Virus record (IMG/VR): IMGVR_UViG_3300029309_000053
Coordinates: 1-55,281 of that record
DNA: 55,281 nt
Source: a virus
Strand: one strand, 5' to 3'
The notes below the pieces were generated by a model. That model was not told the DNA's origin and did no database searches. It saw only the letters and a list, made by a program, of their open reading frames with translations. Position numbers and translations under genes: made by a program. Numbering within the stretch: the stretch's first letter is position 1; the number at the start of each line of letters is the position of its first letter. Positions 1 to 55,281 of this stretch are shown one piece after another.

Positions 1-63
1 GGGTTTCACACCCGCTACGGCAGGGCAATCACAGAACACTTCTCATTCATCTACCAAGCATGA
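1..63 (+). CDS. C-terminal fragment of an unidentified protein cut by the window edge
   Basis: An open frame enters at base 1 and ends at TGA 61-63, giving about 20 residues that finish EHFSFIYQA. Its stop overlaps the next ATG as ATGA, the coupling used repeatedly in this operon, which supports it being a real gene end. The rest lies left of the window, so no function can be given. If the window ends were joined as a circle, this frame would meet a stop seven codons upstream with no ATG, so the gene needs sequence not shown here. Confidence 0.55.
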   Translation, partial: GFHTRYGRAITEHFSFIYQA

Positions 64-251
64 GATTCCCACGATTCAAACAAAACCTATGGACAACCAA
101 CGGCTACGTTGTCAGCTACGGGACACCTGTCGCTCGCATTCAAGGCGACACCCTGCAACAACTTGGCTACTGGTCAGTAACAACACAGAGACACATTAAC
201 TACGCGGCTGAACACCTCGGCCTCAAACTTCGTAAACCAATTAACAAATGA
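60..251 (+). CDS. Small conserved phage-type protein of unknown function (63 aa)
   Basis: A 63-residue basic protein whose start overlaps the previous stop (ATGA) and whose stop overlaps the next start (ATGA at 248-251), so it is translated as part of the operon. The central pattern YGTPVARI, then LGYWSVTTQRHINYAA, resembles a family of short proteins common in marine phages (possibly the DUF8033 type, from memory). No catalytic residues, signal peptide or membrane segment are visible. Its role is unknown. Coding status is well supported by context. Confidence 0.75.
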   Translation: MRFPRFKQNLWTTNGYVVSYGTPVARIQGDTLQQLGYWSVTTQRHINYAAEHLGLKLRKPINK

Positions 252-772
252 ACTCAGTACAAGAATCTAAGAACGAGCTTGACGCGGCTATCCGCTATGC
301 AGAGAACGCTATCTCATCTGCCAAGCAAACCATCGAGTCGATGGAGTTCCGTCAAGAGATGGCTAAGAAACAATACTCCGAGCAGACAGGGCGTGAAGAG
401 GCACTGCAACGTGAGGTTGCAGAACTCAAGGCCAAGCTCGTGGAAGACGCCCCTACTATGCCCGTCATTCCCAAGGCCGTGGCTATCGCTATCTTCCGTG
501 AGGGTATGCAACACGGGGTAGAGTCCGCATGCACAGAGCTTGAAGGACAGTACATCCGCATCGAAGAGAGCGAATACGTCGGTGACTTTCACGTCACATT
601 TGAGCGTCGAATTGACCTCGACGACGAGCTTGACCTTGACTGGATGCGTGGCAAGGTGGGCGACTACTCCGAGGAGTTTATCACTGGCGCACTCGAAAAC
701 CTGTGTGCAGACGAGAAATTCGAGTGCCGTATCCACGGGGTAGACGACCAAGAAGAAAAGAAGAATGACTAA
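248..772 (+). CDS. Coiled-coil acidic protein of unknown function (174 aa)
   Basis: Residues 1 to about 70 are rich in Glu, Lys, Gln and Ala with heptad-like spacing, suggesting a coiled coil. The C-terminal half is strongly acidic (for example DLDDELDLDW near residue 125) and ends in a charged EEKKND tail. Start and stop both overlap neighbours (ATGA; TAATGA), placing it in the early operon. I do not recognise the family. A structural or regulatory partner of the replication genes is possible, but nothing in the sequence proves it. Confidence 0.7.
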   Translation: MNSVQESKNELDAAIRYAENAISSAKQTIESMEFRQEMAKKQYSEQTGREEALQREVAELKAKLVEDAPTMPVIPKAVAIAIFREGMQHGVESACTELEGQYIRIEESEYVGDFHVTFERRIDLDDELDLDWMRGKVGDYSEEFITGALENLCADEKFECRIHGVDDQEEKKND

Positions 773-1143
773 TGAAAAGATATAGAGTACGATTTCACCT
801 AGCCCGTGGTGACAACTACATGAAGTGGCAAGTGTTTGACAAGCAAAAAAATACAAAGGAGTACTATGATCCTGACACGCGAAGTATCATCATGCGTAAC
901 TGCCTCCTTGGTAATCATCCCGTTACTGCAAAGAAAATTTTCAACGGAGACAATAAAACAGTTTGCGCTTGGGTTGCATGTGAAGAGGTTGCTATTGTAG
1001 ATTTAGTACCCTCTTTAAATCGTATGGACCACTACAAGTATAATCCACGGAAGAACCCACACTGGTTCACAGATAAAACAAACAACGCTGATGGCAGAAA
1101 ATTCAAAATAATGGTAACCAACAAACGGAAAGTATATGGATAA
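772..1143 (+). CDS. Hypothetical early protein (123 aa)
   Basis: The ATG overlaps the preceding TAA by one base (TAATG). The protein is basic with several aromatic residues. Its N-terminal half has alternating hydrophobic stretches (KRYRVRFHLARG, MKWQVFDKQ, then EYYDPDTRSIIM) consistent with a small beta-rich fold, and the end is Lys/Arg-rich. No known motif was found. Position among small early genes suggests a host-takeover or accessory role, which is only inference. Confidence 0.7.
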   Translation: MKRYRVRFHLARGDNYMKWQVFDKQKNTKEYYDPDTRSIIMRNCLLGNHPVTAKKIFNGDNKTVCAWVACEEVAIVDLVPSLNRMDHYKYNPRKNPHWFTDKTNNADGRKFKIMVTNKRKVYG

Positions 1144-1285
1144 ATATATTAGGTTTCTTCGCAACCTAGAGAAAGGCGAAGGCGGTAGCGCCCGTAAGAG
1201 ACGCAGACTAATGGAACGTGAACTAAAAAAACTAAGAAAAAATGACGGAACAGGAGGTGATGAAGTGGATGAGGGAGTATCTTGA
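1136..1285 (+). CDS. Small highly basic protein (49 aa)
   Basis: ATG 1136 overlaps the end of the previous gene by 8 nt and the frame runs to TGA 1283-1285. The 49 residues include ARKRRRLMERELKKLRK, then a Gly/Asp/Glu-rich tail. Overlap with the next gene (start 1242) is 44 nt in another frame, which is large, so either the tail is short-lived sequence or the next gene starts later (ATG 1260 or 1269, the latter with AGGAGG 11 nt upstream). Coding potential is plausible rather than proven. Confidence 0.45.
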   Translation: MDKYIRFLRNLEKGEGGSARKRRRLMERELKKLRKNDGTGGDEVDEGVS

Positions 1286-1622
1286 CGGCACTAAAGCAGA
1301 GAAGTCTGCGTTCGGAATGATAAAAGCAGACATTACCGACTATGGGTTTCAAGGATTTCTTGACATGCCTCCAGAAGCTGTGATTGAGTCATACATGGAG
1401 GTCACCGAAGAAATATCTCAGGAGCTAGTTGAAAGTTTCAAGACTATATTCCAACAAGAGCAAGACATAGAGAGTTTGGGCATCGAACAATCCATGCGTC
1501 TCGATCCTGCAGAAAGCGTGATTGCCATGCGTAACGGGATGACAGACATAATGAGGTCTCTATACTCTTACATCGAAGTGCAACGAATGGCAAATACATT
1601 AATTCAAGAAAATGAACACTAA
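1242..1622 (+). CDS. Hypothetical acidic helical protein (126 aa)
   Basis: A Glu/Met/Ile-rich protein without Trp clusters or known motifs, predicted by eye to be mostly helical. The first ATG is 1242; ATGs at 1260 and 1269 are alternatives, and AGGAGG at 1252-1257 sits at usable distance only from 1269. Its stop overlaps the next gene by 11 nt. It lies immediately upstream of the DnaA-like protein, so a replication-linked role is possible, but the family is not recognised. Confidence 0.7.
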   Translation: MTEQEVMKWMREYLDGTKAEKSAFGMIKADITDYGFQGFLDMPPEAVIESYMEVTEEISQELVESFKTIFQQEQDIESLGIEQSMRLDPAESVIAMRNGMTDIMRSLYSYIEVQRMANTLIQENEH

Positions 1623-2082
1623 CATTCAACAGATACTTGACAACATACGTATATCATACGAATACGAAATGGGTGAGTATATTGAGCCGAAGGACAGGCG
1701 AAGACATAAGGTTGAGTTACGCAACGCCTTAGTGAATGCAGCTAGACCCTACGGAACGTGTGCAGAGCTAGCCAAGATGATTGGCAAAACCAACCATACA
1801 ACCACAATACACTGCATAAAAGAACATGACGTGTATTACGGCTTTTCACCCCAGTACAGACGCAACTACGCAAAGGCTTTAGAGGTGGTGGAAAAGTTTG
1901 CAAGACGACACCAACTTCTCCCTCGTACCAACGGACAGAGAGGTGGTGTGATATCATATCAATCAGAGATTGATAGCATCAACCTTGCTATATCATCTCT
2001 AAAAAAAAGGAGAGATGCTATGGTAGAAAAGTTGGAAAGCCGCAGAAAATCCAGTACATTTGACAACCAATCAACAATTTAA
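1612..2082 (+). CDS. DnaA domain IV-like DNA-binding protein
   Basis: This 156-residue protein carries a helix-turn-helix resembling the C-terminal DNA-binding domain of DnaA. About residues 50-70 read CAELAKMIGKTNHTTTIHCI, matching the DnaA signature in which an Asp/Asn-His-Ser/Thr-Thr group is followed by an alpha helix that contacts DnaA boxes (here N61 H62 T63 T64). There is no AAA+ ATPase domain, so it cannot act as a full initiator. The C-terminal 50 residues form a charged helical segment. It precedes the recombination genes. Likely roles, by inference, are origin recognition, competition for host DnaA boxes or autoregulation. Confidence 0.72.
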   Translation: MNTNIQQILDNIRISYEYEMGEYIEPKDRRRHKVELRNALVNAARPYGTCAELAKMIGKTNHTTTIHCIKEHDVYYGFSPQYRRNYAKALEVVEKFARRHQLLPRTNGQRGGVISYQSEIDSINLAISSLKKRRDAMVEKLESRRKSSTFDNQSTI

Positions 2083-2085
2083 TTC

Positions 2086-2640
2086 ATGTCTAATTACAAG
2101 TTTAAGACCACCAACATACGTGGCAAAAAATACGTTGAAGTCAACGAGAGAATCAAGTTCTTTCGTCAAGAAGATAGATATAAGGACTGGACGATTGCGA
2201 CCGAGTTCTCTATACTTGACGCAGAAGTTGCCGTATGCAAGGCAACTATCGCCGATACAGCTGGGAGAGTCATTGCCAATGGCCACGCTCACGAAGAGCG
2301 ATCAGGTAGCAACATCAACAAGACTAGCTTCGTTGAGAACTGCGAAACCTCCGCTATTGGGCGAGCCCTTGCCATGCTCGGAATCGGAATCGACACTTCT
2401 ATTGCGTCAGCTAATGAAGTCACGGAAGCCATCGCCAAGCAAGAGGAGATGGTCAACAATCCTCATGTACAGAAGCTTTCGAAAGTGCTCGACGCGCCAG
2501 TAGAAAACATTATGGACAAGGCTGTTTCATATATAAAGGGGCAGACCGATAAGCGAAAGGCGTTTGACTCAATCACCAAGAAGTATGGTGGTCAACTTAC
2601 TGAGAAGCAGGTAGCTGGCCTGAAGAAGTTTGTGCGATGA
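2086..2640 (+). CDS. Rad52/ERF-superfamily-like ssDNA annealing protein
   Basis: A 184-residue protein with the signature ENCETSAIGRALAMLGIGID at about residues 84-103, characteristic of phage single-strand annealing proteins of the Rad52/ERF type. The preceding beta-rich part (YVEVNERIKFFR, then a basic and aromatic patch) fits the ssDNA-binding groove. The C-terminal helical region may bind the partner nuclease. It is followed with an ATGA overlap by a PD-(D/E)XK exonuclease, the usual annealase-exonuclease pair of phage recombination, and then by an SSB-like protein. It would anneal complementary strands exposed by the exonuclease. Exact family is uncertain, function class fairly sure. Confidence 0.75.
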   Translation: MSNYKFKTTNIRGKKYVEVNERIKFFRQEDRYKDWTIATEFSILDAEVAVCKATIADTAGRVIANGHAHEERSGSNINKTSFVENCETSAIGRALAMLGIGIDTSIASANEVTEAIAKQEEMVNNPHVQKLSKVLDAPVENIMDKAVSYIKGQTDKRKAFDSITKKYGGQLTEKQVAGLKKFVR

Positions 2641-3407
2641 CCATGCGAGACAGGCTGACAGAGATCGTGGGAAAGCCTCACCTGTCTTACTCCTCTATAA
2701 AGTACGCACTCGGAGACATGAAACTCTGGGAGATGTACATGAGGGGACAACTAAAGAAAGAGTCAGAGGCTCTGTATTTCGGCAGCCTGTACGACATGCT
2801 GCTCTTCGAGCCAGAGAAAGCGCAAGAGACTTACTACACACTCGATGACGCAGACATCATCAAAGAGATTGGTGGCAAGTCTCCACGCAACACCAAGAAG
2901 TATCGTGAGTGGAAGGAAGAGACTCTTGACTCCATGGATACTACAGACAAAATGTTAGTAAGCAACGAAGAGTGGCGACGAGCTAACGACATGATCAAGC
3001 GTCTAAAAGAATGCGGTCTTTACGACAAGCGATTTGCGGGCGGCAAGTATCAAGTAGAGTTTAATGTGGACGTCGACGGAATCCCATTAAAAGGATTCCT
3101 CGACTGCCTGAAGGATGACTGCATTATTGACTCCAAGTCCTCTCGTTCTATTAACAAGTTCAGGTACGACGTCAACAGCTTTAGCTATGACATCCAGGCC
3201 TACATCTACACCAAGGTGTTTGACATCAAGGATTTCTACTGGGTTGTGCAAGAGAAGGCATACCCGTTCTTTCCTGCAGATGTAAAGTGCTCAGACGAAA
3301 CCTTGTTCAAGGGTGAGATGAAGTTTCATGAAGCCATAGAGAACATCAAGAGTTGGCTCGATGGCAACAAGCAAACCATTACACACTATGCGGAGTTTAT
3401 TGTATAA
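2637..3407 (+). CDS. PD-(D/E)XK exonuclease of the RecE/lambda-exo/Cas4-like type
   Basis: The 256-residue protein begins HLSYSSIKYALGD, like the N-terminus of RecE/YqaJ-type phage nucleases. The core nuclease motif is visible: a Glu in KYQVEFNVDVDG, then GFLD (D156), then IIDSKSS (D165-x-K167), followed by the helix YDIQAYIY with the conserved Gln of motif IV. It would resect double-stranded ends to yield ssDNA for the adjacent annealing protein, with which it is translationally coupled (ATGA). Both support recombination-dependent replication or end repair. All catalytic residues expected for the fold appear present. Confidence 0.8.
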   Translation: MTMRDRLTEIVGKPHLSYSSIKYALGDMKLWEMYMRGQLKKESEALYFGSLYDMLLFEPEKAQETYYTLDDADIIKEIGGKSPRNTKKYREWKEETLDSMDTTDKMLVSNEEWRRANDMIKRLKECGLYDKRFAGGKYQVEFNVDVDGIPLKGFLDCLKDDCIIDSKSSRSINKFRYDVNSFSYDIQAYIYTKVFDIKDFYWVVQEKAYPFFPADVKCSDETLFKGEMKFHEAIENIKSWLDGNKQTITHYAEFIV

Positions 3408-3425
3408 CACTTTTAAAATCGTATG

Positions 3426-3451
3426 GTACACAACGCTTGCGTTCTGTGTAC
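3426..3451. repeat. Inverted repeat before the SSB-like gene
   Basis: GTACACA-ACGC (3426-3436), TT loop, then GCGT-TC-TGTGTAC (3439-3451): 11 paired bases interrupted by a 2-nt bulge. It lies in the 94-nt gap between the exonuclease and the SSB-like gene, the longest gap in this operon, and is followed by an AT-rich leader. No uridine run directly follows, so it is more likely an operator or mRNA element than a terminator. No TAnnTTTG box is seen here. Confidence 0.5.
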
Positions 3452-3501
3452 ACTACACTATTACACACATTTTTCCTGTTTAATCTTTTAATTTATATAT
3501 C

Positions 3502-3819
3502 ATGAGCGATAAGCAATATGATTCGGTACTCGTAGGGTACTGCGAAGAGCCTCGTTATTACGAGGAAAACCTGTCAAGCTGGTCAGTCAAACTCAAAGCC
3601 TCTGAGCTTCAAGAGATGATTGACAAGTACACAACTAGAGTTAACGAAGAAGGTCAGGGCGGAAACGTCTACCTAAAGTTATTCTTTAGCAAGAACGGTA
3701 AGCCGTGTTGCTCTGTCTTTGACCCAAACAGCGCCGCTGCTCAAGCTAGGCGTGAGGCTAAAGCAAAAGCAGAGAAAGCTCCTGCTCCAGTAGCAGAGAC
3801 AGATGACCTCCCGTTCTAA
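3502..3819 (+). CDS. SSB-like protein with acidic DDLPF tip
   Basis: A 105-residue protein with a beta-rich body (residues 5-75), an Ala/Lys-rich linker (about 75-95) and the terminus ETDDLPF. That tip closely imitates the acidic C-terminal peptide of bacterial SSB (DDDIPF) that docks replication and repair proteins. It directly follows the annealase-exonuclease pair, where phage SSBs are often found. I cannot trace a full OB-fold by eye, so it may be a divergent SSB or an SSB mimic. An AT-rich leader with an inverted repeat precedes it, suggesting separate regulation. Confidence 0.65.
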   Translation: MSDKQYDSVLVGYCEEPRYYEENLSSWSVKLKASELQEMIDKYTTRVNEEGQGGNVYLKLFFSKNGKPCCSVFDPNSAAAQARREAKAKAEKAPAPVAETDDLPF

Positions 3820-4090
3820 TAGAGCGCCTATCTATCACATGACCGCTCGTGTCGCCTTCAAGAAACGGAAGGCAGTACACGAGCGTGTTGTGTGGATAGT
3901 GTCCGTCTTTGATACTCCTAATGACATAAGCACATACGATCAGAAAACTATGACGCGCCTATATCACGAGATATACGGCAAGAATGCAAAGGCTGACAAG
4001 CAGATAATCATTAGGGAGATCGTAGACAAGAAGATGATATCCCATTCAACCCTTTCACTCGATGAACACAAGAAGCAAAATAAAAAGTAA
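3803..4090 (+). CDS. Hypothetical basic early protein (95 aa)
   Basis: The frame opens at ATG 3803, overlapping the SSB-like gene by 17 nt. An internal ATG at 3839, clear of that overlap, would give 83 residues (MTARVAFKKRK onwards) and may be the true start. The protein is Lys/Arg-rich with a hydrophobic strand VVWIVSVFD in the middle. It overlaps the next gene by 29 nt. No family was recognised. Coding status is supported by operon context. Confidence 0.65.
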   Translation: MTSRSNRAPIYHMTARVAFKKRKAVHERVVWIVSVFDTPNDISTYDQKTMTRLYHEIYGKNAKADKQIIIREIVDKKMISHSTLSLDEHKKQNKK

Positions 4091-4427
4091 GTGCAAGAGT
4101 CTGGAGAACCTGCTTCTACAGAAGAATGCAAAATACGGAGACTCAGCCCTAAAGCCTTTGAATATTTTTTCTGAAGCCAATGCTGTGCACGGAATAAAGG
4201 TTCGTATTGACGACAAGCTTAAGCGAATAAAGAACTCAGGTCTCGTAGACGCAACGGAGGATACGTTGCAAGACCTAGCTGGTTACCTTATCCTCCTAAT
4301 GATTGCGAAGGAAAATGAAAGTAACAATATTCAAGAACGTATACGACAAGAAGAATCCACATCACATTCCGCTACCACAAGCGTTGGAGCGGATCCAGAT
4401 TGGGAGGTCGAGTACTTTAGTGACTGA
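4062..4427 (+). CDS. DUF1599-like nucleotide modification associated protein (Nmad1-type)
   Basis: The 121-residue protein has the pattern NAKYGDSALKPLNIFSE, then IDDKLKRIKN, then DTLQDLAGYLILL (to about residue 80), the hallmark arrangement of the DUF1599/Nmad1 family, which is associated with phage nucleotide metabolism or base modification. Its biochemical activity is not established in general. The C-terminal 37 codons (4315-4427) overlap out of frame the start of the primase-helicase gene, an unusually long coding overlap. The tail after AGYLILL is Glu/Ser-rich and not part of the family core. Confidence 0.75.
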   Translation: MNTRSKIKSKCKSLENLLLQKNAKYGDSALKPLNIFSEANAVHGIKVRIDDKLKRIKNSGLVDATEDTLQDLAGYLILLMIAKENESNNIQERIRQEESTSHSATTSVGADPDWEVEYFSD

Positions 4428-6120
4428 GGTACGTGATGGCAACAAGGAGAAAAAGAAAGAATTGCCTGTCGTATGCTTTAGCGGAGAGTTTGCGTCGCGT
4501 TCCGATGACGCGCTCTTCGAGCACTCGGGATTTATTGTTTTGGACTTTGACCACGTTGACGTTAACCAGACCAAGCGGGCTCTTGCCACGGATGATTTCA
4601 TTCATTCATGCTGGACTTCGCCTAGTGGAAATGGAGTCAAAGCGCTGGTCCACATCACACATCCAGAAAGACACCGAGATCACTTCCGTGCTCTAATCAA
4701 GTACTTCGACAGAACACATGGGCTTGAATTAGATGAGTCGGGGATCAATGAATCTCGAGCTTGCTTCGAGTCTCATGACCCTGACATCATTATCAAGGAT
4801 GAGTACAGCAAGTTTGGTCACTTCACAACCGAGCACGCAGAGGCACAGGTGCCGACCAACGAGGCCTACGACTACACAGACTACATGAAGCTTAACCTCG
4901 CTGCGCGTATGATTCGTAACGCAGCGGATGGCGATAAGCACCGAGTGCTTGTAAATGCGTCTCGTCTATGTGGTGGCTACATTGCGGCAAGCAAGATGGA
5001 GCACGATGAGGTCGTGCGCATCTTGCATCGTGAGATTTGTAAGCGGGATATTGAATCACAGGATCACGCTCTCAACACCATACTTGATGGGATTGAGATT
5101 GGTAAGCGCATGCCTATACGAGACATCATTGAAGAGGAGAAAGCGGTTCAACGTGAGATGTTGTTGAATGATGGAGACATGTCGTTCATCTCTTCGGATG
5201 ACGAAGACTTCAGGTGGATTGACGACTACTCTCAGGGTAGGGTAGAAGTCGGACTAGACACTGGCGATGAAAGGCTTGATGAGCACTTTCGATACAAGAA
5301 GGAGTTCGTTATTGTCAACGGACACTCTAACGTGGGCAAGACAACCACCATGCTGTACCTGATTGCCAATTCAGTCGTGCGTCACGATTGGAAGTGGGTG
5401 CTATACTCCTCGGAGAATAGAACCGCATCCATCAAGATGACATTAATGCAGTTTGCTATGGACAAGAAGGTTGCAGACATGACATATCTAGAACGAAAGC
5501 AGGCGTACAAATGGGTAAGCGATCACTTCGTTGTCATCAGCAACAATCAAGTGTACGGTTATAACGATATCATCTTGTTCGTTGAAAAAGTTATGCGTCA
5601 GCAGCCCGTTGATGCAATCTTCGTAGACCCATACAACAGTTTAAAGCTGGACATGGGGCATAGAGGGGTGTCAAGTCACGAGTACCACTACGAGGCAGCT
5701 TCAGAGTTTCTTACGTTCAGCAAGGCCAACGACATTGCGGTATGGTTAAACATGCACGCAGTCACAGAGGCTCAGCGCCGCAAGGGTGACGATGGTCTGC
5801 CCGTAGCTCCGTATGCAGAGGACACAGAAGGTGGTGGCAAATTCGTAAACAGGGCCGATTGTTTCTTAACCATTCATCGAAAGGTTCAATCAATGGATTC
5901 TGACATACGCAGAATGAGCGAGTTGCATGTTCGCAAAGTTCGTGATGTTGAGACGGGAGGTCGTCCTACTGCGCTAGAGGACCCATATTACCTGATGATG
6001 AACCTTTCACACACTGGGTTCACAGACAGAATTGGCAAACGTGTTCTCTATCAACCGATTACATTTCCAAAAGAATCGACCATGACCATTCCTACAGACT
6101 GGTTGACGGTAGCGAGTTGA
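4315..6120 (+). CDS. BT4734/VirE-N domain fused to a DnaB/RecA-like replicative helicase (primase-helicase)
   Basis: A 601-residue protein starting at ATG 4315 (AGGAAA just upstream; a TTG at 4303 is less likely). Residues 1 to about 180 match the BT4734-like/VirE N-terminal domain common in Bacteroidetes primase-type proteins (FKNVYDKKN, HSGFIVLDFDHVD, SPSGNGVKALVHI). The C-terminal half is a RecA-fold ATPase with Walker A GHSNVGKTT (336-344) and Walker B DAIFVDPYNSL (D438 after IFV), as in phage DnaB-like helicases. It should unwind, and perhaps prime, phage DNA. No other helicase or primase is seen in the window, so it is probably central to replication. Confidence 0.82.
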   Translation: MKVTIFKNVYDKKNPHHIPLPQALERIQIGRSSTLVTEVRDGNKEKKKELPVVCFSGEFASRSDDALFEHSGFIVLDFDHVDVNQTKRALATDDFIHSCWTSPSGNGVKALVHITHPERHRDHFRALIKYFDRTHGLELDESGINESRACFESHDPDIIIKDEYSKFGHFTTEHAEAQVPTNEAYDYTDYMKLNLAARMIRNAADGDKHRVLVNASRLCGGYIAASKMEHDEVVRILHREICKRDIESQDHALNTILDGIEIGKRMPIRDIIEEEKAVQREMLLNDGDMSFISSDDEDFRWIDDYSQGRVEVGLDTGDERLDEHFRYKKEFVIVNGHSNVGKTTTMLYLIANSVVRHDWKWVLYSSENRTASIKMTLMQFAMDKKVADMTYLERKQAYKWVSDHFVVISNNQVYGYNDIILFVEKVMRQQPVDAIFVDPYNSLKLDMGHRGVSSHEYHYEAASEFLTFSKANDIAVWLNMHAVTEAQRRKGDDGLPVAPYAEDTEGGGKFVNRADCFLTIHRKVQSMDSDIRRMSELHVRKVRDVETGGRPTALEDPYYLMMNLSHTGFTDRIGKRVLYQPITFPKESTMTIPTDWLTVAS

Positions 6121-6151
6121 CATTTGAAATTTCTCTTGGTACCTTCGGTAT

Positions 6152-6613
6152 ATGAAGAGACAGAAGAAGACAACGCGGAAGCGATCCAGCGCTCGTAAAA
6201 AGCAGCTGGGTCGCTACGCCAGCTCTCTTGAAAAGTATTGTGCAGATCAGTTAAAAGAATACGGGTTAGCTTTTGACTATGAGGAGCACACCTTTGAACT
6301 GATGGAAAGGTTTAGGTTTCCAAACAAATACTTTAAGATGACAGCAAAGGGCAAGGAGATGACGGACCGATCTGGGTCCGTCGTACTCCCTGTTACATAT
6401 AAGCCTGACTTTGTCGGAAAAGATCACGATTGGATCATTGAAACCAAGGGATATCTACCGTCTCATCACGACTTTCCGATGAGGTGGAAACTTTTTCTTA
6501 GACATTTAGTTGGAAATGAATCAAATACGATTGTATTTTTAGCCAAGAATAGCGGTCAAGTAGATCATGCTATTCAGGAAATCCTAAAATCAATTAAGAG
6601 TGGAGACATCTGA
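6152..6613 (+). CDS. PD-(D/E)XK endonuclease, T7 endonuclease I-like
   Basis: The 153-residue protein has a strongly basic N-terminus, a helix with SSLEKYCADQL (E27), and the catalytic set YKPDFVGKDHDWIIETKGY giving P85 D86, E97 and K99. This spacing matches T7 endonuclease I/DUF1064-like Holliday-junction resolvases of phages. It would cut branched recombination or replication intermediates before packaging, consistent with the upstream annealase, exonuclease and helicase. A short 31-nt gap precedes it, holding TACCTTCG (6140-6147), one base off the TAnnTTTG box seen elsewhere, so a weak internal promoter is possible. Confidence 0.75.
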   Translation: MKRQKKTTRKRSSARKKQLGRYASSLEKYCADQLKEYGLAFDYEEHTFELMERFRFPNKYFKMTAKGKEMTDRSGSVVLPVTYKPDFVGKDHDWIIETKGYLPSHHDFPMRWKLFLRHLVGNESNTIVFLAKNSGQVDHAIQEILKSIKSGDI

Positions 6614-6818
6614 GCTTAGCTACAGGCTGCATGAATGCTGCGACCGCATACATCAAGCCACAACAGATATGTACGAGGCCATGCACCCTGAAGGCGACCC
6701 TCACGGTGACTTCCTTATTGTTGAACAAAACGTTAGAGACTTTAGAGAGTGGGTCAACAATGAGATAGACCTGATTAGAGAACTAATAGGAGAGTACAGT
6801 GGCCAATATAAGCTCTAA
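6600..6818 (+). CDS. Hypothetical acidic small protein (72 aa)
   Basis: It probably starts at GTG 6600, overlapping the nuclease gene by 14 nt; the first in-frame ATG (6669) would give only about 50 residues. The protein is acidic and helical (RDFREWVNNEIDLIRELIGEY) and carries His/Cys pairs near the N-terminus (HECCDRIHQ). It overlaps the next gene by 20 nt. No family was recognised. Confidence 0.6.
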   Translation: METSELSYRLHECCDRIHQATTDMYEAMHPEGDPHGDFLIVEQNVRDFREWVNNEIDLIRELIGEYSGQYKL

Positions 6819-7362
6819 AAGAAGGGCTTATTCGAACAGCACTGGCAGGATCGCTGAGGTCAGGTTTGTCAGGGCTGCTAAAAACAAGGGCTTGATTGTT
6901 GCTAAGGCTACAGCTAAGCAGGATATTCACGAGCACATTGACTATTGGCTGGCCATGAACGAAGAGGGAAAGCAATGGGGCGTAGACGTCAAGGGTAACA
7001 ACTTACCCGATGAGATCTGGGTAGAATTTAATAATGTGAGAGGCGATAAAGGATGGCTGTATGGAGGGGCGACAATCATCGCTTTTGACATGCCAGAGGA
7101 GGGTGGTTTTTCTATAGTTGATCGAGAAGAACTTGCTTTCTTTTGCGAAAGACATGTAAAGAACGAAAAGGTAACTAACAAGAAGGATGCTTACCTAAAA
7201 AGATACACAAGAAAGGATAGGCAAGATGTGATTTCAATACTAAAGCTACACGATATCAAGTCTTTAATGTCATACAGGGTTTGGGAATACGATCAAAGTC
7301 ATTTATTATCTTTGACTCCCCATGAAAGTAAACAGACACAAAAAAATAAAGATGAATATTGA
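6799..7362 (+). CDS. PD-(D/E)XK-like phage protein of unknown target
   Basis: A 187-residue protein from GTG 6799. It shows a nuclease-like series: E20 in GRIAEVRF, EHIDYW (D48), and WGVDVKG (D63-x-K65), followed by EIWVEFNNVRGDKGWLYGGA. That arrangement recurs in phage proteins that I associate with the PD-(D/E)XK fold. The conserved Glu, Asp, Asp and Lys suggest an active nuclease. The substrate could be host DNA, branched DNA or tRNA; nothing decides this. It sits downstream of a second PD-(D/E)XK protein, so the two probably differ in role. Confidence 0.6.
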   Translation: MANISSKRRAYSNSTGRIAEVRFVRAAKNKGLIVAKATAKQDIHEHIDYWLAMNEEGKQWGVDVKGNNLPDEIWVEFNNVRGDKGWLYGGATIIAFDMPEEGGFSIVDREELAFFCERHVKNEKVTNKKDAYLKRYTRKDRQDVISILKLHDIKSLMSYRVWEYDQSHLLSLTPHESKQTQKNKDEY

Positions 7363-7528
7363 CAGGTTGCTAGAAGCGAATGCAAAGTATCAAGCGAATC
7401 ACGTATGCGTAAGTAACACGCCTGAACAGCAGAAAGAAATTAATGATTACTGCAATGAAAAATTTATAAAACCAATTAAGGATATAGATCCACATTGGTT
7501 TGGGATAATCAAGAAGCAAAGCGAATAA
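7322..7528 (+). CDS. Hypothetical last gene of the early operon (68 aa)
   Basis: Starts at ATG 7322, overlapping the previous gene by 41 nt. An internal ATG at 7352 (MNIDRLLEANAKYQ) would almost remove the overlap and is a reasonable alternative. It is a small charged protein with no recognised motif. It is followed within 60 nt by an intrinsic terminator (7584-7614), making it the likely end of the early transcript. Confidence 0.6.
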   Translation: MKVNRHKKIKMNIDRLLEANAKYQANHVCVSNTPEQQKEINDYCNEKFIKPIKDIDPHWFGIIKKQSE

Positions 7529-7532
7529 GTAT

Positions 7533-7540
7533 TATATTTG
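7533..7540 (+). promoter_or_regulatory. Bacteroidetes -7 promoter box TATATTTG
   Basis: TATATTTG matches TAnnTTTG exactly and is identical to the box before many late genes. There is no TTG about 19-23 nt upstream. A transcript starting near 7546 would meet the terminator at 7584-7614 after about 65 nt, so this promoter would make a very short RNA unless the terminator is bypassed. Confidence 0.5.
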
Positions 7541-7583
7541 CACTGTTACACGGGTTATTTAGCTGTGGAACTTCGCAATCTGT

Positions 7584-7614
7584 AGAGGGGGGCTGCACAA
7601 GCTCCCCTCTTTTT
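7584..7614 (+). terminator. Intrinsic terminator ending the early operon
   Basis: AGAGGGG (7584-7590) pairs with CCCCTCT (7604-7610) and is extended inward by four pairs (one G-T) around the loop GCACA. The hairpin is followed by a short T run. With an 11-bp GC-rich stem it should stop transcription from the upstream + operon and insulate the secreted-protein genes downstream. Confidence 0.85.
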
Positions 7615-7620
7615 GTTTCT

Positions 7621-7628
7621 TACCTTTG
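7621..7628 (+). promoter_or_regulatory. Promoter box TACCTTTG for the secreted-protein pair
   Basis: TACCTTTG fits TAnnTTTG and lies 7 nt before the ATG at 7636 and 7 nt after the terminator. The transcript would start at or next to the start codon, as for the late promoters. No -33 TTG is present at normal spacing. Confidence 0.5.
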
Positions 7629-7635
7629 TTGTCGA

Positions 7636-9549
7636 ATGAGAATAGTTATTACCATCCTGTTTATGGGCGCTATATTTATGAGCCAAGCTCAAGAGTGCTC
7701 TTTGTTAATGCCTGATAATGTGAAAGTTATGGGGCTCACTAAGCGGTATTTAGTTGTTGATCTTGATGAGGTTGAGACCGTTACTCTACCTATTGTATTT
7801 CACATTGTGCATACTGGGTTGAGTTCAGAGAACAACATATCTGACGAACAAGTCCTCTCTCAATTGCAAGTTTTAAACGAAGAGTTTGAGGACAGCAAGA
7901 TACAATTCTGCTTAGCCGCTAGAGATCCAGATGGTAATCCATCGGTTGGTATAACTAGGTATGACGCTTCGTGGAACGAAGAGTATTTATATGACGGTGT
8001 ATCAAACGGAGCAATGGGCTCAAGTGGGTGGGGCCACGAAGACATGATGCAGTCTTCTGGTTGCTGGAATCCTGATGAATACATAAACTACTACATAGTT
8101 TCTGAGATCAACGGCAACGACGGAGGTAATGGTATTCAAGGCTTTGCATACTTAGGACCCACAAATGACTGCAGAGATGGGGTTGTTTGTCTGTATAATG
8201 TCACGGGCACAGAAGGTGTTGTTAAGTTGGGGAGAGAGCTTGGGTTTACTGGAGTCCACGAGATAGGTCATCATCTATCTCTGTACCATACGTTCTCAAA
8301 CACAATGGACTGCTTTGAGAGCAACTGTGAAACTCAGGGAGATCTAGTCTGTGACACTCCTGTGACATTCGCAAATCAGTCTGGCTGTGACTTACCCACA
8401 TGCGAGGGGGCTCTCACTGAAAACTTCATGGACTATACCATTGAGAGCTGTAAGGAAAGCTTCACTGTTGGGCAGTCAGAGCGTATGCACGAGCAGATAC
8501 AGACTGTCAGGTCTGAACTCGTAGACAACCTATCTTGTGTGCCTGTGGTTGACTATGACGTCACCCCGTATACAGCTATGTATCAAGAGGATTGGTGTAC
8601 CCCGTATCAAGATATATGGATTGATGTTTCAAATCAGGGCAGCACCACCTTAGACTTAGTAGAAGTTCAGCTTTATTGCAACGGTGACGAATATGTAGAG
8701 TACATATACGACATGGGTGTTGGTGTTGAGTCAGTTTTGTTTGAACAGGTTTTTGTTGACGGAGCTCAACAGTTTGAGGTTCAGACTATTAGCGCTCAGG
8801 ACCAGTACGAGGACAATGACTACGCATGGTGGCCACTCTCCACCGACGATGGCTACCTTATGCAGATCACAGTGGACACAGATGTCTGGGCCAACGAAAC
8901 TAGCTGGGACATATACGACTCATCTGGCGAGTTGCTTATAGGCGACGGGGGATACCCCATTCAATCAGGCCCATACGAATATGAAGTTTGTGTGTACGAC
9001 GATTGCTACGACATAGTTATTACTGACACTAATGGTGATGGGTTCTGCTCAATAGACTTTGACAATGATGGAGCTTGTGATATAGGCTCTCAAGGTATTA
9101 CTGCAGTTGTAAACGGACAGGTTGTTTTTGGCACTGAATTTGGACAGCAGTTCTCTGTGTTGGAAGAAAGCTTTTGTATAGACATAGAGCCATGTCCGTT
9201 AGACTTTGATGGCAATGGGACTATAGGCAACGGCGATATTATATACATGGTTGGTGAGTGGGGGTGTGAAGGCGACTGCGAAACAGACCCGAACAATGAT
9301 GGGACTGTGAATGTTTTTGACTTGCTTTATGTGCTTACTGAAATAGGCACCAACTGTCCGATAGAGCAAGACCTTTCTATTGGCATGCTAAAGCAACTAA
9401 CTGTTGCATCTTCTAGCATTATTGGTGGGGCTTCGCCACGCATATACGATGTATCTGGGAGAAGAGTTAGGGGTCAGATAGAAAGCCTTGCTACTGGGGT
9501 GTACATATTGAAGTGGGGCAACGTAACCAAAAAAGTATTTGTCCAATGA
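7636..9549 (+). CDS. Secreted M43 (cytophagalysin-like) zinc metalloprotease with T9SS type A sorting domain
   Basis: A 637-residue preprotein. ATG 7636 is chosen because it opens a clear signal peptide (RIVITILFMGAIFMSQAQ). The catalytic domain has HEIGHHLSLYH (H208, H212, H218; E209) and a Met-turn ENFMDYT about 75 residues later, the metzincin pattern of peptidase M43. A region with Asp-rich, EF-hand/dockerin-like loops follows (DFDGNGTIGNGD; DPNNDGTVNVFD). The C-terminus IYDVSGRRV, then GVYILKWGNVTKKVFV is a T9SS type A sorting domain, so the protein should cross the outer membrane through the host T9SS. A phage carrying such a cargo is unusual. Confidence 0.88.
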   Translation: MRIVITILFMGAIFMSQAQECSLLMPDNVKVMGLTKRYLVVDLDEVETVTLPIVFHIVHTGLSSENNISDEQVLSQLQVLNEEFEDSKIQFCLAARDPDGNPSVGITRYDASWNEEYLYDGVSNGAMGSSGWGHEDMMQSSGCWNPDEYINYYIVSEINGNDGGNGIQGFAYLGPTNDCRDGVVCLYNVTGTEGVVKLGRELGFTGVHEIGHHLSLYHTFSNTMDCFESNCETQGDLVCDTPVTFANQSGCDLPTCEGALTENFMDYTIESCKESFTVGQSERMHEQIQTVRSELVDNLSCVPVVDYDVTPYTAMYQEDWCTPYQDIWIDVSNQGSTTLDLVEVQLYCNGDEYVEYIYDMGVGVESVLFEQVFVDGAQQFEVQTISAQDQYEDNDYAWWPLSTDDGYLMQITVDTDVWANETSWDIYDSSGELLIGDGGYPIQSGPYEYEVCVYDDCYDIVITDTNGDGFCSIDFDNDGACDIGSQGITAVVNGQVVFGTEFGQQFSVLEESFCIDIEPCPLDFDGNGTIGNGDIIYMVGEWGCEGDCETDPNNDGTVNVFDLLYVLTEIGTNCPIEQDLSIGMLKQLTVASSSIIGGASPRIYDVSGRRVRGQIESLATGVYILKWGNVTKKVFVQ

Positions 9550-10562
9550 AAAAGCTGCTGTGGTTTTTCTTGCCTCTAGTTTCTTGGGGGCAATGTGACA
9601 TAGAGATAATAGGATTCAACCCTATATCCACTGACATGACTATCGCTGTCAACGGAGGGTACTGCGGGACCCCCTCAGACTCGATTGGAGAGTTCTTGCT
9701 TGCACTATCTTTTACCCCGCCTATAGAAGACATACAAGATGATTTTCCTTGCTTCTATGAGGACGGCTGGGCTAAATTAATATTTCCGTTAGACTTTCCT
9801 GGATTCGACATAGGCGAGGGTGAAGACGACATACTTCAGACGGGCGACACTATTACTTTTAATCTTGCAGAAACGCCGTGGGCTGGATCTGGATCTGCAG
9901 ACTGTTGGATTGATGTAATGCAAAGCGCAGCATACTTTATGGAGTGTGTGATAATAACTGTGTGGCAGATAAATGACAGCGAGAGCATAACAGGCGTAGG
10001 CGGACTTGCGGGATTCCCATATCCAGATGAAGATATATGGAACAGCTGGATCATGTGGTCTCTAAATGGCGCTTGTTCGCCACCGCCACCCCCAATCGTA
10101 TACGGATGCACCGATATGTTCGCATACAACTACAACGGAACTGCCACGATAAACGACGGAAGCTGTGTGTATCAGGGGTGCTTAGATCCTGACGCGCTAA
10201 ACTACTGTGAGGAATGCACTATAGAAGGTGACTGCATATATCCTCCAGACGACAACGACCTAGGCATTGATTGTAACGATCCATCTATCTACGTTCCAAA
10301 TACTTTCACGCCAAACAACGACGGAATAAACGATGTCTGGAGGCCCATAACCAAGCAGGATTGCTGGTGGAAGTGGGAGTGCCGCGTGTACAACAGGTGG
10401 GGCACGTTGGTTTGGATAAGCTACGACCCTAACGACAAGTGGATAGGGGAAAGGCTTGAGTACTTTGTTCCCGATGGGGTGTACACCTGGATGATACAGG
10501 GTTCCACATGGGAAAGCAATAAGGTTGTAAGTATGACAGGTAACGTAACTATCTTCAGATAA
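9546..10562 (+). CDS. Secreted Cys-rich protein with gliding-motility-associated (T9SS type B) C-terminal domain
   Basis: A 338-residue preprotein coupled to the protease by ATGA. It has a signal peptide (KKLLWFFLPLVSWGQC), an acidic N-terminal domain of about 160 residues, a repeat region GCTDMFAYNYNGTATINDGS followed by a degenerate second copy starting GCLDPDALNY (a repeat common in marine Bacteroidetes secreted proteins), and a C-terminal domain with VPNTFTPNNDGINDVW, VYNRWGTLVW and PDGVYTWMI. This is the CHU_C/gliding-motility C-terminal (type B) T9SS signal. No enzyme motif is visible; binding or adhesion at the cell surface is likely. Its stop abuts the convergent gene with no gap. Confidence 0.88.
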   Translation: MKKLLWFFLPLVSWGQCDIEIIGFNPISTDMTIAVNGGYCGTPSDSIGEFLLALSFTPPIEDIQDDFPCFYEDGWAKLIFPLDFPGFDIGEGEDDILQTGDTITFNLAETPWAGSGSADCWIDVMQSAAYFMECVIITVWQINDSESITGVGGLAGFPYPDEDIWNSWIMWSLNGACSPPPPPIVYGCTDMFAYNYNGTATINDGSCVYQGCLDPDALNYCEECTIEGDCIYPPDDNDLGIDCNDPSIYVPNTFTPNNDGINDVWRPITKQDCWWKWECRVYNRWGTLVWISYDPNDKWIGERLEYFVPDGVYTWMIQGSTWESNKVVSMTGNVTIFR

Positions 10563-10772
10563 TTACTCTACTTTATTTTTTGCTAGCAACAGCTTGATCT
10601 CTTGAATATCTTTTAATAGCTGCTTGACGTCGGCCTTAAACTCTGCGTTGTCTGTTTCAAGAGCATGAACGCGAGAGCTCAGTTTACCGTAGTCGTTTTG
10701 GAACTTTATCCAGCCACAAACTAACGCCCCTGCTACCGTTAGAAATTCAAAATGAGTTAAGTTTTCTAGCAT
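10563..10772 (-). CDS. Small membrane protein with C-terminal coiled coil (69 aa)
   Basis: ATG 10772 is preferred to the upstream TTG. One hydrophobic segment (FEFLTVAGALVCGWIKF, about residues 8-24) is followed by a charged coiled coil rich in Asp, Glu and Lys. It is the last gene of the late cluster, next to a Cys-rich peptide and a holin-like protein, so it may belong to a lysis cassette as a holin or spanin-like partner. That role is inferred from topology and position only. Confidence 0.65.
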   Translation of the reverse strand: MLENLTHFEFLTVAGALVCGWIKFQNDYGKLSSRVHALETDNAEFKADVKQLLKDIQEIKLLLAKNKVE

Positions 10773-10781
10773 AGCCAATAA

Positions 10782-10916
10782 TTATGACCCGCAGGCCTCA
10801 CATTCCTCTGGGTTCTCGATATTGCAAACCAGCTCGCCGCTTTTAATCTTATCTTCTTGCTTCTTTAGCTTATCGGCATCAAGAAATTCGCAGCAAAAAT
10901 CCTCTTCGTTGATCAT
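10782..10916 (-). CDS. Cys-rich small protein (44 aa)
   Basis: Start ATG 10916 overlaps the stop of the holin-like gene (ATGA), and its stop lies 9 nt before the next start. The 44 residues contain five Cys (DFCCEF; LVCNIENPEECEACGS), and the C-terminal C-x(7)-C-x2-C spacing could bind metal or form disulphides. There is no signal peptide. Tight coupling on both sides argues that it is translated. Function unknown. Confidence 0.6.
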   Translation of the reverse strand: MINEEDFCCEFLDADKLKKQEDKIKSGELVCNIENPEECEACGS

Positions 10917-11344
10917 TTTCTAGATTTTTCTATAGTCCTTCCCGCAAAGTATGCCCCAAAAGAAGTAAGCATCAGGATCTCCAGCAAAGATACATAAGAA
11001 TTTTTGACGTTAAAAGGCAGCTGATCAAGGGAGTCCAAAACCATTGTAGCCATAAACATTATCATTAGGCAGATTAAAGTAACTGGTCTTATGTACTTTG
11101 CAAGCTTGACATCGCTACCCATATCCGCCTTCCATCTTTCGGTTACGTTATTTTGAAATGCAATTTCTGCATCAACTATAGCCTTAGCTTCTGCGGGATC
11201 TACGTCATCCTCTTTATCTAAAAGGTTTTTTACAATGCCGAGCGCTCCCTTGTCGGGGAGCAGCTCGCCTACCGTGTCTAATACGCTGGGCGCCTTGTCT
11301 TTGAGCCAGGCCCCCAGCCGTGTGTTTTTAATTTTGTCTTTCAT
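10913..11344 (-). CDS. Holin-like membrane protein (GTA-holin 3TM type)
   Basis: A 143-residue protein. The soluble half contains QNNVTERWKADMGSD followed by KYIRPVTLICLMIMFMATM, resembling the family of three-TM holins found in phages and gene transfer agents (conserved RW-x-AD and IRP). Two clear hydrophobic segments follow (about residues 90-107 and 117-135). It would permeabilise the inner membrane to release the endolysin. The endolysin itself is far away at 51.1-51.6 kb. The start overlaps the end of the giant upstream gene by 17 nt. Confidence 0.68.
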   Translation of the reverse strand: MKDKIKNTRLGAWLKDKAPSVLDTVGELLPDKGALGIVKNLLDKEDDVDPAEAKAIVDAEIAFQNNVTERWKADMGSDVKLAKYIRPVTLICLMIMFMATMVLDSLDQLPFNVKNSYVSLLEILMLTSFGAYFAGRTIEKSRK

Positions 11345-14300
11345 GTATTGCGTTTGTTATAGCGTTCCTTGATCTCGGGTCTATGTACTTGCCCCTGAGT
11401 TCGTAATAGGCTTTGTTGAACTGGCTGATCTCAACTAACTCAGCCTCAGTAAGTTGATGAATAGCATTGATCCTGTCGATGTAGTCCTCAATCTTCTGGG
11501 CATTTTGCCTTGCCTCCCTGATAATCTCAAGTCTTTTCTTGGTGCCCTTTAGCACTTCATTGAGCTGTTGCACGCCTACGAAGTTCAGCCCCTGAGCATC
11601 CGTCTCACCTTTGTCAATCTCTCTTGTGTACTGCCCTAGCTCGTTGACGTTCTCTGTGAAAACGTCGTAGTTATAGTACTTGTTCTCCTTTCCGTACAAG
11701 ATGTTAAGGAACGGGATGTCCTTTCTTTCGATGGGCACGGTGTCCTCTTCGCGCATGGTAAACAGTTCATCAAGGAACTGATCAGAGCTTTCGAGATTTT
11801 GCAGTCTAGTCACCTTTCTCTTAGCCACCTCGTATCCGATACGGCCAAGGTTTGCCACCTGGCCTATGGTCTTTCCGAGGCCTGCGGTGTATGAGGAGAT
11901 GAGATATGCGTATGGGTCTGGATTAAAGTCAAGCGGTCCGCTTACATTTTCTGTGCCCTTTCCACCAAGCGCGTTTAGATACTTGGCTAGTTGCTTGACA
12001 ACCTCAGGGGATCTGAATGACAGAGTCCACTCTGGCACTGGTGCTCCAAACGGATACTGCTCTCTGATAATCTGGTTGCCAGTAAAGGATGTATTAGAAT
12101 ACAGGTCAACTGGGAATCTAAGAGCAGTCGGCAAGAAGCCCAACCCGATCCGCTCAATCACGTTGTCCCCCTGACCAAATCCGAGAGGAGAGAAAGAGTT
12201 CAACGCCCCCATACCGAGGAACACACCCCCATCGATGATGTCTCTCTGTCCAGTAGACAGCTCACCTATGGCCATGCCTATGTTATTAAACATGTTGTAT
12301 CCGTATGGGATAGGCAGGGTAAGGTAATCGCTAGGTCCGTCTCCGTAAAAGATGATGGAGTTTCTCTCCTTCACGTAGTCAGGGATGGTGTTGTAGTACA
12401 ACTCACCATCCTCCCCCTCTCCAGACATGGCAATGTTGAACAAGGTCTTCATCACCTCAAAGGCTACGACACCTCCAGCCAGCTTTGCTGTGGCAGGGGC
12501 CCTATTAAACCAGCCGTCTGACTGGCCGTTCTGACCTGGAGGCTTAGCCTTGGGTGTGGCCATGGTTCTTGTAAACCTGGCCGCAGACTGAGACGCTGCG
12601 TTGAAGAACAGATACATAGAGTTGTAGCTTGAAGACGCCTCACCTGATCTGTTAAAGTTCACGGTTATGTTCTTAGATAGCTGTGCTGCTCTTTGCTTTG
12701 ATACTCCGACCTTGCGAGCCTCTAGGTAGGCCGCAAATCTAATCGCGTTCTCAAAGGCCTCGTTGATGCCCTCGATATACTCAAAGATTTTCTTACCCTG
12801 ATAGAATCCCTTAAGAATTTCCTTAGCCTTAGCTGGATCCCCTGCTGCTTTCTCAAGTTTGCCCTGGATCTCGGCGATGGTTTCAGAATACGCCCACCCA
12901 GTTCTTCCTCCTGACTGCTTCCACTCCTGCAACTGTTTGGCCATCTCGGGATCGAGGTCGAACCCAAAGACGCCTTCCTTTAGCAGGGGCTTGAGCACCT
13001 TAAGCGATGTTGACACAACATCCCTAGAGAACTCACCTGGCTTTAAGCCGAAGCCAGTCATAATACCACCGTCTCTCTCCACCTCAGACATGGCGTTGAA
13101 TACGGCAGAGCCTATGTCTCGAACGTAGTTCTTAATGAAGAACGCGGGATTGTACACGGTTGCAAAGTTTCTTAGCAAAGAGATGTACTTACCCATGCTC
13201 TTTACGGCTGATCCTGTTTCTTCCTCCGTAAGTCCGTTCAAAGCATCAGCATAGCTCATGTCCTTGAAGAAGATAAAGTGCTGCTTACCGTTGATGCGAA
13301 GCGGCACCATGTGACGGTGAGCCTTCATCTCCGCTACGTTCATCTTCTGCTGAGAACCATCATCAGCAAGCTTGGTCATAGGGTTGGCTTCGGAGTAAAG
13401 CTTCCACACACCCTCATTCGGGTTCTCCTGAACCAATCTATGGAGCGAACGCATAGACTCATCCTTTCTTGCACGCTGCTTAATTGACATGTTCTGAGCA
13501 ATCACAGATGCCACGATATTCGTGCCAGTTCTAGACTTTCTACCCTTGGCCTTTTTACTTGACATACCATAGACAGAGAAACCGCCTCCCCCTGTTGGGT
13601 AGGAGTTGCTTTCTTCTGACTGCTCATCAAGAGCCAGGCCATTAAGCGGTACGTAGTTCTTGAATAAAGACTCCCAATGAGCAATGACCTCTCTTGATTC
13701 AAGGCCGCCTTCTACCATGGTCCTTCGTGTGTTAGCAACGATGTCGTACACAAGGTTTACTGAGTCCATGATCTCAGGGGACATAAGCTCGTCGATGATT
13801 GCGTCGGCCTCTTCGTTGGTCATACCAGAGCCTGCGTCCAAGTCCTTTCTCTTCTTGGAGATATGTGCGTTGCGCTCCTTAGCGTGCAGCGCATATAGCA
13901 AGTCAGACAGATCTTCAACCGTGTGGCCAGAAACCTCAAGGCTCTTACCTATCTTCTCTATCTCTCTGCCCAGCGACTCCATGTCCTCTCTTACCTTTCC
14001 GTAGAAGAGATCGATGGCCATCTCAAAGTCCTGAGACTCAGGCACTCTCTGACCCCTGAAGACCTCGATGTCCTGCTGCAAAAGCATGATATCGCTGTAC
14101 TTGTCCTGCAGCCTTCTTGTGATGGTCTGCAGCTTCTCTCCGTACGGGGTAGCGGTAGACTTCTCCCAAGCACTGTTACCCTGGGTGTACACTCTACCCA
14201 TCAGCCTTCTAGACCTCAAGGCCTGAGAGCCTCTAGCAAACTTAGACTCCTGCTGAGCGTGCTGACCAAACCTCCTCATGATGCGAGGCTTGTCAGGATT

Positions 14301-17300
14301 GTATATTACGTCAGCGTCAGAGGCCTTATCGTAGAGGGCGTAAGCCACGTCATTCATGCTCTCTGCCATAACAGCAATCGGGAAACCGTTGTTGAAGTTA
14401 TCTCCAGTCGTATCGTCTAGCTTCTCCGTAGTGAGCCCAGACGTTCTCGCAACATACGTAGCAACTATTCTTCCCGTACCGTCGGCTCCTAGATCGTTGA
14501 ATCTAGGGTCGTTCATGGTCTGTAATATCTCCTCTTTGCTCAGGAAGCCATCGTGATTCTTTGCCTTCATGCCTTTGACAACCTTGTCGATAAAAAGACC
14601 CCTTCCCTCAAATCCAAGCTGCTCATTTACATGCTCAGGAAGGTTGGACATAAATTCAAGAAACGCCTCAAGTCCCTGCTCGTCTTGAATGGTGACGCGA
14701 TTCTTTTTGACCTTAATGCCAGCCTTGTTCTTAAGCTTTCTGTCGTTCAGAACCCTTTCGAATTTGCTGTATTTCTTTACACTTGAGTTCGTGCCTCTCG
14801 TAGTCTGATATTCTTTCGAGGTTATGCCAATCTGACTCTTGAGCACCTCATTTATAACCGCAATGAGATCCTTATTGTAGTTGTTTCCTGACGCCTTGTT
14901 CTGACTGTAATACTCATTGACATATCTGAAGAACATCTCAATAGTCTTAGGGCTTCTGAGCGTGTTTTCTGGAGCTCTAAGGGCTATATCTATTGCTACG
15001 TACTTAGCGAACTCAGGCATGTCCGTAATCGCACTAGCGCTCTCTCCGTTAACGTGAGAAGAAAGCATTGCATCATTGAATGCAACTGCACCAAGCGGAC
15101 CTCCTATTTGATTCTGAATGAGCGCAATCCCGTTGCCCTCGCTGTCCCTAAGCTGATTTCCCTTCTTGTCCTTGATCACCCAAGCAACCTCTCCATGTCT
15201 AGTTCTGTCATAGAGAATAGCCTTGCTTACCATATTGTTCATAAGGCTTTTAACGGTGATGCCAAGCTTCTTGGCTGCCGCCTCGAGAGCTTCTCTTCTG
15301 TTCTTTCCAAACACAGCCCTGTCGCTGAGAGACAACGCTTCCTGTTCCGTCATGCCGATCGACATGTTGATGTAGTCGGAAGACCCCATGTCTCCATAGG
15401 TTTTAGGGCGGCCCTTCTTCTTACTGCCAATACCGATATCTCCTGTTGTCACCCTTGTGGACCTGAGGGGTCCACCAGCCTGAGCGTCGAGCACAAAGTC
15501 AGCACCCTCCTTGATCTCCTCAAGTCTAATGGTGGCATAGGACAACTCGTCCTCTGGTATCATAGACAGGTCTTCGACTCTTCTCTTCCTGGAGATAGAG
15601 CCTGGGGGTAACAACTCCCACACGTTGACCCCAAGCTCAGTGGCTTCGTATTCGAGCTGAGCGTTAGCCTCGTCTGCTGTAAGAAAGTCATAATCCTTTG
15701 CCAGATCAAAAAGCTCTGGAGCATTCTTCCTGTCCAAGACATAAACGGTTCTGTCAGACCTGGCTTGAACTTTAGCATGAACCTCGGCGATGTCAATGCC
15801 TGAGTTCATGAGAGCGAGCATGTTGTTTCTCTGCTGCAGCTGGAATCTAGCGGCCTCAACAGGTGTAAGAAACTGGGTGTCTGCGTCCACGACAGGCTTG
15901 AAGGAATGAAATTCAAGGCTAAATGTTTTGCCTTCCTTAGACTCTATGTTCTTAAACATATTGTGAATACGAGAGGTCTCTTGAACTAGGCTGCCTCGCT
16001 TCATTGCTACTTCCCTACCTATGTCCACCCTAGTCATAAGGTCGTTCATATTTCTCTCCCTTGGGAGCTGAAGAATAGGCTTCATGACCTTTGGCTTGCC
16101 ATCCTTATCAAGTCTTGGCTTAGGGTAGTTGAGGTTAAATCTCTTTCCGTCTCTGAAGAAGTGGATGTCTCTGATAACCCCCTCTCTTCTACCGTTGCCA
16201 GTCATGCTGGCATACCAGTTTGCAAAGTGTCTGTAGTCGTTGAACGTCTTGCTTCTCTGGCTGTCCATCTGAGACCCTCTGCCTACACGGGGATTAGCCT
16301 CCAAGTCTCCGAAGTTGAATACGTTCTGTGTCCAGAAAATCTCCACGTTCTGGAGATACTGCTTCTTGCTAGCAAGTGGTTGACCGCTTTCGATCTCTGC
16401 GATATCCTCTGCTGTCTCAACCTGCTCTGGGGTTGTGTACATCTCCCCAAGCGACTCACCCTCTGCAAAGTTCTTAAACCTCAAAACAAGGTTGATGAGG
16501 TCAGAGTCGGTTGATGCGTCTGGGAACCCCGTGATCTTAGAGAACACATTACGAACCACAGCCTTGACGCCTAGGTCAGAGATCTCAAAACCCTCGATGG
16601 GGTTTTGAGATCTTATGAACTCACCCTCAGCGATTGCCTCAAACAGAGCTGTGATAAGCTCTCTATCTCTTTCGCCTCTCGCTGCCTCCGAGTACTGCAT
16701 GTCCAACGCCTCAACAAGCTCCTGAACTCTCTCAGACTTGAGGCCCCTGATCTGTTCGGCAAGATCGTACACCATCTCGGGATTATCCTGGAAGAGAGGC
16801 TCGAGGAAGAAGTGCGTGTACTCGTGGAATGCAACTCTGCTTAGGTCTGCATCCTTGTGTATGTGGATCTCGTGAGAGCCGTCAGGTCTCTCCATGTACA
16901 GCCCCTCGGTGACAAGCTCGTTCCTGAATGGCACAGGCGCCTCGCTTCTCACACTCTCTCCATTGACGTATGCAAGAGACTCGTCATCGTGAAGGACAAT
17001 GCTTACGCGCCTACCACTTCCCTTTGCTTGATCAATGACATTCTGAAGAGCCTTAATTTCGGAGGCGGTGAACTGTGAGAGGTCCACCTCTTGATCTCCG
17101 TCGATGACAACTTCTCTCGCATCCGCAAACCCTCTTGATCTCCAGTCTTGACCCTGCGTTGTAACGAGTCCACCAAACGAGTCCACACCGATCCTTCCCT
17201 CGCCAGAGAACATAAGCAACCCGAGGTTGATATTCTGTATCTGCTTGCCGCCCTTATTGTACGCATCTTGCAGCTCAGCAAATCTCTCCTGAGACATACC

Positions 17301-19871
17301 TTGAGCGAAGTCATACATAGGGTTGTTGGACGCAGCCACAAACCTTCCGTTCCAATCTCTAAGCCTTCCGTTCTGATCCAGCTTGCCCCCGCCGATACGT
17401 ACGTTCTCGAGGAACTGATGATAGTTGTTCGCGATAAGCATATCTGCCACCAGCGCTGGGTTAGATCTACCAAGCTGCTCAAGCGCGTTACGAGTTGCCT
17501 CGTTGTTGGCGTCTATCTTGTTTAGCTCTGTTTCTATCTTGGCAAGAACCGCTCTATCCGACTTGGTCGGAGTCATCAGGTAGTTCTCAGAAAGCTGAAC
17601 CCTCAAGGTGTCAAGCTTTCTTCTAGTCTTAGCTGGCAAAACATCGTTCATGAATTGCTGAAAAGCCGTGAGAGCTACAGTATCGTTGAACTGATCGTTC
17701 ATAAAGGTCCGCATGAAGCTGGCCTTAGCATTCTCCACAACGACAGAGCCGCCTGGCAAGAAGCCCATGTACTTGCCCACGTTAGCGCCGTGAGTTCCAA
17801 GCTCCTTCCCCACAAGGAACGCCTCAGACAAAGACTTACCCTCCATGAGGGCTGTGTCAAACCCCTGAGAGAATCCAGTCACAAACTCTGCGGCGCTCTC
17901 TTCTACGACACCTACACCTGTAGCAAGGGTAATACCAGCGGCGCCTCTTCCGATTCTGTAGAATACGTCAGCACCTGTTCCAGCCTTGTACCCTGTAGTG
18001 GCAAACGGAGAGAACCGAGTCCCCCTAAGGAACTTACCCGCGATACCTATGGTACCAGCAGACACCGCCTCACCGAAGCCTTCGGACATTCCGTATCTAA
18101 GAGAATGCCAGAACCTATCCTCAGGCGAAAGATCCTTAAGCAGCTCTTCATTCATAGACCCATAGTACCTGTCAGACCCCACCATAGCGGTAGTGAATGC
18201 GAAGGTTGGGGCTGCTGTAACAGCGAAAGCTGCAGCCATGCTCATGCCACCCGTGACAGGAGACAAGGCCAGGCCTGGTGCCATCATCGCGAGAGACACA
18301 GGCATAGACTGTATGGCCTCAAGCGCATACGTTCTCTCTATGTCTGATGCTATCTGCCTACCGATATCCTCTTTGATCTTCAGTCCGTTTGCAAGAAGGT
18401 CTGTCTCGAGGGATATGGCGTCCTTGCCAAAAAGCTTCCAGGTCTTAGCGTCGACGGCATACTGGCTCATCTGAAGCTGGAGCCTATACTGCTCAGCCTC
18501 TATTTCTTTTCTCTTCTCTAGATGCTTTTGTTTATTTCTCTCCTGTTCTTGCTCGGTTGCGAATCTAAACGGAAGGGCTCCTGGCATATCAAGCATTCGC
18601 TCGTCTATGACCAGTCCAGAAGCTGTACCCATTGCGTCTATTTGCTTCTCAAGCTCTAGGGTTCCTATATCCCAGCTAATATTAGCTTCATCCCAGAACT
18701 CAGCCTCATCACCGATGACATTGTTCTCGTCCAGCATGAACTTGAACATGTTTGGAGATACAGCAGTTCCCTTGAAGGACTGCTGTATGTCGTAGAAGTC
18801 GCTGCCAATCACAGACGTGCCAAAGACTTCGGCCTCGATATCCTTGGCGAGCTTCTCGAACTCTTCTGTACCCTTCTCTATTCCCTTAAGCTGCGCAATT
18901 CGGTTTACCTGCGCCGATAGGTTGGCGTTCATAAACTTCTTCAGAGCGTTTGCTTTGAGCTCTCTGACGTATTGATCGGTCAGGTCTCCTGACTGATCGA
19001 GCTGACTCTCAAGGGTTGCAATCTCTTTCTCTATGTCAGAAAGAAGGGCGTCACCCTGAGGAACTGACCTCATGCTCTTCAGGTAGTTTTCTTTTCTTAG
19101 CTTGACTGCATCCAGCTGTGCCCGAACAGAAGCCTTTCTCTCCTCCAAGAACTCAGGGCTAATCTCCGTGTTGAGGTACTCGTCAATAGACCCGTCCTCT
19201 AGGCTCAGTCCTCCAAGCAAGTCTGACGCATTGTACAGGGCTCTGGTTGAGATCTGATCTCCTATAAGAAGTGGGGCTCGCCCTTCGGGACGCATGATAT
19301 TAAATGCTGACCCTGGCAAGAACTGTCCAGTAACTGACTGCTGTGTAATAGAAAATTCTCCTGAATCTACACCAGCCTTGAATGCAACAGGGTCAATCTC
19401 CCTCAGCAGCCTCGTGGCATTGTCCTGAAAACCTGACTTGTAATTTTCGTAAGCAGATTGATATGCGTCAAATGACTCAGCATAAGGCTGATACACCTCT
19501 TGGTCGTACGCATTGGTTATGCTTTGCTCGTACGCTTGCACTGCAGGATCAAAGACCTCGGTTTTGTACGCCTCGTTTATCCTGTTGTTAGCGGCTTCTA
19601 GTTTAATGCGGTCCTGCGCAGCATCGCCTGTTGATATGACAGGGTCAAACCTATCTTGATTGACTTCGTACCAATCGTCAATGGACTGAGGCTGCTGAAA
19701 AGAAAATGTTTCTCCGTTCTGTTCGAACCAAGAGTCAAACGCCATGGGGTCTTCAGGCGCCGTAGGTGCGGTTAGTCCGTACTCATCGAGCAAAAGCTGG
19801 CCCGACTCAGACTCCGCTAGTATATCAAGAGCGCTTGGCTCCGAATCCGATTCTGTATTCTCTCCCTCCAA
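11328..19871 (-). CDS. Giant virion-type polyvalent protein with zincin motif and LPD38-like domain (2847 aa)
   Basis: The frame is open for 2847 codons from a TTG at 19871, but a better N-terminus lies in another frame upstream (see 19872-19983), so the gene appears frame-broken in a T10 tract. An Ala/Gly/Met-rich hydrophobic region (about residues 520-565) could insert in membranes. HEYTHFF (H1016, E1017, H1020) is a zincin active site. About residues 2215-2480 (NPAFFIKNYVRD, then NITVNFNRSGEA, then YLFFNAASQSAARF) match the large-polyvalent-protein domain LPD38 as I recall it. Such proteins are packaged and ejected with phage DNA. It probably acts in infection, with protease activity against host proteins possible. 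Confidence 0.78.
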   Translation of the reverse strand: MEGENTESDSEPSALDILAESESGQLLLDEYGLTAPTAPEDPMAFDSWFEQNGETFSFQQPQSIDDWYEVNQDRFDPVISTGDAAQDRIKLEAANNRINEAYKTEVFDPAVQAYEQSITNAYDQEVYQPYAESFDAYQSAYENYKSGFQDNATRLLREIDPVAFKAGVDSGEFSITQQSVTGQFLPGSAFNIMRPEGRAPLLIGDQISTRALYNASDLLGGLSLEDGSIDEYLNTEISPEFLEERKASVRAQLDAVKLRKENYLKSMRSVPQGDALLSDIEKEIATLESQLDQSGDLTDQYVRELKANALKKFMNANLSAQVNRIAQLKGIEKGTEEFEKLAKDIEAEVFGTSVIGSDFYDIQQSFKGTAVSPNMFKFMLDENNVIGDEAEFWDEANISWDIGTLELEKQIDAMGTASGLVIDERMLDMPGALPFRFATEQEQERNKQKHLEKRKEIEAEQYRLQLQMSQYAVDAKTWKLFGKDAISLETDLLANGLKIKEDIGRQIASDIERTYALEAIQSMPVSLAMMAPGLALSPVTGGMSMAAAFAVTAAPTFAFTTAMVGSDRYYGSMNEELLKDLSPEDRFWHSLRYGMSEGFGEAVSAGTIGIAGKFLRGTRFSPFATTGYKAGTGADVFYRIGRGAAGITLATGVGVVEESAAEFVTGFSQGFDTALMEGKSLSEAFLVGKELGTHGANVGKYMGFLPGGSVVVENAKASFMRTFMNDQFNDTVALTAFQQFMNDVLPAKTRRKLDTLRVQLSENYLMTPTKSDRAVLAKIETELNKIDANNEATRNALEQLGRSNPALVADMLIANNYHQFLENVRIGGGKLDQNGRLRDWNGRFVAASNNPMYDFAQGMSQERFAELQDAYNKGGKQIQNINLGLLMFSGEGRIGVDSFGGLVTTQGQDWRSRGFADAREVVIDGDQEVDLSQFTASEIKALQNVIDQAKGSGRRVSIVLHDDESLAYVNGESVRSEAPVPFRNELVTEGLYMERPDGSHEIHIHKDADLSRVAFHEYTHFFLEPLFQDNPEMVYDLAEQIRGLKSERVQELVEALDMQYSEAARGERDRELITALFEAIAEGEFIRSQNPIEGFEISDLGVKAVVRNVFSKITGFPDASTDSDLINLVLRFKNFAEGESLGEMYTTPEQVETAEDIAEIESGQPLASKKQYLQNVEIFWTQNVFNFGDLEANPRVGRGSQMDSQRSKTFNDYRHFANWYASMTGNGRREGVIRDIHFFRDGKRFNLNYPKPRLDKDGKPKVMKPILQLPRERNMNDLMTRVDIGREVAMKRGSLVQETSRIHNMFKNIESKEGKTFSLEFHSFKPVVDADTQFLTPVEAARFQLQQRNNMLALMNSGIDIAEVHAKVQARSDRTVYVLDRKNAPELFDLAKDYDFLTADEANAQLEYEATELGVNVWELLPPGSISRKRRVEDLSMIPEDELSYATIRLEEIKEGADFVLDAQAGGPLRSTRVTTGDIGIGSKKKGRPKTYGDMGSSDYINMSIGMTEQEALSLSDRAVFGKNRREALEAAAKKLGITVKSLMNNMVSKAILYDRTRHGEVAWVIKDKKGNQLRDSEGNGIALIQNQIGGPLGAVAFNDAMLSSHVNGESASAITDMPEFAKYVAIDIALRAPENTLRSPKTIEMFFRYVNEYYSQNKASGNNYNKDLIAVINEVLKSQIGITSKEYQTTRGTNSSVKKYSKFERVLNDRKLKNKAGIKVKKNRVTIQDEQGLEAFLEFMSNLPEHVNEQLGFEGRGLFIDKVVKGMKAKNHDGFLSKEEILQTMNDPRFNDLGADGTGRIVATYVARTSGLTTEKLDDTTGDNFNNGFPIAVMAESMNDVAYALYDKASDADVIYNPDKPRIMRRFGQHAQQESKFARGSQALRSRRLMGRVYTQGNSAWEKSTATPYGEKLQTITRRLQDKYSDIMLLQQDIEVFRGQRVPESQDFEMAIDLFYGKVREDMESLGREIEKIGKSLEVSGHTVEDLSDLLYALHAKERNAHISKKRKDLDAGSGMTNEEADAIIDELMSPEIMDSVNLVYDIVANTRRTMVEGGLESREVIAHWESLFKNYVPLNGLALDEQSEESNSYPTGGGGFSVYGMSSKKAKGRKSRTGTNIVASVIAQNMSIKQRARKDESMRSLHRLVQENPNEGVWKLYSEANPMTKLADDGSQQKMNVAEMKAHRHMVPLRINGKQHFIFFKDMSYADALNGLTEEETGSAVKSMGKYISLLRNFATVYNPAFFIKNYVRDIGSAVFNAMSEVERDGGIMTGFGLKPGEFSRDVVSTSLKVLKPLLKEGVFGFDLDPEMAKQLQEWKQSGGRTGWAYSETIAEIQGKLEKAAGDPAKAKEILKGFYQGKKIFEYIEGINEAFENAIRFAAYLEARKVGVSKQRAAQLSKNITVNFNRSGEASSSYNSMYLFFNAASQSAARFTRTMATPKAKPPGQNGQSDGWFNRAPATAKLAGGVVAFEVMKTLFNIAMSGEGEDGELYYNTIPDYVKERNSIIFYGDGPSDYLTLPIPYGYNMFNNIGMAIGELSTGQRDIIDGGVFLGMGALNSFSPLGFGQGDNVIERIGLGFLPTALRFPVDLYSNTSFTGNQIIREQYPFGAPVPEWTLSFRSPEVVKQLAKYLNALGGKGTENVSGPLDFNPDPYAYLISSYTAGLGKTIGQVANLGRIGYEVAKRKVTRLQNLESSDQFLDELFTMREEDTVPIERKDIPFLNILYGKENKYYNYDVFTENVNELGQYTREIDKGETDAQGLNFVGVQQLNEVLKGTKKRLEIIREARQNAQKIEDYIDRINAIHQLTEAELVEISQFNKAYYELRGKYIDPRSRNAITNAIHERQN

Positions 19872-19983
19872 TGGAGAAGAAGATGCCGAAGGAGATGGAA
19901 CTTCTGGTTCTAAAAAAAAAAGATTCCTCAGGTGGACCCATCAGTTCATCCAAGAACTCTTGATTGTTCTGGCTATCAGACAT
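19872..19983 (-). other. Out-of-frame N-terminal extension of the giant protein, broken at a T10 tract
   Basis: ATG 19983 opens a frame reading MSDSQNNQEFLDELMGPPEE and then runs into ten consecutive T (19921-19912 on -). With nine T the frame would continue as SFFLEPEVPSPSASSSP directly into the giant protein. With ten it goes out of frame and stops after about 50 residues. A promoter box stands just upstream of this ATG. Either the count of the homopolymer is wrong or slippage at the tract restores the frame. Confidence 0.7.
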
Positions 19984-19998
19984 AGACTTTCTTTTTTA

Positions 19999-20006
19999 CA
20001 AATATA
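19999..20006 (-). promoter_or_regulatory. TATATTTG promoter box for the giant polyvalent protein
   Basis: TATATTTG on the - strand, 15 nt before ATG 19983, inside a short gap between genes. A TTG at 20028-20026, 19 nt upstream, fits the Bacteroidetes -33 element, making this the copy closest to a full host promoter. Confidence 0.65.
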
Positions 20007-20010
20007 GCAA

Positions 20011-21603
20011 TTACACTCCAGCTGGCAATGACGCATTGATTTGTGCCGTCTCGTCATTCCAGTTGTTTAGTATCTCCATCCCCTTCAAGATCTGCTCTCT
20101 TCTTTCTCCCTTCACCCCAGCTACGCGACCTATTTGAGCCACGATGCTTATCCACTCTTGGTTAGGGGTAGAGTTGCCATCGATATTAACAGTAGTTGGC
20201 TCAACGAGAATAGGTATCTCCTTCTTGCGCTTAATCTTGTTCTCCTCGATAACAACTCCAGGGAGTGCTGACAGTCTTGAAATCTGCTCTTCAGTGTAGT
20301 TGTTCCTATCTTCTTCTATGTACGTTTCGGCCATAACAAAGAGCCTTCGAGATGTGTCCATACCCACAGAAGCTACCTTGTAGTTGTCCCCAACCATAGT
20401 TCTGCGAGCGCCGTTAAAAAACTCTGGGTTCCAACTAGATTCAACAGTAATTGTAGATCTTCCTGCGGTTGTTCTAGGGACCATAAGTGCTGTAATTCCT
20501 TCCCCATACGTATTGTCAGGAAGCACGGAGCCTAGCATCCGTGGTTGCATTTCTGCAAACGATTGAATATCAAATTGTTGTGACCCAGGAAAGGCTTCGT
20601 TAATCCCAGTAGTCTTGCCGTCACTGCCCTGAACCTCAACTAGATTTCCTCGCAAGAACTTCATAGTTTCTTCAACGTATTCTCTGAGCTGTATAGGTAC
20701 GTAGCTGCCGTCTCCTGGGTCGTTTTCTGCGTCTTTGGCAATGGCCGCCTGTGCAGCGGGACCGTAGTTCTGCTCAAAGGTTGCATTGGCTGTGGCAGCA
20801 ACCGATTGATTGCCCATAGCCGTGGCAGTAACCCAAGCTCTGAGCTCTGCCTCTCTTTGCTCAGGAGTCAGGCTTTCGTTTTTTCTCAACCTAGTGGCTG
20901 CAGCAGAAAAGTCCTTAGAGAACTTTCCTGGAAGCAGGTTGGCATACGGGGATGTTGTGGGGGCAAAGTACTCCTTGGCCCCGCGTGTTGGAGACTGATG
21001 TACTAAGCCGAACTGTGGCTGACCTTGCTCATTCATAAGTGGATTCCCATTGATATCCGTGTACATTCCGTACGCATCACCAGTAGCTGGGTCAATCTGT
21101 ATTGTAGACGGATCTACGCCCCCATTCTTCCAATTCTGTAGCTTTAGGTTGTAAGAATTTATGTCGTCCTTAAGCTCGAGAGTGTTATCCGTCCACTTCT
21201 CCGAACCAGACACCCATCCCTCAAGCTTAGCACGCTCGGCTTTTGTGTTATCCGTGTGCGCCTTTAGCTCCTCGAACCTTGTCTTAAGTGTAGCAACGTC
21301 TTGCTGGAACTCATCCCTGTTGTTGCCGCTGTAGTGGTAATTATCGATACGATCTTTCATCCACTGCTTTTTTACATTGAAGACTTCTCTGTCTATTTCA
21401 GACAGGCCCTCTACATCAAAACCATAAAGCTCCTTGGACTGATTGTCTTGAATCTTTTGCTGCTCGGCAGCAATAATCATTTGTTGCGCAGCTTGCTGCT
21501 GATTGCGTTGATCAATCAGCATAAGCTGTTGATCTACAATGTCAGAAAAAGTAGGCTGAGTAGCTTGAGGCTTAAGGTAGTCGTAGTACTTCTGTTCAGG
21601 CAT
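20011..21603 (-). CDS. Putative internal virion or ejection protein (530 aa)
   Basis: Gln/Asn-rich at the N-terminus (QRNQQQAAQQMIIAAEQQ, coiled-coil-like), with a middle region of mixed alpha/beta character and no signal peptide or catalytic motif. It overlaps the upstream 400-aa Gln-rich gene by 8 nt and precedes the giant polyvalent protein. Three consecutive large proteins downstream of the tail genes match the place of ejection proteins in podoviruses. The function is inferred from this order only. Confidence 0.6.
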   Translation of the reverse strand: MPEQKYYDYLKPQATQPTFSDIVDQQLMLIDQRNQQQAAQQMIIAAEQQKIQDNQSKELYGFDVEGLSEIDREVFNVKKQWMKDRIDNYHYSGNNRDEFQQDVATLKTRFEELKAHTDNTKAERAKLEGWVSGSEKWTDNTLELKDDINSYNLKLQNWKNGGVDPSTIQIDPATGDAYGMYTDINGNPLMNEQGQPQFGLVHQSPTRGAKEYFAPTTSPYANLLPGKFSKDFSAAATRLRKNESLTPEQREAELRAWVTATAMGNQSVAATANATFEQNYGPAAQAAIAKDAENDPGDGSYVPIQLREYVEETMKFLRGNLVEVQGSDGKTTGINEAFPGSQQFDIQSFAEMQPRMLGSVLPDNTYGEGITALMVPRTTAGRSTITVESSWNPEFFNGARRTMVGDNYKVASVGMDTSRRLFVMAETYIEEDRNNYTEEQISRLSALPGVVIEENKIKRKKEIPILVEPTTVNIDGNSTPNQEWISIVAQIGRVAGVKGERREQILKGMEILNNWNDETAQINASLPAGV

Positions 21604-22798
21604 AGCCGTTCATTTTCTTTTCGTAGTAGTCGTCTTGGAACTGTGGTTCGTTGATGAATCTCACCGCATCATACAGCTGCATGAGGTCGTCTACGAGCTC
21701 TGGACTTAACTCGGTGCGGCCAGTTCTTACAGCCTCAAGCTCAAGCGGATCGATCTTGTCAAACCCTTGACGCATGTTGCCCGCATCAAACGGGTCGATA
21801 ACGTACTCACCCCCTGTCTGACGGATACCTGTGTCGACAAGCTGGCCGTGTTTACCTTGCGCCATGAGGATCATGTCGTTAGTGTCGTGGTCGTACTCGC
21901 CTGGGGTCTGCTGTACAGACCCGCCCGCAGAAAAGCCGTATGGGTTCTGCTCGGTCTCAATACCCAAAACCTGCTGGCCTTGATCTGAACCAACTTCAGG
22001 TGTCACAACCCCTGCCCCCTGCTGCGATGAGTCGATTTGAATCTGCTGATTTTCTGGAACAAAAGGAGTCTGTGGAACAGGGTCTGTAGACGGCTCGCCA
22101 CCCATGTTTCCGCTCATGTTTTTGAGCTGATTCTTTATCTGATCAATGCCGCCCGATTGAGCAAACTGACCAGCACCCATAAGGCCGATTTGAGCACCAC
22201 GACCTTTGCGCTGCTGAGCTAATAAACTTTCTTGCTGTGCGGCTGCAAGCTGCTGATTAACAGCATCTAGCTCACTAGCCTTTTGCTGATAGTCTTGCTT
22301 GAATCGGTTGAGGGCATCGGTCTGTGCCATCTGTAATCCCTGCCCGAACTGACCCTGTGCCTCTGCTCTTCTCTGTGCGTCCTCTGCAGACTCCTGTTTC
22401 ATGGCTTGAGCGTACAACTTTGACGGGTCTACACCAGCCTCAAGCGCCATAGCTTGAGCTGCCAGGTCATCGGCAGGATCTTCTGCAGGTGTTTGGAATC
22501 CCAGAATAGCCGCGTTACGTGTAGCCTCAGCCACGGTGTTAGGGTCCATAGACCCAGGAGCACGTATACTATCAAGCTCGCCGCGTATCGCTTCTGCTTG
22601 GCCGCCCAGATCCTCTATCTGAGCCTCTGCTTCTTTCTGTGCTCTGCGGCCACCAAAGAAATCAAGTGCGCCTGCACCCAAACGTAAGGCGCCTTGACGT
22701 CGCTGCGCTGTTTGTAACTGATTTTGATATGCCGCCCTTTGTTCGGGAGACATCTGTGCTAGACTCAATGCTGCAAGCCTATCTGTATAAGCGCTCAT
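21596..22798 (-). CDS. Gln/Ala-rich putative virion (ejection) protein (400 aa)
   Basis: Long Ala/Gln/Glu stretches (residues 1-220) suggest extended helices. The C-terminal part contains TNDMILMAQGKHGQLVD and TGGEYVIDPFDA, a beta-rich motif seen in other phage virion proteins that end with such a domain. It has its own promoter box 4 nt before the ATG (TAAATTTG, 22803-22810) and is the first of three genes ending in the giant polyvalent protein. Role in the ejected core is inferred. Confidence 0.6.
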   Translation of the reverse strand: MSAYTDRLAALSLAQMSPEQRAAYQNQLQTAQRRQGALRLGAGALDFFGGRRAQKEAEAQIEDLGGQAEAIRGELDSIRAPGSMDPNTVAEATRNAAILGFQTPAEDPADDLAAQAMALEAGVDPSKLYAQAMKQESAEDAQRRAEAQGQFGQGLQMAQTDALNRFKQDYQQKASELDAVNQQLAAAQQESLLAQQRKGRGAQIGLMGAGQFAQSGGIDQIKNQLKNMSGNMGGEPSTDPVPQTPFVPENQQIQIDSSQQGAGVVTPEVGSDQGQQVLGIETEQNPYGFSAGGSVQQTPGEYDHDTNDMILMAQGKHGQLVDTGIRQTGGEYVIDPFDAGNMRQGFDKIDPLELEAVRTGRTELSPELVDDLMQLYDAVRFINEPQFQDDYYEKKMNGYA

Positions 22799-22802
22799 GA
22801 TG

Positions 22803-22810
22803 CAAATTTA
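22803..22810 (-). promoter_or_regulatory. TAAATTTG promoter box
   Basis: TAAATTTG fits TAnnTTTG and ends 4 nt before ATG 22798, so the transcript would be leaderless. A TTG occurs 23 nt further upstream within the preceding gene. The box overlaps the last codons of the 343-aa protein. Confidence 0.55.
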
Positions 22811-23839
22811 GTTATTCTGACCTAAACTGTGGTCAAGTTTGGTTTGATGCTGGTCTATATTGATGGCGAACAGCTCGTAATAGTCCGATCCAGACCTCTC
22901 TAGGTCCAGTCTCATAAACTCCCCCCTCATGTCCTCTCCGTTTACTCCGACGGGAGTAATCGAGTACAAGTACACAGGCGCCTTTTCCAACAAAAGCCTA
23001 CCATTATTGTCTACAAGCTCAAGTTCTTCTCCGAAGTATGAGACTAACCCTGAGTAATAAAAGTCTGCAACGTTATTAACCTCAGGGAAATTATCGTTTA
23101 TATACATTATGGAATTTGTGTACGAATCGTATTCATACCTAGACTCGAAGCCATCCGTAAATTCCAGCTGTGTTTCCGAGTCGGTATAACTCACTACGGT
23201 TGAGGACGTCAATCCAGGCACATATCTAGACACCTCATCAGATATAGATATTGATTGATACGCACTAGCCGATTCATTATCTAGTCCAAAATCATATAAA
23301 TCTGCAACACTAAAACTCTTAAATAAAATACCAAGCTGCGAGGGTACGGTGTGAACCTTTCCTGATACTTTGATTTTATTTTTCATATATCCTGGCTGCG
23401 AAGCATTAAACAAGTCTCCAACAGTAGTTTTACCTACATAGGTGTATGTCATTTGCTTGTTAAGCGTATCCTTAGGGATATCTATGTAGTGCTTACCCTC
23501 TTTTGTTACAAGAGAATTAGAGTTAATAGAGCTTTTCTGAGTATCTCCCGTTCTAGTCTCGAAGTCAACCTTCCAACTACCCGAGGTAGACTCAACAGAG
23601 AAGGCCTCGTAAATTTTTGTAGCTGACGGATTGTTGTTGGTAATTACAGACAACTTCGATGGATATTGAGTACCGTAAAAATTGTTGTAGCTAGAGCTGG
23701 AGTCGTGCACCCACACTCCAGCGTTAGATTCAGACCTATTAAACGATATTAGATCGGTCTTTGTATTCGAATAATGAACTGGCTCAAATGAGTATTGAGT
23801 CTTCCAGTCAAGAGATTTTGTAGAAAATGCTATTGTCAT
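22808..23839 (-). CDS. Tail stabilisation-type C-terminal module as a separate protein (343 aa)
   Basis: Begins STKSLDWKTQYSFEP and contains NFYGTQYPSKLSVITNNNPS followed by TKIYEAFSVESTSGSW. I associate this pattern with the C-terminal part of stabilisation or tail-knob proteins of crAss-like phages. Here it is its own gene, 3 nt after the 2219-aa protein. Mostly beta-rich, with no signal peptide. It is likely part of the tail hub or needle complex, built with its large neighbour. Confidence 0.6.
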   Translation of the reverse strand: MTIAFSTKSLDWKTQYSFEPVHYSNTKTDLISFNRSESNAGVWVHDSSSSYNNFYGTQYPSKLSVITNNNPSATKIYEAFSVESTSGSWKVDFETRTGDTQKSSINSNSLVTKEGKHYIDIPKDTLNKQMTYTYVGKTTVGDLFNASQPGYMKNKIKVSGKVHTVPSQLGILFKSFSVADLYDFGLDNESASAYQSISISDEVSRYVPGLTSSTVVSYTDSETQLEFTDGFESRYEYDSYTNSIMYINDNFPEVNNVADFYYSGLVSYFGEELELVDNNGRLLLEKAPVYLYSITPVGVNGEDMRGEFMRLDLERSGSDYYELFAINIDQHQTKLDHSLGQNN

Positions 23840-23842
23840 AAC

Positions 23843-26800
23843 TTAACCTATAGTTGCTTGATCACCTCCGAAACTAGTAAAGTCAATTACTGATCTTCCG
23901 TTTGCTCTAAAGCATATTGGAAGTAAAATTTCTTCATTTAAACCGCCCTTATAAGTAGTCAATGCTTCTCTAACACTAGGCTCTAGCTGAAATAGAGCAT
24001 ATCCATTTAACGGGAATGGCTCCTCCCCTCTAAGAAGTTTTGTCACTAGGTTTTCAGAAGTGTTGTCTCCAAACACAAATCCGTCGCCTTCTTCTGAGAC
24101 ACTTCCTTCAGGGAAGTCGTCTTGAAGAAGCTGATCGAAAGGTATATTATAGAAGGGAAGGCCAGAGTTTTCTACAGTTGCGTCTATCGTAGTGCTATCA
24201 GCCATCTCAAAGGTTGTTAACCAATTCAAGGTGTCATCGACGATGGCCTCCTCTATGATGCCCGCAGCAATCATGAGGTCAAAGAACATGGAGCTATTTG
24301 CGTCTCCGTCCGCATCTTTGAACGATTTGATTGGAGCTATCAAGCAGAGATATGCTTTAAGCTGATTTATGTTTTTAACAACAGCAGGAAATAATCCACT
24401 GTCATCTACAGAGGTGTCCCACAGAAAAGCTGGAAGCCCTTCTGAGGTCCAAGGATCATTTCCTTTTGTAATATACTCCCTCCACTTAGACAGCAATGAA
24501 TTAGGTCCTGTATACGGTATGAAACAATTTTCGTTGCTGCTAAGAGAATTTCTCACGTCAATAGCGAATGCCTCAGAAGCAAAGCCTGTACCCTGGGCCG
24601 CTACAGAAAATACGTCAGGTCCCTCGAACGTACTGGTAAACCATGTCTCGAATTGATCTGCAGACACAACCCTGGTTCCGTCGTCATAGTCTACGCAATC
24701 AACGTTAAAGGAATAATATGGATTGAGTCCATTGACTGGGCTGAACAGAACAGCAACAACTGGTTCGTCGTTATCATCTACAACACCTTCCGCTCTCAGT
24801 GAGTTGGTTATCAAGGTATTAAGTTCTCCAACCGTAACCTCTGTGTTGTTCTGAACTATTTGATCAAGGTTGATTCTAATGCTGTTGTTTATAGAAAATG
24901 CTGCAGATGCAGAGCCTTGTTCAACCATCTCTGTTGAAAGCTCTTCAATTCCTATCCTGACTGGAGATAGTATATCATCGAGGTCACAGCACTTTGAGTA
25001 ATACTGACTGCGATCAACAACAACATTGCTTATAAATGCTGGGTTGCCGACGAGGTCCTCTGGCACCTCAAAGGCACCTGTGGTAAGAACAATTTCCTGA
25101 GCGGCAGATTCGGAAAAAACCTGAGCTACGCCGTCCCCTTGAGTAATTACAGAACCATTTCTAGAATAAGACGCTAGCTCTCTTTCCGTCAATAGATACT
25201 CTTTCTTTTTTGGGTCGTAACCGCCAAAGAACTTCATTACGTTTGTGCCCGTAGGGGTTTTCGTCAAGAGGTTTCTAAAAAAGCTTGACATTCCCTTTGC
25301 AGATATGTCCATTATGCCGTTACTTCCGCTAGACCTAAACACCTTACCGAGCTTGCTGCTTACGAAGTATGCAGCTGAGTCTATTATAGACACACTTTCT
25401 GGATGGTTTGTTCCAGCCTCTCCAGCATAGTATCTAGGCGTTCCTAAAACCTTAGATGACGCAATAAGACTTCGCTCATTGTCTGCTGTAGATATAATGT
25501 TTCTATCTACAGGCACATGACCGACTTTGGTCTCTTGCAAAATCATAATAGAATCGTTGGTGAAAGCCATGTAGTTAATAGGGCCTCCATCTTGTTCAAG
25601 ATCTTTATCGTCTGCTTGAGACGGATTGAATGAAGAGTATGCTAGCCTTTTCTTTTTTGGTAGATCTTTATCGCTATGAATGAGACTAGATGGTCTTATC
25701 CTCTCTCTGTCATTTGAATCTATCTTGGCTGGCCTTCCTATGGAAAGCGAGTCAGACTTAAATAAGTCTGACGCGCTAGACGCTTCAACAAAAATGCTTT
25801 CAAAGTTGGGCTCTCCCTCTCTCAAGAATCCGTCTTCGGTGTTGGCGTCACCATCGTCTGCAACACTTACGTATTGAGTCATTAGGCTCTGATACTGACC
25901 ATTAATAATAGGCTTTTGATTTAGAGCAGATAATCTAAAGAATACATCGCCCTGAGAAATCTCAATGGGGCCTGCCTCGTTGTTTTCATTTAGGTGAATT
26001 AGCGTCCCATCTTCTGCGGCGTCCACCTTAAATGTTGGGCCGACTTCGAAGTATAGCCTCTTGTCTTCATCAATTTCTTTTATCGGTCTAAATATCTCAA
26101 ACACTACGTTGTTGTCCCAGAAGCTTGAATCGTTTACTATGTTTCTAATTGCAAATCCTTCGTTAGCTGGATTGTCTCTTAAAATCAAGAACATGCCCTG
26201 CTTCCTGAAAAAATCTTCTTCATCTTCAAATGAAGTGGCATCAAGCAGGGGGTTATCTTCTGAGCTTCCTAAGCTCTCAACGCCAATAACATCAAATATA
26301 AAATTGTTAGGTAACCGCTTTTCCTGTTCGTCACCATTTACAATGCTGTTGTAAGATATAATTCTAACCTTGTCACCGCTCTCTGGCTGAAAAACAACAG
26401 GGCTACCTTCCTGAGATTTAGCCCCCCATGCGTCAGAGTAAGATATGGGATGGCCCTGAAGGTAATTCAGAGACATATATATCTTAGTCGCATTAAGGTC
26501 GGTAATATCTGCTGAATTAACTGCAAAGGCTCCGTCAGTGGAGTATTGGAAAAATTCAGAAACGGTTGTGTTTTTAGAGTATACAACCTTGTAGTGATGC
26601 GCCCATGGAGGGGGCGTCTCACCAGTCATATCTATACGAATATGTACAGGGCCAGCCTCTTCGTTCTGACGTTCTTGTGAAGAGTATCCTGGAACGTAAG
26701 CAGATCCTATGTAGTTTACTGGTCCTCGCCTACCTCGTTCGTCGAAGTATACAATCCCAAACTCGTGAGTAGCGCTTGACTTAAAAGACATAAGTGGCTT

Positions 26801-29800
26801 GCTAGAGTTGGTAGAAGAGTTAGTGGCAGACGCAACAACCTCTATATGGGGAGAAAGATTACCGTAAGATATTCCCGCAAACCCTGGGTGAGAGGGATGA
26901 TATCCACTATCCTCTGGATAAATAATTGCACCAAATGGATCAGGATTCAAAGCTATCTCAATCTCAGTAGCAAACTCCTCATAAGTAATGATTCCGTCAT
27001 TCAAATCTGACAATACTTGTTGTCTGTCGCTTTCGTCAAGTATAGGATATGGAAAGGCGGTAGGGAACAAGGGGAACTGCTCCTTAGGCGTATCGTTGAT
27101 GTCGGTGTAAAAAACATAAGGCAGCACTGTGGTCTGATCTGTCTGCGGAGGCAGCCACCCGCCTTCGATTGCGTTTAATGTGTTGTCACCTTGAGATCTA
27201 CCATTTAGGAACTGATAAGTACTAGGGCCTCCCTCGCCTGAGTCATAAAACCATCCGCCTGATTCAACAACACTAAGGTCGTCGTCGGCACCTTCGGCTT
27301 GAGTTGCCTGAGCTATATCCCTTAAATCGCCCCCTTGAGATATGCTAAACAGGGGGTTCATATTTATTCTGCCAGTAAAGTAAGGCCCGCTAAATATAGC
27401 TACAGCGGGAAACTCATCATCGCTTCCAAGGTTAGATGCTTGACCACCAATAACGTTTTTGCAGGCCTTGTCAGAAGGGATGCCAGTAGCCTCGGCCTTG
27501 CTTTTGTTTACAACATTTTCAAGAGAGCCAAAATCGATAATTCGAAAGTTATTGTTTCCAGAGCCAAGTCCATTAGTGTCAAACTGAAGCAGCCTACCAC
27601 CGACTCGGATAGAGTTTCTTCTATTTCTCTTGAAAGGAAGTAGCCTCCCAAGATCCCTAAGAACGTCTTTCTTTAAATTTTCAAGCTCACCTGAGTTTAC
27701 GTTGCTTTTATCTACAATCCCGTAGTGAGTAAACAGCACTTGACCCGTCATAGATCCTTGACTATTATTGCCGTATACGCTAAATGCACTATCAGGCCCT
27801 GGGTTTTCTCCCCCTGGGCCTGCTGCTCCGTCAAGCAAAGAAAACCTAAACTCGTTGTTCGTTTCGTCTATCTTGCAGGGATAGAAATGTCTATCCCCGT
27901 TTGGATTCAGAGGCAACCCATCGTCGTCTGTATCCCTCTCATTGAATATCCATCTACCAAAAGATCTATCTCCGTATCTATCTGTCTGAAGATCTGTCTG
28001 GGCTCTATCTAATCTAAACGTAAAAGAACTATTCTTAAAAACCTGACCCGAATATGTAAGCTGATCTTGAAGCTCATCGTAGTCTGAGTCGAGGTTGTCT
28101 ATCTGATCCATGCTTAGTGCCCACCAGGGAGAGCCTGGATCAGGCCTTCTTACGCAGGTGTAAAATCCGTCTGTAGCGTCAGGTACGATATCGTCTATCC
28201 TGAGGTGAAGCTGCCTACGTGTAGTGTCTCCGTCATCTCTCCTTGACTTCTGCAGGGAGAAAACAACACTTCCCTTGTTGAATATGAAGTGAGCTTGAGG
28301 CACACCTCTTTTGTTCCACAGCCCCTCATCATTAGGTAGTAAATCGTCTGAGTTGTCTATAACGTTTCCGCTGTCCTGCTCCTTGCCAGAGAACTGACAT
28401 GCTACAATAAGGTTTCTTTCTGGAGAACCTACGGGTAGCTGCTGCTTGTTAAACAGGTTAACATTGACTTCGTGTGTGTGCTTTATAGATGTGCCCTCTT
28501 CGTCAACCTCTATAATTTCTGATTGATTGTTTCCCTCTCCACCGAGATATTGCTCAAGAAACGAAGCAACAACAAGCTTTCCTTCGGCCACATCTTCAAG
28601 AATCTTAAACTTCACCTTGAACTTTACCAAGCCGCCCTGAATAATCAGAGGAGCTCCAGCGCTACTTCCAAAAGACATGACCCTCCTCTTAAATGAAGAG
28701 GTGTCTTTGTCCCAGTATTGCCACCTCAGGGGCTGCTGAGATTGAGATCCACCCTCATTGTATGTAGTAAATCCCTGCGTAGAGGCTAAGCCAGACCCGC
28801 CGTCTGACCTCGAAGACACACCAAAGTTTCTACCAAACAAAGCCCTGGTTCTAGGTGATATGTCAGAGAGGCCAGGCGCGGCGCCATGAATGCTAACTCC
28901 GTCCTCAGTTCTAAACTGACCGTTAGCTCTTCCGTATGGAGATCTGTTATATCCAGATCCAGTTTCCTGCCCTTTAGCAGGACTGTCGTTTGGCAAAAAC
29001 TCTACTGGATTTACATTTGTTCTAACGTCACTCTCTTGCCCGCCCATAGAGGTGGGATATCCAGCTATATTCAGGAACGACCACCCCCTAGCAAGAGACT
29101 GATGATAAGACCTATCCGCCTGATATACGTGAAAGTTTTTGTCTGGAGCAAACGATACAGAAAACTCAATAACTGCACCAGCACCAATTTCGTCTGGAAT
29201 TTCAGACGTATCTATTTCAAACCCAGAAGCCTTATTTCTTAAGGTTCCGAGAGATACAGAGTTGCGTACTTTTGCTATAGAAGGGACTACGCCGACAGTA
29301 AAGTCTACACCTTCGGAAGGGCGAGCCTTGTAAACAGGTACAATACTTGGTCCCAGGTTCGTAGAGTTATACCCCTCAACAAAATTACCATAAATCATTC
29401 TGTTGGACGCCTCAGATTGATGTTTTGCTTTTCTAGGAACATTGTCAAAAACCTTGCTGACCTCCGAGGGGGACACACCTAACGCAACCGAATTGTTGTA
29501 AAAGTTGTAGTGACGTACGGCTCCATCGTTTTTCCAGTTAGGGTCAGACGTGGCTTCGCCTATATTAGGCACCTCGGCAAGCTCCAAAAAGTTTGGTTTA
29601 TTGCCCTGCCTAAATAATATCTTTACAAATTCTATTTCGTCAGGAAGCGGAGGTACTATAATTTTGCATCTGTTGTACTTAAGTGAATCAACAGAGGCAC
29701 GAGCCCCTCTGTTGACAACAGAAGGGGGAAACGCTATATCTGAGTACGGGCCTATGGCAGTGGTACTGCCGTCGTAATAAACGCCCTGCACTGCAAACTG

Positions 29801-30502
29801 AAGCCCAGGGCTAGATTCAAAGTTGTTGACCAGGATCTCATCGTCTGACTCAAACTCAAAATCAACGTTGCCCATTGGAACCTTTGGACAAGCGCATATA
29901 TAATCATTTATGTTTGAAGCGGTCCTGTTTCTTATCGACGCCTTATTAGCATACGCATGATACACATCAACCTTTCTTGGCTCGTTAACACCATCTGTAA
30001 AATAAAGAATAGCGTCTAAATCTTGTTGAACTACAACAGGGCTATTTGACCTTGGCGTCTTGTGTATAACGTTAGCCTTTATAAAAGACTGAGGATCAAA
30101 GTTAAAGAGCTCACTGTAGATTATCGCTACAACAGAGCCCGCACCCTCCCCAAAAACATTGTCGGGGTCGTACGCATACACCCCCTGCTCGCCTGAAAAA
30201 TTACTCCATACAAAAAAGTATATTACATTGGTAATCTGATCAGTGCAAGATCCTAGCACTCTGTAAGAAGAGTCAAGTGCCGTTCCAGTCTGAGCAGACG
30301 AAGACGTCATATCAGACACAGTTTCCGCACCGTAGTTTCTCTCTGTGTTTCCGAGAACTGGCTTGATTGTTCCAGCGTCCCCAGAATCACCATCAATATT
30401 CTCATCAATGTAGACGTTAAGTGCGTCCACCATCGAGTTTTTCTGAACAAGTTTCTGATCGGTATCCTTGTCCAGCTTACGTGGTTGAAGCTTATCAATC
30501 AT
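23843..30502 (-). CDS. Giant tail stabilisation-type structural protein (2219 aa)
   Basis: Starts MIDKLQPRKLDKDTDQKLV, then NSMVDALNVYIDENIDGD and IKPVLGNTERNYG, the N-terminal pattern of P22 gp10-like/crAss-like stabilisation proteins, in which early residues name DNA-exit contacts with the portal ring. The rest is beta-rich with many Asp, Gly and Ser, including FVWSNFSGEQGVYAYDP and long loops, as expected for a tail hub carrying fibres. The ATG overlaps the adaptor gene's stop by one base (TAATG). It is far longer than gp10 (about 470 aa), so it probably also forms most of the tail tip. Confidence 0.7.
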   Translation of the reverse strand: MIDKLQPRKLDKDTDQKLVQKNSMVDALNVYIDENIDGDSGDAGTIKPVLGNTERNYGAETVSDMTSSSAQTGTALDSSYRVLGSCTDQITNVIYFFVWSNFSGEQGVYAYDPDNVFGEGAGSVVAIIYSELFNFDPQSFIKANVIHKTPRSNSPVVVQQDLDAILYFTDGVNEPRKVDVYHAYANKASIRNRTASNINDYICACPKVPMGNVDFEFESDDEILVNNFESSPGLQFAVQGVYYDGSTTAIGPYSDIAFPPSVVNRGARASVDSLKYNRCKIIVPPLPDEIEFVKILFRQGNKPNFLELAEVPNIGEATSDPNWKNDGAVRHYNFYNNSVALGVSPSEVSKVFDNVPRKAKHQSEASNRMIYGNFVEGYNSTNLGPSIVPVYKARPSEGVDFTVGVVPSIAKVRNSVSLGTLRNKASGFEIDTSEIPDEIGAGAVIEFSVSFAPDKNFHVYQADRSYHQSLARGWSFLNIAGYPTSMGGQESDVRTNVNPVEFLPNDSPAKGQETGSGYNRSPYGRANGQFRTEDGVSIHGAAPGLSDISPRTRALFGRNFGVSSRSDGGSGLASTQGFTTYNEGGSQSQQPLRWQYWDKDTSSFKRRVMSFGSSAGAPLIIQGGLVKFKVKFKILEDVAEGKLVVASFLEQYLGGEGNNQSEIIEVDEEGTSIKHTHEVNVNLFNKQQLPVGSPERNLIVACQFSGKEQDSGNVIDNSDDLLPNDEGLWNKRGVPQAHFIFNKGSVVFSLQKSRRDDGDTTRRQLHLRIDDIVPDATDGFYTCVRRPDPGSPWWALSMDQIDNLDSDYDELQDQLTYSGQVFKNSSFTFRLDRAQTDLQTDRYGDRSFGRWIFNERDTDDDGLPLNPNGDRHFYPCKIDETNNEFRFSLLDGAAGPGGENPGPDSAFSVYGNNSQGSMTGQVLFTHYGIVDKSNVNSGELENLKKDVLRDLGRLLPFKRNRRNSIRVGGRLLQFDTNGLGSGNNNFRIIDFGSLENVVNKSKAEATGIPSDKACKNVIGGQASNLGSDDEFPAVAIFSGPYFTGRINMNPLFSISQGGDLRDIAQATQAEGADDDLSVVESGGWFYDSGEGGPSTYQFLNGRSQGDNTLNAIEGGWLPPQTDQTTVLPYVFYTDINDTPKEQFPLFPTAFPYPILDESDRQQVLSDLNDGIITYEEFATEIEIALNPDPFGAIIYPEDSGYHPSHPGFAGISYGNLSPHIEVVASATNSSTNSSKPLMSFKSSATHEFGIVYFDERGRRGPVNYIGSAYVPGYSSQERQNEEAGPVHIRIDMTGETPPPWAHHYKVVYSKNTTVSEFFQYSTDGAFAVNSADITDLNATKIYMSLNYLQGHPISYSDAWGAKSQEGSPVVFQPESGDKVRIISYNSIVNGDEQEKRLPNNFIFDVIGVESLGSSEDNPLLDATSFEDEEDFFRKQGMFLILRDNPANEGFAIRNIVNDSSFWDNNVVFEIFRPIKEIDEDKRLYFEVGPTFKVDAAEDGTLIHLNENNEAGPIEISQGDVFFRLSALNQKPIINGQYQSLMTQYVSVADDGDANTEDGFLREGEPNFESIFVEASSASDLFKSDSLSIGRPAKIDSNDRERIRPSSLIHSDKDLPKKKRLAYSSFNPSQADDKDLEQDGGPINYMAFTNDSIMILQETKVGHVPVDRNIISTADNERSLIASSKVLGTPRYYAGEAGTNHPESVSIIDSAAYFVSSKLGKVFRSSGSNGIMDISAKGMSSFFRNLLTKTPTGTNVMKFFGGYDPKKKEYLLTERELASYSRNGSVITQGDGVAQVFSESAAQEIVLTTGAFEVPEDLVGNPAFISNVVVDRSQYYSKCCDLDDILSPVRIGIEELSTEMVEQGSASAAFSINNSIRINLDQIVQNNTEVTVGELNTLITNSLRAEGVVDDNDEPVVAVLFSPVNGLNPYYSFNVDCVDYDDGTRVVSADQFETWFTSTFEGPDVFSVAAQGTGFASEAFAIDVRNSLSSNENCFIPYTGPNSLLSKWREYITKGNDPWTSEGLPAFLWDTSVDDSGLFPAVVKNINQLKAYLCLIAPIKSFKDADGDANSSMFFDLMIAAGIIEEAIVDDTLNWLTTFEMADSTTIDATVENSGLPFYNIPFDQLLQDDFPEGSVSEEGDGFVFGDNTSENLVTKLLRGEEPFPLNGYALFQLEPSVREALTTYKGGLNEEILLPICFRANGRSVIDFTSFGGDQATIG

Positions 30503-31236
30503 TAGTACTTGGGTGCTTGCATAAAGTTTCTTCGGATCGTAGATAGAGCGTTCTCTTTATTGAACGAGCTCAATCTAGCCCTAGCCTTACGCGCTTCGTT
30601 GTAGTATTCAGACCTTGCTCTGGCTTTCTCGTTAGCAGGTATTCCTGACTTTCTTTCTATTAGCTTGTAGTACATATAACATCTAAGCGCCTCTTCAGCG
30701 TAAACGTGAACAGAAGGGTCTTCGCCCCTGGCCTCATCTGCTATGTACTCGAGTGCGACCTCCGTTATATCCGAGTTATTAGATATCTCAATTCTATTGT
30801 CAGAAAGATTCATTTTGTACTGCCCAGGCGCGTGTCCGCCTCCTATACCGTACAATCTTCCTAGTGTTCCATTATGCAGATAGTTCTCAAATACTAAAGT
30901 GTCGAACTCACTATCCTCTCCTACGGTGTTTGCTGTGGCGGATAATGTAGTTCTGTTTTCGTTAGACACTAAAGAAACAATAGTTCCATCAGTGGTTATG
31001 ACTCCAACCTTGCACAGATCTACAAAATCTGTAGGCAAGGTGACTGTGTCGTTAGAGGAAACAGAAAGCTTAACAGTCTTGATCTTCTTGCCAAAGTCAA
31101 ATCCGATCTCTCTAATACCTCTGCGAGCTATGTTGTTGATGGCTACATCGGACACATTGGATACGTGATCCGTGTCATCCATGGTAATCTTAAAATCTTT
31201 GATTACCTGACTAAGCTTGATCGTATTTTGACTCAT
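30502..31236 (-). CDS. Head-tail adaptor/ring protein (244 aa)
   Basis: Contains KLSQVIKDFKITMDDTDHVS near the start and IARRGIREIGFD, a central beta domain, and a C-terminal helical part (YAEEALRCYMYYKLIERKSG). This resembles adaptor or tail-tubular (gp4/gp11-like) proteins of Bacteroidetes podoviruses. It lies between another adaptor-like gene and the stabilisation protein, both overlapped by 1-4 nt, so the three are translated together. Ring identity (first or second) cannot be told. Confidence 0.65.
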   Translation of the reverse strand: MSQNTIKLSQVIKDFKITMDDTDHVSNVSDVAINNIARRGIREIGFDFGKKIKTVKLSVSSNDTVTLPTDFVDLCKVGVITTDGTIVSLVSNENRTTLSATANTVGEDSEFDTLVFENYLHNGTLGRLYGIGGGHAPGQYKMNLSDNRIEISNNSDITEVALEYIADEARGEDPSVHVYAEEALRCYMYYKLIERKSGIPANEKARARSEYYNEARKARARLSSFNKENALSTIRRNFMQAPKY

Positions 31237-31922
31237 TGCTGCTGCGCTTCTTGATCGCCAAAGACCTTGATGTTCTGGTCTCTAAGTCTGACGCCCAAAA
31301 GCTTAGCAATTTCAGCAACAACTTCTGCGAGATAATCCTCTGGAAGATCAAAGTCTACCGAGGAATCCGCATTAAAAGTGTTGCTAGGACCCAGTACCAG
31401 CTGAGGATTGACGATCGGATTTCTGTAGTAGGTTATAGTAATATTGTTTACACTAGCTGGTGAGAGCTCAATAACGTCTGTAATCAAAGCTGCGGGAAAC
31501 GTTACCGTGGGTGATGACAGGTCGCTAGATACGATTTGCTCCATAATGTCAACGTCATAAACAAGATCAACCACAACCTTAGCCTGTGTACGTATGTTGA
31601 CGATTTTTCTGCAGTCTTCAGGTATCATAAATATCCCAGAGTCCTGAACATAAGAATTAACGGCCTCTGCATATAAGTTCTTGATAGATATATATCTACC
31701 TAAGTCTTCCTTAAGTCCCTGATAAAGAGACTTTCTACGAGGCAAATCCTGACCAGCCTGATTCTTACGCTTAGCCCCCTCGAGCTCTCGAAACATTTCA
31801 TTAATAATGTTTCGCTGAGCTACATTGGCGAAGGAATTAAATACATCTGGGGTAATAAAACCCTTCTGCTCCTTGTTGGCCAAGTTCTTCAGTATGGTGT
31901 AGACTTCTATTACGCTTACCAT
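31233..31922 (-). CDS. Head-tail connector-like protein (229 aa)
   Basis: True start taken as ATG 31922 (MVSVIEVYTILKNLANKEQK), preceded by a TATATTTG box; ten upstream codons would cross the promoter. The N-terminal helical region (FNSFANVAQRNIINEMFREL) and later beta strands resemble connector proteins that sit under the portal. It is followed with an ATGA overlap by a second adaptor. The assignment rests on order and weak pattern similarity. Confidence 0.62.
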   Translation of the reverse strand: MVSVIEVYTILKNLANKEQKGFITPDVFNSFANVAQRNIINEMFRELEGAKRKNQAGQDLPRRKSLYQGLKEDLGRYISIKNLYAEAVNSYVQDSGIFMIPEDCRKIVNIRTQAKVVVDLVYDVDIMEQIVSSDLSSPTVTFPAALITDVIELSPASVNNITITYYRNPIVNPQLVLGPSNTFNADSSVDFDLPEDYLAEVVAEIAKLLGVRLRDQNIKVFGDQEAQQQ

Positions 31923-31927
31923 GGAAA

Positions 31928-31935
31928 CAAATATA
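31928..31935 (-). promoter_or_regulatory. TATATTTG promoter box after a terminator
   Basis: TATATTTG lies 5 nt before ATG 31922 and directly downstream of the T tract of a terminator (31936-31964). The transcript would be leaderless and starts a unit of adaptor, adaptor and stabilisation protein. Confidence 0.65.
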
Positions 31936-31964
31936 CAAAAAACAAAAGCCACCCTAAGGTGGCT
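31936..31964 (-). terminator. Intrinsic terminator after the 271-aa gene
   Basis: On the - strand AGCCACC, loop TTAG, GGTGGCT (31964-31947), followed by TTTTGTTTTTTG. It lies about 20 nt after the stop of the upstream gene at 31985, and its U tract touches the next promoter box. Confidence 0.85.
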
Positions 31965-31984
31965 CTTGCATTGTCAGCTCTGCA

Positions 31985-32800
31985 TTAGGATAGCTTGTCT
32001 AGCCGTTCTTCTATGTCTGATAGAACTGGTGCCCCCTTCTCAGTCAAGCAGTATCTAACCATTACATCTGTGGGATCCATTCCCGCTGGTACAGATACAA
32101 TCAATGAGTTGGAGTCAAACCAAAAGGCCCCGTCTTGTTTTAGCCTTATGATTTGATAGTCTTTAGCCTGCTGAATAGAGGCTCTTGCCTGTACCTGTGG
32201 AGAATCAAATGACTCAATAAACTCCTGCGGTCTTTTCTTGGCAATTTGCAAAAGGTTGTATCTAATTTCTGTGACAGGAGTTTCAATAGAAACCTTAAAA
32301 TAGATTGCAATAGGAAGAAGATCTGTAATGTCAGTATCTCTTACCAGAGTGATGGCTTCTGTAAGCTTAAACTCCTTGTTAAGCTGTTGCTCAGCATCTC
32401 TTTTTTTGTTTACCTGCTTAAATGTGGTTCCTCCATTTGCGTGATTGCCTGGATGTTTATCTAGGAATATCCTAAGGTTTGGCTTGCTCTTGGGTACAAA
32501 AATTCTTCCTCCCTCAAATACAACGGACTCTCTTACCGCGTTGTCACTTTGCTCATCTCTCCAAATGGATGGTTCATTAGGGCAGTACCTCATCTCTCGA
32601 ACCGTGTCTTTTTCTTTGTCGTATACTGTCACCCCCTTCTGAGGAAGCATAAAAACTATACCGCCCCCCTTTATGATCTCGTACTCGGCGTGAGTAATTA
32701 CCTTTTCTTCGCGCTTAATATTGCGTTTGTTTGAGGTTGCTGGCTTAGGTGCCGCAACCTTGGGTCTACCAGCAGACCGCTTTGTTGTCGTTTCTGACAT
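31985..32800 (-). CDS. Conserved virion-associated protein with basic N-terminus (271 aa)
   Basis: The N-terminal 30 residues are Lys/Arg/Pro-rich with an AT-hook-like RSAGRPKVAAPKP. The body reads GGIVFMLPQKGVTVYD, MRYCPNEPSIWRDEQSD, FEGGRIFVPKSKPNLRIFLD and KHPGNHANGG, a pattern I have seen in small conserved proteins next to capsid genes of marine phages. No enzyme motif. It is followed by a strong terminator. Likely a minor head or head-completion protein, inferred from its place between the decoration protein and connectors. Confidence 0.6.
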   Translation of the reverse strand: MSETTTKRSAGRPKVAAPKPATSNKRNIKREEKVITHAEYEIIKGGGIVFMLPQKGVTVYDKEKDTVREMRYCPNEPSIWRDEQSDNAVRESVVFEGGRIFVPKSKPNLRIFLDKHPGNHANGGTTFKQVNKKRDAEQQLNKEFKLTEAITLVRDTDITDLLPIAIYFKVSIETPVTEIRYNLLQIAKKRPQEFIESFDSPQVQARASIQQAKDYQIIRLKQDGAFWFDSNSLIVSVPAGMDPTDVMVRYCLTEKGAPVLSDIEERLDKLS

Positions 32801-32806
32801 GATTAA

Positions 32807-34051
32807 TTATTTTGAATAAAATTTAAAAAGATCGTCGGCTAACCTAACCGACTCGTTATATCCTATGTCTTCTTTTATCACCCCAAACCTAGCGAGAACG
32901 CTTTTTGAGAAGTGATTAGCAAGTATGTCTGCCGTGGTGCCTAGCCGCTCTATCAATAGCGGCCCGTCTGTTGCGCCTGACGCAGACCCTATGACGGGAG
33001 GGATCTCTGCAATAATATCTCCTGACCTGTTGTGAACGAATATTCTGTTATTATCATCCCTTCTAATTACGAACACATGACAAGCTTTGAAGTTAATATC
33101 GCTGCTATCTTGAACTATCTGAGATGCAGAGACAAATAAAGCAGGTGCCTTAGTCTTGCCTGAGTGTCTAAATGAGAATCGGTTCTTGCTCAGATTAATA
33201 TTAGATGCAGGGCCATCTTGCCTAAACTCCCCTCCTGGCCCCAATGTCTCTCCTGCGGCATCGCCATATAGTGTGTGAAAGTATTTACTATATAGGTCTG
33301 TACCGTAATGTGTGCTAATAACCATGTATATGGTATAGTCGTCATTTACCGAAAGAGAGGGTACTATAAAGTGTTCTCCAGCGGTAAAACTTACGGCCTT
33401 TTGAGATAAGCTCCTGTCTTCACTATCTGGATCTGTACAGACTGGATCCCCAACATTTGACGAAATGTTATACGTAGCGCCTCCTGAGCCGTCATTTGCC
33501 CACGATGTAACCTCTGCCCCATTTGCAAAACCAGAAAGACCTTCGTGATTGTAGTCAACGAAAGGCTGTGTATAATTGAAATTTATGCCTGCAATCGTAT
33601 TTGCAGCGATTGCTGTTGCATCCCCAAAGCTACGCTTGCCCGTCTGGGTGTTGATAGGGTTGGCCTTGACCCTAGGAAAAACGTTGAGCGTCTTGGTTGT
33701 ATCTACAAACTTAGATGTAAACCCTCCAGAGGCGCCGTCGAATCTCATAAATCTACTCACCGACCTCTCGGAAGAAATAAATTTCATGATGTCCTCTATG
33801 AGCTTGAGCTCGTCTCCCTCTTTGCACGACACACCTACAGCAGTCTTCTCTATGGCCTCACCTGTGTGCAGCGCCGATTCTTGATATAGGGTGGCGTCGT
33901 CAAATACCATCTGAACCTCACCCTTCGTCGCTGTCATAAACGACATTTTGTCTATAGGTATGACGAATACACTGAGCCCTAAGCCCGTGTCTGATGTTCG
34001 AACACTTGCAGATCCTACAGCCTCCTGTCTAAAAAGAAAAAACTTCTTCAT
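32807..34051 (-). CDS. Virion surface protein with LamG/ConA-like lectin domain (414 aa)
   Basis: ATG 34051 is chosen over a TTG six codons upstream. The middle and C-terminal part (about residues 190-370: YTIYMVISTHYG, NRFSFRHSGKTK, CHVFVIRRDDNNRIFVHNRS) has the strand pattern of a concanavalin A-like/LamG lectin fold, and the end RFGVIKEDIGYNESVRLADD is typical of such modules. Expected role: capsid or tail decoration that binds glycans. It has its own TATATTTG box preceded by a terminator. Confidence 0.62.
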   Translation of the reverse strand: MKKFFLFRQEAVGSASVRTSDTGLGLSVFVIPIDKMSFMTATKGEVQMVFDDATLYQESALHTGEAIEKTAVGVSCKEGDELKLIEDIMKFISSERSVSRFMRFDGASGGFTSKFVDTTKTLNVFPRVKANPINTQTGKRSFGDATAIAANTIAGINFNYTQPFVDYNHEGLSGFANGAEVTSWANDGSGGATYNISSNVGDPVCTDPDSEDRSLSQKAVSFTAGEHFIVPSLSVNDDYTIYMVISTHYGTDLYSKYFHTLYGDAAGETLGPGGEFRQDGPASNINLSKNRFSFRHSGKTKAPALFVSASQIVQDSSDINFKACHVFVIRRDDNNRIFVHNRSGDIIAEIPPVIGSASGATDGPLLIERLGTTADILANHFSKSVLARFGVIKEDIGYNESVRLADDLFKFYSK

Positions 34052-34066
34052 TGCATTTAACTGATA

Positions 34067-34074
34067 CAAATATA
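34067..34074 (-). promoter_or_regulatory. TATATTTG promoter box after a terminator
   Basis: TATATTTG lies 15 nt before ATG 34051 and one base after the T-rich tract of the terminator at 34076-34102, giving a terminator-promoter pair like that at 31928-31964. Confidence 0.6.
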
Positions 34075-34075
34075 G

Positions 34076-34102
34076 TAAAAAGAAAAAGGCCCCGCAGGGC
34101 CT
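34076..34102 (-). terminator. Intrinsic terminator after the 169-aa capsid-cluster gene
   Basis: On the - strand AGGCCC, loop TGCG, GGGCCT (34102-34087), followed by TTTTCTTTTT. It lies 22 nt after the stop at 34125 and ends the major-capsid transcript before the lectin-like gene. Confidence 0.85.
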
Positions 34103-34124
34103 ATTTCAATTCAGAAAATCAGTG

Positions 34125-34634
34125 TCACTCGAACACTCTGAAGTTAACAGTCACTTCAAACTTGCCCTGCGTTGTAACCGCATGGTCGCTAAGTCTAAAG
34201 CGAAACTTTACTTCTGTGTCACCAGAGCTGATGTTGGATGCAGATTCTGTCGGTGCATCTCCTGTGGCAAAGCCAGGTGTGTAGGCCCAACCAAGGTGAG
34301 CAGCAACACCGCTCTTGAACTCAAAAATAGTTCCAACAGGGAGTGTCCCAGGATCGTCAGAAGCAGCGTCAAGCAGGTTGTCAGTAGCGTCATCATCAGC
34401 AGACTGATTGATAATGTTGTCAATGTCTGCGTCAGTACCCATTTCAAATCCAAGGCTAGCTCCAGTTTCAACCACGGGGGCCTCAACAACTCTTACATAA
34501 ACAGACTCAATGATGCTGTTTTCTGGTTGAAAAAGTCCAAATGTTGGTCCAAAGCCGTTTTTCTCCAGAGCTTCTGCAGTAAGGATTCGTCTTGATACGA
34601 CGACATTTCCAGGTAGGTTCATTGTTCTAGGCAT
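34125..34634 (-). CDS. Putative capsid-associated protein (169 aa)
   Basis: An acidic, beta-rich protein (long Asp/Ser/Thr stretches and strands such as TEVKFRFRLSDHAV and FEVTVNFRVFE) placed directly after the major capsid gene. No signal peptide or catalytic motif. The position and lack of charge clusters fit a head decoration or fibre protein. A second ATG five codons in (MNLPGN) is an alternative start. It is followed by a terminator. Confidence 0.58.
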   Translation of the reverse strand: MPRTMNLPGNVVVSRRILTAEALEKNGFGPTFGLFQPENSIIESVYVRVVEAPVVETGASLGFEMGTDADIDNIINQSADDDATDNLLDAASDDPGTLPVGTIFEFKSGVAAHLGWAYTPGFATGDAPTESASNISSGDTEVKFRFRLSDHAVTTQGKFEVTVNFRVFE

Positions 34635-34655
34635 AATAATAATGATTGTGATTTA

Positions 34656-34677
34656 GGGAGAGGCCGAAGCCCCTCCC
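34656..34677 (-). other. UUCG-capped hairpin between major capsid and next gene
   Basis: On the - strand GGGAGGGGC-TTCG-GCCTCTCCC: nine pairs (one G-T) closed by the very stable C(UUCG)G tetraloop. It is 14 nt after the capsid stop and has no U tract (TAAATC follows). It may partially terminate transcription or protect the abundant capsid mRNA from 3' exonucleases. Confidence 0.65.
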
Positions 34678-34691
34678 TTCATCGGTTTATA

Positions 34692-36119
34692 TTATCCCTT
34701 GAGAACAACGTGCTGGTTAGCAGCGCGAGTACAAATAGCGATTTCAGAACGGTAGTGGAATGTTGCCACGTCTGCTCCATCGTCGCCGTTGTTGTTGTGT
34801 CCGAGGACACCTCCGCCAGATACCCAGTGCTCCATCTCACGAGAGTAGCCGTTTGCCTCCTTGTAGTACATAGCGAGCGCAGGAGACTTAGCACCTGAGC
34901 GAGCGTCAGTAACGTTTGACAAAGGAATCATAGCACCCTGCAAGAAGTTAGCAGCACCCATCAAGGTAGGATCGTTCAGGAGCTTCCAGTCGTGCTTGTG
35001 GAAAGTGTATCCTCCACGAGTAAATGACTTAAAGCCGAGCTTAACGGCCATATCAGCGTCGTTATTGAACGCACCGAACTGACCAGACAATCCTGCAGTA
35101 ACGCTAGTAGCGATACCTGATGCAAGCATGTCGTCAATAGCGAGGTCTTGCTTTCTGTTCAAGTACATAGCGTACTCGGCAGGAGCGCCTTGCTTGTCGA
35201 GCTGCAAGATCAAGTCATCGAACTCAGCAAAGCTATCCATTGGGTTTGCGTTTGCATTAGAAACGACGATACCTCTGTCTTCAACAGCGGTAATGTAACC
35301 CTCAGAGCCAGGAATAGTTTTTCCGAGATCGTTATCTCCGTTGTGAGACGCAGTAGCTGCGTTCTTCTCACCGAAGAGCAACATCATTTCTCTGCGATCT
35401 TCGAAGCGCTTGCGGGCTTCTTGCTCGCCATACATGAACCATCTGTAGTCACCGCCGCCGAGGTTAACCCAACCGATGTTGGTTGCCTGTGAGCCGTTGA
35501 CCTGGTAGCGATCCTTTACGATCATGAATGGGTTGCTGTACTTGACAACGTCAGCGTCCTGGAAGGCGCCTGGCTGATTGGTGCCCTGAGCGTACATGTT
35601 ACCGAGATGAATCATCTTGGTAGTTGTGCCGTTTTCGGCGGGTGAAGCGTTAGCACCGTCGAGGCGCTCCAACTTCAAAGCAGCATCAGCTTGTTCTGGT
35701 GCTTCGTTTACAATATAACGAGTGCCTGTCTCGGCGTTCATGAGAACGTCATTGGCCTGAACCAATCCCTTAGAGCTGTCTGTGGCGTCACCAGAAAGGG
35801 TGTCGTCTACAGTAAAGACAGCAGTACCTGGAGAGTTTGAAGCTCCGCCTTGTGCAGATGATGCGAGAGCACCGCCGATGATTCTGTGGCGACGGCCAGC
35901 TTCCCACCAGTCGATCTGGTCAGATTGTCCACCTGCCTTAACAGCGCCAACGAGATTCAAAAATCCAGTAATGCCTTGATCGCCATAAGACTGAACCAAG
36001 TCAGGAAGTACAAAGTCCTTAGTTGTTTTGACCAAATTGTCAATGGTCGTGTACGTTTCGGGGGTTAGCCTAAGATCAGGAGATGCCTGATCAATGCTTG
36101 CCCCAGTAATAGTAGCCAT
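34692..36119 (-). CDS. Major capsid protein (HK97-fold type)
   Basis: A 475-residue protein beginning MATITGASIDQASPDLRLTP, with FGDQ-like loop GDQGITGFLNLVGAVKAG, QIDWWEAGRRHRI, WFMYGEQEARKRFEDRREMM, and near the end GGYTFHKHDWKLLNDPTLMG. Size, lack of signal peptide and these patterns resemble major capsid proteins of crAss-like phages. It lies directly after the putative scaffold (11 nt gap) and before a stable hairpin, as expected for the most highly expressed late gene. Confidence 0.8.
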   Translation of the reverse strand: MATITGASIDQASPDLRLTPETYTTIDNLVKTTKDFVLPDLVQSYGDQGITGFLNLVGAVKAGGQSDQIDWWEAGRRHRIIGGALASSAQGGASNSPGTAVFTVDDTLSGDATDSSKGLVQANDVLMNAETGTRYIVNEAPEQADAALKLERLDGANASPAENGTTTKMIHLGNMYAQGTNQPGAFQDADVVKYSNPFMIVKDRYQVNGSQATNIGWVNLGGGDYRWFMYGEQEARKRFEDRREMMLLFGEKNAATASHNGDNDLGKTIPGSEGYITAVEDRGIVVSNANANPMDSFAEFDDLILQLDKQGAPAEYAMYLNRKQDLAIDDMLASGIATSVTAGLSGQFGAFNNDADMAVKLGFKSFTRGGYTFHKHDWKLLNDPTLMGAANFLQGAMIPLSNVTDARSGAKSPALAMYYKEANGYSREMEHWVSGGGVLGHNNNGDDGADVATFHYRSEIAICTRAANQHVVLKG

Positions 36120-36130
36120 AGCTAATTATT

Positions 36131-37264
36131 TTAGATGTTGAATGTTAGAGTATTCGATTGTTTACTCATAATATTTTTTACCTGCTCGCCAAGCGGGTTT
36201 GATTCATTCATGCTTCCAGATTCTGGCTGGACTGTACCTACGTTAGCCGCTGTGTTCACGACACCTCGCTGCCCGTCACCACGCCCCTTATTGTACGCAG
36301 CGCGTACAATGGTGTCGATGTTGTCGAGCACGGCCATCTGTGTAGCTAAGCCATCGTAGTCAAAAGTTCCATCTTCCCCGAAAAAGGGATCGAAGAACTG
36401 ATCAAGCCTAGCGCCTCTTTCCATCATGGATTGGCGATATTGATCATTTAATCCGAACGTGAACTGCTCTCCGTCTCCAAGGTCAAACTCCAACCCTTCG
36501 ACGTTGCTGAACTCATTCGCCATGTCATTGATCCAACGCTGATCAAACAAAGGTTCGTCTGAAGTATCATTGCTTACTGATGATGCGTAATGATTCCGAA
36601 TCTCCTGGATTTCATTACGTGCGTTTTCAGCGTCGATCTTCAAACGAAGAGCAGACAATCTTGCCGTCTCTTCTCCGTGCTTCTCAGCGTCAAGTTTATA
36701 ATTGTCTTTTACGAGAATCTCGATCTCATTGGGCTGAAGGTTAGGGTAGGCTGCTGCCGCGCTAACTCTTATAGCTGTGAGATCATCCATGCCTTCAGGA
36801 TTCAGTGTCTGATATCTAAACCAATCTTGAGGGGAACGCCCTGTCTCTTGGACGAACCGATTGATAGCATCGACACTTTCGTTTACCTGAGGCTGAGAGA
36901 AGTCCTCAAAAGAATTTATTTCTCTACCTAGTTTTTGACTCATGTATTGCAAGACCTGAGAGTCCAGGTCTTGCTCTGTATGCTCAGCCCCCTCCTGAGT
37001 CGTCTCTCTAGTCTCAACCATAGCATCAAACTCTGGCTGATCTTTTGTTGTTTCCTGAGGTGTCTCCTGTTGCGGCTCTGAAGGGGCCGCATCTGGATCC
37101 ACGAAAGGAGTAGACTCTACAGGCTCTGGTGTCGGTTCAGGAGATGTCTCTGGAACCGAAGCAGGCTCTGGGTTAGACTCTGCGGTAGACTCTGCAGTCA
37201 TTGCTTCTGCCAAGTCTTTTGGATTGTCAAAAACCTGAGGGGTAAAATCCTTATTCTCTTCCAT
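36131..37264 (-). CDS. Putative scaffolding protein (377 aa)
   Basis: Residues 1-110 are very acidic and rich in Glu, Pro, Ser and Thr (low complexity), followed by a helical region with charged repeats (EETARLSALRLKIDAENARN), Gly/Asn-rich ending. There are no membrane segments or enzyme motifs. Its place immediately upstream of the major capsid gene and the acidic, helical make-up are typical of phage scaffolds. A fused protease is not visible. Confidence 0.6.
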   Translation of the reverse strand: MEENKDFTPQVFDNPKDLAEAMTAESTAESNPEPASVPETSPEPTPEPVESTPFVDPDAAPSEPQQETPQETTKDQPEFDAMVETRETTQEGAEHTEQDLDSQVLQYMSQKLGREINSFEDFSQPQVNESVDAINRFVQETGRSPQDWFRYQTLNPEGMDDLTAIRVSAAAAYPNLQPNEIEILVKDNYKLDAEKHGEETARLSALRLKIDAENARNEIQEIRNHYASSVSNDTSDEPLFDQRWINDMANEFSNVEGLEFDLGDGEQFTFGLNDQYRQSMMERGARLDQFFDPFFGEDGTFDYDGLATQMAVLDNIDTIVRAAYNKGRGDGQRGVVNTAANVGTVQPESGSMNESNPLGEQVKNIMSKQSNTLTFNI

Positions 37265-37287
37265 TGTATTTAAGTTTTGTTTTTGTT

Positions 37288-37656
37288 TTATTTGATGTAG
37301 CAGATAAACCTATCAGATGAAGTTCCTGTTACAGACTTAAAATCTCCATAAATAATGTTACCAGCAACGCAAGGCAATGTGGTGTTAACATCGCTTCTTC
37401 TCTCATAGAGTCCAGAAGCATGAGTTCCATTTAGGTTAACTCCTGTTTTCTGTGAGTCTAGAGTGTCTCCGTTTGCAAGGTGAGTGTTTCCGTCAGAAGC
37501 GTTTGCCGTAAGCTGATCAAAAATTCCAGCCGCCTTAACAATCATTTCTGCGTCTTCGGCCACAATAACTTGTATTGCGAATATGTCCGCAGTAACAGTT
37601 TCTGCTCCGTTTATCAGGGCAAATTTACTTGGTATTGAATGTGATGGGTGTGCCAT
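37288..37656 (-). CDS. Small putative virion protein (122 aa)
   Basis: A beta-rich protein (ETVTADIFAIQVIVAEDAEM) with Gly, Asn and Ser in loops and no charged clusters. It overlaps the next gene upstream by one base (TAATG) and lies between the scaffold and two small proteins of related look. It is probably a minor structural protein, but no family is recognised. Confidence 0.55.
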   Translation of the reverse strand: MAHPSHSIPSKFALINGAETVTADIFAIQVIVAEDAEMIVKAAGIFDQLTANASDGNTHLANGDTLDSQKTGVNLNGTHASGLYERRSDVNTTLPCVAGNIIYGDFKSVTGTSSDRFICYIK

Positions 37657-38072
37657 TATCCTAAAGTATTATCTGAGTTGTCGTATCCAAACACCGCGTA
37701 CTCTACCATGGGCTGTCTGCCCGTCAAGCCCCCAGAGTAATAAGCCTTGAATGTTTTGTTTACAGCAACAGGAATGAATGCAAATTCACCACCGCCGATC
37801 TTGGCTACTAGATCATCGTTGTCACTGTCGTTGTATACATACACAAACTTCTCGTCTTCCTCGCTCATATTTTTTACATACAAGTAAGCGGAAGTAAGTT
37901 TATCGTCGGCCTTATATACCGTAAGGGCCGAGGCTTCAGCAGTTGTGCTCTTAAGCTTTGCTTTGATGATAGCCCCTGAGTCCGCCTCAAGAGAGTGCTC
38001 TACCGCTATCGCAAATGGTGCCGTAAGAACGTCATTGCTGCTGATTCGCAGAGAGACGTTTACGTTAGGCAT
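37656..38072 (-). CDS. Small virion-type protein, paralogue group member (138 aa)
   Basis: Contains LTSAYLYVKNMSEEDEKFVY, then KIGGGEFAFIPVAVN and VEYAVFGYD, the same order of strands as the 136-aa gene next to it (KVYVKNLSTTKSE, GGDWAFFPWDGAN, TVEYFVIFE) and, more weakly, the 152-aa gene at 53.0 kb. It is coupled by TAATG on both sides. Likely a small structural protein, possibly a decoration subunit. Confidence 0.58.
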   Translation of the reverse strand: MPNVNVSLRISSNDVLTAPFAIAVEHSLEADSGAIIKAKLKSTTAEASALTVYKADDKLTSAYLYVKNMSEEDEKFVYVYNDSDNDDLVAKIGGGEFAFIPVAVNKTFKAYYSGGLTGRQPMVEYAVFGYDNSDNTLG

Positions 38073-38482
38073 TATTCAAAAATTACAAAATACTCAACAG
38101 TCATCGCTGTGGCGGACGTGTCGATCTCTATATCGTTCGCGCCATCCCACGGAAAGAAAGCCCAGTCACCTCCGTACAGCTTCCCGAGCTCGATTGTCAC
38201 GGACGAATTGTTAAGCTGAAGGGTCACTGTCTCTGACTTGGTGGTAGAGAGGTTCTTGACATAGACCTTAGTTGCCTGAGTGCCAGTTGTGTAGTCGCTA
38301 GCATCGAGAAGAACCTCGGCGGTCTTTGCGGTTGCGTAGTACTTACGAGCCACACCAGTAGTTTGCTCGAGTCCAGTGTTGGCGCTCTGGGCCTTGGTTA
38401 GTGTAGTTGTAGTGCTCAACGCTAATGCGTCGCCAGTCAAGTCTGCGCTGCTAATAGTTACGGTTGCGGTAGTAGTAGCCAT
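38072..38482 (-). CDS. Small virion-type protein, paralogue group member (136 aa)
   Basis: A Thr/Ser/Ala-rich, beta-strand-forming protein starting ATTTATVTISSADLTGD. It shares KVYVKNLS..., GGDWAFFPW and the terminal TVEYFVIFE with its downstream neighbour, suggesting duplication. It begins a transcript from a TATATTTG box 17 nt upstream. No signal peptide. A structural role in the virion is inferred. Confidence 0.58.
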   Translation of the reverse strand: MATTTATVTISSADLTGDALALSTTTTLTKAQSANTGLEQTTGVARKYYATAKTAEVLLDASDYTTGTQATKVYVKNLSTTKSETVTLQLNNSSVTIELGKLYGGDWAFFPWDGANDIEIDTSATAMTVEYFVIFE

Positions 38483-38499
38483 GTGTGTTTTAGTTTCTG

Positions 38500-38507
38500 C
38501 AAATATA
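38500..38507 (-). promoter_or_regulatory. TATATTTG promoter box
   Basis: TATATTTG followed by CAGAAAC, 17 nt before ATG 38482, in the gap after the basic-protein cluster. It likely drives the small virion proteins, scaffold and major capsid gene as one unit. Confidence 0.6.
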
Positions 38508-38511
38508 ACAA

Positions 38512-38775
38512 TTATCTGTAACGCGAAGTTTTCTTAGCAATAGACTTAGGTTGCTTCACGAATTGCTTTCTTCCTTTGGCTTTGGCTGCGTTCGTAGCTG
38601 CTTTCTCTGAGGAAGACAGCGCGTCCCATGCGGCCTTAGGTAGGTACCGCTTTTTGCCCTTGGACTTTACCTGCTTAGAGCTACCCCTTTTCTTATTCGC
38701 ATGGGTGCCAGAAGTCATCCACTTCTGATCACCCCAGTTCTTGAGGGACTTCTGTGACTTCCGTAATCTAGGCAT
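38512..38775 (-). CDS. Small very basic protein (87 aa)
   Basis: ATG 38775 is chosen because it overlaps the previous stop as TAATG; earlier codons would read into that gene. About a third of residues are Lys or Arg. Patterns SLKNWGDQKWMTSGTHANKK and KRYLPKAAWDALSSSEKAA are shared, as far as I recall, with small basic proteins of many phages and some large DNA viruses. DNA condensation or virion packaging is plausible. No enzymatic motif. Confidence 0.62.
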   Translation of the reverse strand: MPRLRKSQKSLKNWGDQKWMTSGTHANKKRGSSKQVKSKGKKRYLPKAAWDALSSSEKAATNAAKAKGRKQFVKQPKSIAKKTSRYR

Positions 38776-39083
38776 TAATCTCTGTATCCGCCGCCAGCTT
38801 TCTTGTACGCAGATGCCAGCATCTGAGCCTTTCGCGCAGACCACTGACCAGGTCTGCCGCCCTTGCTGCCCGCTTTGATTCGGTTGAATATGCGCTTGCG
38901 CATGCCAGGCTTGGTGTAGTTACCAGCCTCATTAACGCGGCTCTTAGTCTTGCCGCCCTTCTTCATCTCAACCTTTCCGCCAGCCATCTGGTTGCGCTTA
39001 ACACCGCGACCCTTGAGCACGTCGGCGAATGTAACCTTGCCGTCACCTGTCAGATCTGGAAACTTCTTCTTAACCTTTGCCAT
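38775..39083 (-). CDS. Small very basic protein with GQWSARKAQ motif (102 aa)
   Basis: Begins KVKKKFPDLTGDGKVTFADV, which looks like an EF-hand-type loop (D-x-T-x-D-x-K), then a Lys-rich middle and GSKGGRPGQWSARKAQMLAS followed by YKKAGGGY. The final motif recurs in small basic proteins of phages and nucleocytoplasmic large DNA viruses. It is coupled to the next gene and overlaps the previous one by 14 nt. Function unknown; nucleic-acid binding is likely. Confidence 0.62.
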   Translation of the reverse strand: MAKVKKKFPDLTGDGKVTFADVLKGRGVKRNQMAGGKVEMKKGGKTKSRVNEAGNYTKPGMRKRIFNRIKAGSKGGRPGQWSARKAQMLASAYKKAGGGYRD

Positions 39084-39324
39084 GATTAACGAGCTTAAAT
39101 TCTGCCTTGGCTACAGCTCCAGGGTGAGGCTTATAATCTCCCTTCATTAAGTAATATCTTCCGCCATCAAGCATCCAGTGAAATCCATCTGGAGCGTCCA
39201 CTGACTTCTTACCCTTTAGAAACTGAAGAGACACTTTACCTCCCTTCTTCATTACCTTAACTCCCTTTTTTTTCTTTGGTGGCCTACCTTGCTGGCTACC
39301 GTATGTACCTGGTCCGTCTGGCAT
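39070..39324 (-). CDS. Small basic protein (84 aa)
   Basis: The start MPDGPGTYGSQQGRPPKKKK includes an AT-hook-like GRPPKKK. The second half, KSVDAPDGFHWMLDGGRYYL then KGDYKPHPGAV, has clustered aromatics and resembles a short phage module. It belongs to the run of four basic proteins and overlaps the next by 14 nt. DNA or RNA binding is inferred from charge. Confidence 0.58.
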   Translation of the reverse strand: MPDGPGTYGSQQGRPPKKKKGVKVMKKGGKVSLQFLKGKKSVDAPDGFHWMLDGGRYYLMKGDYKPHPGAVAKAEFKLVNHGKG

Positions 39325-39334
39325 ATTTTTGTTT

Positions 39335-39637
39335 TTAGCAGTTCCACTTTCTAAGAGCCAAAGCTTTGCGCGTTGGCTTCCCGTTTGGTTTTCTCATTGG
39401 CCCCTTAACACCCTTCATGCGTGCGCAGAAAGACTTGCGGCGCTTGGCGGCCTTACTTCCCTTCTTCAGCCTTGACGGAGGTGTAGTCACCGCCGTCTGC
39501 AGCTTGCTCCCTGGGTTGGCAGCTCGATACCTTCTTACACCCTTAGCGGTAAGACCTCCTGAAGCAGACTTGTCTCCGCTTTTTACAGAGAACTTCTTGG
39601 GCATCGTACCCTTAGACTTCTTTCTTACCCTAGGCAT
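39335..39637 (-). CDS. DUF6321-like small basic protein (100 aa)
   Basis: The sequence GGLTAKGVRRYRAANPGSKL, RRKSFCARMKGVKG and the ending ALRKWNC match the pattern I know as DUF6321, a short Arg/Lys-rich phage protein family of unknown function. It has its own TATATTTG box 4 nt before the ATG and heads the cluster of four basic proteins. Two conserved Cys may be structural. Confidence 0.65.
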   Translation of the reverse strand: MPRVRKKSKGTMPKKFSVKSGDKSASGGLTAKGVRRYRAANPGSKLQTAVTTPPSRLKKGSKAAKRRKSFCARMKGVKGPMRKPNGKPTRKALALRKWNC

Positions 39638-39641
39638 AGGG

Positions 39642-39649
39642 CAAATATA
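39642..39649 (-). promoter_or_regulatory. TATATTTG promoter box, leaderless start
   Basis: TATATTTG followed by CCCT and ATG 39637: four bases separate box and start codon, so the transcript must begin at or near the AUG. It lies in the 27-nt gap between fibre-like and basic-protein genes. Confidence 0.62.
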
Positions 39650-39664
39650 ATCAATAGAGAATTA

Positions 39665-40885
39665 TCAGAGTTCGTGATAAATCGAGATGCACCCTCCAAA
39701 AGAGTTGGCACTAAACGAAGTTCCCGTTCTTGATTTCAAATGAGCTTTCACCCTCAAGAAATCCCCCTTAAACACCTGATGGCCTGATGTTCCTGAACTG
39801 TGATTGTTGAGATCTTCCTCGTGGTACAACATGCCTTCCCCGAATGTAACCCCAGTCATAATTTGCTCTGACCCCCACACTGTCTGGGTTCCATCAGTTA
39901 CGCCGTTTCTGTAAATGTAAACCCCAAGATCGGCGGTGGAAGAGCTTCCTCCTGACTTCTTGCAAGAAAGAGAGACTCCTGTTATCCATCCATCATGGTG
40001 GATGGGTATGCCAACATTGCCATCATGAGGCACCGCGTTGATGCCCCTCATGTCCTGAAACACTGGGTTGGTAAGGTTGTTCGACGTAATCGCTGGGATG
40101 TAACCGAACTGATATGTGGTAAGAAACCTTTGCGTTAGCTGCTTCATGGTTGCACCCCTTGCCTTAACCTGAGCCAACTTGATTTCATTAGAAGTCATCC
40201 CGTCTGTCTCGTCTGGCTCTGAGCAAATGCTAAGGGCCGAATCTGTGTCAAGGGGGTTTGTTGACAAATTTTCCTGGGCCTGCATTACTTCAAAATGCAG
40301 CTCTCCGCCCGTGCCGCCAGTTTTAGGGATTCTAGATATTATCCTAGCATACGTCCTCTCATCACCGCCCAATGCTGAGCTCAAATTGCCATTGAATTTA
40401 ATGGCACCTAAGTTATCATTAGTTGCTGGAGAACTAGAGTCTCTATAAATCACAAGAACTGGATCTTCAGTAGACCCATTATCACCGCTGTCTACAATTC
40501 TTACAGAGTCGCTATTGTTTGTACAGTCAAAAACAAACCTGCTACCTTCAAAGTATCCATGGTTGCCATAAGCCGCGCTGTTCTTAACCCCCAGAACCTG
40601 GTCTCCACCAGATCCTTCTCCACCAAGAAGAAATGAGTTGGTGTAAAGGTCTGTTCTCTGACCGAGTCTAAATTGACTTTCACTGCCTGGGGTAGTACCT
40701 GAATTTAGGTCTATACTTAGACATGCAGCGTCGGCAGCATTTGAAGCATAAGCTGATTCGTTTGAGAATCTAAGGGTGCCAGGAGACGGTATCAGATGAT
40801 ATCTATCCGCGTCACTTTGAGTGAGATCAGCTCCAGCAAGGTTGTCAGTCTCCCCCTCAAGAAGAACCCTTTTCCAAGTAGGCAT
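39665..40885 (-). CDS. Fibre-like virion protein starting MPTWK (406 aa)
   Basis: A beta-rich protein with Gly, Ser, Asn and Thr, typical of tail fibres or appendages. It shares the N-terminus MPTWK(R/K) with the 467-aa neighbour, a hallmark of phage virion proteins anchored through a common base. Near residues 290-400 the sequence (WITGVSLSCKKS, VYIYRNGVTDGT, KGDFLRVKAHL) looks like a jelly-roll or receptor-binding domain. Probable host-recognition component. The start overlaps a 54-aa gene (TAATG). Confidence 0.6.
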   Translation of the reverse strand: MPTWKRVLLEGETDNLAGADLTQSDADRYHLIPSPGTLRFSNESAYASNAADAACLSIDLNSGTTPGSESQFRLGQRTDLYTNSFLLGGEGSGGDQVLGVKNSAAYGNHGYFEGSRFVFDCTNNSDSVRIVDSGDNGSTEDPVLVIYRDSSSPATNDNLGAIKFNGNLSSALGGDERTYARIISRIPKTGGTGGELHFEVMQAQENLSTNPLDTDSALSICSEPDETDGMTSNEIKLAQVKARGATMKQLTQRFLTTYQFGYIPAITSNNLTNPVFQDMRGINAVPHDGNVGIPIHHDGWITGVSLSCKKSGGSSSTADLGVYIYRNGVTDGTQTVWGSEQIMTGVTFGEGMLYHEEDLNNHSSGTSGHQVFKGDFLRVKAHLKSRTGTSFSANSFGGCISIYHEL

Positions 40886-41049
40886 TACTCAGCTACCTTT
40901 TGCTTGCGCTCTTCAAGCTTGCGCAAGCGATCAAACTCCTTGTCAACCTTGGTCTGAAGGGCGTGAACCATACCAGCATCCGTAGCCTTAATCGTTGTAG
41001 CGTCAACGGCCTGCTTAATAAAGTACACTTCTGTGATGTCCAGTTTCAT
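40885..41049 (-). CDS. Small helical protein between fibre genes (54 aa)
   Basis: ATG 41049 overlaps the stop of the next-upstream 54-aa gene (ATGA) and its stop overlaps the fibre-like gene start (TAATG). Residues read KLDITEVYFIKQAVDA, then RLRKLEERKQKVAE: a charged amphipathic helix. Coupling on both sides strongly supports expression. Possibly a fibre assembly chaperone or connector; function unknown. Confidence 0.65.
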   Translation of the reverse strand: MKLDITEVYFIKQAVDATTIKATDAGMVHALQTKVDKEFDRLRKLEERKQKVAE

Positions 41050-41210
41050 GAATTAGATTTTTGAGTTTCTTTTTCGGTAAGCTTCTCTACAATGCTGTGG
41101 ACAATGTAGACTTCCTTACCCTCAAATTTAGTGTCGGAGATCAAACGAAGCAAGTATTGTTTCTCTTGTTTTGTCAGCTCCTTTTTTAATTTACTTGAAA
41201 ATTGAGACAT
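41046..41210 (-). CDS. Small helical protein between fibre genes (54 aa)
   Basis: ATG 41210 overlaps the stop of the 467-aa fibre-like gene (TAATG), and the end overlaps the neighbouring 54-aa gene. The protein is Lys/Glu/Gln-rich (KLKKELTKQEKQYLLRLISD) with a central KEVYIVHSIVEKL and looks all-helical. It may be a chaperone for the fibre proteins around it, as is seen for other tail genes, but this is inference. Confidence 0.62.
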   Translation of the reverse strand: MSQFSSKLKKELTKQEKQYLLRLISDTKFEGKEVYIVHSIVEKLTEKETQKSNS

Positions 41211-42613
41211 TAGTCTATTCTAACATATAGTTCGTCGTTGTCAACCCCATCAACAATTCTGTAAAAAAAGCTACCCTTACCTGCACCGTACGTGCTGCCA
41301 GCTGGGATGGCGCTCCCAAAGTCCATTATTGAAATCGGGTGATCTACATTTGTCTGGGTGTGAGCGTTACTTACCGTCCACCCAGTAAGCCCAGATCCAG
41401 CGGATTGGCCGTTTGTGTTTCCTCCCCCTTCCCCGCTTCTCCATCTAAACTCTGGCCAGTAACTCTCATTGACGTCAAGATTAGTAGCAAGCTGAATACC
41501 ACCACCGTTGGCTGTAGCGATATCTTGGTCATCATCGTCAGTAGTATGAGCAAGCTTAAGCATTTTGTCCGCGATGTCAACATTGGTGACATTCATGGTG
41601 GTGGTTACTCCATTAACCGTGAGATCACCAGGGATGACAACTCCGTAGCCAGCGTTGTCTGAACCTATCGTGACGTTGTGGTTTCCGAGAGATGTGAACA
41701 AGCTAACGTTTGAGCCGTTGGACTGAATCGCATTGCAGTTTGTGATAGCCATGTTTCCAGTCACTCCAGCTATAGAGTCCATTCCAGTGATGGCGGTCGC
41801 CGCAGCGCCCAGGTTTATTTCCGTAGAGCCCACGGTAATACTGTCGTTTGCAAGCGAAACGTTCGCTATACCACCATTAGCAATACCCAAGGTGAAGTTC
41901 CCCGACGTTTCTATGGGGCTGTTGCTTACTTCCAAACCGTCTATCGCAGTGATTCCTACACTGGTTACAGTTCCGTTGGTTGAAGTAGTGTTATTATCTA
42001 TGTAGTCGTAGACCTGACCACCTGTAACAAGATTTGTATTTCCTGAGTCAATACCTCCTGTGGTGTTGGCAGTAATCTGACCATTGCCATTTGTGGCAGT
42101 GAGAGTGATGGTGGTGCCATCGACATCCGCCTTGACTCCGTCCCCGCTGACAGAAATACCATCGTCGCCTACAACAACGAGAGTGTCACTAAATTGACCT
42201 GAGTTAACTGCAGCTCCATCGGCGGTACCAGTGTTGTCGAGACCATTGCCCCCTATTACTTGAACCCCAGTAATTGTTCCAGAGCCCGCCAAGGAGACCT
42301 GAGATGCAACATAGTCAATGATGGCGCCTGTGGTAGCGAACGAGGTGTCGTTGTCATTGGAAGGAAATGACTCCCCCACTATCACCACAGCGTCATCGAC
42401 GAAGTTGCTAACCTCAAGTACGTTTCCTACAGTAGTAGCTATGTTGACAGTGTCGCCTGCGGTAAGGTCGTTACTCACCGAACCAGTAACCTCGCCTGTA
42501 AGGTTGATAGTTACGTTGCCCGAAAGCTCGGTTGCTGTTGCTGCGTTACCAGTTGTATCCTGAGCTATAGTGTCTGCTAAACTCTCAGTTACTATTTTTT
42601 TCCAAGTTGGCAT
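41210..42613 (-). CDS. Fibre-like virion protein with repeated beta modules (467 aa)
   Basis: Starts MPTWKKIVTES and consists of Gly/Asn/Thr-rich beta repeats with VGDDGISVSGDGVK-like stretches, as in trimeric phage fibre shafts. A C-terminal domain (FRWRSGEGGG to FFYRIVDGVDNDELY) may bind the receptor. It lies among fibre genes downstream of the portal. No catalytic motif. Its start is 15 nt after the upstream gene. Confidence 0.62.
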   Translation of the reverse strand: MPTWKKIVTESLADTIAQDTTGNAATATELSGNVTINLTGEVTGSVSNDLTAGDTVNIATTVGNVLEVSNFVDDAVVIVGESFPSNDNDTSFATTGAIIDYVASQVSLAGSGTITGVQVIGGNGLDNTGTADGAAVNSGQFSDTLVVVGDDGISVSGDGVKADVDGTTITLTATNGNGQITANTTGGIDSGNTNLVTGGQVYDYIDNNTTSTNGTVTSVGITAIDGLEVSNSPIETSGNFTLGIANGGIANVSLANDSITVGSTEINLGAAATAITGMDSIAGVTGNMAITNCNAIQSNGSNVSLFTSLGNHNVTIGSDNAGYGVVIPGDLTVNGVTTTMNVTNVDIADKMLKLAHTTDDDDQDIATANGGGIQLATNLDVNESYWPEFRWRSGEGGGNTNGQSAGSGLTGWTVSNAHTQTNVDHPISIMDFGSAIPAGSTYGAGKGSFFYRIVDGVDNDELYVRID

Positions 42614-42628
42614 TGTGTTTGTTTTCGG

Positions 42629-43192
42629 TTACGAAGATACGCCGTAAAAAAGTTCATCGGAATCATTAGCGTATATGGCTCCCAATGCTGGCGCAGGTGG
42701 AGCGGAAAATCTTTTAAGTTTGATGCGACCATCTAAGGTTACAAACCCTGTAGCCTTGGGGGTCAGCTGTATGTCTTGTGTTGTAAAAGCGATTGATCCG
42801 TCGTTCTCAGCATAGAACGAGGTAAACAGCTTGTTCTGTTGGAGGTCGAGGTCGCCACCGAGTTGCGGTGTTTCATCCTCGACTACGTTCTTCAGGAAGT
42901 CAAGCTCTTGACTAACCCACTGACTCCCGTTGTAAACAAGAATGTCGTCTTCGCTCAAAGTCGCAAAGTTGATGTCGACATCTTGAAGATCATCGAGATC
43001 AAGCGTTCCGCCAGACCCGTCGCCCGCAACACCCTGGTCACCACGAGGTCCCTTAGAAGAGACCTCTACCTTGTATATAGGAGCAGCAGGAATCGTAACA
43101 GTCGTAGCCTTAGTGCTTAAGGCTAGAGTATTCTTTCCGTTGACTGTAACGTCAATCTTATTGTCAGTTGTTGCTGCTACTTCTACTGGCAT
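42629..43192 (-). CDS. Fibre or neck protein with short collagen-like stretch (187 aa)
   Basis: Contains GPRGDQGVAGDGSGG (Gly-X-Y triplets), then LDLDDLQDVDINFATLSEDD and ILVYNGSQWVS, a repeat type frequent in marine phage tail fibres (DDVLxYNGxxW). The N-terminus VEVAATTDNKIDVTVNGK is Thr/Val-rich. The start overlaps the Ig-like gene by one base. A structural fibre role is likely. Confidence 0.62.
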   Translation of the reverse strand: MPVEVAATTDNKIDVTVNGKNTLALSTKATTVTIPAAPIYKVEVSSKGPRGDQGVAGDGSGGTLDLDDLQDVDINFATLSEDDILVYNGSQWVSQELDFLKNVVEDETPQLGGDLDLQQNKLFTSFYAENDGSIAFTTQDIQLTPKATGFVTLDGRIKLKRFSAPPAPALGAIYANDSDELFYGVSS

Positions 43193-43638
43193 TAGATGGC
43201 TGGTCCTGTCGAGAACGCGACGTCTGGGTTAACAATAAACAATCCTTCAAGCACAGTCCTCACCTCGACGCCGTTGGCGTACTGGATGTCGTACACGTAG
43301 GTACCAGCATCTACTGTAGACATAGATGCTGCGTCTACGGTAAATGTAACCTCATTGTACGGAGAGGCTGCCAGTATCTCAGATTGAATCTGAGAGCCTG
43401 TATCCAAGTCTGCAGTGGAGGTTGAAAGAATGGTCTCCTCGTAGATCACGGGGTTGTTGGCTCCCGATGATCTGCCCCCTTGCACGCGCTTGTCCTTTAC
43501 AGACATAGCAAAGGTGTATTGCTGAAGGTCTGTAGGGGACGAGTCACTCTCTGTAAACTTGAGAGTAATGTTCATGCTGTCACCACGCTTGACAATGATG
43601 TCTAGCTTTTCTGATATATCGAGATTAGCTGTAGCCAT
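43192..43638 (-). CDS. Ig-like baseplate/neck-type protein (148 aa)
   Basis: The pattern LDIIVKRGDSMNITLKF, a middle strand region, then GTYVYDIQYANGVEVRTVLE followed by GLFIVNPDV resembles the N-terminal Ig-like domain of upper-baseplate or neck proteins of phages. No signal peptide. Overlaps neighbours by one base (TAATG), tying it to the portal transcript. It may decorate the tail or serve as an adaptor for fibres. Confidence 0.6.
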   Translation of the reverse strand: MATANLDISEKLDIIVKRGDSMNITLKFTESDSSPTDLQQYTFAMSVKDKRVQGGRSSGANNPVIYEETILSTSTADLDTGSQIQSEILAASPYNEVTFTVDAASMSTVDAGTYVYDIQYANGVEVRTVLEGLFIVNPDVAFSTGPAI

Positions 43639-46016
43639 TACTCCTGTTCTTGCTGTTGTACTTGAGCGTCAAGCTGCTGGGCTTGTCGCTGATCTTTATT
43701 CTGCTCCTTCATGACCTCGATCTTCTCCTTGAAGTTCTGGTCATCCTCGCGGAAGCCGAGGGTGGCCTGAGCCTTGATCATCTCAATCTCTTTGCGCATC
43801 TCGTGCTTAGCCTGCTCAAGCTGCATGTCGAGCTGAGCCTTGAGCTGCATCTCCTGCTGCTTGATTTGAGCTTCCATCTGGACCTTCTGTTGCTCCGCCT
43901 GTGCCGCCGCCTGTGCGGCCTGCTGAGCCTGCTGTCCTTGAATCTGAGAGTTCTGTGCGGCCTGCTCTTGCTGCTGCTTCATTCTCTTCTTGCGACGCAA
44001 CATCAGCAGCCTCTCGGCCTGATTAACGTCTTTCATATTACGAACAGCAATAGCATCTTCAAGATCAATTTGACCCTGCTGGATAGCCATCTGTATATTC
44101 TGCTCTAGATACTCCTTATCCTTGTCCTCCATGTCTCTAACGACCATTACGCCAAAGTTGTACATAGGGAGTTCTTTAAAGGAATTAAGCACACCCATGT
44201 TAGACTCTCCAATGGCGTTAACATAAATGTTGTATAGTACAGAATCCTCTGGGATAATCTGAACGCACTTGACCACATCTTGACACACTTTCTTGTATAG
44301 GGAGAGTGCTGCGTTTGTGATGTCGTGGATCGCGTTGTTTCCTTGATGGATAGCTATTTGCTGAACCCCAACCAGAGCATCTGCCTTGGGTGTTGTACCA
44401 TCCATCTGCTCGTTGATCCCCGTTGTGTCGCGGATCAACTGCATGTAATGGTTGTACAGACCAATCATCTCGTTGATGTTCCTAATTGCGTTTGGTATCT
44501 GCTGAATAGGTGGTGCTGACGGCGCTCCCTCAGGGGTCTTGCTTCTGTAGTAGAACACACCAGTCTGCTCGTATATATCGTGAAGCTCAAGAGGCTGAAG
44601 CTCTCCGCCCTTACCAAGCTGTACGTTCTCTAAGCCTTCAATGTCTATAATCAAACCATCGGGCTTGGCCTTAGCTACGGCTTGTTGAATCTTGAGGTGC
44701 GTAAGCTGCAGCATGTCTGCAAAACCCGTGCAGCTCTCCACCATAGACTTGGGCACCATTCGCCGCAAGTTGGTTGCAACTACAGAGTAGGACATACGAG
44801 CCTTAGTGATGTCGTGAACATTCTTAGGAACGTTCTTCATTGGACCGTAATCAAACACGCAGTCGGTTCCCACTATGAATTTACCACCATATACAGAGGC
44901 CACCTCCATCTTATGAGGCTTTCTTTCGAAGACGGAATTTTTTCGCTCCTTGTAGTCGTAACCCTTCATGTAAAAATTAGAGTTGCCAAACCTGTTCTCC
45001 TTCTCCTCGAAGTAGATGCAGTCTACAGACACAAACTCGAAAGACATTACGTCAACCATGTATTCGTCGTATCCGTATTCGGTTCTCTGCAGTCTCTCGT
45101 CGTAACGAGTCTTACTGTAGTCCGCAGGATTATTTCCCGCATTAGTCTTTACCTTGTTGGCAATCTCCCTGAAATACTCTTCAGGCTTTTCTCCCGCCAT
45201 CTGACGCTTAAGCTCTCCTATGTTGATTCTCTCCAGGTGGCCAGCATAAACAAGGTCCTCGAAGTTGTGGTCCTCTGTGTAGCTATGAACGAAGTTGACT
45301 GGATCGATATACTTGACAGATATACCGTGAGAAGGATCGTTGTCTCTCTTAGAGACTGCTAGGCCTAATGTAACGATGTCATTGACACACCTCCTGTATG
45401 TTGTATCGTTGAAGTTAGACCATTGCAGGGTCATGTTGGTAGCAATCTGTGCTGCAATCTCTGCGTCAGTCTTGACATTTGTGTCCAAGAAGATCTCAGC
45501 TTCTTCGAGTGAGTCTGGGATTTCTTCGGGGTCTACGTCCAACACAACACCAGTCGTCTCTTTGAGCTGAAGCAGAGCTTGCTTACTCTGCACCTGAACT
45601 CTCATCTTGTCTTTTTTCTTGTTCTTTTCAGAAGAAGACAATGGGTCTACCGACTCCAAGTTGGGGTAAGGGTTGCGAGACAATATCTTGTTCGCCACAA
45701 CACGAACGAACTTAGGAAGTATGGGTACTGGAGTAAAGTCCAGGTTCAACAGGCTGCCATCACCCTTGTTTGGGGATAGAGAGTTGAGAAGCTGCTTGTA
45801 TATGGATGTATCTTGCGTGCCATTTGCGTAGTCTCTACTTCTCTCAAAGGTCTTGTTTCTCTTACCCATGAGGGAGGTTGAGTCTGACTGCTTCCCCCAC
45901 TGAGAGTAAATGGCTCTTGCGTACTGCAGGCCGTACTCTTCAGAAGACTTCTTCGCTCGGTCGGCCAAGGGATCTGGAAAGCTTCCCTTTTTATTAATGT
46001 TGCCAGTACTGTACAT
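43638..46016 (-). CDS. Portal protein
   Basis: A 792-residue protein next to the large terminase. Hallmarks are the early region VPILPKFVRVVANKILSRNP, the core IEGLENVQLGKG and IRNINEMIGLYNHYMQLIRD followed by TTGINEQMDGTTP, as in portals of crAss-like and related phages, and a Gln/Ala-rich helical C-terminus (residues about 690-790) that forms a barrel-like crown. It is the entry channel for packaged DNA and the seat of the adaptors encoded further on. A TATATTTG box lies 5 nt before the ATG. Confidence 0.85.
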   Translation of the reverse strand: MYSTGNINKKGSFPDPLADRAKKSSEEYGLQYARAIYSQWGKQSDSTSLMGKRNKTFERSRDYANGTQDTSIYKQLLNSLSPNKGDGSLLNLDFTPVPILPKFVRVVANKILSRNPYPNLESVDPLSSSEKNKKKDKMRVQVQSKQALLQLKETTGVVLDVDPEEIPDSLEEAEIFLDTNVKTDAEIAAQIATNMTLQWSNFNDTTYRRCVNDIVTLGLAVSKRDNDPSHGISVKYIDPVNFVHSYTEDHNFEDLVYAGHLERINIGELKRQMAGEKPEEYFREIANKVKTNAGNNPADYSKTRYDERLQRTEYGYDEYMVDVMSFEFVSVDCIYFEEKENRFGNSNFYMKGYDYKERKNSVFERKPHKMEVASVYGGKFIVGTDCVFDYGPMKNVPKNVHDITKARMSYSVVATNLRRMVPKSMVESCTGFADMLQLTHLKIQQAVAKAKPDGLIIDIEGLENVQLGKGGELQPLELHDIYEQTGVFYYRSKTPEGAPSAPPIQQIPNAIRNINEMIGLYNHYMQLIRDTTGINEQMDGTTPKADALVGVQQIAIHQGNNAIHDITNAALSLYKKVCQDVVKCVQIIPEDSVLYNIYVNAIGESNMGVLNSFKELPMYNFGVMVVRDMEDKDKEYLEQNIQMAIQQGQIDLEDAIAVRNMKDVNQAERLLMLRRKKRMKQQQEQAAQNSQIQGQQAQQAAQAAAQAEQQKVQMEAQIKQQEMQLKAQLDMQLEQAKHEMRKEIEMIKAQATLGFREDDQNFKEKIEVMKEQNKDQRQAQQLDAQVQQQEQE

Positions 46017-46021
46017 TTTTG

Positions 46022-46029
46022 CAAATATA
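46022..46029 (-). promoter_or_regulatory. TATATTTG promoter box before the portal, leaderless start
   Basis: TATATTTG, then CAAAA, then ATG 46016: five bases of spacer. It lies in the 18-nt gap between TerL and portal and no -33 TTG is seen upstream. Confidence 0.62.
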
Positions 46030-46034
46030 ATAAA

Positions 46035-48149
46035 TCATCCGATCGTCTTATATCGACGGAAGAATGTCTTCTCCGCAAAGTCTGACTTCGGCTTCTGTTT
46101 TACCTTCTGTGCTGCAAGCAAAGCTAAGCCAGAACTGATTGTCAAGTCGTACTTAGTTCTGTCGTTAATCTTGAAGCCTATCCAGTCCTCTAATGTACGA
46201 TTGAAATACATCTTGCCGTAATCTCCAGTATCGTAGTTTTCACCCACGTTGTCGTGAATATAAGCCTCTATAGATTGAGCGTGCGACTGTATGACGTCTT
46301 GTGAATTAGAGGGGATACCCTTGGTCTTTACATTAACCCTAGAGTTTGCAGCTCTAAGGTGAGCTGGCCTATCCATTAGGTATCCGTCATAACCTCTTGA
46401 TTCAAAGTATCTTACTATTCCATACTTATTGTTTTCCACTAATAGTGGATACCCATAAAAGAAAGCAGCCATAAGCACGTCTTCGTAGAATATCTTGGCT
46501 AGATCAGGCCTAGAGGCGTACTCCACAACAAACATGTTAGACGGGTTCTCCATGTGAAACTTATTATACAGGTGCAGGGCGCCCTTAGACCCCCTTCCGT
46601 CTACAGTGGAATCTAGGTCATAGGAGTCAACCCCTCCGCAACCTCTATCCGAGAAGGGCGGCACTAACCTACCCCTGTCTCGGCGTATAACGTTTCTCTG
46701 TTCCGTTGGCGGCATCCAAGCCACACGGAACCTTCCATTAGGATCTGGAGAGAATACAACCTCCTTATCCTTGTGCTTCCATATAAAGTTACCCTTTACT
46801 ACTGGGTTGGGGTATAGCTCGTCGTTATACTGTATCTGTTGATAAATCTTACTTATGTTGAAGATGCTACCATCAATACTATCCCTAAAGGCCTCATCTT
46901 CACTGAAAGGAAACTGTCTGGTTATCTCGTTCAGCTCTGACGGGTTATCCTTCATGCTGTCGCGTTCGTTCTTCAGGTACGTCTTTGCCCCTTGTATAAC
47001 GCTATCGCCGTCAAGACCATCCACAGGCCTATCAGGATCTTCAATGATTGGTCGTCCATGTACATCAAAAAAACCTTCTAATGATTCGTATGCTGGCACA
47101 AACAGTCTATACAGACCGCTCTTTGTTCTTCCATTTGCGTTTCTGTCCATGGCATCAGAGTCGGACCATAGGTCTTTATACTCTTTGCCGCCCTTATCCA
47201 TCGGGTTTACTGTGCTTCCTACTAGCGCCTTACCTACGACCTTTCGTCCTACAATTAAGCAAGTTCTTTGAATGCGCCATGCGTCCCTTATGTCTGTAGG
47301 CTTCTCCCACTTGCCTGCTTCATCTAGATATAACAGGTGTAGCTTCTCGCCATCGTACGCATTATTCGTAGTGTTTTTCCAGTTAACTACCGTATTAAGA
47401 GCCTCGCCCGTCTGCGAAGTCTTATTGTTCTTCGTGATTCTCTTACTCGGCTCGCGAAAAGCCAACTCCATGCGTGGGTTTGTGGTACCATCTTGAATGG
47501 GTTTAAAGAAGAAGGGGTAATGTCTAAACATCTGCACAACCTTCTTCATGAATATGTTTTCCTGGGCGTCTTTACCAGTCTTAGACTGTATACCCATCAG
47601 CTTATCCTTTACCTGTGTGGCCTCGTCTAGCAAGACGGCAGAGCAGATATTTGTGTATCCGCTCCGCCGACACTTAGTGTATAGCTGGCCCAAGCATCTG
47701 GGGTCTGCCTCACACGCTGCCATGTGCAGAAAGATGTCGCGTTGGAACTCAAGATACGAAGGATATCCTATATCGATTTTTGTCCACTGCAACATCATGT
47801 AGTGTCTACCCGTTATATACGTAGGCCTACCTGCATTAAAAAACCAAAAACCCTCACGCCTACGGCGAAACTCCTCCTCGATATACGGAGAAAACTTTTT
47901 CCGAAACTCCTTGGGCATCTCCCCCCACTCATCCATACTCTTAATACGAGACAATTCTGTAGGCATAGGAAGCCTCTTCCACAGCTGCAAGTGCGCTGGA
48001 TTGCCATATCCTTCAATTTCTTTTTCGGGAGGCTGAGCGGGAAGCAGAATGAGTAAGTCACCACGTTGAATACACTCACCTTTCGTACCGTTGGGACAAA
48101 TTGAGATAGCAGGGAAATCATATTCTTCTATGTCTACAAGAGTGTTCAT
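46035..48149 (-). CDS. terL: Terminase large subunit (TerL)
   Basis: A 704-residue packaging motor. The ATPase shows a Walker A-like loop CRRSGYT (residues 160-166), Walker B LLYLDEAG (D276, E277) and a coupling motif VGSTVN. The C-terminal RNase H-like nuclease has SYDLDSTVDG and later NKYGIVRYFESRGYD. Size and order (next to portal, 18 nt gap) match TerL of Bacteroidetes podoviruses. It cuts concatemers and pumps DNA into the prohead. No small terminase subunit was recognised among the neighbours. Confidence 0.93.
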   Translation of the reverse strand: MNTLVDIEEYDFPAISICPNGTKGECIQRGDLLILLPAQPPEKEIEGYGNPAHLQLWKRLPMPTELSRIKSMDEWGEMPKEFRKKFSPYIEEEFRRRREGFWFFNAGRPTYITGRHYMMLQWTKIDIGYPSYLEFQRDIFLHMAACEADPRCLGQLYTKCRRSGYTNICSAVLLDEATQVKDKLMGIQSKTGKDAQENIFMKKVVQMFRHYPFFFKPIQDGTTNPRMELAFREPSKRITKNNKTSQTGEALNTVVNWKNTTNNAYDGEKLHLLYLDEAGKWEKPTDIRDAWRIQRTCLIVGRKVVGKALVGSTVNPMDKGGKEYKDLWSDSDAMDRNANGRTKSGLYRLFVPAYESLEGFFDVHGRPIIEDPDRPVDGLDGDSVIQGAKTYLKNERDSMKDNPSELNEITRQFPFSEDEAFRDSIDGSIFNISKIYQQIQYNDELYPNPVVKGNFIWKHKDKEVVFSPDPNGRFRVAWMPPTEQRNVIRRDRGRLVPPFSDRGCGGVDSYDLDSTVDGRGSKGALHLYNKFHMENPSNMFVVEYASRPDLAKIFYEDVLMAAFFYGYPLLVENNKYGIVRYFESRGYDGYLMDRPAHLRAANSRVNVKTKGIPSNSQDVIQSHAQSIEAYIHDNVGENYDTGDYGKMYFNRTLEDWIGFKINDRTKYDLTISSGLALLAAQKVKQKPKSDFAEKTFFRRYKTIG

Positions 48150-48161
48150 GTATAATTGTTG

Positions 48162-48235
48162 TACGCCCGACAGGACTCGAACCTGTGACCGTCTGCTTAG
48201 AAGGCAGATGCTCTATCCATCTGAGCTACGAGCGC
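48162..48235 (-). tRNA. tRNA-Arg (anticodon TCT)
   Basis: A complete cloverleaf on the - strand: acceptor GCGCTCG/CGGGCGT (two G-T pairs), TA at 8-9, D arm GCTC...GAGC, anticodon stem TCTGC/GCAGA around loop CTTCTAA (anticodon TCT at 48201-48199), and T arm ACAGG-TTCGAGT-CCTGT. CCA is not encoded. It would read AGA codons. It lies 12 nt upstream of the TerL start, so it may be cut from a late transcript. Confidence 0.9.
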
Positions 48236-48238
48236 ATG

Positions 48239-48315
48239 TCCGCGAAGTGGGACTTGAACCCACATGTAACCAGTTACTCTTTCTACAAGGTATAAGCTTG
48301 AGGAGATACTCGCGG
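48239..48315 (-). tRNA. Non-canonical tRNA or tRNA-like element, identity unresolved
   Basis: The ends are tRNA-like on the - strand: acceptor CCGCGAG pairs with TTCGCGG (seven pairs, one G-T), TA at positions 8-9, and T arm GTGGG-TTCAAGT-CCCAC. The interior does not fold into an ordinary D arm and anticodon arm; it holds GTAA-CTGG-TTAC, like a long variable arm, and loops containing GTA or TAT. It could be a class II-type tRNA (Tyr, Leu, Ser), degenerate, or a tRNA mimic. It sits 3 nt from tRNA-Arg. Confidence 0.5.
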
Positions 48316-48459
48316 CTAATCTTCAGACTCACCGTTCCAAGAATCTTCCCAAAACTTAAAATCGGTTTTATTGTACTGACATACTATTTGCTTCCAGTCA
48401 TTTAGAGAATCTTTCAGCGAAACCCCCGCTGTAATCTTTTGCTTCTTCGATTCCTCCAT
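48316..48459 (-). CDS. Small protein overlapping the end of the 96-aa gene (47 aa)
   Basis: ATG 48459 lies inside the upstream 96-aa gene in another frame; the product reads EESKKQKITAGVSLKDSLND then WKQIVCQYNKTDFKFWEDSW and an acidic end. The composition (three Trp, balanced charge) looks like a real protein. The stop ends exactly at the 5' base of the tRNA-like element. Evidence is codon composition and placement only, so confidence is moderate. Confidence 0.45.
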   Translation of the reverse strand: MEESKKQKITAGVSLKDSLNDWKQIVCQYNKTDFKFWEDSWNGESED

Positions 48460-48688
48460 TTGTTTGTAAGTCTTTAATCATTTGCTCTAATCGCTGGCGC
48501 TCTACTAGCAATTCCTTGCAATCCGTAGCAGTCTGTTTAATAGACTGTAGCTCTGCCTTTCGTGCACTTCCGTTGATCTCTGGGTCAACAGGTTTCTTTA
48601 TTTCGTCAATCATGTTGTTGATGGCAATCTCCATCGACCTCATTAGACGCTCGGCTGCTTCAATCGTTGTGAACTTCTTCTTCGACAT
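48398..48688 (-). CDS. Small coiled-coil protein (96 aa)
   Basis: A Glu/Lys/Gln-rich helical protein (FTTIEAAERLMRSMEIAINN; TDCKELLVERQRLEQMIKDL) without hydrophobic segments, ending GGFAERFSK. It overlaps the GroES-like gene by 29 nt and belongs to the same transcript. Coiled-coil packing suggests an oligomer or chaperone-like adaptor. Not recognised otherwise; a small terminase role is conceivable from its position upstream of TerL but nothing proves DNA binding. Confidence 0.6.
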   Translation of the reverse strand: MSKKKFTTIEAAERLMRSMEIAINNMIDEIKKPVDPEINGSARKAELQSIKQTATDCKELLVERQRLEQMIKDLQTNGGIEEAKDYSGGFAERFSK

Positions 48689-49262
48689 ATAGCAGGTCTT
48701 CTGATCGCGTTCTATAATAAGGCTTACCGTCTATGAACAGCTTGTAGTCCATGTTCTTTTTTATGCCGACTACGTCGCCGACTTTCAGCCCCAACTCTTC
48801 AACCCATGGGGCGGTAAAGGCCACGGAAGCCTTGCTAACATCGGCCTTGTCAAGCTTCACTATTTCAATAAGATCACTCTGTTCTTCTGGAGATGATTCT
48901 TCTACGTGCTCCAGAAGCACCCATCCCCCTAGGGGTTTAATCTCTCCAGTGTCTTTACACTTGTGAGCAATGGCTTGATTGTTTACCGTATGATCTGGAT
49001 CGTACCTTACAAGAAAGTGATTATCCAAGCCCGTTAGAGCTTGACCCTCGTTAAGAACAACTAGGTGATGAAAGTAAAGAGTGTCACCTTCTTTCACTCC
49101 AGTTTTGTGACGCAATGGAGAGCAAACTACGGGCCCGTCAGTAACCCTATGCTCAAAGTCGTTGAACTTGGGATCTAGATAAAGTTCGAAACCACTTTCC
49201 GTCTTAATAGTATCCTTAAGTTGTTTTTGCAACTCAACGACAAACAAATCTAATGTTTTCAT
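48660..49262 (-). CDS. GroES-like co-chaperonin with two beta-barrel-type halves (200 aa)
   Basis: Contains DGPVVCSPLRHKTGVKEGDT followed by LYFHHLVV, and later VEELGLKVGDVVGIKKNMDY followed by DGKPYYRTRSEDLLY. These match phage GroES homologues (gp31-like, frequently longer than GroES), with the GD turn after V-K-x and the dome strand. The mobile loop region is in the middle. It should cap the host GroEL so that the capsid protein folds. No GroEL gene is present in the window. Role is well in line with the late-gene context. Confidence 0.72.
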   Translation of the reverse strand: MKTLDLFVVELQKQLKDTIKTESGFELYLDPKFNDFEHRVTDGPVVCSPLRHKTGVKEGDTLYFHHLVVLNEGQALTGLDNHFLVRYDPDHTVNNQAIAHKCKDTGEIKPLGGWVLLEHVEESSPEEQSDLIEIVKLDKADVSKASVAFTAPWVEELGLKVGDVVGIKKNMDYKLFIDGKPYYRTRSEDLLYVEEEVHND

Positions 49263-49269
49263 TACTTAA

Positions 49270-49659
49270 TTAATAGCCGCCACCGCCGCCGCCAGAATAA
49301 CCACCACCGCCGCCAGAAGATCCTGAGGATGGAGCAGAAGGCGCGGGAGGGGATGAGGGGGGAGGCGATGAGGGGGGAGGGGTCTGAGAAGATGACGCAG
49401 GAGAAGAAGGCCCAGAAGGTCTAGATGCCCTACGCTTTTTTATGGTTGAATCCATCTGACCCTTAAGCTGAGCCTGAAGACTCTTAATTCTTTCAGCCAC
49501 ACGGCTGTTTACTGGCGTAAGGCGATCATGAGGTGTTGTGGTGTGTGTGCCCCCAACCATGGCGCCTTTGGATACGTGGACGTGATAAGCTCCTACGTAA
49601 TTTTCTCCGTTGGGAAGAACAAACTCTTCTCCACTCGTGTACAGATTATTAAAGGTCAT
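49270..49659 (-). CDS. Virion-type protein with Pro/Ser/Gly-rich tail (129 aa)
   Basis: Residues 1-60 contain LYTSGEEFVLPNGENYVGAY followed by HVHVSKGAMVGGTHTTTPHD, a short globular module seen in phage virion proteins. Residues 75-129 are low-complexity Pro/Ser repeats ending in a Gly/Tyr stretch (GGGGYSGGGGGGY). The tail is unusual and may be flexible or phase-separating. The start overlaps the previous gene (TAATG). Confidence 0.6.
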   Translation of the reverse strand: MTFNNLYTSGEEFVLPNGENYVGAYHVHVSKGAMVGGTHTTTPHDRLTPVNSRVAERIKSLQAQLKGQMDSTIKKRRASRPSGPSSPASSSQTPPPSSPPPSSPPAPSAPSSGSSGGGGGYSGGGGGGY

Positions 49660-49892
49660 TAAAAATTACAATCATATTCAATTATACATGGCATCTCGTC
49701 TACTGATTTCCACAGCACCTGACTTCCGTCCTGTTGCAAATATACGAGATATCTATTGCGGTTGTATCTAATTAAGTGTTCTTCATCCATAACTATGGCG
49801 CTAACCTCTCCGCCTCCTGCTCTCATGCCAACAAAGTAAGCCATGGCGTCTTTGGGATCCCTCCCAATAATTATCTTTCTAATAAGGCCCAT
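49659..49892 (-). CDS. Small conserved-looking protein (77 aa)
   Basis: Begins GLIRKIIIGRDPKDAMAYFV and contains GMRAGGGEVSAIVMDEEHLI and QVLWKSVDEMPCIIEYD, a compact alpha/beta pattern I recall from other late phage proteins next to the GroES-like gene. No known function. It has a candidate TATCTTTG promoter box 14 nt upstream. Confidence 0.58.
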   Translation of the reverse strand: MGLIRKIIIGRDPKDAMAYFVGMRAGGGEVSAIVMDEEHLIRYNRNRYLVYLQQDGSQVLWKSVDEMPCIIEYDCNF

Positions 49893-49900
49893 ATTAAATT

Positions 49901-50203
49901 TTAGTTCAAAGATATGTCCAATCCGTCAAACAGATCGTCAAAGTCAAGACCCTGCTCTATATCTTTGTTTCGTTTCCAAGTGTCTGTAGCGAAGTCAATC
50001 ATGGTGTGCAACTCTAATTCATCTTGCATATTGTGAGAGTATATTGCCTTCATGTTTGATTTCTCATCATCGTCTTCGATGGGCTCAAGAACGCCCACCA
50101 CAACCATAGACATAACCCTGTCTCTCATTTCATACTTGTCGATTAATAGTTCGAGCTCGATTACCAGCCTATGAACTTCCATCAAAAAATCATCATCCAT
50201 CAT
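49901..50203 (-). CDS. Hypothetical acidic protein (100 aa)
   Basis: Start taken at ATG 50203 (MMDDDFLMEVHR), since the earlier part of the frame would run through the divergent + gene. The protein is acidic and helical (LVIELELLIDKYEMRDRVMS), with an Asp-rich C-terminus (DFDDLFDGLD). A divergent gene starts 12 nt away, so the two share a very short promoter region. Function unknown. Confidence 0.55.
   Translation of the reverse strand: MMDDDFLMEVHRLVIELELLIDKYEMRDRVMSMVVVGVLEPIEDDDEKSNMKAIYSHNMQDELELHTMIDFATDTWKRNKDIEQGLDFDDLFDGLDISLN
49907..49914 (-). promoter_or_regulatory. Possible TATCTTTG promoter box
   Basis: TATCTTTG fits TAnnTTTG, 14 nt before ATG 49892, but it overlaps the last codons of the preceding gene, so chance occurrence is possible. 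Confidence 0.4.
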
Positions 50204-50215
50204 AGCTAATAGTTT

Positions 50216-50638
50216 ATGCCAAAAAGCAAAGTTCCCAAGAAGCGGATGTTCCGCGACTTTAGTCGACAAGATAAGAAGTATATTAAAAGGAACGATCTAA
50301 AGAGACTTAAGCAAATGAGGCAGAAAGTTACATCTCAATGGGATGTTTCTTTCTCCGACCTTGAGTTTCTTTTATGGGCTTATGATCTTCAATTCTTTAC
50401 CATAGATTACGCGGCTAAAGACCTAGGGATTAACAAAACAAACCTTTCGAACAGAGTGATATATCCCTTAGTAAAAAAGGGATATATGTATAAACACTTT
50501 GACAAATTAACTCCTTCAGATACTTACGAGGACCACTTATTCAGAGACGAAACTAAGTATAACTACAGGGTTAGATATGCTATAACTCAAAAAGCCAGGC
50601 TTCTTGTTCAGAGATTTTACTCTCTACTCAGCAGCTAA
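50216..50638 (+). CDS. Winged-helix regulator, MarR-like (140 aa)
   Basis: The only + gene of the middle of the late region. After a basic N-terminus come SFSDLEFLLWAYDLQFFTID, the recognition part AAKDLGINKTNLSNRVIYPL and the wing VKKGYMYKHFDKL, then FRDETKYNYRVRYAITQKAR. This order fits MarR-like winged helices found in marine phages. As a divergently placed gene it could control the late cluster. It has no ligand-domain features. Confidence 0.68.
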   Translation: MPKSKVPKKRMFRDFSRQDKKYIKRNDLKRLKQMRQKVTSQWDVSFSDLEFLLWAYDLQFFTIDYAAKDLGINKTNLSNRVIYPLVKKGYMYKHFDKLTPSDTYEDHLFRDETKYNYRVRYAITQKARLLVQRFYSLLSS

Positions 50639-50645
50639 TCAGGTG

Positions 50646-51080
50646 TCAGTAAGTCACAGATCCAGAAAGTTGTGGCGAAGCGTATCCAGACCTGTTCAAC
50701 GTTCCCGTGACTGAAATGTTATCATTACGACCCCCACTAACTAAACTGTTGAAGCTTAGCCTATCTGTGCTTATTGTTCTAACACCGCCACTTTCTCCGT
50801 CGTCTACAGTGAAGGTGAAGGTATTGCCCGTAGAAGAAATACCGTCTGTGACATTATTTACTTCAGTCGAAACTAAGCTGTAATCGCTCAAAGATCCACT
50901 CCAATCATTTGTATTGTCAATGAATAAAGTAATAACAGTCTGTGTAGGGGTTCCACTAACTCTTATGTTTGGGGTTGTTCCACCGCCGTGAGATGTCTCG
51001 GTCCATGCGGTACCAGATGATACTGGCTTACGGGCTGATGGATTTTGATTAGATTGTATATGTGTCCCTAGTCCTAACAT
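50646..51080 (-). CDS. Beta-rich protein downstream of the endolysin (144 aa)
   Basis: Start at ATG 51080 (MLGLGTHIQS), one base after the endolysin stop. The protein is Ser/Thr/Gly/Asn-rich with Ig-like strands (TVITLFIDNTNDWSGSLSDY, FTFTVDDGESGGVRTIST, ISVTGTLNRSGYASPQLSGS). No signal peptide is seen. Convergent with the regulator. It may be a surface-exposed virion protein, but the function is unknown. Confidence 0.55.
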   Translation of the reverse strand: MLGLGTHIQSNQNPSARKPVSSGTAWTETSHGGGTTPNIRVSGTPTQTVITLFIDNTNDWSGSLSDYSLVSTEVNNVTDGISSTGNTFTFTVDDGESGGVRTISTDRLSFNSLVSGGRNDNISVTGTLNRSGYASPQLSGSVTY

Positions 51081-51081
51081 G

Positions 51082-51564
51082 TCACAGTGATTTACCAAAA
51101 ATTACTTTATAATACATCTTTCCCTTATCATCTCTACAAGCTTTAAGGCAGCGGCCACGATTAATCCCGTCGTGAACGTAACTAACGTGAACCCAATCAG
51201 GATTGTCCTCATCACCAAACTCCCAAATAAGCTGATCAAACGTGAGATTCTCTCTAATATAATTGAAGATTTTAGAGTTTGATATCCTGCCAAATACATC
51301 GCCATCAAGATCGAGTGCTCTTCCCTCCACATGTTGGCTACGTAAAGAGCCGCCAATCGCGCGGTTGAGATCAGCCGAACGATAGCCTGACGAAACGTAT
51401 ATAGGCCTTCCGAAATGGTTGCGCAAAGGTTGGAAAACATGTTCTGCGATGCTTTTAAGATTTTCAATAACCCATTCATCTTCTGGTTCGTTGTTTATTC
51501 CGAGGCGCTTAGCAGTGTTGCTCCGCAAACATTCGGAAAGGGTTAGATTTTTGGATAGCTTCAT
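51082..51564 (-). CDS. Peptidase M15A-like endolysin (D-Ala-D-Ala carboxypeptidase/endopeptidase family)
   Basis: A 160-residue enzyme with the zinc-binding motif S76-x-H78-x-x-G81-x-A83-x-D85 (SQHVEGRALD) and W124-V-H126 (DWVHVSY), plus the conserved N-terminal SSGYRSADLNRAIGG. This is the M15A arrangement of phage endolysins that cleave peptidoglycan cross-links. It lacks a signal peptide, so it depends on a holin, probably the 143-aa protein at 11 kb. A promoter-like TAAATTTG lies 78 nt upstream. Confidence 0.85.
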   Translation of the reverse strand: MKLSKNLTLSECLRSNTAKRLGINNEPEDEWVIENLKSIAEHVFQPLRNHFGRPIYVSSGYRSADLNRAIGGSLRSQHVEGRALDLDGDVFGRISNSKIFNYIRENLTFDQLIWEFGDEDNPDWVHVSYVHDGINRGRCLKACRDDKGKMYYKVIFGKSL

Positions 51565-51642
51565 AATCCAGTTAACTAATTTTTACGATTCAAAATTTGG
51601 AGGCAATAGATTTTTCTCCATATAATGAGATCAGCAACAGTT

Positions 51643-51650
51643 CAAATTTA
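51643..51650 (-). promoter_or_regulatory. Possible TAAATTTG promoter box for the endolysin
   Basis: TAAATTTG on the - strand fits TAnnTTTG, but the distance to ATG 51564 is 78 nt, unlike the 4-17 nt of the other copies. It lies in the divergent gap with the small secreted-protein gene. Confidence 0.35.
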
Positions 51651-51676
51651 CAAAACAAACAATTAAATACTGCACA

Positions 51677-52030
51677 ATGAAAAATGCAATGATGGTGGCA
51701 ACCTTATGCACAATGGCCTCTTTCTCTTCTTTCGGACAATGCACTTCCAATATTATCGTTGAGCCAGTAAACATGTGGGATGACGTTTTCACCTACGAGG
51801 TAAATGAGATCTTCAACGACCAATGCCACTACTTAATCAATCCAGTCAGAGTAGATTTATTCTCATGGGTTGACGTTAAAGAACGAAACTCAACATTCGT
51901 AATCACTGTGACTGATCGCGGAGAAACAATCGACAGGTTCGTTCTTACCCCAGGGACAAATAATAGCGGATGCGCATCTTGGATCCCAGATCGCATCAAC
52001 GGTAATCTAACTACGCTAACTATCGAATAA
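51677..52030 (+). CDS. Small secreted protein of unknown function (117 aa)
   Basis: A signal peptide is evident (KNAMMVATLCTMASFSSFGQ, cleaved before CTSN). The mature part is beta-rich with three Cys and strands such as NSTFVITVTDRGETIDRFVL. There is no T9SS sorting domain, so it should stay periplasmic or be a lipoprotein-like product only if lipidated (the Cys after the signal is compatible but no clear lipobox is seen). It stands on + among - genes, next to the endolysin, and ends at a bidirectional terminator. Confidence 0.65.
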   Translation: MKNAMMVATLCTMASFSSFGQCTSNIIVEPVNMWDDVFTYEVNEIFNDQCHYLINPVRVDLFSWVDVKERNSTFVITVTDRGETIDRFVLTPGTNNSGCASWIPDRINGNLTTLTIE

Positions 52031-52031
52031 T

Positions 52032-52057
52032 AAAAAAGCCCCGAGAGGGGCTTTTTT
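52032..52057. terminator. Bidirectional intrinsic terminator
   Basis: AAAAAAGCCCC-GAGA-GGGGCTTTTTT, symmetric with A and T runs on both sides, between the convergent secreted-protein (+) and Gly-rich (-) genes. It should stop transcription in both directions. Confidence 0.9.
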
Positions 52058-52072
52058 TTTGATCTATATTTT

Positions 52073-53017
52073 TTATCGAAGGTATCCGCCCCCGCCGAAG
52101 TCTCTAGTTCCTCGACTAGTGTTGTACTCTTCGAGAGCCCTGAGAAGTCCTGAGGCGCCCTGCCTTCTTTGAGCCTCACGAAAATCTTGCTCGGCGGTTT
52201 TAGATCTGTAGATGCTGCCACCCATGTACTCTCGACCACCCCTGTTCGCCTTGTCTCTTGCTCTTCTGGATGCTGCTGCATTGAGGGCATCAGCAAGACC
52301 AGGCATACCCTGACCAGCAGAACCCTCTCTCATTTCTTCTACAAAAGCCTTAGCCTGAGCTCCACTCACTGGAAGTCCATCAATATATATCTGAGTAGTT
52401 TCTGCCATTTCTGGTCTCATAACTGGACCGCCGACTTGAGTTTTTCTAGACTTAACGTCGAGTCCTGGGATCTCTCCATGGCTTCCTCCGTGCGCATAAT
52501 CGATAGTACCTCCATCACCGTACTCATTTATGCCGCCAGACTTCATGAGTCTAACGCCACGCATTCTGTAAGGGGCTCCTGCAAGCTCAGGATTGTGAGG
52601 AATACCACCTCCATGCTCCATGCCCATGAAGTTTTTAGCAAGACCCATGAGACCCTGGCCTCCACCCTGACCAAACATTCCTCCAAAGCCACCAGGCCCA
52701 ACAGCGCCTGGAACTTGAGGCATGCCTGGAGTTTGTCCCTGTGCCCCGCCGCCTGTGATCTTATTCTTAAGCATACCACCTACTAACGGGATTGAACCAG
52801 CTGCCCCGCCGAGAGCGTCCTTACCTACCTGGCCGAAGTCAACACCCTTCTTTCCGTCAAATAGCTGGCCAGCTAAACTTTTAAGCCCTCCGCCTACAGC
52901 ACCCAAAATCGCTTTACCTCCAAGGATTTGTTCTCCTGCGTGACTAGGAACTTGCTTTTTTCTTACCATAGGCATGCCGCCCATGGCGTATCTCATCTTA
53001 TTTTTATTCTGATACAT
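52073..53017 (-). CDS. Gly/Met-rich putative virion protein (314 aa)
   Basis: Long Gly/Gln/Met-rich stretches (GGAQGQTPGMPQVPGAVGPG; FGQGGGQGLMGLAKNFMG) surround short conserved-looking segments such as KSGGINEYGDGGTIDYAHGG and TQIYIDGLPVSGAQAKAFVE. The N-terminus is basic (KMRYAMGGMPMVRKKQ). Such composition recurs in putative internal or core proteins of phages. It starts 4 nt after a TATATTTG box. No enzymatic motif. Function unknown; the 331-aa protein further upstream shows a similar EHGG segment. Confidence 0.6.
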   Translation of the reverse strand: MYQNKNKMRYAMGGMPMVRKKQVPSHAGEQILGGKAILGAVGGGLKSLAGQLFDGKKGVDFGQVGKDALGGAAGSIPLVGGMLKNKITGGGAQGQTPGMPQVPGAVGPGGFGGMFGQGGGQGLMGLAKNFMGMEHGGGIPHNPELAGAPYRMRGVRLMKSGGINEYGDGGTIDYAHGGSHGEIPGLDVKSRKTQVGGPVMRPEMAETTQIYIDGLPVSGAQAKAFVEEMREGSAGQGMPGLADALNAAASRRARDKANRGGREYMGGSIYRSKTAEQDFREAQRRQGASGLLRALEEYNTSRGTRDFGGGGYLR

Positions 53018-53021
53018 GTCG

Positions 53022-53029
53022 CAAATATA
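53022..53029 (-). promoter_or_regulatory. TATATTTG promoter box, leaderless start
   Basis: TATATTTG, then CGAC, then ATG 53017; it lies in the 16-nt gap between two late genes. No -33 TTG at usual spacing. Confidence 0.62.
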
Positions 53030-53033
53030 ACGA

Positions 53034-53492
53034 TTATGACATAGCCGCGAATACCTCCAGCTGAGGTGTACCAGCGGCGGCCCTGGCCATAATCAAATCA
53101 ATAGATCCTCCGAATGAATATGAGCCACCGATGGCCACGGAGGTGCTGGCATCGTTTGCGTCGAAATCAGTGTTATAGAGGACGTACGATTGCCCCGCCG
53201 CTAGATTTATTATGTATTGCTCGGAGTCAGTGTCCTCAATAGAAAGCGTAATTGTGTTTGCGGACGTGGTAGTTAGGTTTGTAAATCTCATGTATTTCAG
53301 CTTGGTGCGGCTAATGGTGCCCGCACCGTCTGCAGATCCAAACTTCAACACCTCAGTATCTGCCCCTGTTCCGATATCCAACACACGGGAGTAAGTCTCT
53401 GTAATACTAGATATTTCGTTAACATTCTCAGATCCACGATGAACACCGTTGATCAAGACGTCTTCTTTTACTGTGATTGTCAATGTAGCCAT
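53034..53492 (-). CDS. Small virion-type protein, paralogue group member (152 aa)
   Basis: A beta-rich protein with KLKYMRFTNLTTTSANTITL, LAAGQSYVLYNTDFDA and a hydrophobic end, resembling in order of strands the two small proteins at 37.7-38.5 kb (YVKNLS... then GG-F-FP). Starts MATLTITVKEDVLINGVHRG. It overlaps the upstream gene by one base. Likely structural; the relation to the other two is weak and should be tested. Confidence 0.55.
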   Translation of the reverse strand: MATLTITVKEDVLINGVHRGSENVNEISSITETYSRVLDIGTGADTEVLKFGSADGAGTISRTKLKYMRFTNLTTTSANTITLSIEDTDSEQYIINLAAGQSYVLYNTDFDANDASTSVAIGGSYSFGGSIDLIMARAAAGTPQLEVFAAMS

Positions 53493-54487
53493 TATCTAAA
53501 CTTCTTTCTGATTCGGTCCCTCATCTGCATGAGGAATGGGGTGTTGCCACCGTGCTCGTTCGAGACGCGAGGACCATCCATTCTAAATGGGATACCGCTT
53601 CCTGCTGGCATAGCTCCAAGACCTATCGGGTCATCGAACCCTTGCTCACGGCCTGGGCCTACAATCATCTCCATGTTGCCCTTGTCTCGCATGCGCTCAA
53701 GGATGCGCTCATCCAACAATCGCTGCCTTCTGGCCGCCCTCTCTTCTGCTTCAGTAGGCTCAGAGTCTCTGAAATCCTGCATGGCTTCTCTCGCGGCCTG
53801 AACTCTTTCGGCTTCAACAAAGCCAGCGTTGTCCCCTGTTGGGCCAGCCTCACCCCGAACCATCAGCTCTCTAGTCTTGGGGAGGTCATCAAAGGTGGTT
53901 CCTTCGCCCGCATCAAACATCCCTGGCTGCACATCGCTAGGCGGTGCCACACTTCTGCCGAACATGGATGCAAGAGCCGCATTGCTTTGAATCGCCTGCT
54001 CAAGATCATTCATGCGCCCCTCCCTGTACTTCTCTAGGTCAGCATCCAGAACCTCATCCACGAAGTCCTCTTCCCCCTGCTCTATATTAAGACCAAGCGC
54101 AGCAGCTTCCTCTGCATCCTTCATTCTTTTCTTCTTGTCTCTTTTGCTAGGATCAGGAGAATCCTTAGGCAAACCATCCATCAAGTCCTCACGACTCATC
54201 ATCTCCATGTCGAGCTTTGCCTCGGCAATGTCCTGTCCTTCTTTTCTTGCTTTTCTGGTGTCAAGGAACTCACCGAGTGCGTCCTTACCCTTCTCCAAAG
54301 CTCCAGTCTTGGAGGCGATGGCGAGCGCGGCAGCTAAGCCCGCGCCGCCTATACCAGCGGATCTACGATTAGCTTTGTTAACCTCTCGATCTAGTTGCAT
54401 AAGATCACGTCTCTCGCTTGGCGTGAGACTGCCCTTCTTCATCTTTTTCATGAGGGCGCGTCGCATTTTTCTTCTAGCCTTTGACAT
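53492..54487 (-). CDS. Putative virion protein with basic N-terminus (331 aa)
   Basis: Starts MSKARRKMRRALMKKMKKGS, a strongly basic head, followed by a hydrophobic Ala/Gly segment (GIGGAGLAAALAIASK), then acidic, helical, Lys/Asp-rich regions and a C-terminus GIPFRMDGPRVSNEHGGNTP. The last part resembles the Gly-rich protein downstream. A TATATTTG box precedes the ATG by 4 nt. It is the first gene of the late cluster after the hairpin array. Function unknown. Confidence 0.6.
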   Translation of the reverse strand: MSKARRKMRRALMKKMKKGSLTPSERRDLMQLDREVNKANRRSAGIGGAGLAAALAIASKTGALEKGKDALGEFLDTRKARKEGQDIAEAKLDMEMMSREDLMDGLPKDSPDPSKRDKKKRMKDAEEAAALGLNIEQGEEDFVDEVLDADLEKYREGRMNDLEQAIQSNAALASMFGRSVAPPSDVQPGMFDAGEGTTFDDLPKTRELMVRGEAGPTGDNAGFVEAERVQAAREAMQDFRDSEPTEAEERAARRQRLLDERILERMRDKGNMEMIVGPGREQGFDDPIGLGAMPAGSGIPFRMDGPRVSNEHGGNTPFLMQMRDRIRKKFR

Positions 54488-54491
54488 GCGA

Positions 54492-54499
54492 CAAATATA
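54492..54499 (-). promoter_or_regulatory. TATATTTG promoter box at the head of the late cluster
   Basis: TATATTTG, then TCGC, then ATG 54487. It is the first promoter of the late - region and lies directly next to the non-coding hairpin zone. Confidence 0.62.
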
Positions 54500-55281
54500 G
54501 CTCTATTTTTTTTAGAAGAGAACGTTATTAACGCCTACATCTGAAATAAATACAGCTATCCCGTATTTAACATTGATATGAGAACCGTATCTGTGTGGAT
54601 GCCCCTAAGCATCCCACCAAATCACTGCTTAATTCTCATGATCGCAAAGTTATAACAGAAAATTTGAAAAGTCAACCCTAAAGAATGGCTTTAAGGTAGA
54701 CCGCATAATAGATTGAAATAGCATTAGTTAGCGGATTTGATGCGAAATCCGCATGGATCGTAAAAAATTCTGGGAGTAATGTTTATAGTGGGGATTATAT
54801 GTCTACGCGTGAAGGACTTCCACCGACAGAAAACGAGTTTTCTGACCCCCCTCCCCTCGACAGACCCTTCGGGTCTGAGGTAGCTTTTGGTCTACCTCCC
54901 TACAGCTCAGCTCTTTAGAGCTGAAGCCTTAAAGCATAGCTTTAAGTAGCATCGATTCCGACGAAGTAGCGCGTTGTCCTGAGCATAATGCGCTGACAAT
55001 CACACCCTTCGAATCCTTGGCTTGGAGTATTACTCCAATACGACTGGACATTGAAGCTATGGTTCAACTCGGAAACTCTAATACCCTTGGTATTAGGCAG
55101 TTGGTTTGAAGACGGCAAAATCGGTGGGGTCGGCTTTGGCGGAGCGGTGCACAGCGCCGTAGTGCGCGGAGTCAACTTGTTGACTTCCTGTGACTACCGA
55201 GGTTTGGCTTCAACCATTACTCTACTTCGTAGAGGAATGAGTCGGTGGGGAAGTAGAGTTGTAGAGAAGTAAGAGAGAGGA
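54500..55281. other. Long non-coding region at the right end
   Basis: About 780 nt without a convincing gene. The first part (54500-54720) is AT-rich with short imperfect repeats, for example GGATGC...GCATCC at 54597-54614. The second part (54731-55239) holds the hairpin array described separately. Two short frames cross the array (54942-55175 and 55051-55272) but their codons follow the stems and they have no promoter or start context, so I do not call them. An origin, a packaging signal or a structured RNA are the candidates. Confidence 0.7.
54731..55239. repeat. Array of about ten short inverted repeats (hairpins)
   Basis: Perfect or near-perfect stems: 54731-54752 (8 bp), 54827-54844 (8), 54861-54877 (7), 54877-54898 (7), 54907-54924 (7), 54928-54946 (8), 55022-55038 (7), 55078-55096 (8), 55170-55185 (7) and 55215-55239 (11, one mismatch). 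Five have three-base loops (TTC, CTT, ATA, ATT, TTC); the others have loops of 2-8 bases. Stem sequences differ, so it is structure rather than sequence that repeats. An 11th pairing, ACTCTACTTC (55219-55228) with GAAGTAGAGT (55250-55259), competes with the last hairpin. Confidence 0.85.

Follow-up and report, generated by a model that had tools for sequence, protein, structure and literature searches.

A hairpin-rich intergenic region in an uncultured, putative Bacteroidota phage is probably a concatemer junction with a short direct terminal repeat

What is the role of a dense array of small hairpins lying between the divergent late and early gene blocks of an uncultured phage? The DNA analyzed here (the window) comprises the 55,281 bp of an IMG/VR contig, in which the late genes, including those encoding terminase and portal (phrog_6681, phrog_6547), run leftward and the early genes, including those encoding an exonuclease VIII-like protein and a primase-helicase, run rightward. 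The presence of CHU_C and BT4734-N domains suggests a Bacteroidota host. Judging from a relative (L152), in which the first gene of the window lies at 11.7 kb and the conserved core described below at 5.65 kb, about 5.5 kb of the early region is lacking between the end and the start of the window. The array occupies non-coding DNA upstream of the first late gene (53492–54487, minus strand), and the neighboring 331-aa protein had no relatives by pattern search. At 54731–55240, eight perfect Watson-Crick stems, none overlapping another, were detected with a minimum of 7 bp and loops of 1–10 nt, compared with a mean of 0.24 and a maximum of 3 in dinucleotide shuffles, none of which (0/500) reached eight. 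Elsewhere in the window at most three such stems per 510-nt stretch were found, overlapping stretches aside, making the array the densest part, and a 91% 11-bp stem (CATTACTCTAC/GTAGAGGAATG, 55215–55239) together with other near-perfect stems raised the count to about ten. The folding energy of the whole region gave a z of about -4 on both strands, more stable than shuffled sequence, and the stems differed in sequence, none being a copy of another. These results bear out the sequence-only reading, which had described about ten unlike stems of 7–11 bp and proposed shuffled sequence as the comparison. Its placement of the array directly upstream of the first late gene also held, with a probable late promoter, TTGAC-N-TATAACTTTG (54645–54675, minus strand), intervening. 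This motif, which we take to be of the Bacteroidota -33/-7 promoter type, was found at a similar position in 27 of 56 relatives, where shuffles predict 1.9, and probably drives the late operon starting at 54487. Because it sits between the array and the late gene, the array probably lies outside the late transcript.

Relatives were gathered through terminase and primase searches (141 loci), and the pattern GGGGATTATA-N30-60-CCCCCTCCC retrieved 56 stretches with nearly constant spacing. The resulting core, A6..GAGAAATRTA..GTGGGGATT^ATATATAT..AAACG..ACCCCCCTCCC.. (^, contig end or predicted cut), was single-copy in about 65 related IMG/VR contigs and lay upstream of the late genes. Core-anchored alignment was almost indel-free from -30 to +67, with conservation of the A-tract, GAGAAATRTA, GTGGGGATTATATATAT, AAACG, and ACCCCCCTCCC, and nearly all relatives had, at +165 to +210, another element, (G)GAC^AATC, that has a C-rich tail. 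A profile of the core matched 27 of 32 large records, one copy each save in two records, and the core was missing from elemo phage NC_055853 and MW202828. A search of genome contigs also returned 29 scattered matches to the core pattern, which profile scoring identified as chance.

The ends of related contigs revealed what the core delimits. Two divergent contigs, G006 (55,066 bp) and G026 (61,030 bp), carried a second, truncated core copy at base 1, and the left ends of both fell exactly after GGGGATT (GGGGATT^ATA). The end repeat was 189 bp and exact in G006 and 169 bp in G026, where the two copies differed at 5 bases, and the repeats stopped at GTGA^CAATACC and GGGGAC^TATACC, respectively. 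Three contigs of other lineages (L144, L198, and L038) ended at GGGAC^, GGAC^, and GGAAC^, that is, at the right boundary, so that this element terminates five contigs, of which four stop exactly at GGAC^/GAAC^ and the fifth one base before it (GTGA^). Among 55 contigs with a known end, 21 stopped no more than 700 nt downstream of the core, and contigs with the first early gene, all of which run through the junction, provided no further left end. Overlap of assembly k-mers is a poor explanation, because 189 is an odd length (to our knowledge not a usual assembly k-mer), the two copies in G026 differ, which by itself argues against such an overlap there, and the boundaries are conserved motifs. 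The contig ends at conserved motif boundaries therefore identify the region as a direct terminal repeat (DTR) with two cut sites. In G006 and G026, direct repeats occupied both genome ends, and the termini in the relatives were fixed and sequence-specific (two left and five right ends); the repeat measured 169–205 bp in 29 relatives, within the range from about 100 up to several hundred bp that defines the short-DTR type. The window, an incomplete contig, holds one copy, with a predicted length of 201 bp.

From these well-supported repeats we infer that the window has matching boundaries. Its left terminase site (A-tract, GAGTAATG, GTGGGGATT^; 54760–54796, plus strand) is near-invariant in 38 diverse relatives. 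It is followed by the predicted DTR (54797–54997, plus strand), which is homologous to the repeats of G006 and G026, and by the right terminase site, GAC^AATCACACCC (other strand GGGTGTGATT^GTC; 54990–55007, minus strand), with a cut predicted after 54997 from the five contig ends. On the opposite strand, the right boundary has a G-rich GATT^GTC as its reverse-complement consensus, and the left boundary is GGGGATT^ATAT, so that both have GATT^ in inverted orientation, with the right-boundary motif of the window agreeing with GGGGATT in GATT only. The pairing of GGGGATT with AATCCCC had first been read as the closing helix of an RNA, a candidate discarded since the contig ends show both to be cut sites. 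The inverted GATT^ is consistent with staggered terminase nicks, and DTRs, which measure 160 bp in T7 and 231 bp in T3, are described as arising by extension at staggered nicks (PMC5557969).

Thus, the region is very probably the concatemer junction, or packaging site, of a linear podovirus-like phage of the short-DTR type. This reading is supported by the location of the site, where the late and early blocks diverge; the 322-bp DTR annotated for the Tenacibaculum phage Gundel (Pachyviridae) has a comparable setting. In such a junction, terminase would cut one strand at GGGGATT^AT, after 54796, and the other at the inverted motif GATT^GTC, after 54997, and the piece of about 200 bp between the nicks would be copied from the two 3' ends, yielding a repeat at both ends of the packaged genome. 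Among the candidates listed in the sequence-only reading, a packaging site is thus favored by the contig ends, whereas a structured RNA is not supported for the DTR part, where Rfam gave no match and wobble-type mismatches were symmetric between strands.

Four of the hairpins are predicted to lie within the DTR of the window and the others to its right, before the first early gene, apart from one immediately left of the repeat (GCGGATTT/AAATCCGC, 54731–54752), which has similar counterparts only in close relatives. The four are H1, CAGAAAA-CGAG-TTTTCTG (54827–54844); H2, CAGACCC-TTC-GGGTCTG (54861–54877), with 6 of 7 pairs changed on both sides; H3, TCAGCTC-TTTA-GAGCTGA (54907–54924), with CG/GC/UA exchanges; and H4, CTTAAAGC-ATA-GCTTTAAG (54928–54946). 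A C-rich run, ACCCCCCTCCCC (54845–54856, plus strand), is conserved in the relatives' alignment at a constant spacing from the left cut. RNAalifold on 46 diverse repeats detected almost nothing because the stems vary too fast to align, and positional counts of stems of at least 6 bp in 34 non-redundant diverse relatives were used instead. Stems occurred at the place of H1 in 17 (1.2 expected), of H2 in 22 (1.0 expected), of H3 in 18 (1.6 expected), and of H4 in 16 (1.2 expected), with sequences that differed among the relatives at all four places. Among 12 closer relatives, 14 of the 28 pairs of the four hairpins, H1 to H4, were altered on both sides, and the covariation score was 0.287, compared with 0.139 after shuffling (0/500) and at most 0.091 with partners slid. 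The double-sided changes and the covariation above the null indicate that pairing in the DTR hairpins is kept, as had been claimed from the single sequence.

The strand on which this pairing matters was addressed through wobbles. Summed over helices common to both folds, wobble-type mismatches numbered 34 GT and 37 AC (14 and 8 in single hairpins), and the minus strand folded better in 15 of 19 sequences. The lack of a clear wobble strand preference would argue for pairing at the DNA level or for a mutation process that perfects palindromes. The hairpins most likely act at the DNA level, where the strands of the DTR might fold on themselves and so aid separation of the 200 bp between the nicks, or the hairpins may instead mark single-stranded ends. 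Accepting the junction, we can offer only tentatively the further proposal that the DTR is a DNA folding device, in which inverted motifs direct nicks about 200 bp apart, hairpins open the duplex, and the copies are filled in; if true, the compensatory evolution of the arms would reflect selection on DNA rather than RNA. The hairpins are dispensable for DTR formation, because the proven-DTR lineages G006 and G026 have one and none in the DTR, respectively, and several of the 34 relatives also have none there.

These hairpin-free lineages would also suit hairpins without function, produced when template switching during replication or end filling perfects palindromes and changes both arms at once, as would the perfection of the Watson-Crick stems, in which wobbles are few whichever strand is read. 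The occurrence of four positions at a fixed distance from the left cut across many lineages is not what such a process would lead one to expect, and we consider it unlikely, if the foremost of the alternatives. Strong covariation in phage intergenic DNA need not imply RNA.

In the interval that starts at 54998, beyond the DTR, and reaches the first early gene (MNNFNFSD..., known from relatives), the clade of the window has at least five further hairpins, as well as a hairpin of about 25 bp and one around the start codon, all restricted to closer relatives. Besides the stem at 55215–55239, those in the window are TTGGAGTA/TACTCCAA (55022–55038), CTAATACC/GGTATTAG (55078–55096), with compensatory changes in relatives, AGTCAA-CUUG-UUGACT within an outer stem (GTAG..CTAC; 55165–55195, plus strand), and the 5' arm of the ~25-bp hairpin (55256–55281, plus strand), which is complete in relatives and in which the contig ends (55281). 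An all-pairs covariation test with a tree-based null on 19 sequences, a number at which it lacks power, yielded no more than 4 pairs at E < 0.5, all of them perfect pairs and the best right of the DTR: pair 55172–55183 (paired in 19/19 as AT, CG, and TA; E 0.10), pairs in the ~25-bp hairpin (E 0.00 and 0.10), and the start-codon hairpin of the first early gene, TTCATC-TAC-GATGAA (E 0.45). The last of these, with the start codon inside it, was seen at about 9960–9990 of L146 and at other loci. In the weak helix near 55165–55192, plus-strand wobbles were GT 25 versus AC 6. The region probably constitutes the early-operon leader, for which a role as RNA is plausible, the plus-strand wobbles pointing that way. 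Nine of 56 relatives (0.8 expected), among them L160, L148, L178, and L183 (+318 to +408 from the core), had early promoters of the Bacteroidota type beyond the right end of the DTR, at +318 to +466, and the pattern was not found in the window's own clade. Separately, the string TTCATCTACNATGA was present in 21 loci, twice in some, and the ~25-bp hairpin had a constant AGAGGAGTC apex in the window and in L243, L239, L238, and others. A GACTCTC in this hairpin matches the GAGAGTC loop of the next hairpin, both changing together (GACTTCTC/GAGAAGTC), which may possibly constitute a switch or pseudoknot.

If the whole region instead encoded a large structured non-coding RNA or a long, folded leader, with transcription proceeding rightward out of the core and on into the first early gene, then the strong covariation, the folding z, the hairpin at the downstream start codon, and the plus-strand wobbles near 55165–55192 would all find a place. 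Such a transcript is nonetheless rather improbable: Rfam gave no match to the array at gathering or permissive thresholds, wobbles are symmetric in helices present on both strands, the minus strand more often folds better, the recognizable early promoters sit right of the DTR, and the most strongly conserved sequence is accounted for by the DTR boundaries. Two Rfam matches of 20–21 bit, to GA-cis and mir-3747, were set aside as chance.

A replication origin, at which an AT-rich stretch melts and hairpins serve as single-strand initiation sites, would agree with the single copy per contig, the constant motif spacing, and the ATTATATATAT adjoining the hairpins. As an explanation in place of a DTR it is improbable, given that contig ends fall on motif boundaries, which an origin does not predict, and that no iterons were found; an origin could exist in addition to the DTR at the same site. 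Promoters for an injected N4-type virion RNA polymerase, which might be suggested by the small hairpins, with their 3-nt loops, ahead of early genes and by two giant virion proteins (2847 and 2219 aa), are very improbable, since the hairpins are too many and differ in sequence from each other, and a simple pattern search found no polymerase motifs in the two giant proteins. The 2847-aa protein (11328–19871) has an LPD38 (large polyvalent protein) domain and is a candidate injected protein.

Comparison with known systems places the proposed junction among short-DTR phages. A BLASTN search of the hairpin region against named phages gave no match. T7 and T3 share with it fixed termini, a similar repeat length, one copy per junction, and a position between the late end and the early start, and their repeats also have a 6–7 bp stem with a TTC loop; a hairpin containing the terminal repeat has been described for T7 concatemers in work cited in PMC4281155. 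In contrast, their repeats have no sequence similarity to the present one, the T7 cut sites show no inverted resemblance to each other whereas here both have GATT^, and hairpins are well in excess of chance here (P 0.004), an excess that is not clear for T7 (P 0.076) or T3 (P 0.31). Gundel, whose terminase is distantly related (29.7%), also has its DTR between a minus-strand block and rightward early genes, and likewise carries an ACCCCCC run, some 50 nt in from the left end, but differs in its cut-site sequence, its longer repeat, and its lack of stems of 6 bp or more. The terminal repeats of phiEco32/SU10 (193 bp) represent short DTRs of the same length in podoviruses (PMC4281155), although of unrelated hosts. 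The large ornate RNAs GOLLD, ROOL, and OLE likewise are long structured non-coding stretches in phages with a tRNA gene, whereas here Rfam matches and a clear wobble strand preference are lacking. The tRNA in the window is a tRNA-Arg (TCT) amid the late genes (48161–48235).

The short-DTR (T7-like) type of genome end is thus already known, and the hairpin array and the inverted cut motifs appear to be new. The analysis provides, from sequence alone, a base-precise prediction of genome ends and terminase motifs for a large group of uncultured aquatic Bacteroidota phages. Competing models exist for the duplication of short terminal repeats at concatemer junctions (PMC4281155), a process still modelled more than settled, and a group with an inverted cut motif and pair-maintained hairpins offers a natural test system for the staggered-nick model.

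Two minor observations concern other loci. Long AT/GA-rich hairpins (TATATATACTCTCT...AGAGAGAGTATATATA) were seen at the starts of G021 (L284) and G010 (L258), perhaps representing another hairpin-rich intergenic site that breaks assemblies. In addition, the window carries at 7495–10562 a gene for an M43-type metalloprotease beside one for a CHU_C type IX secretion signal protein, an odd cargo for a phage.
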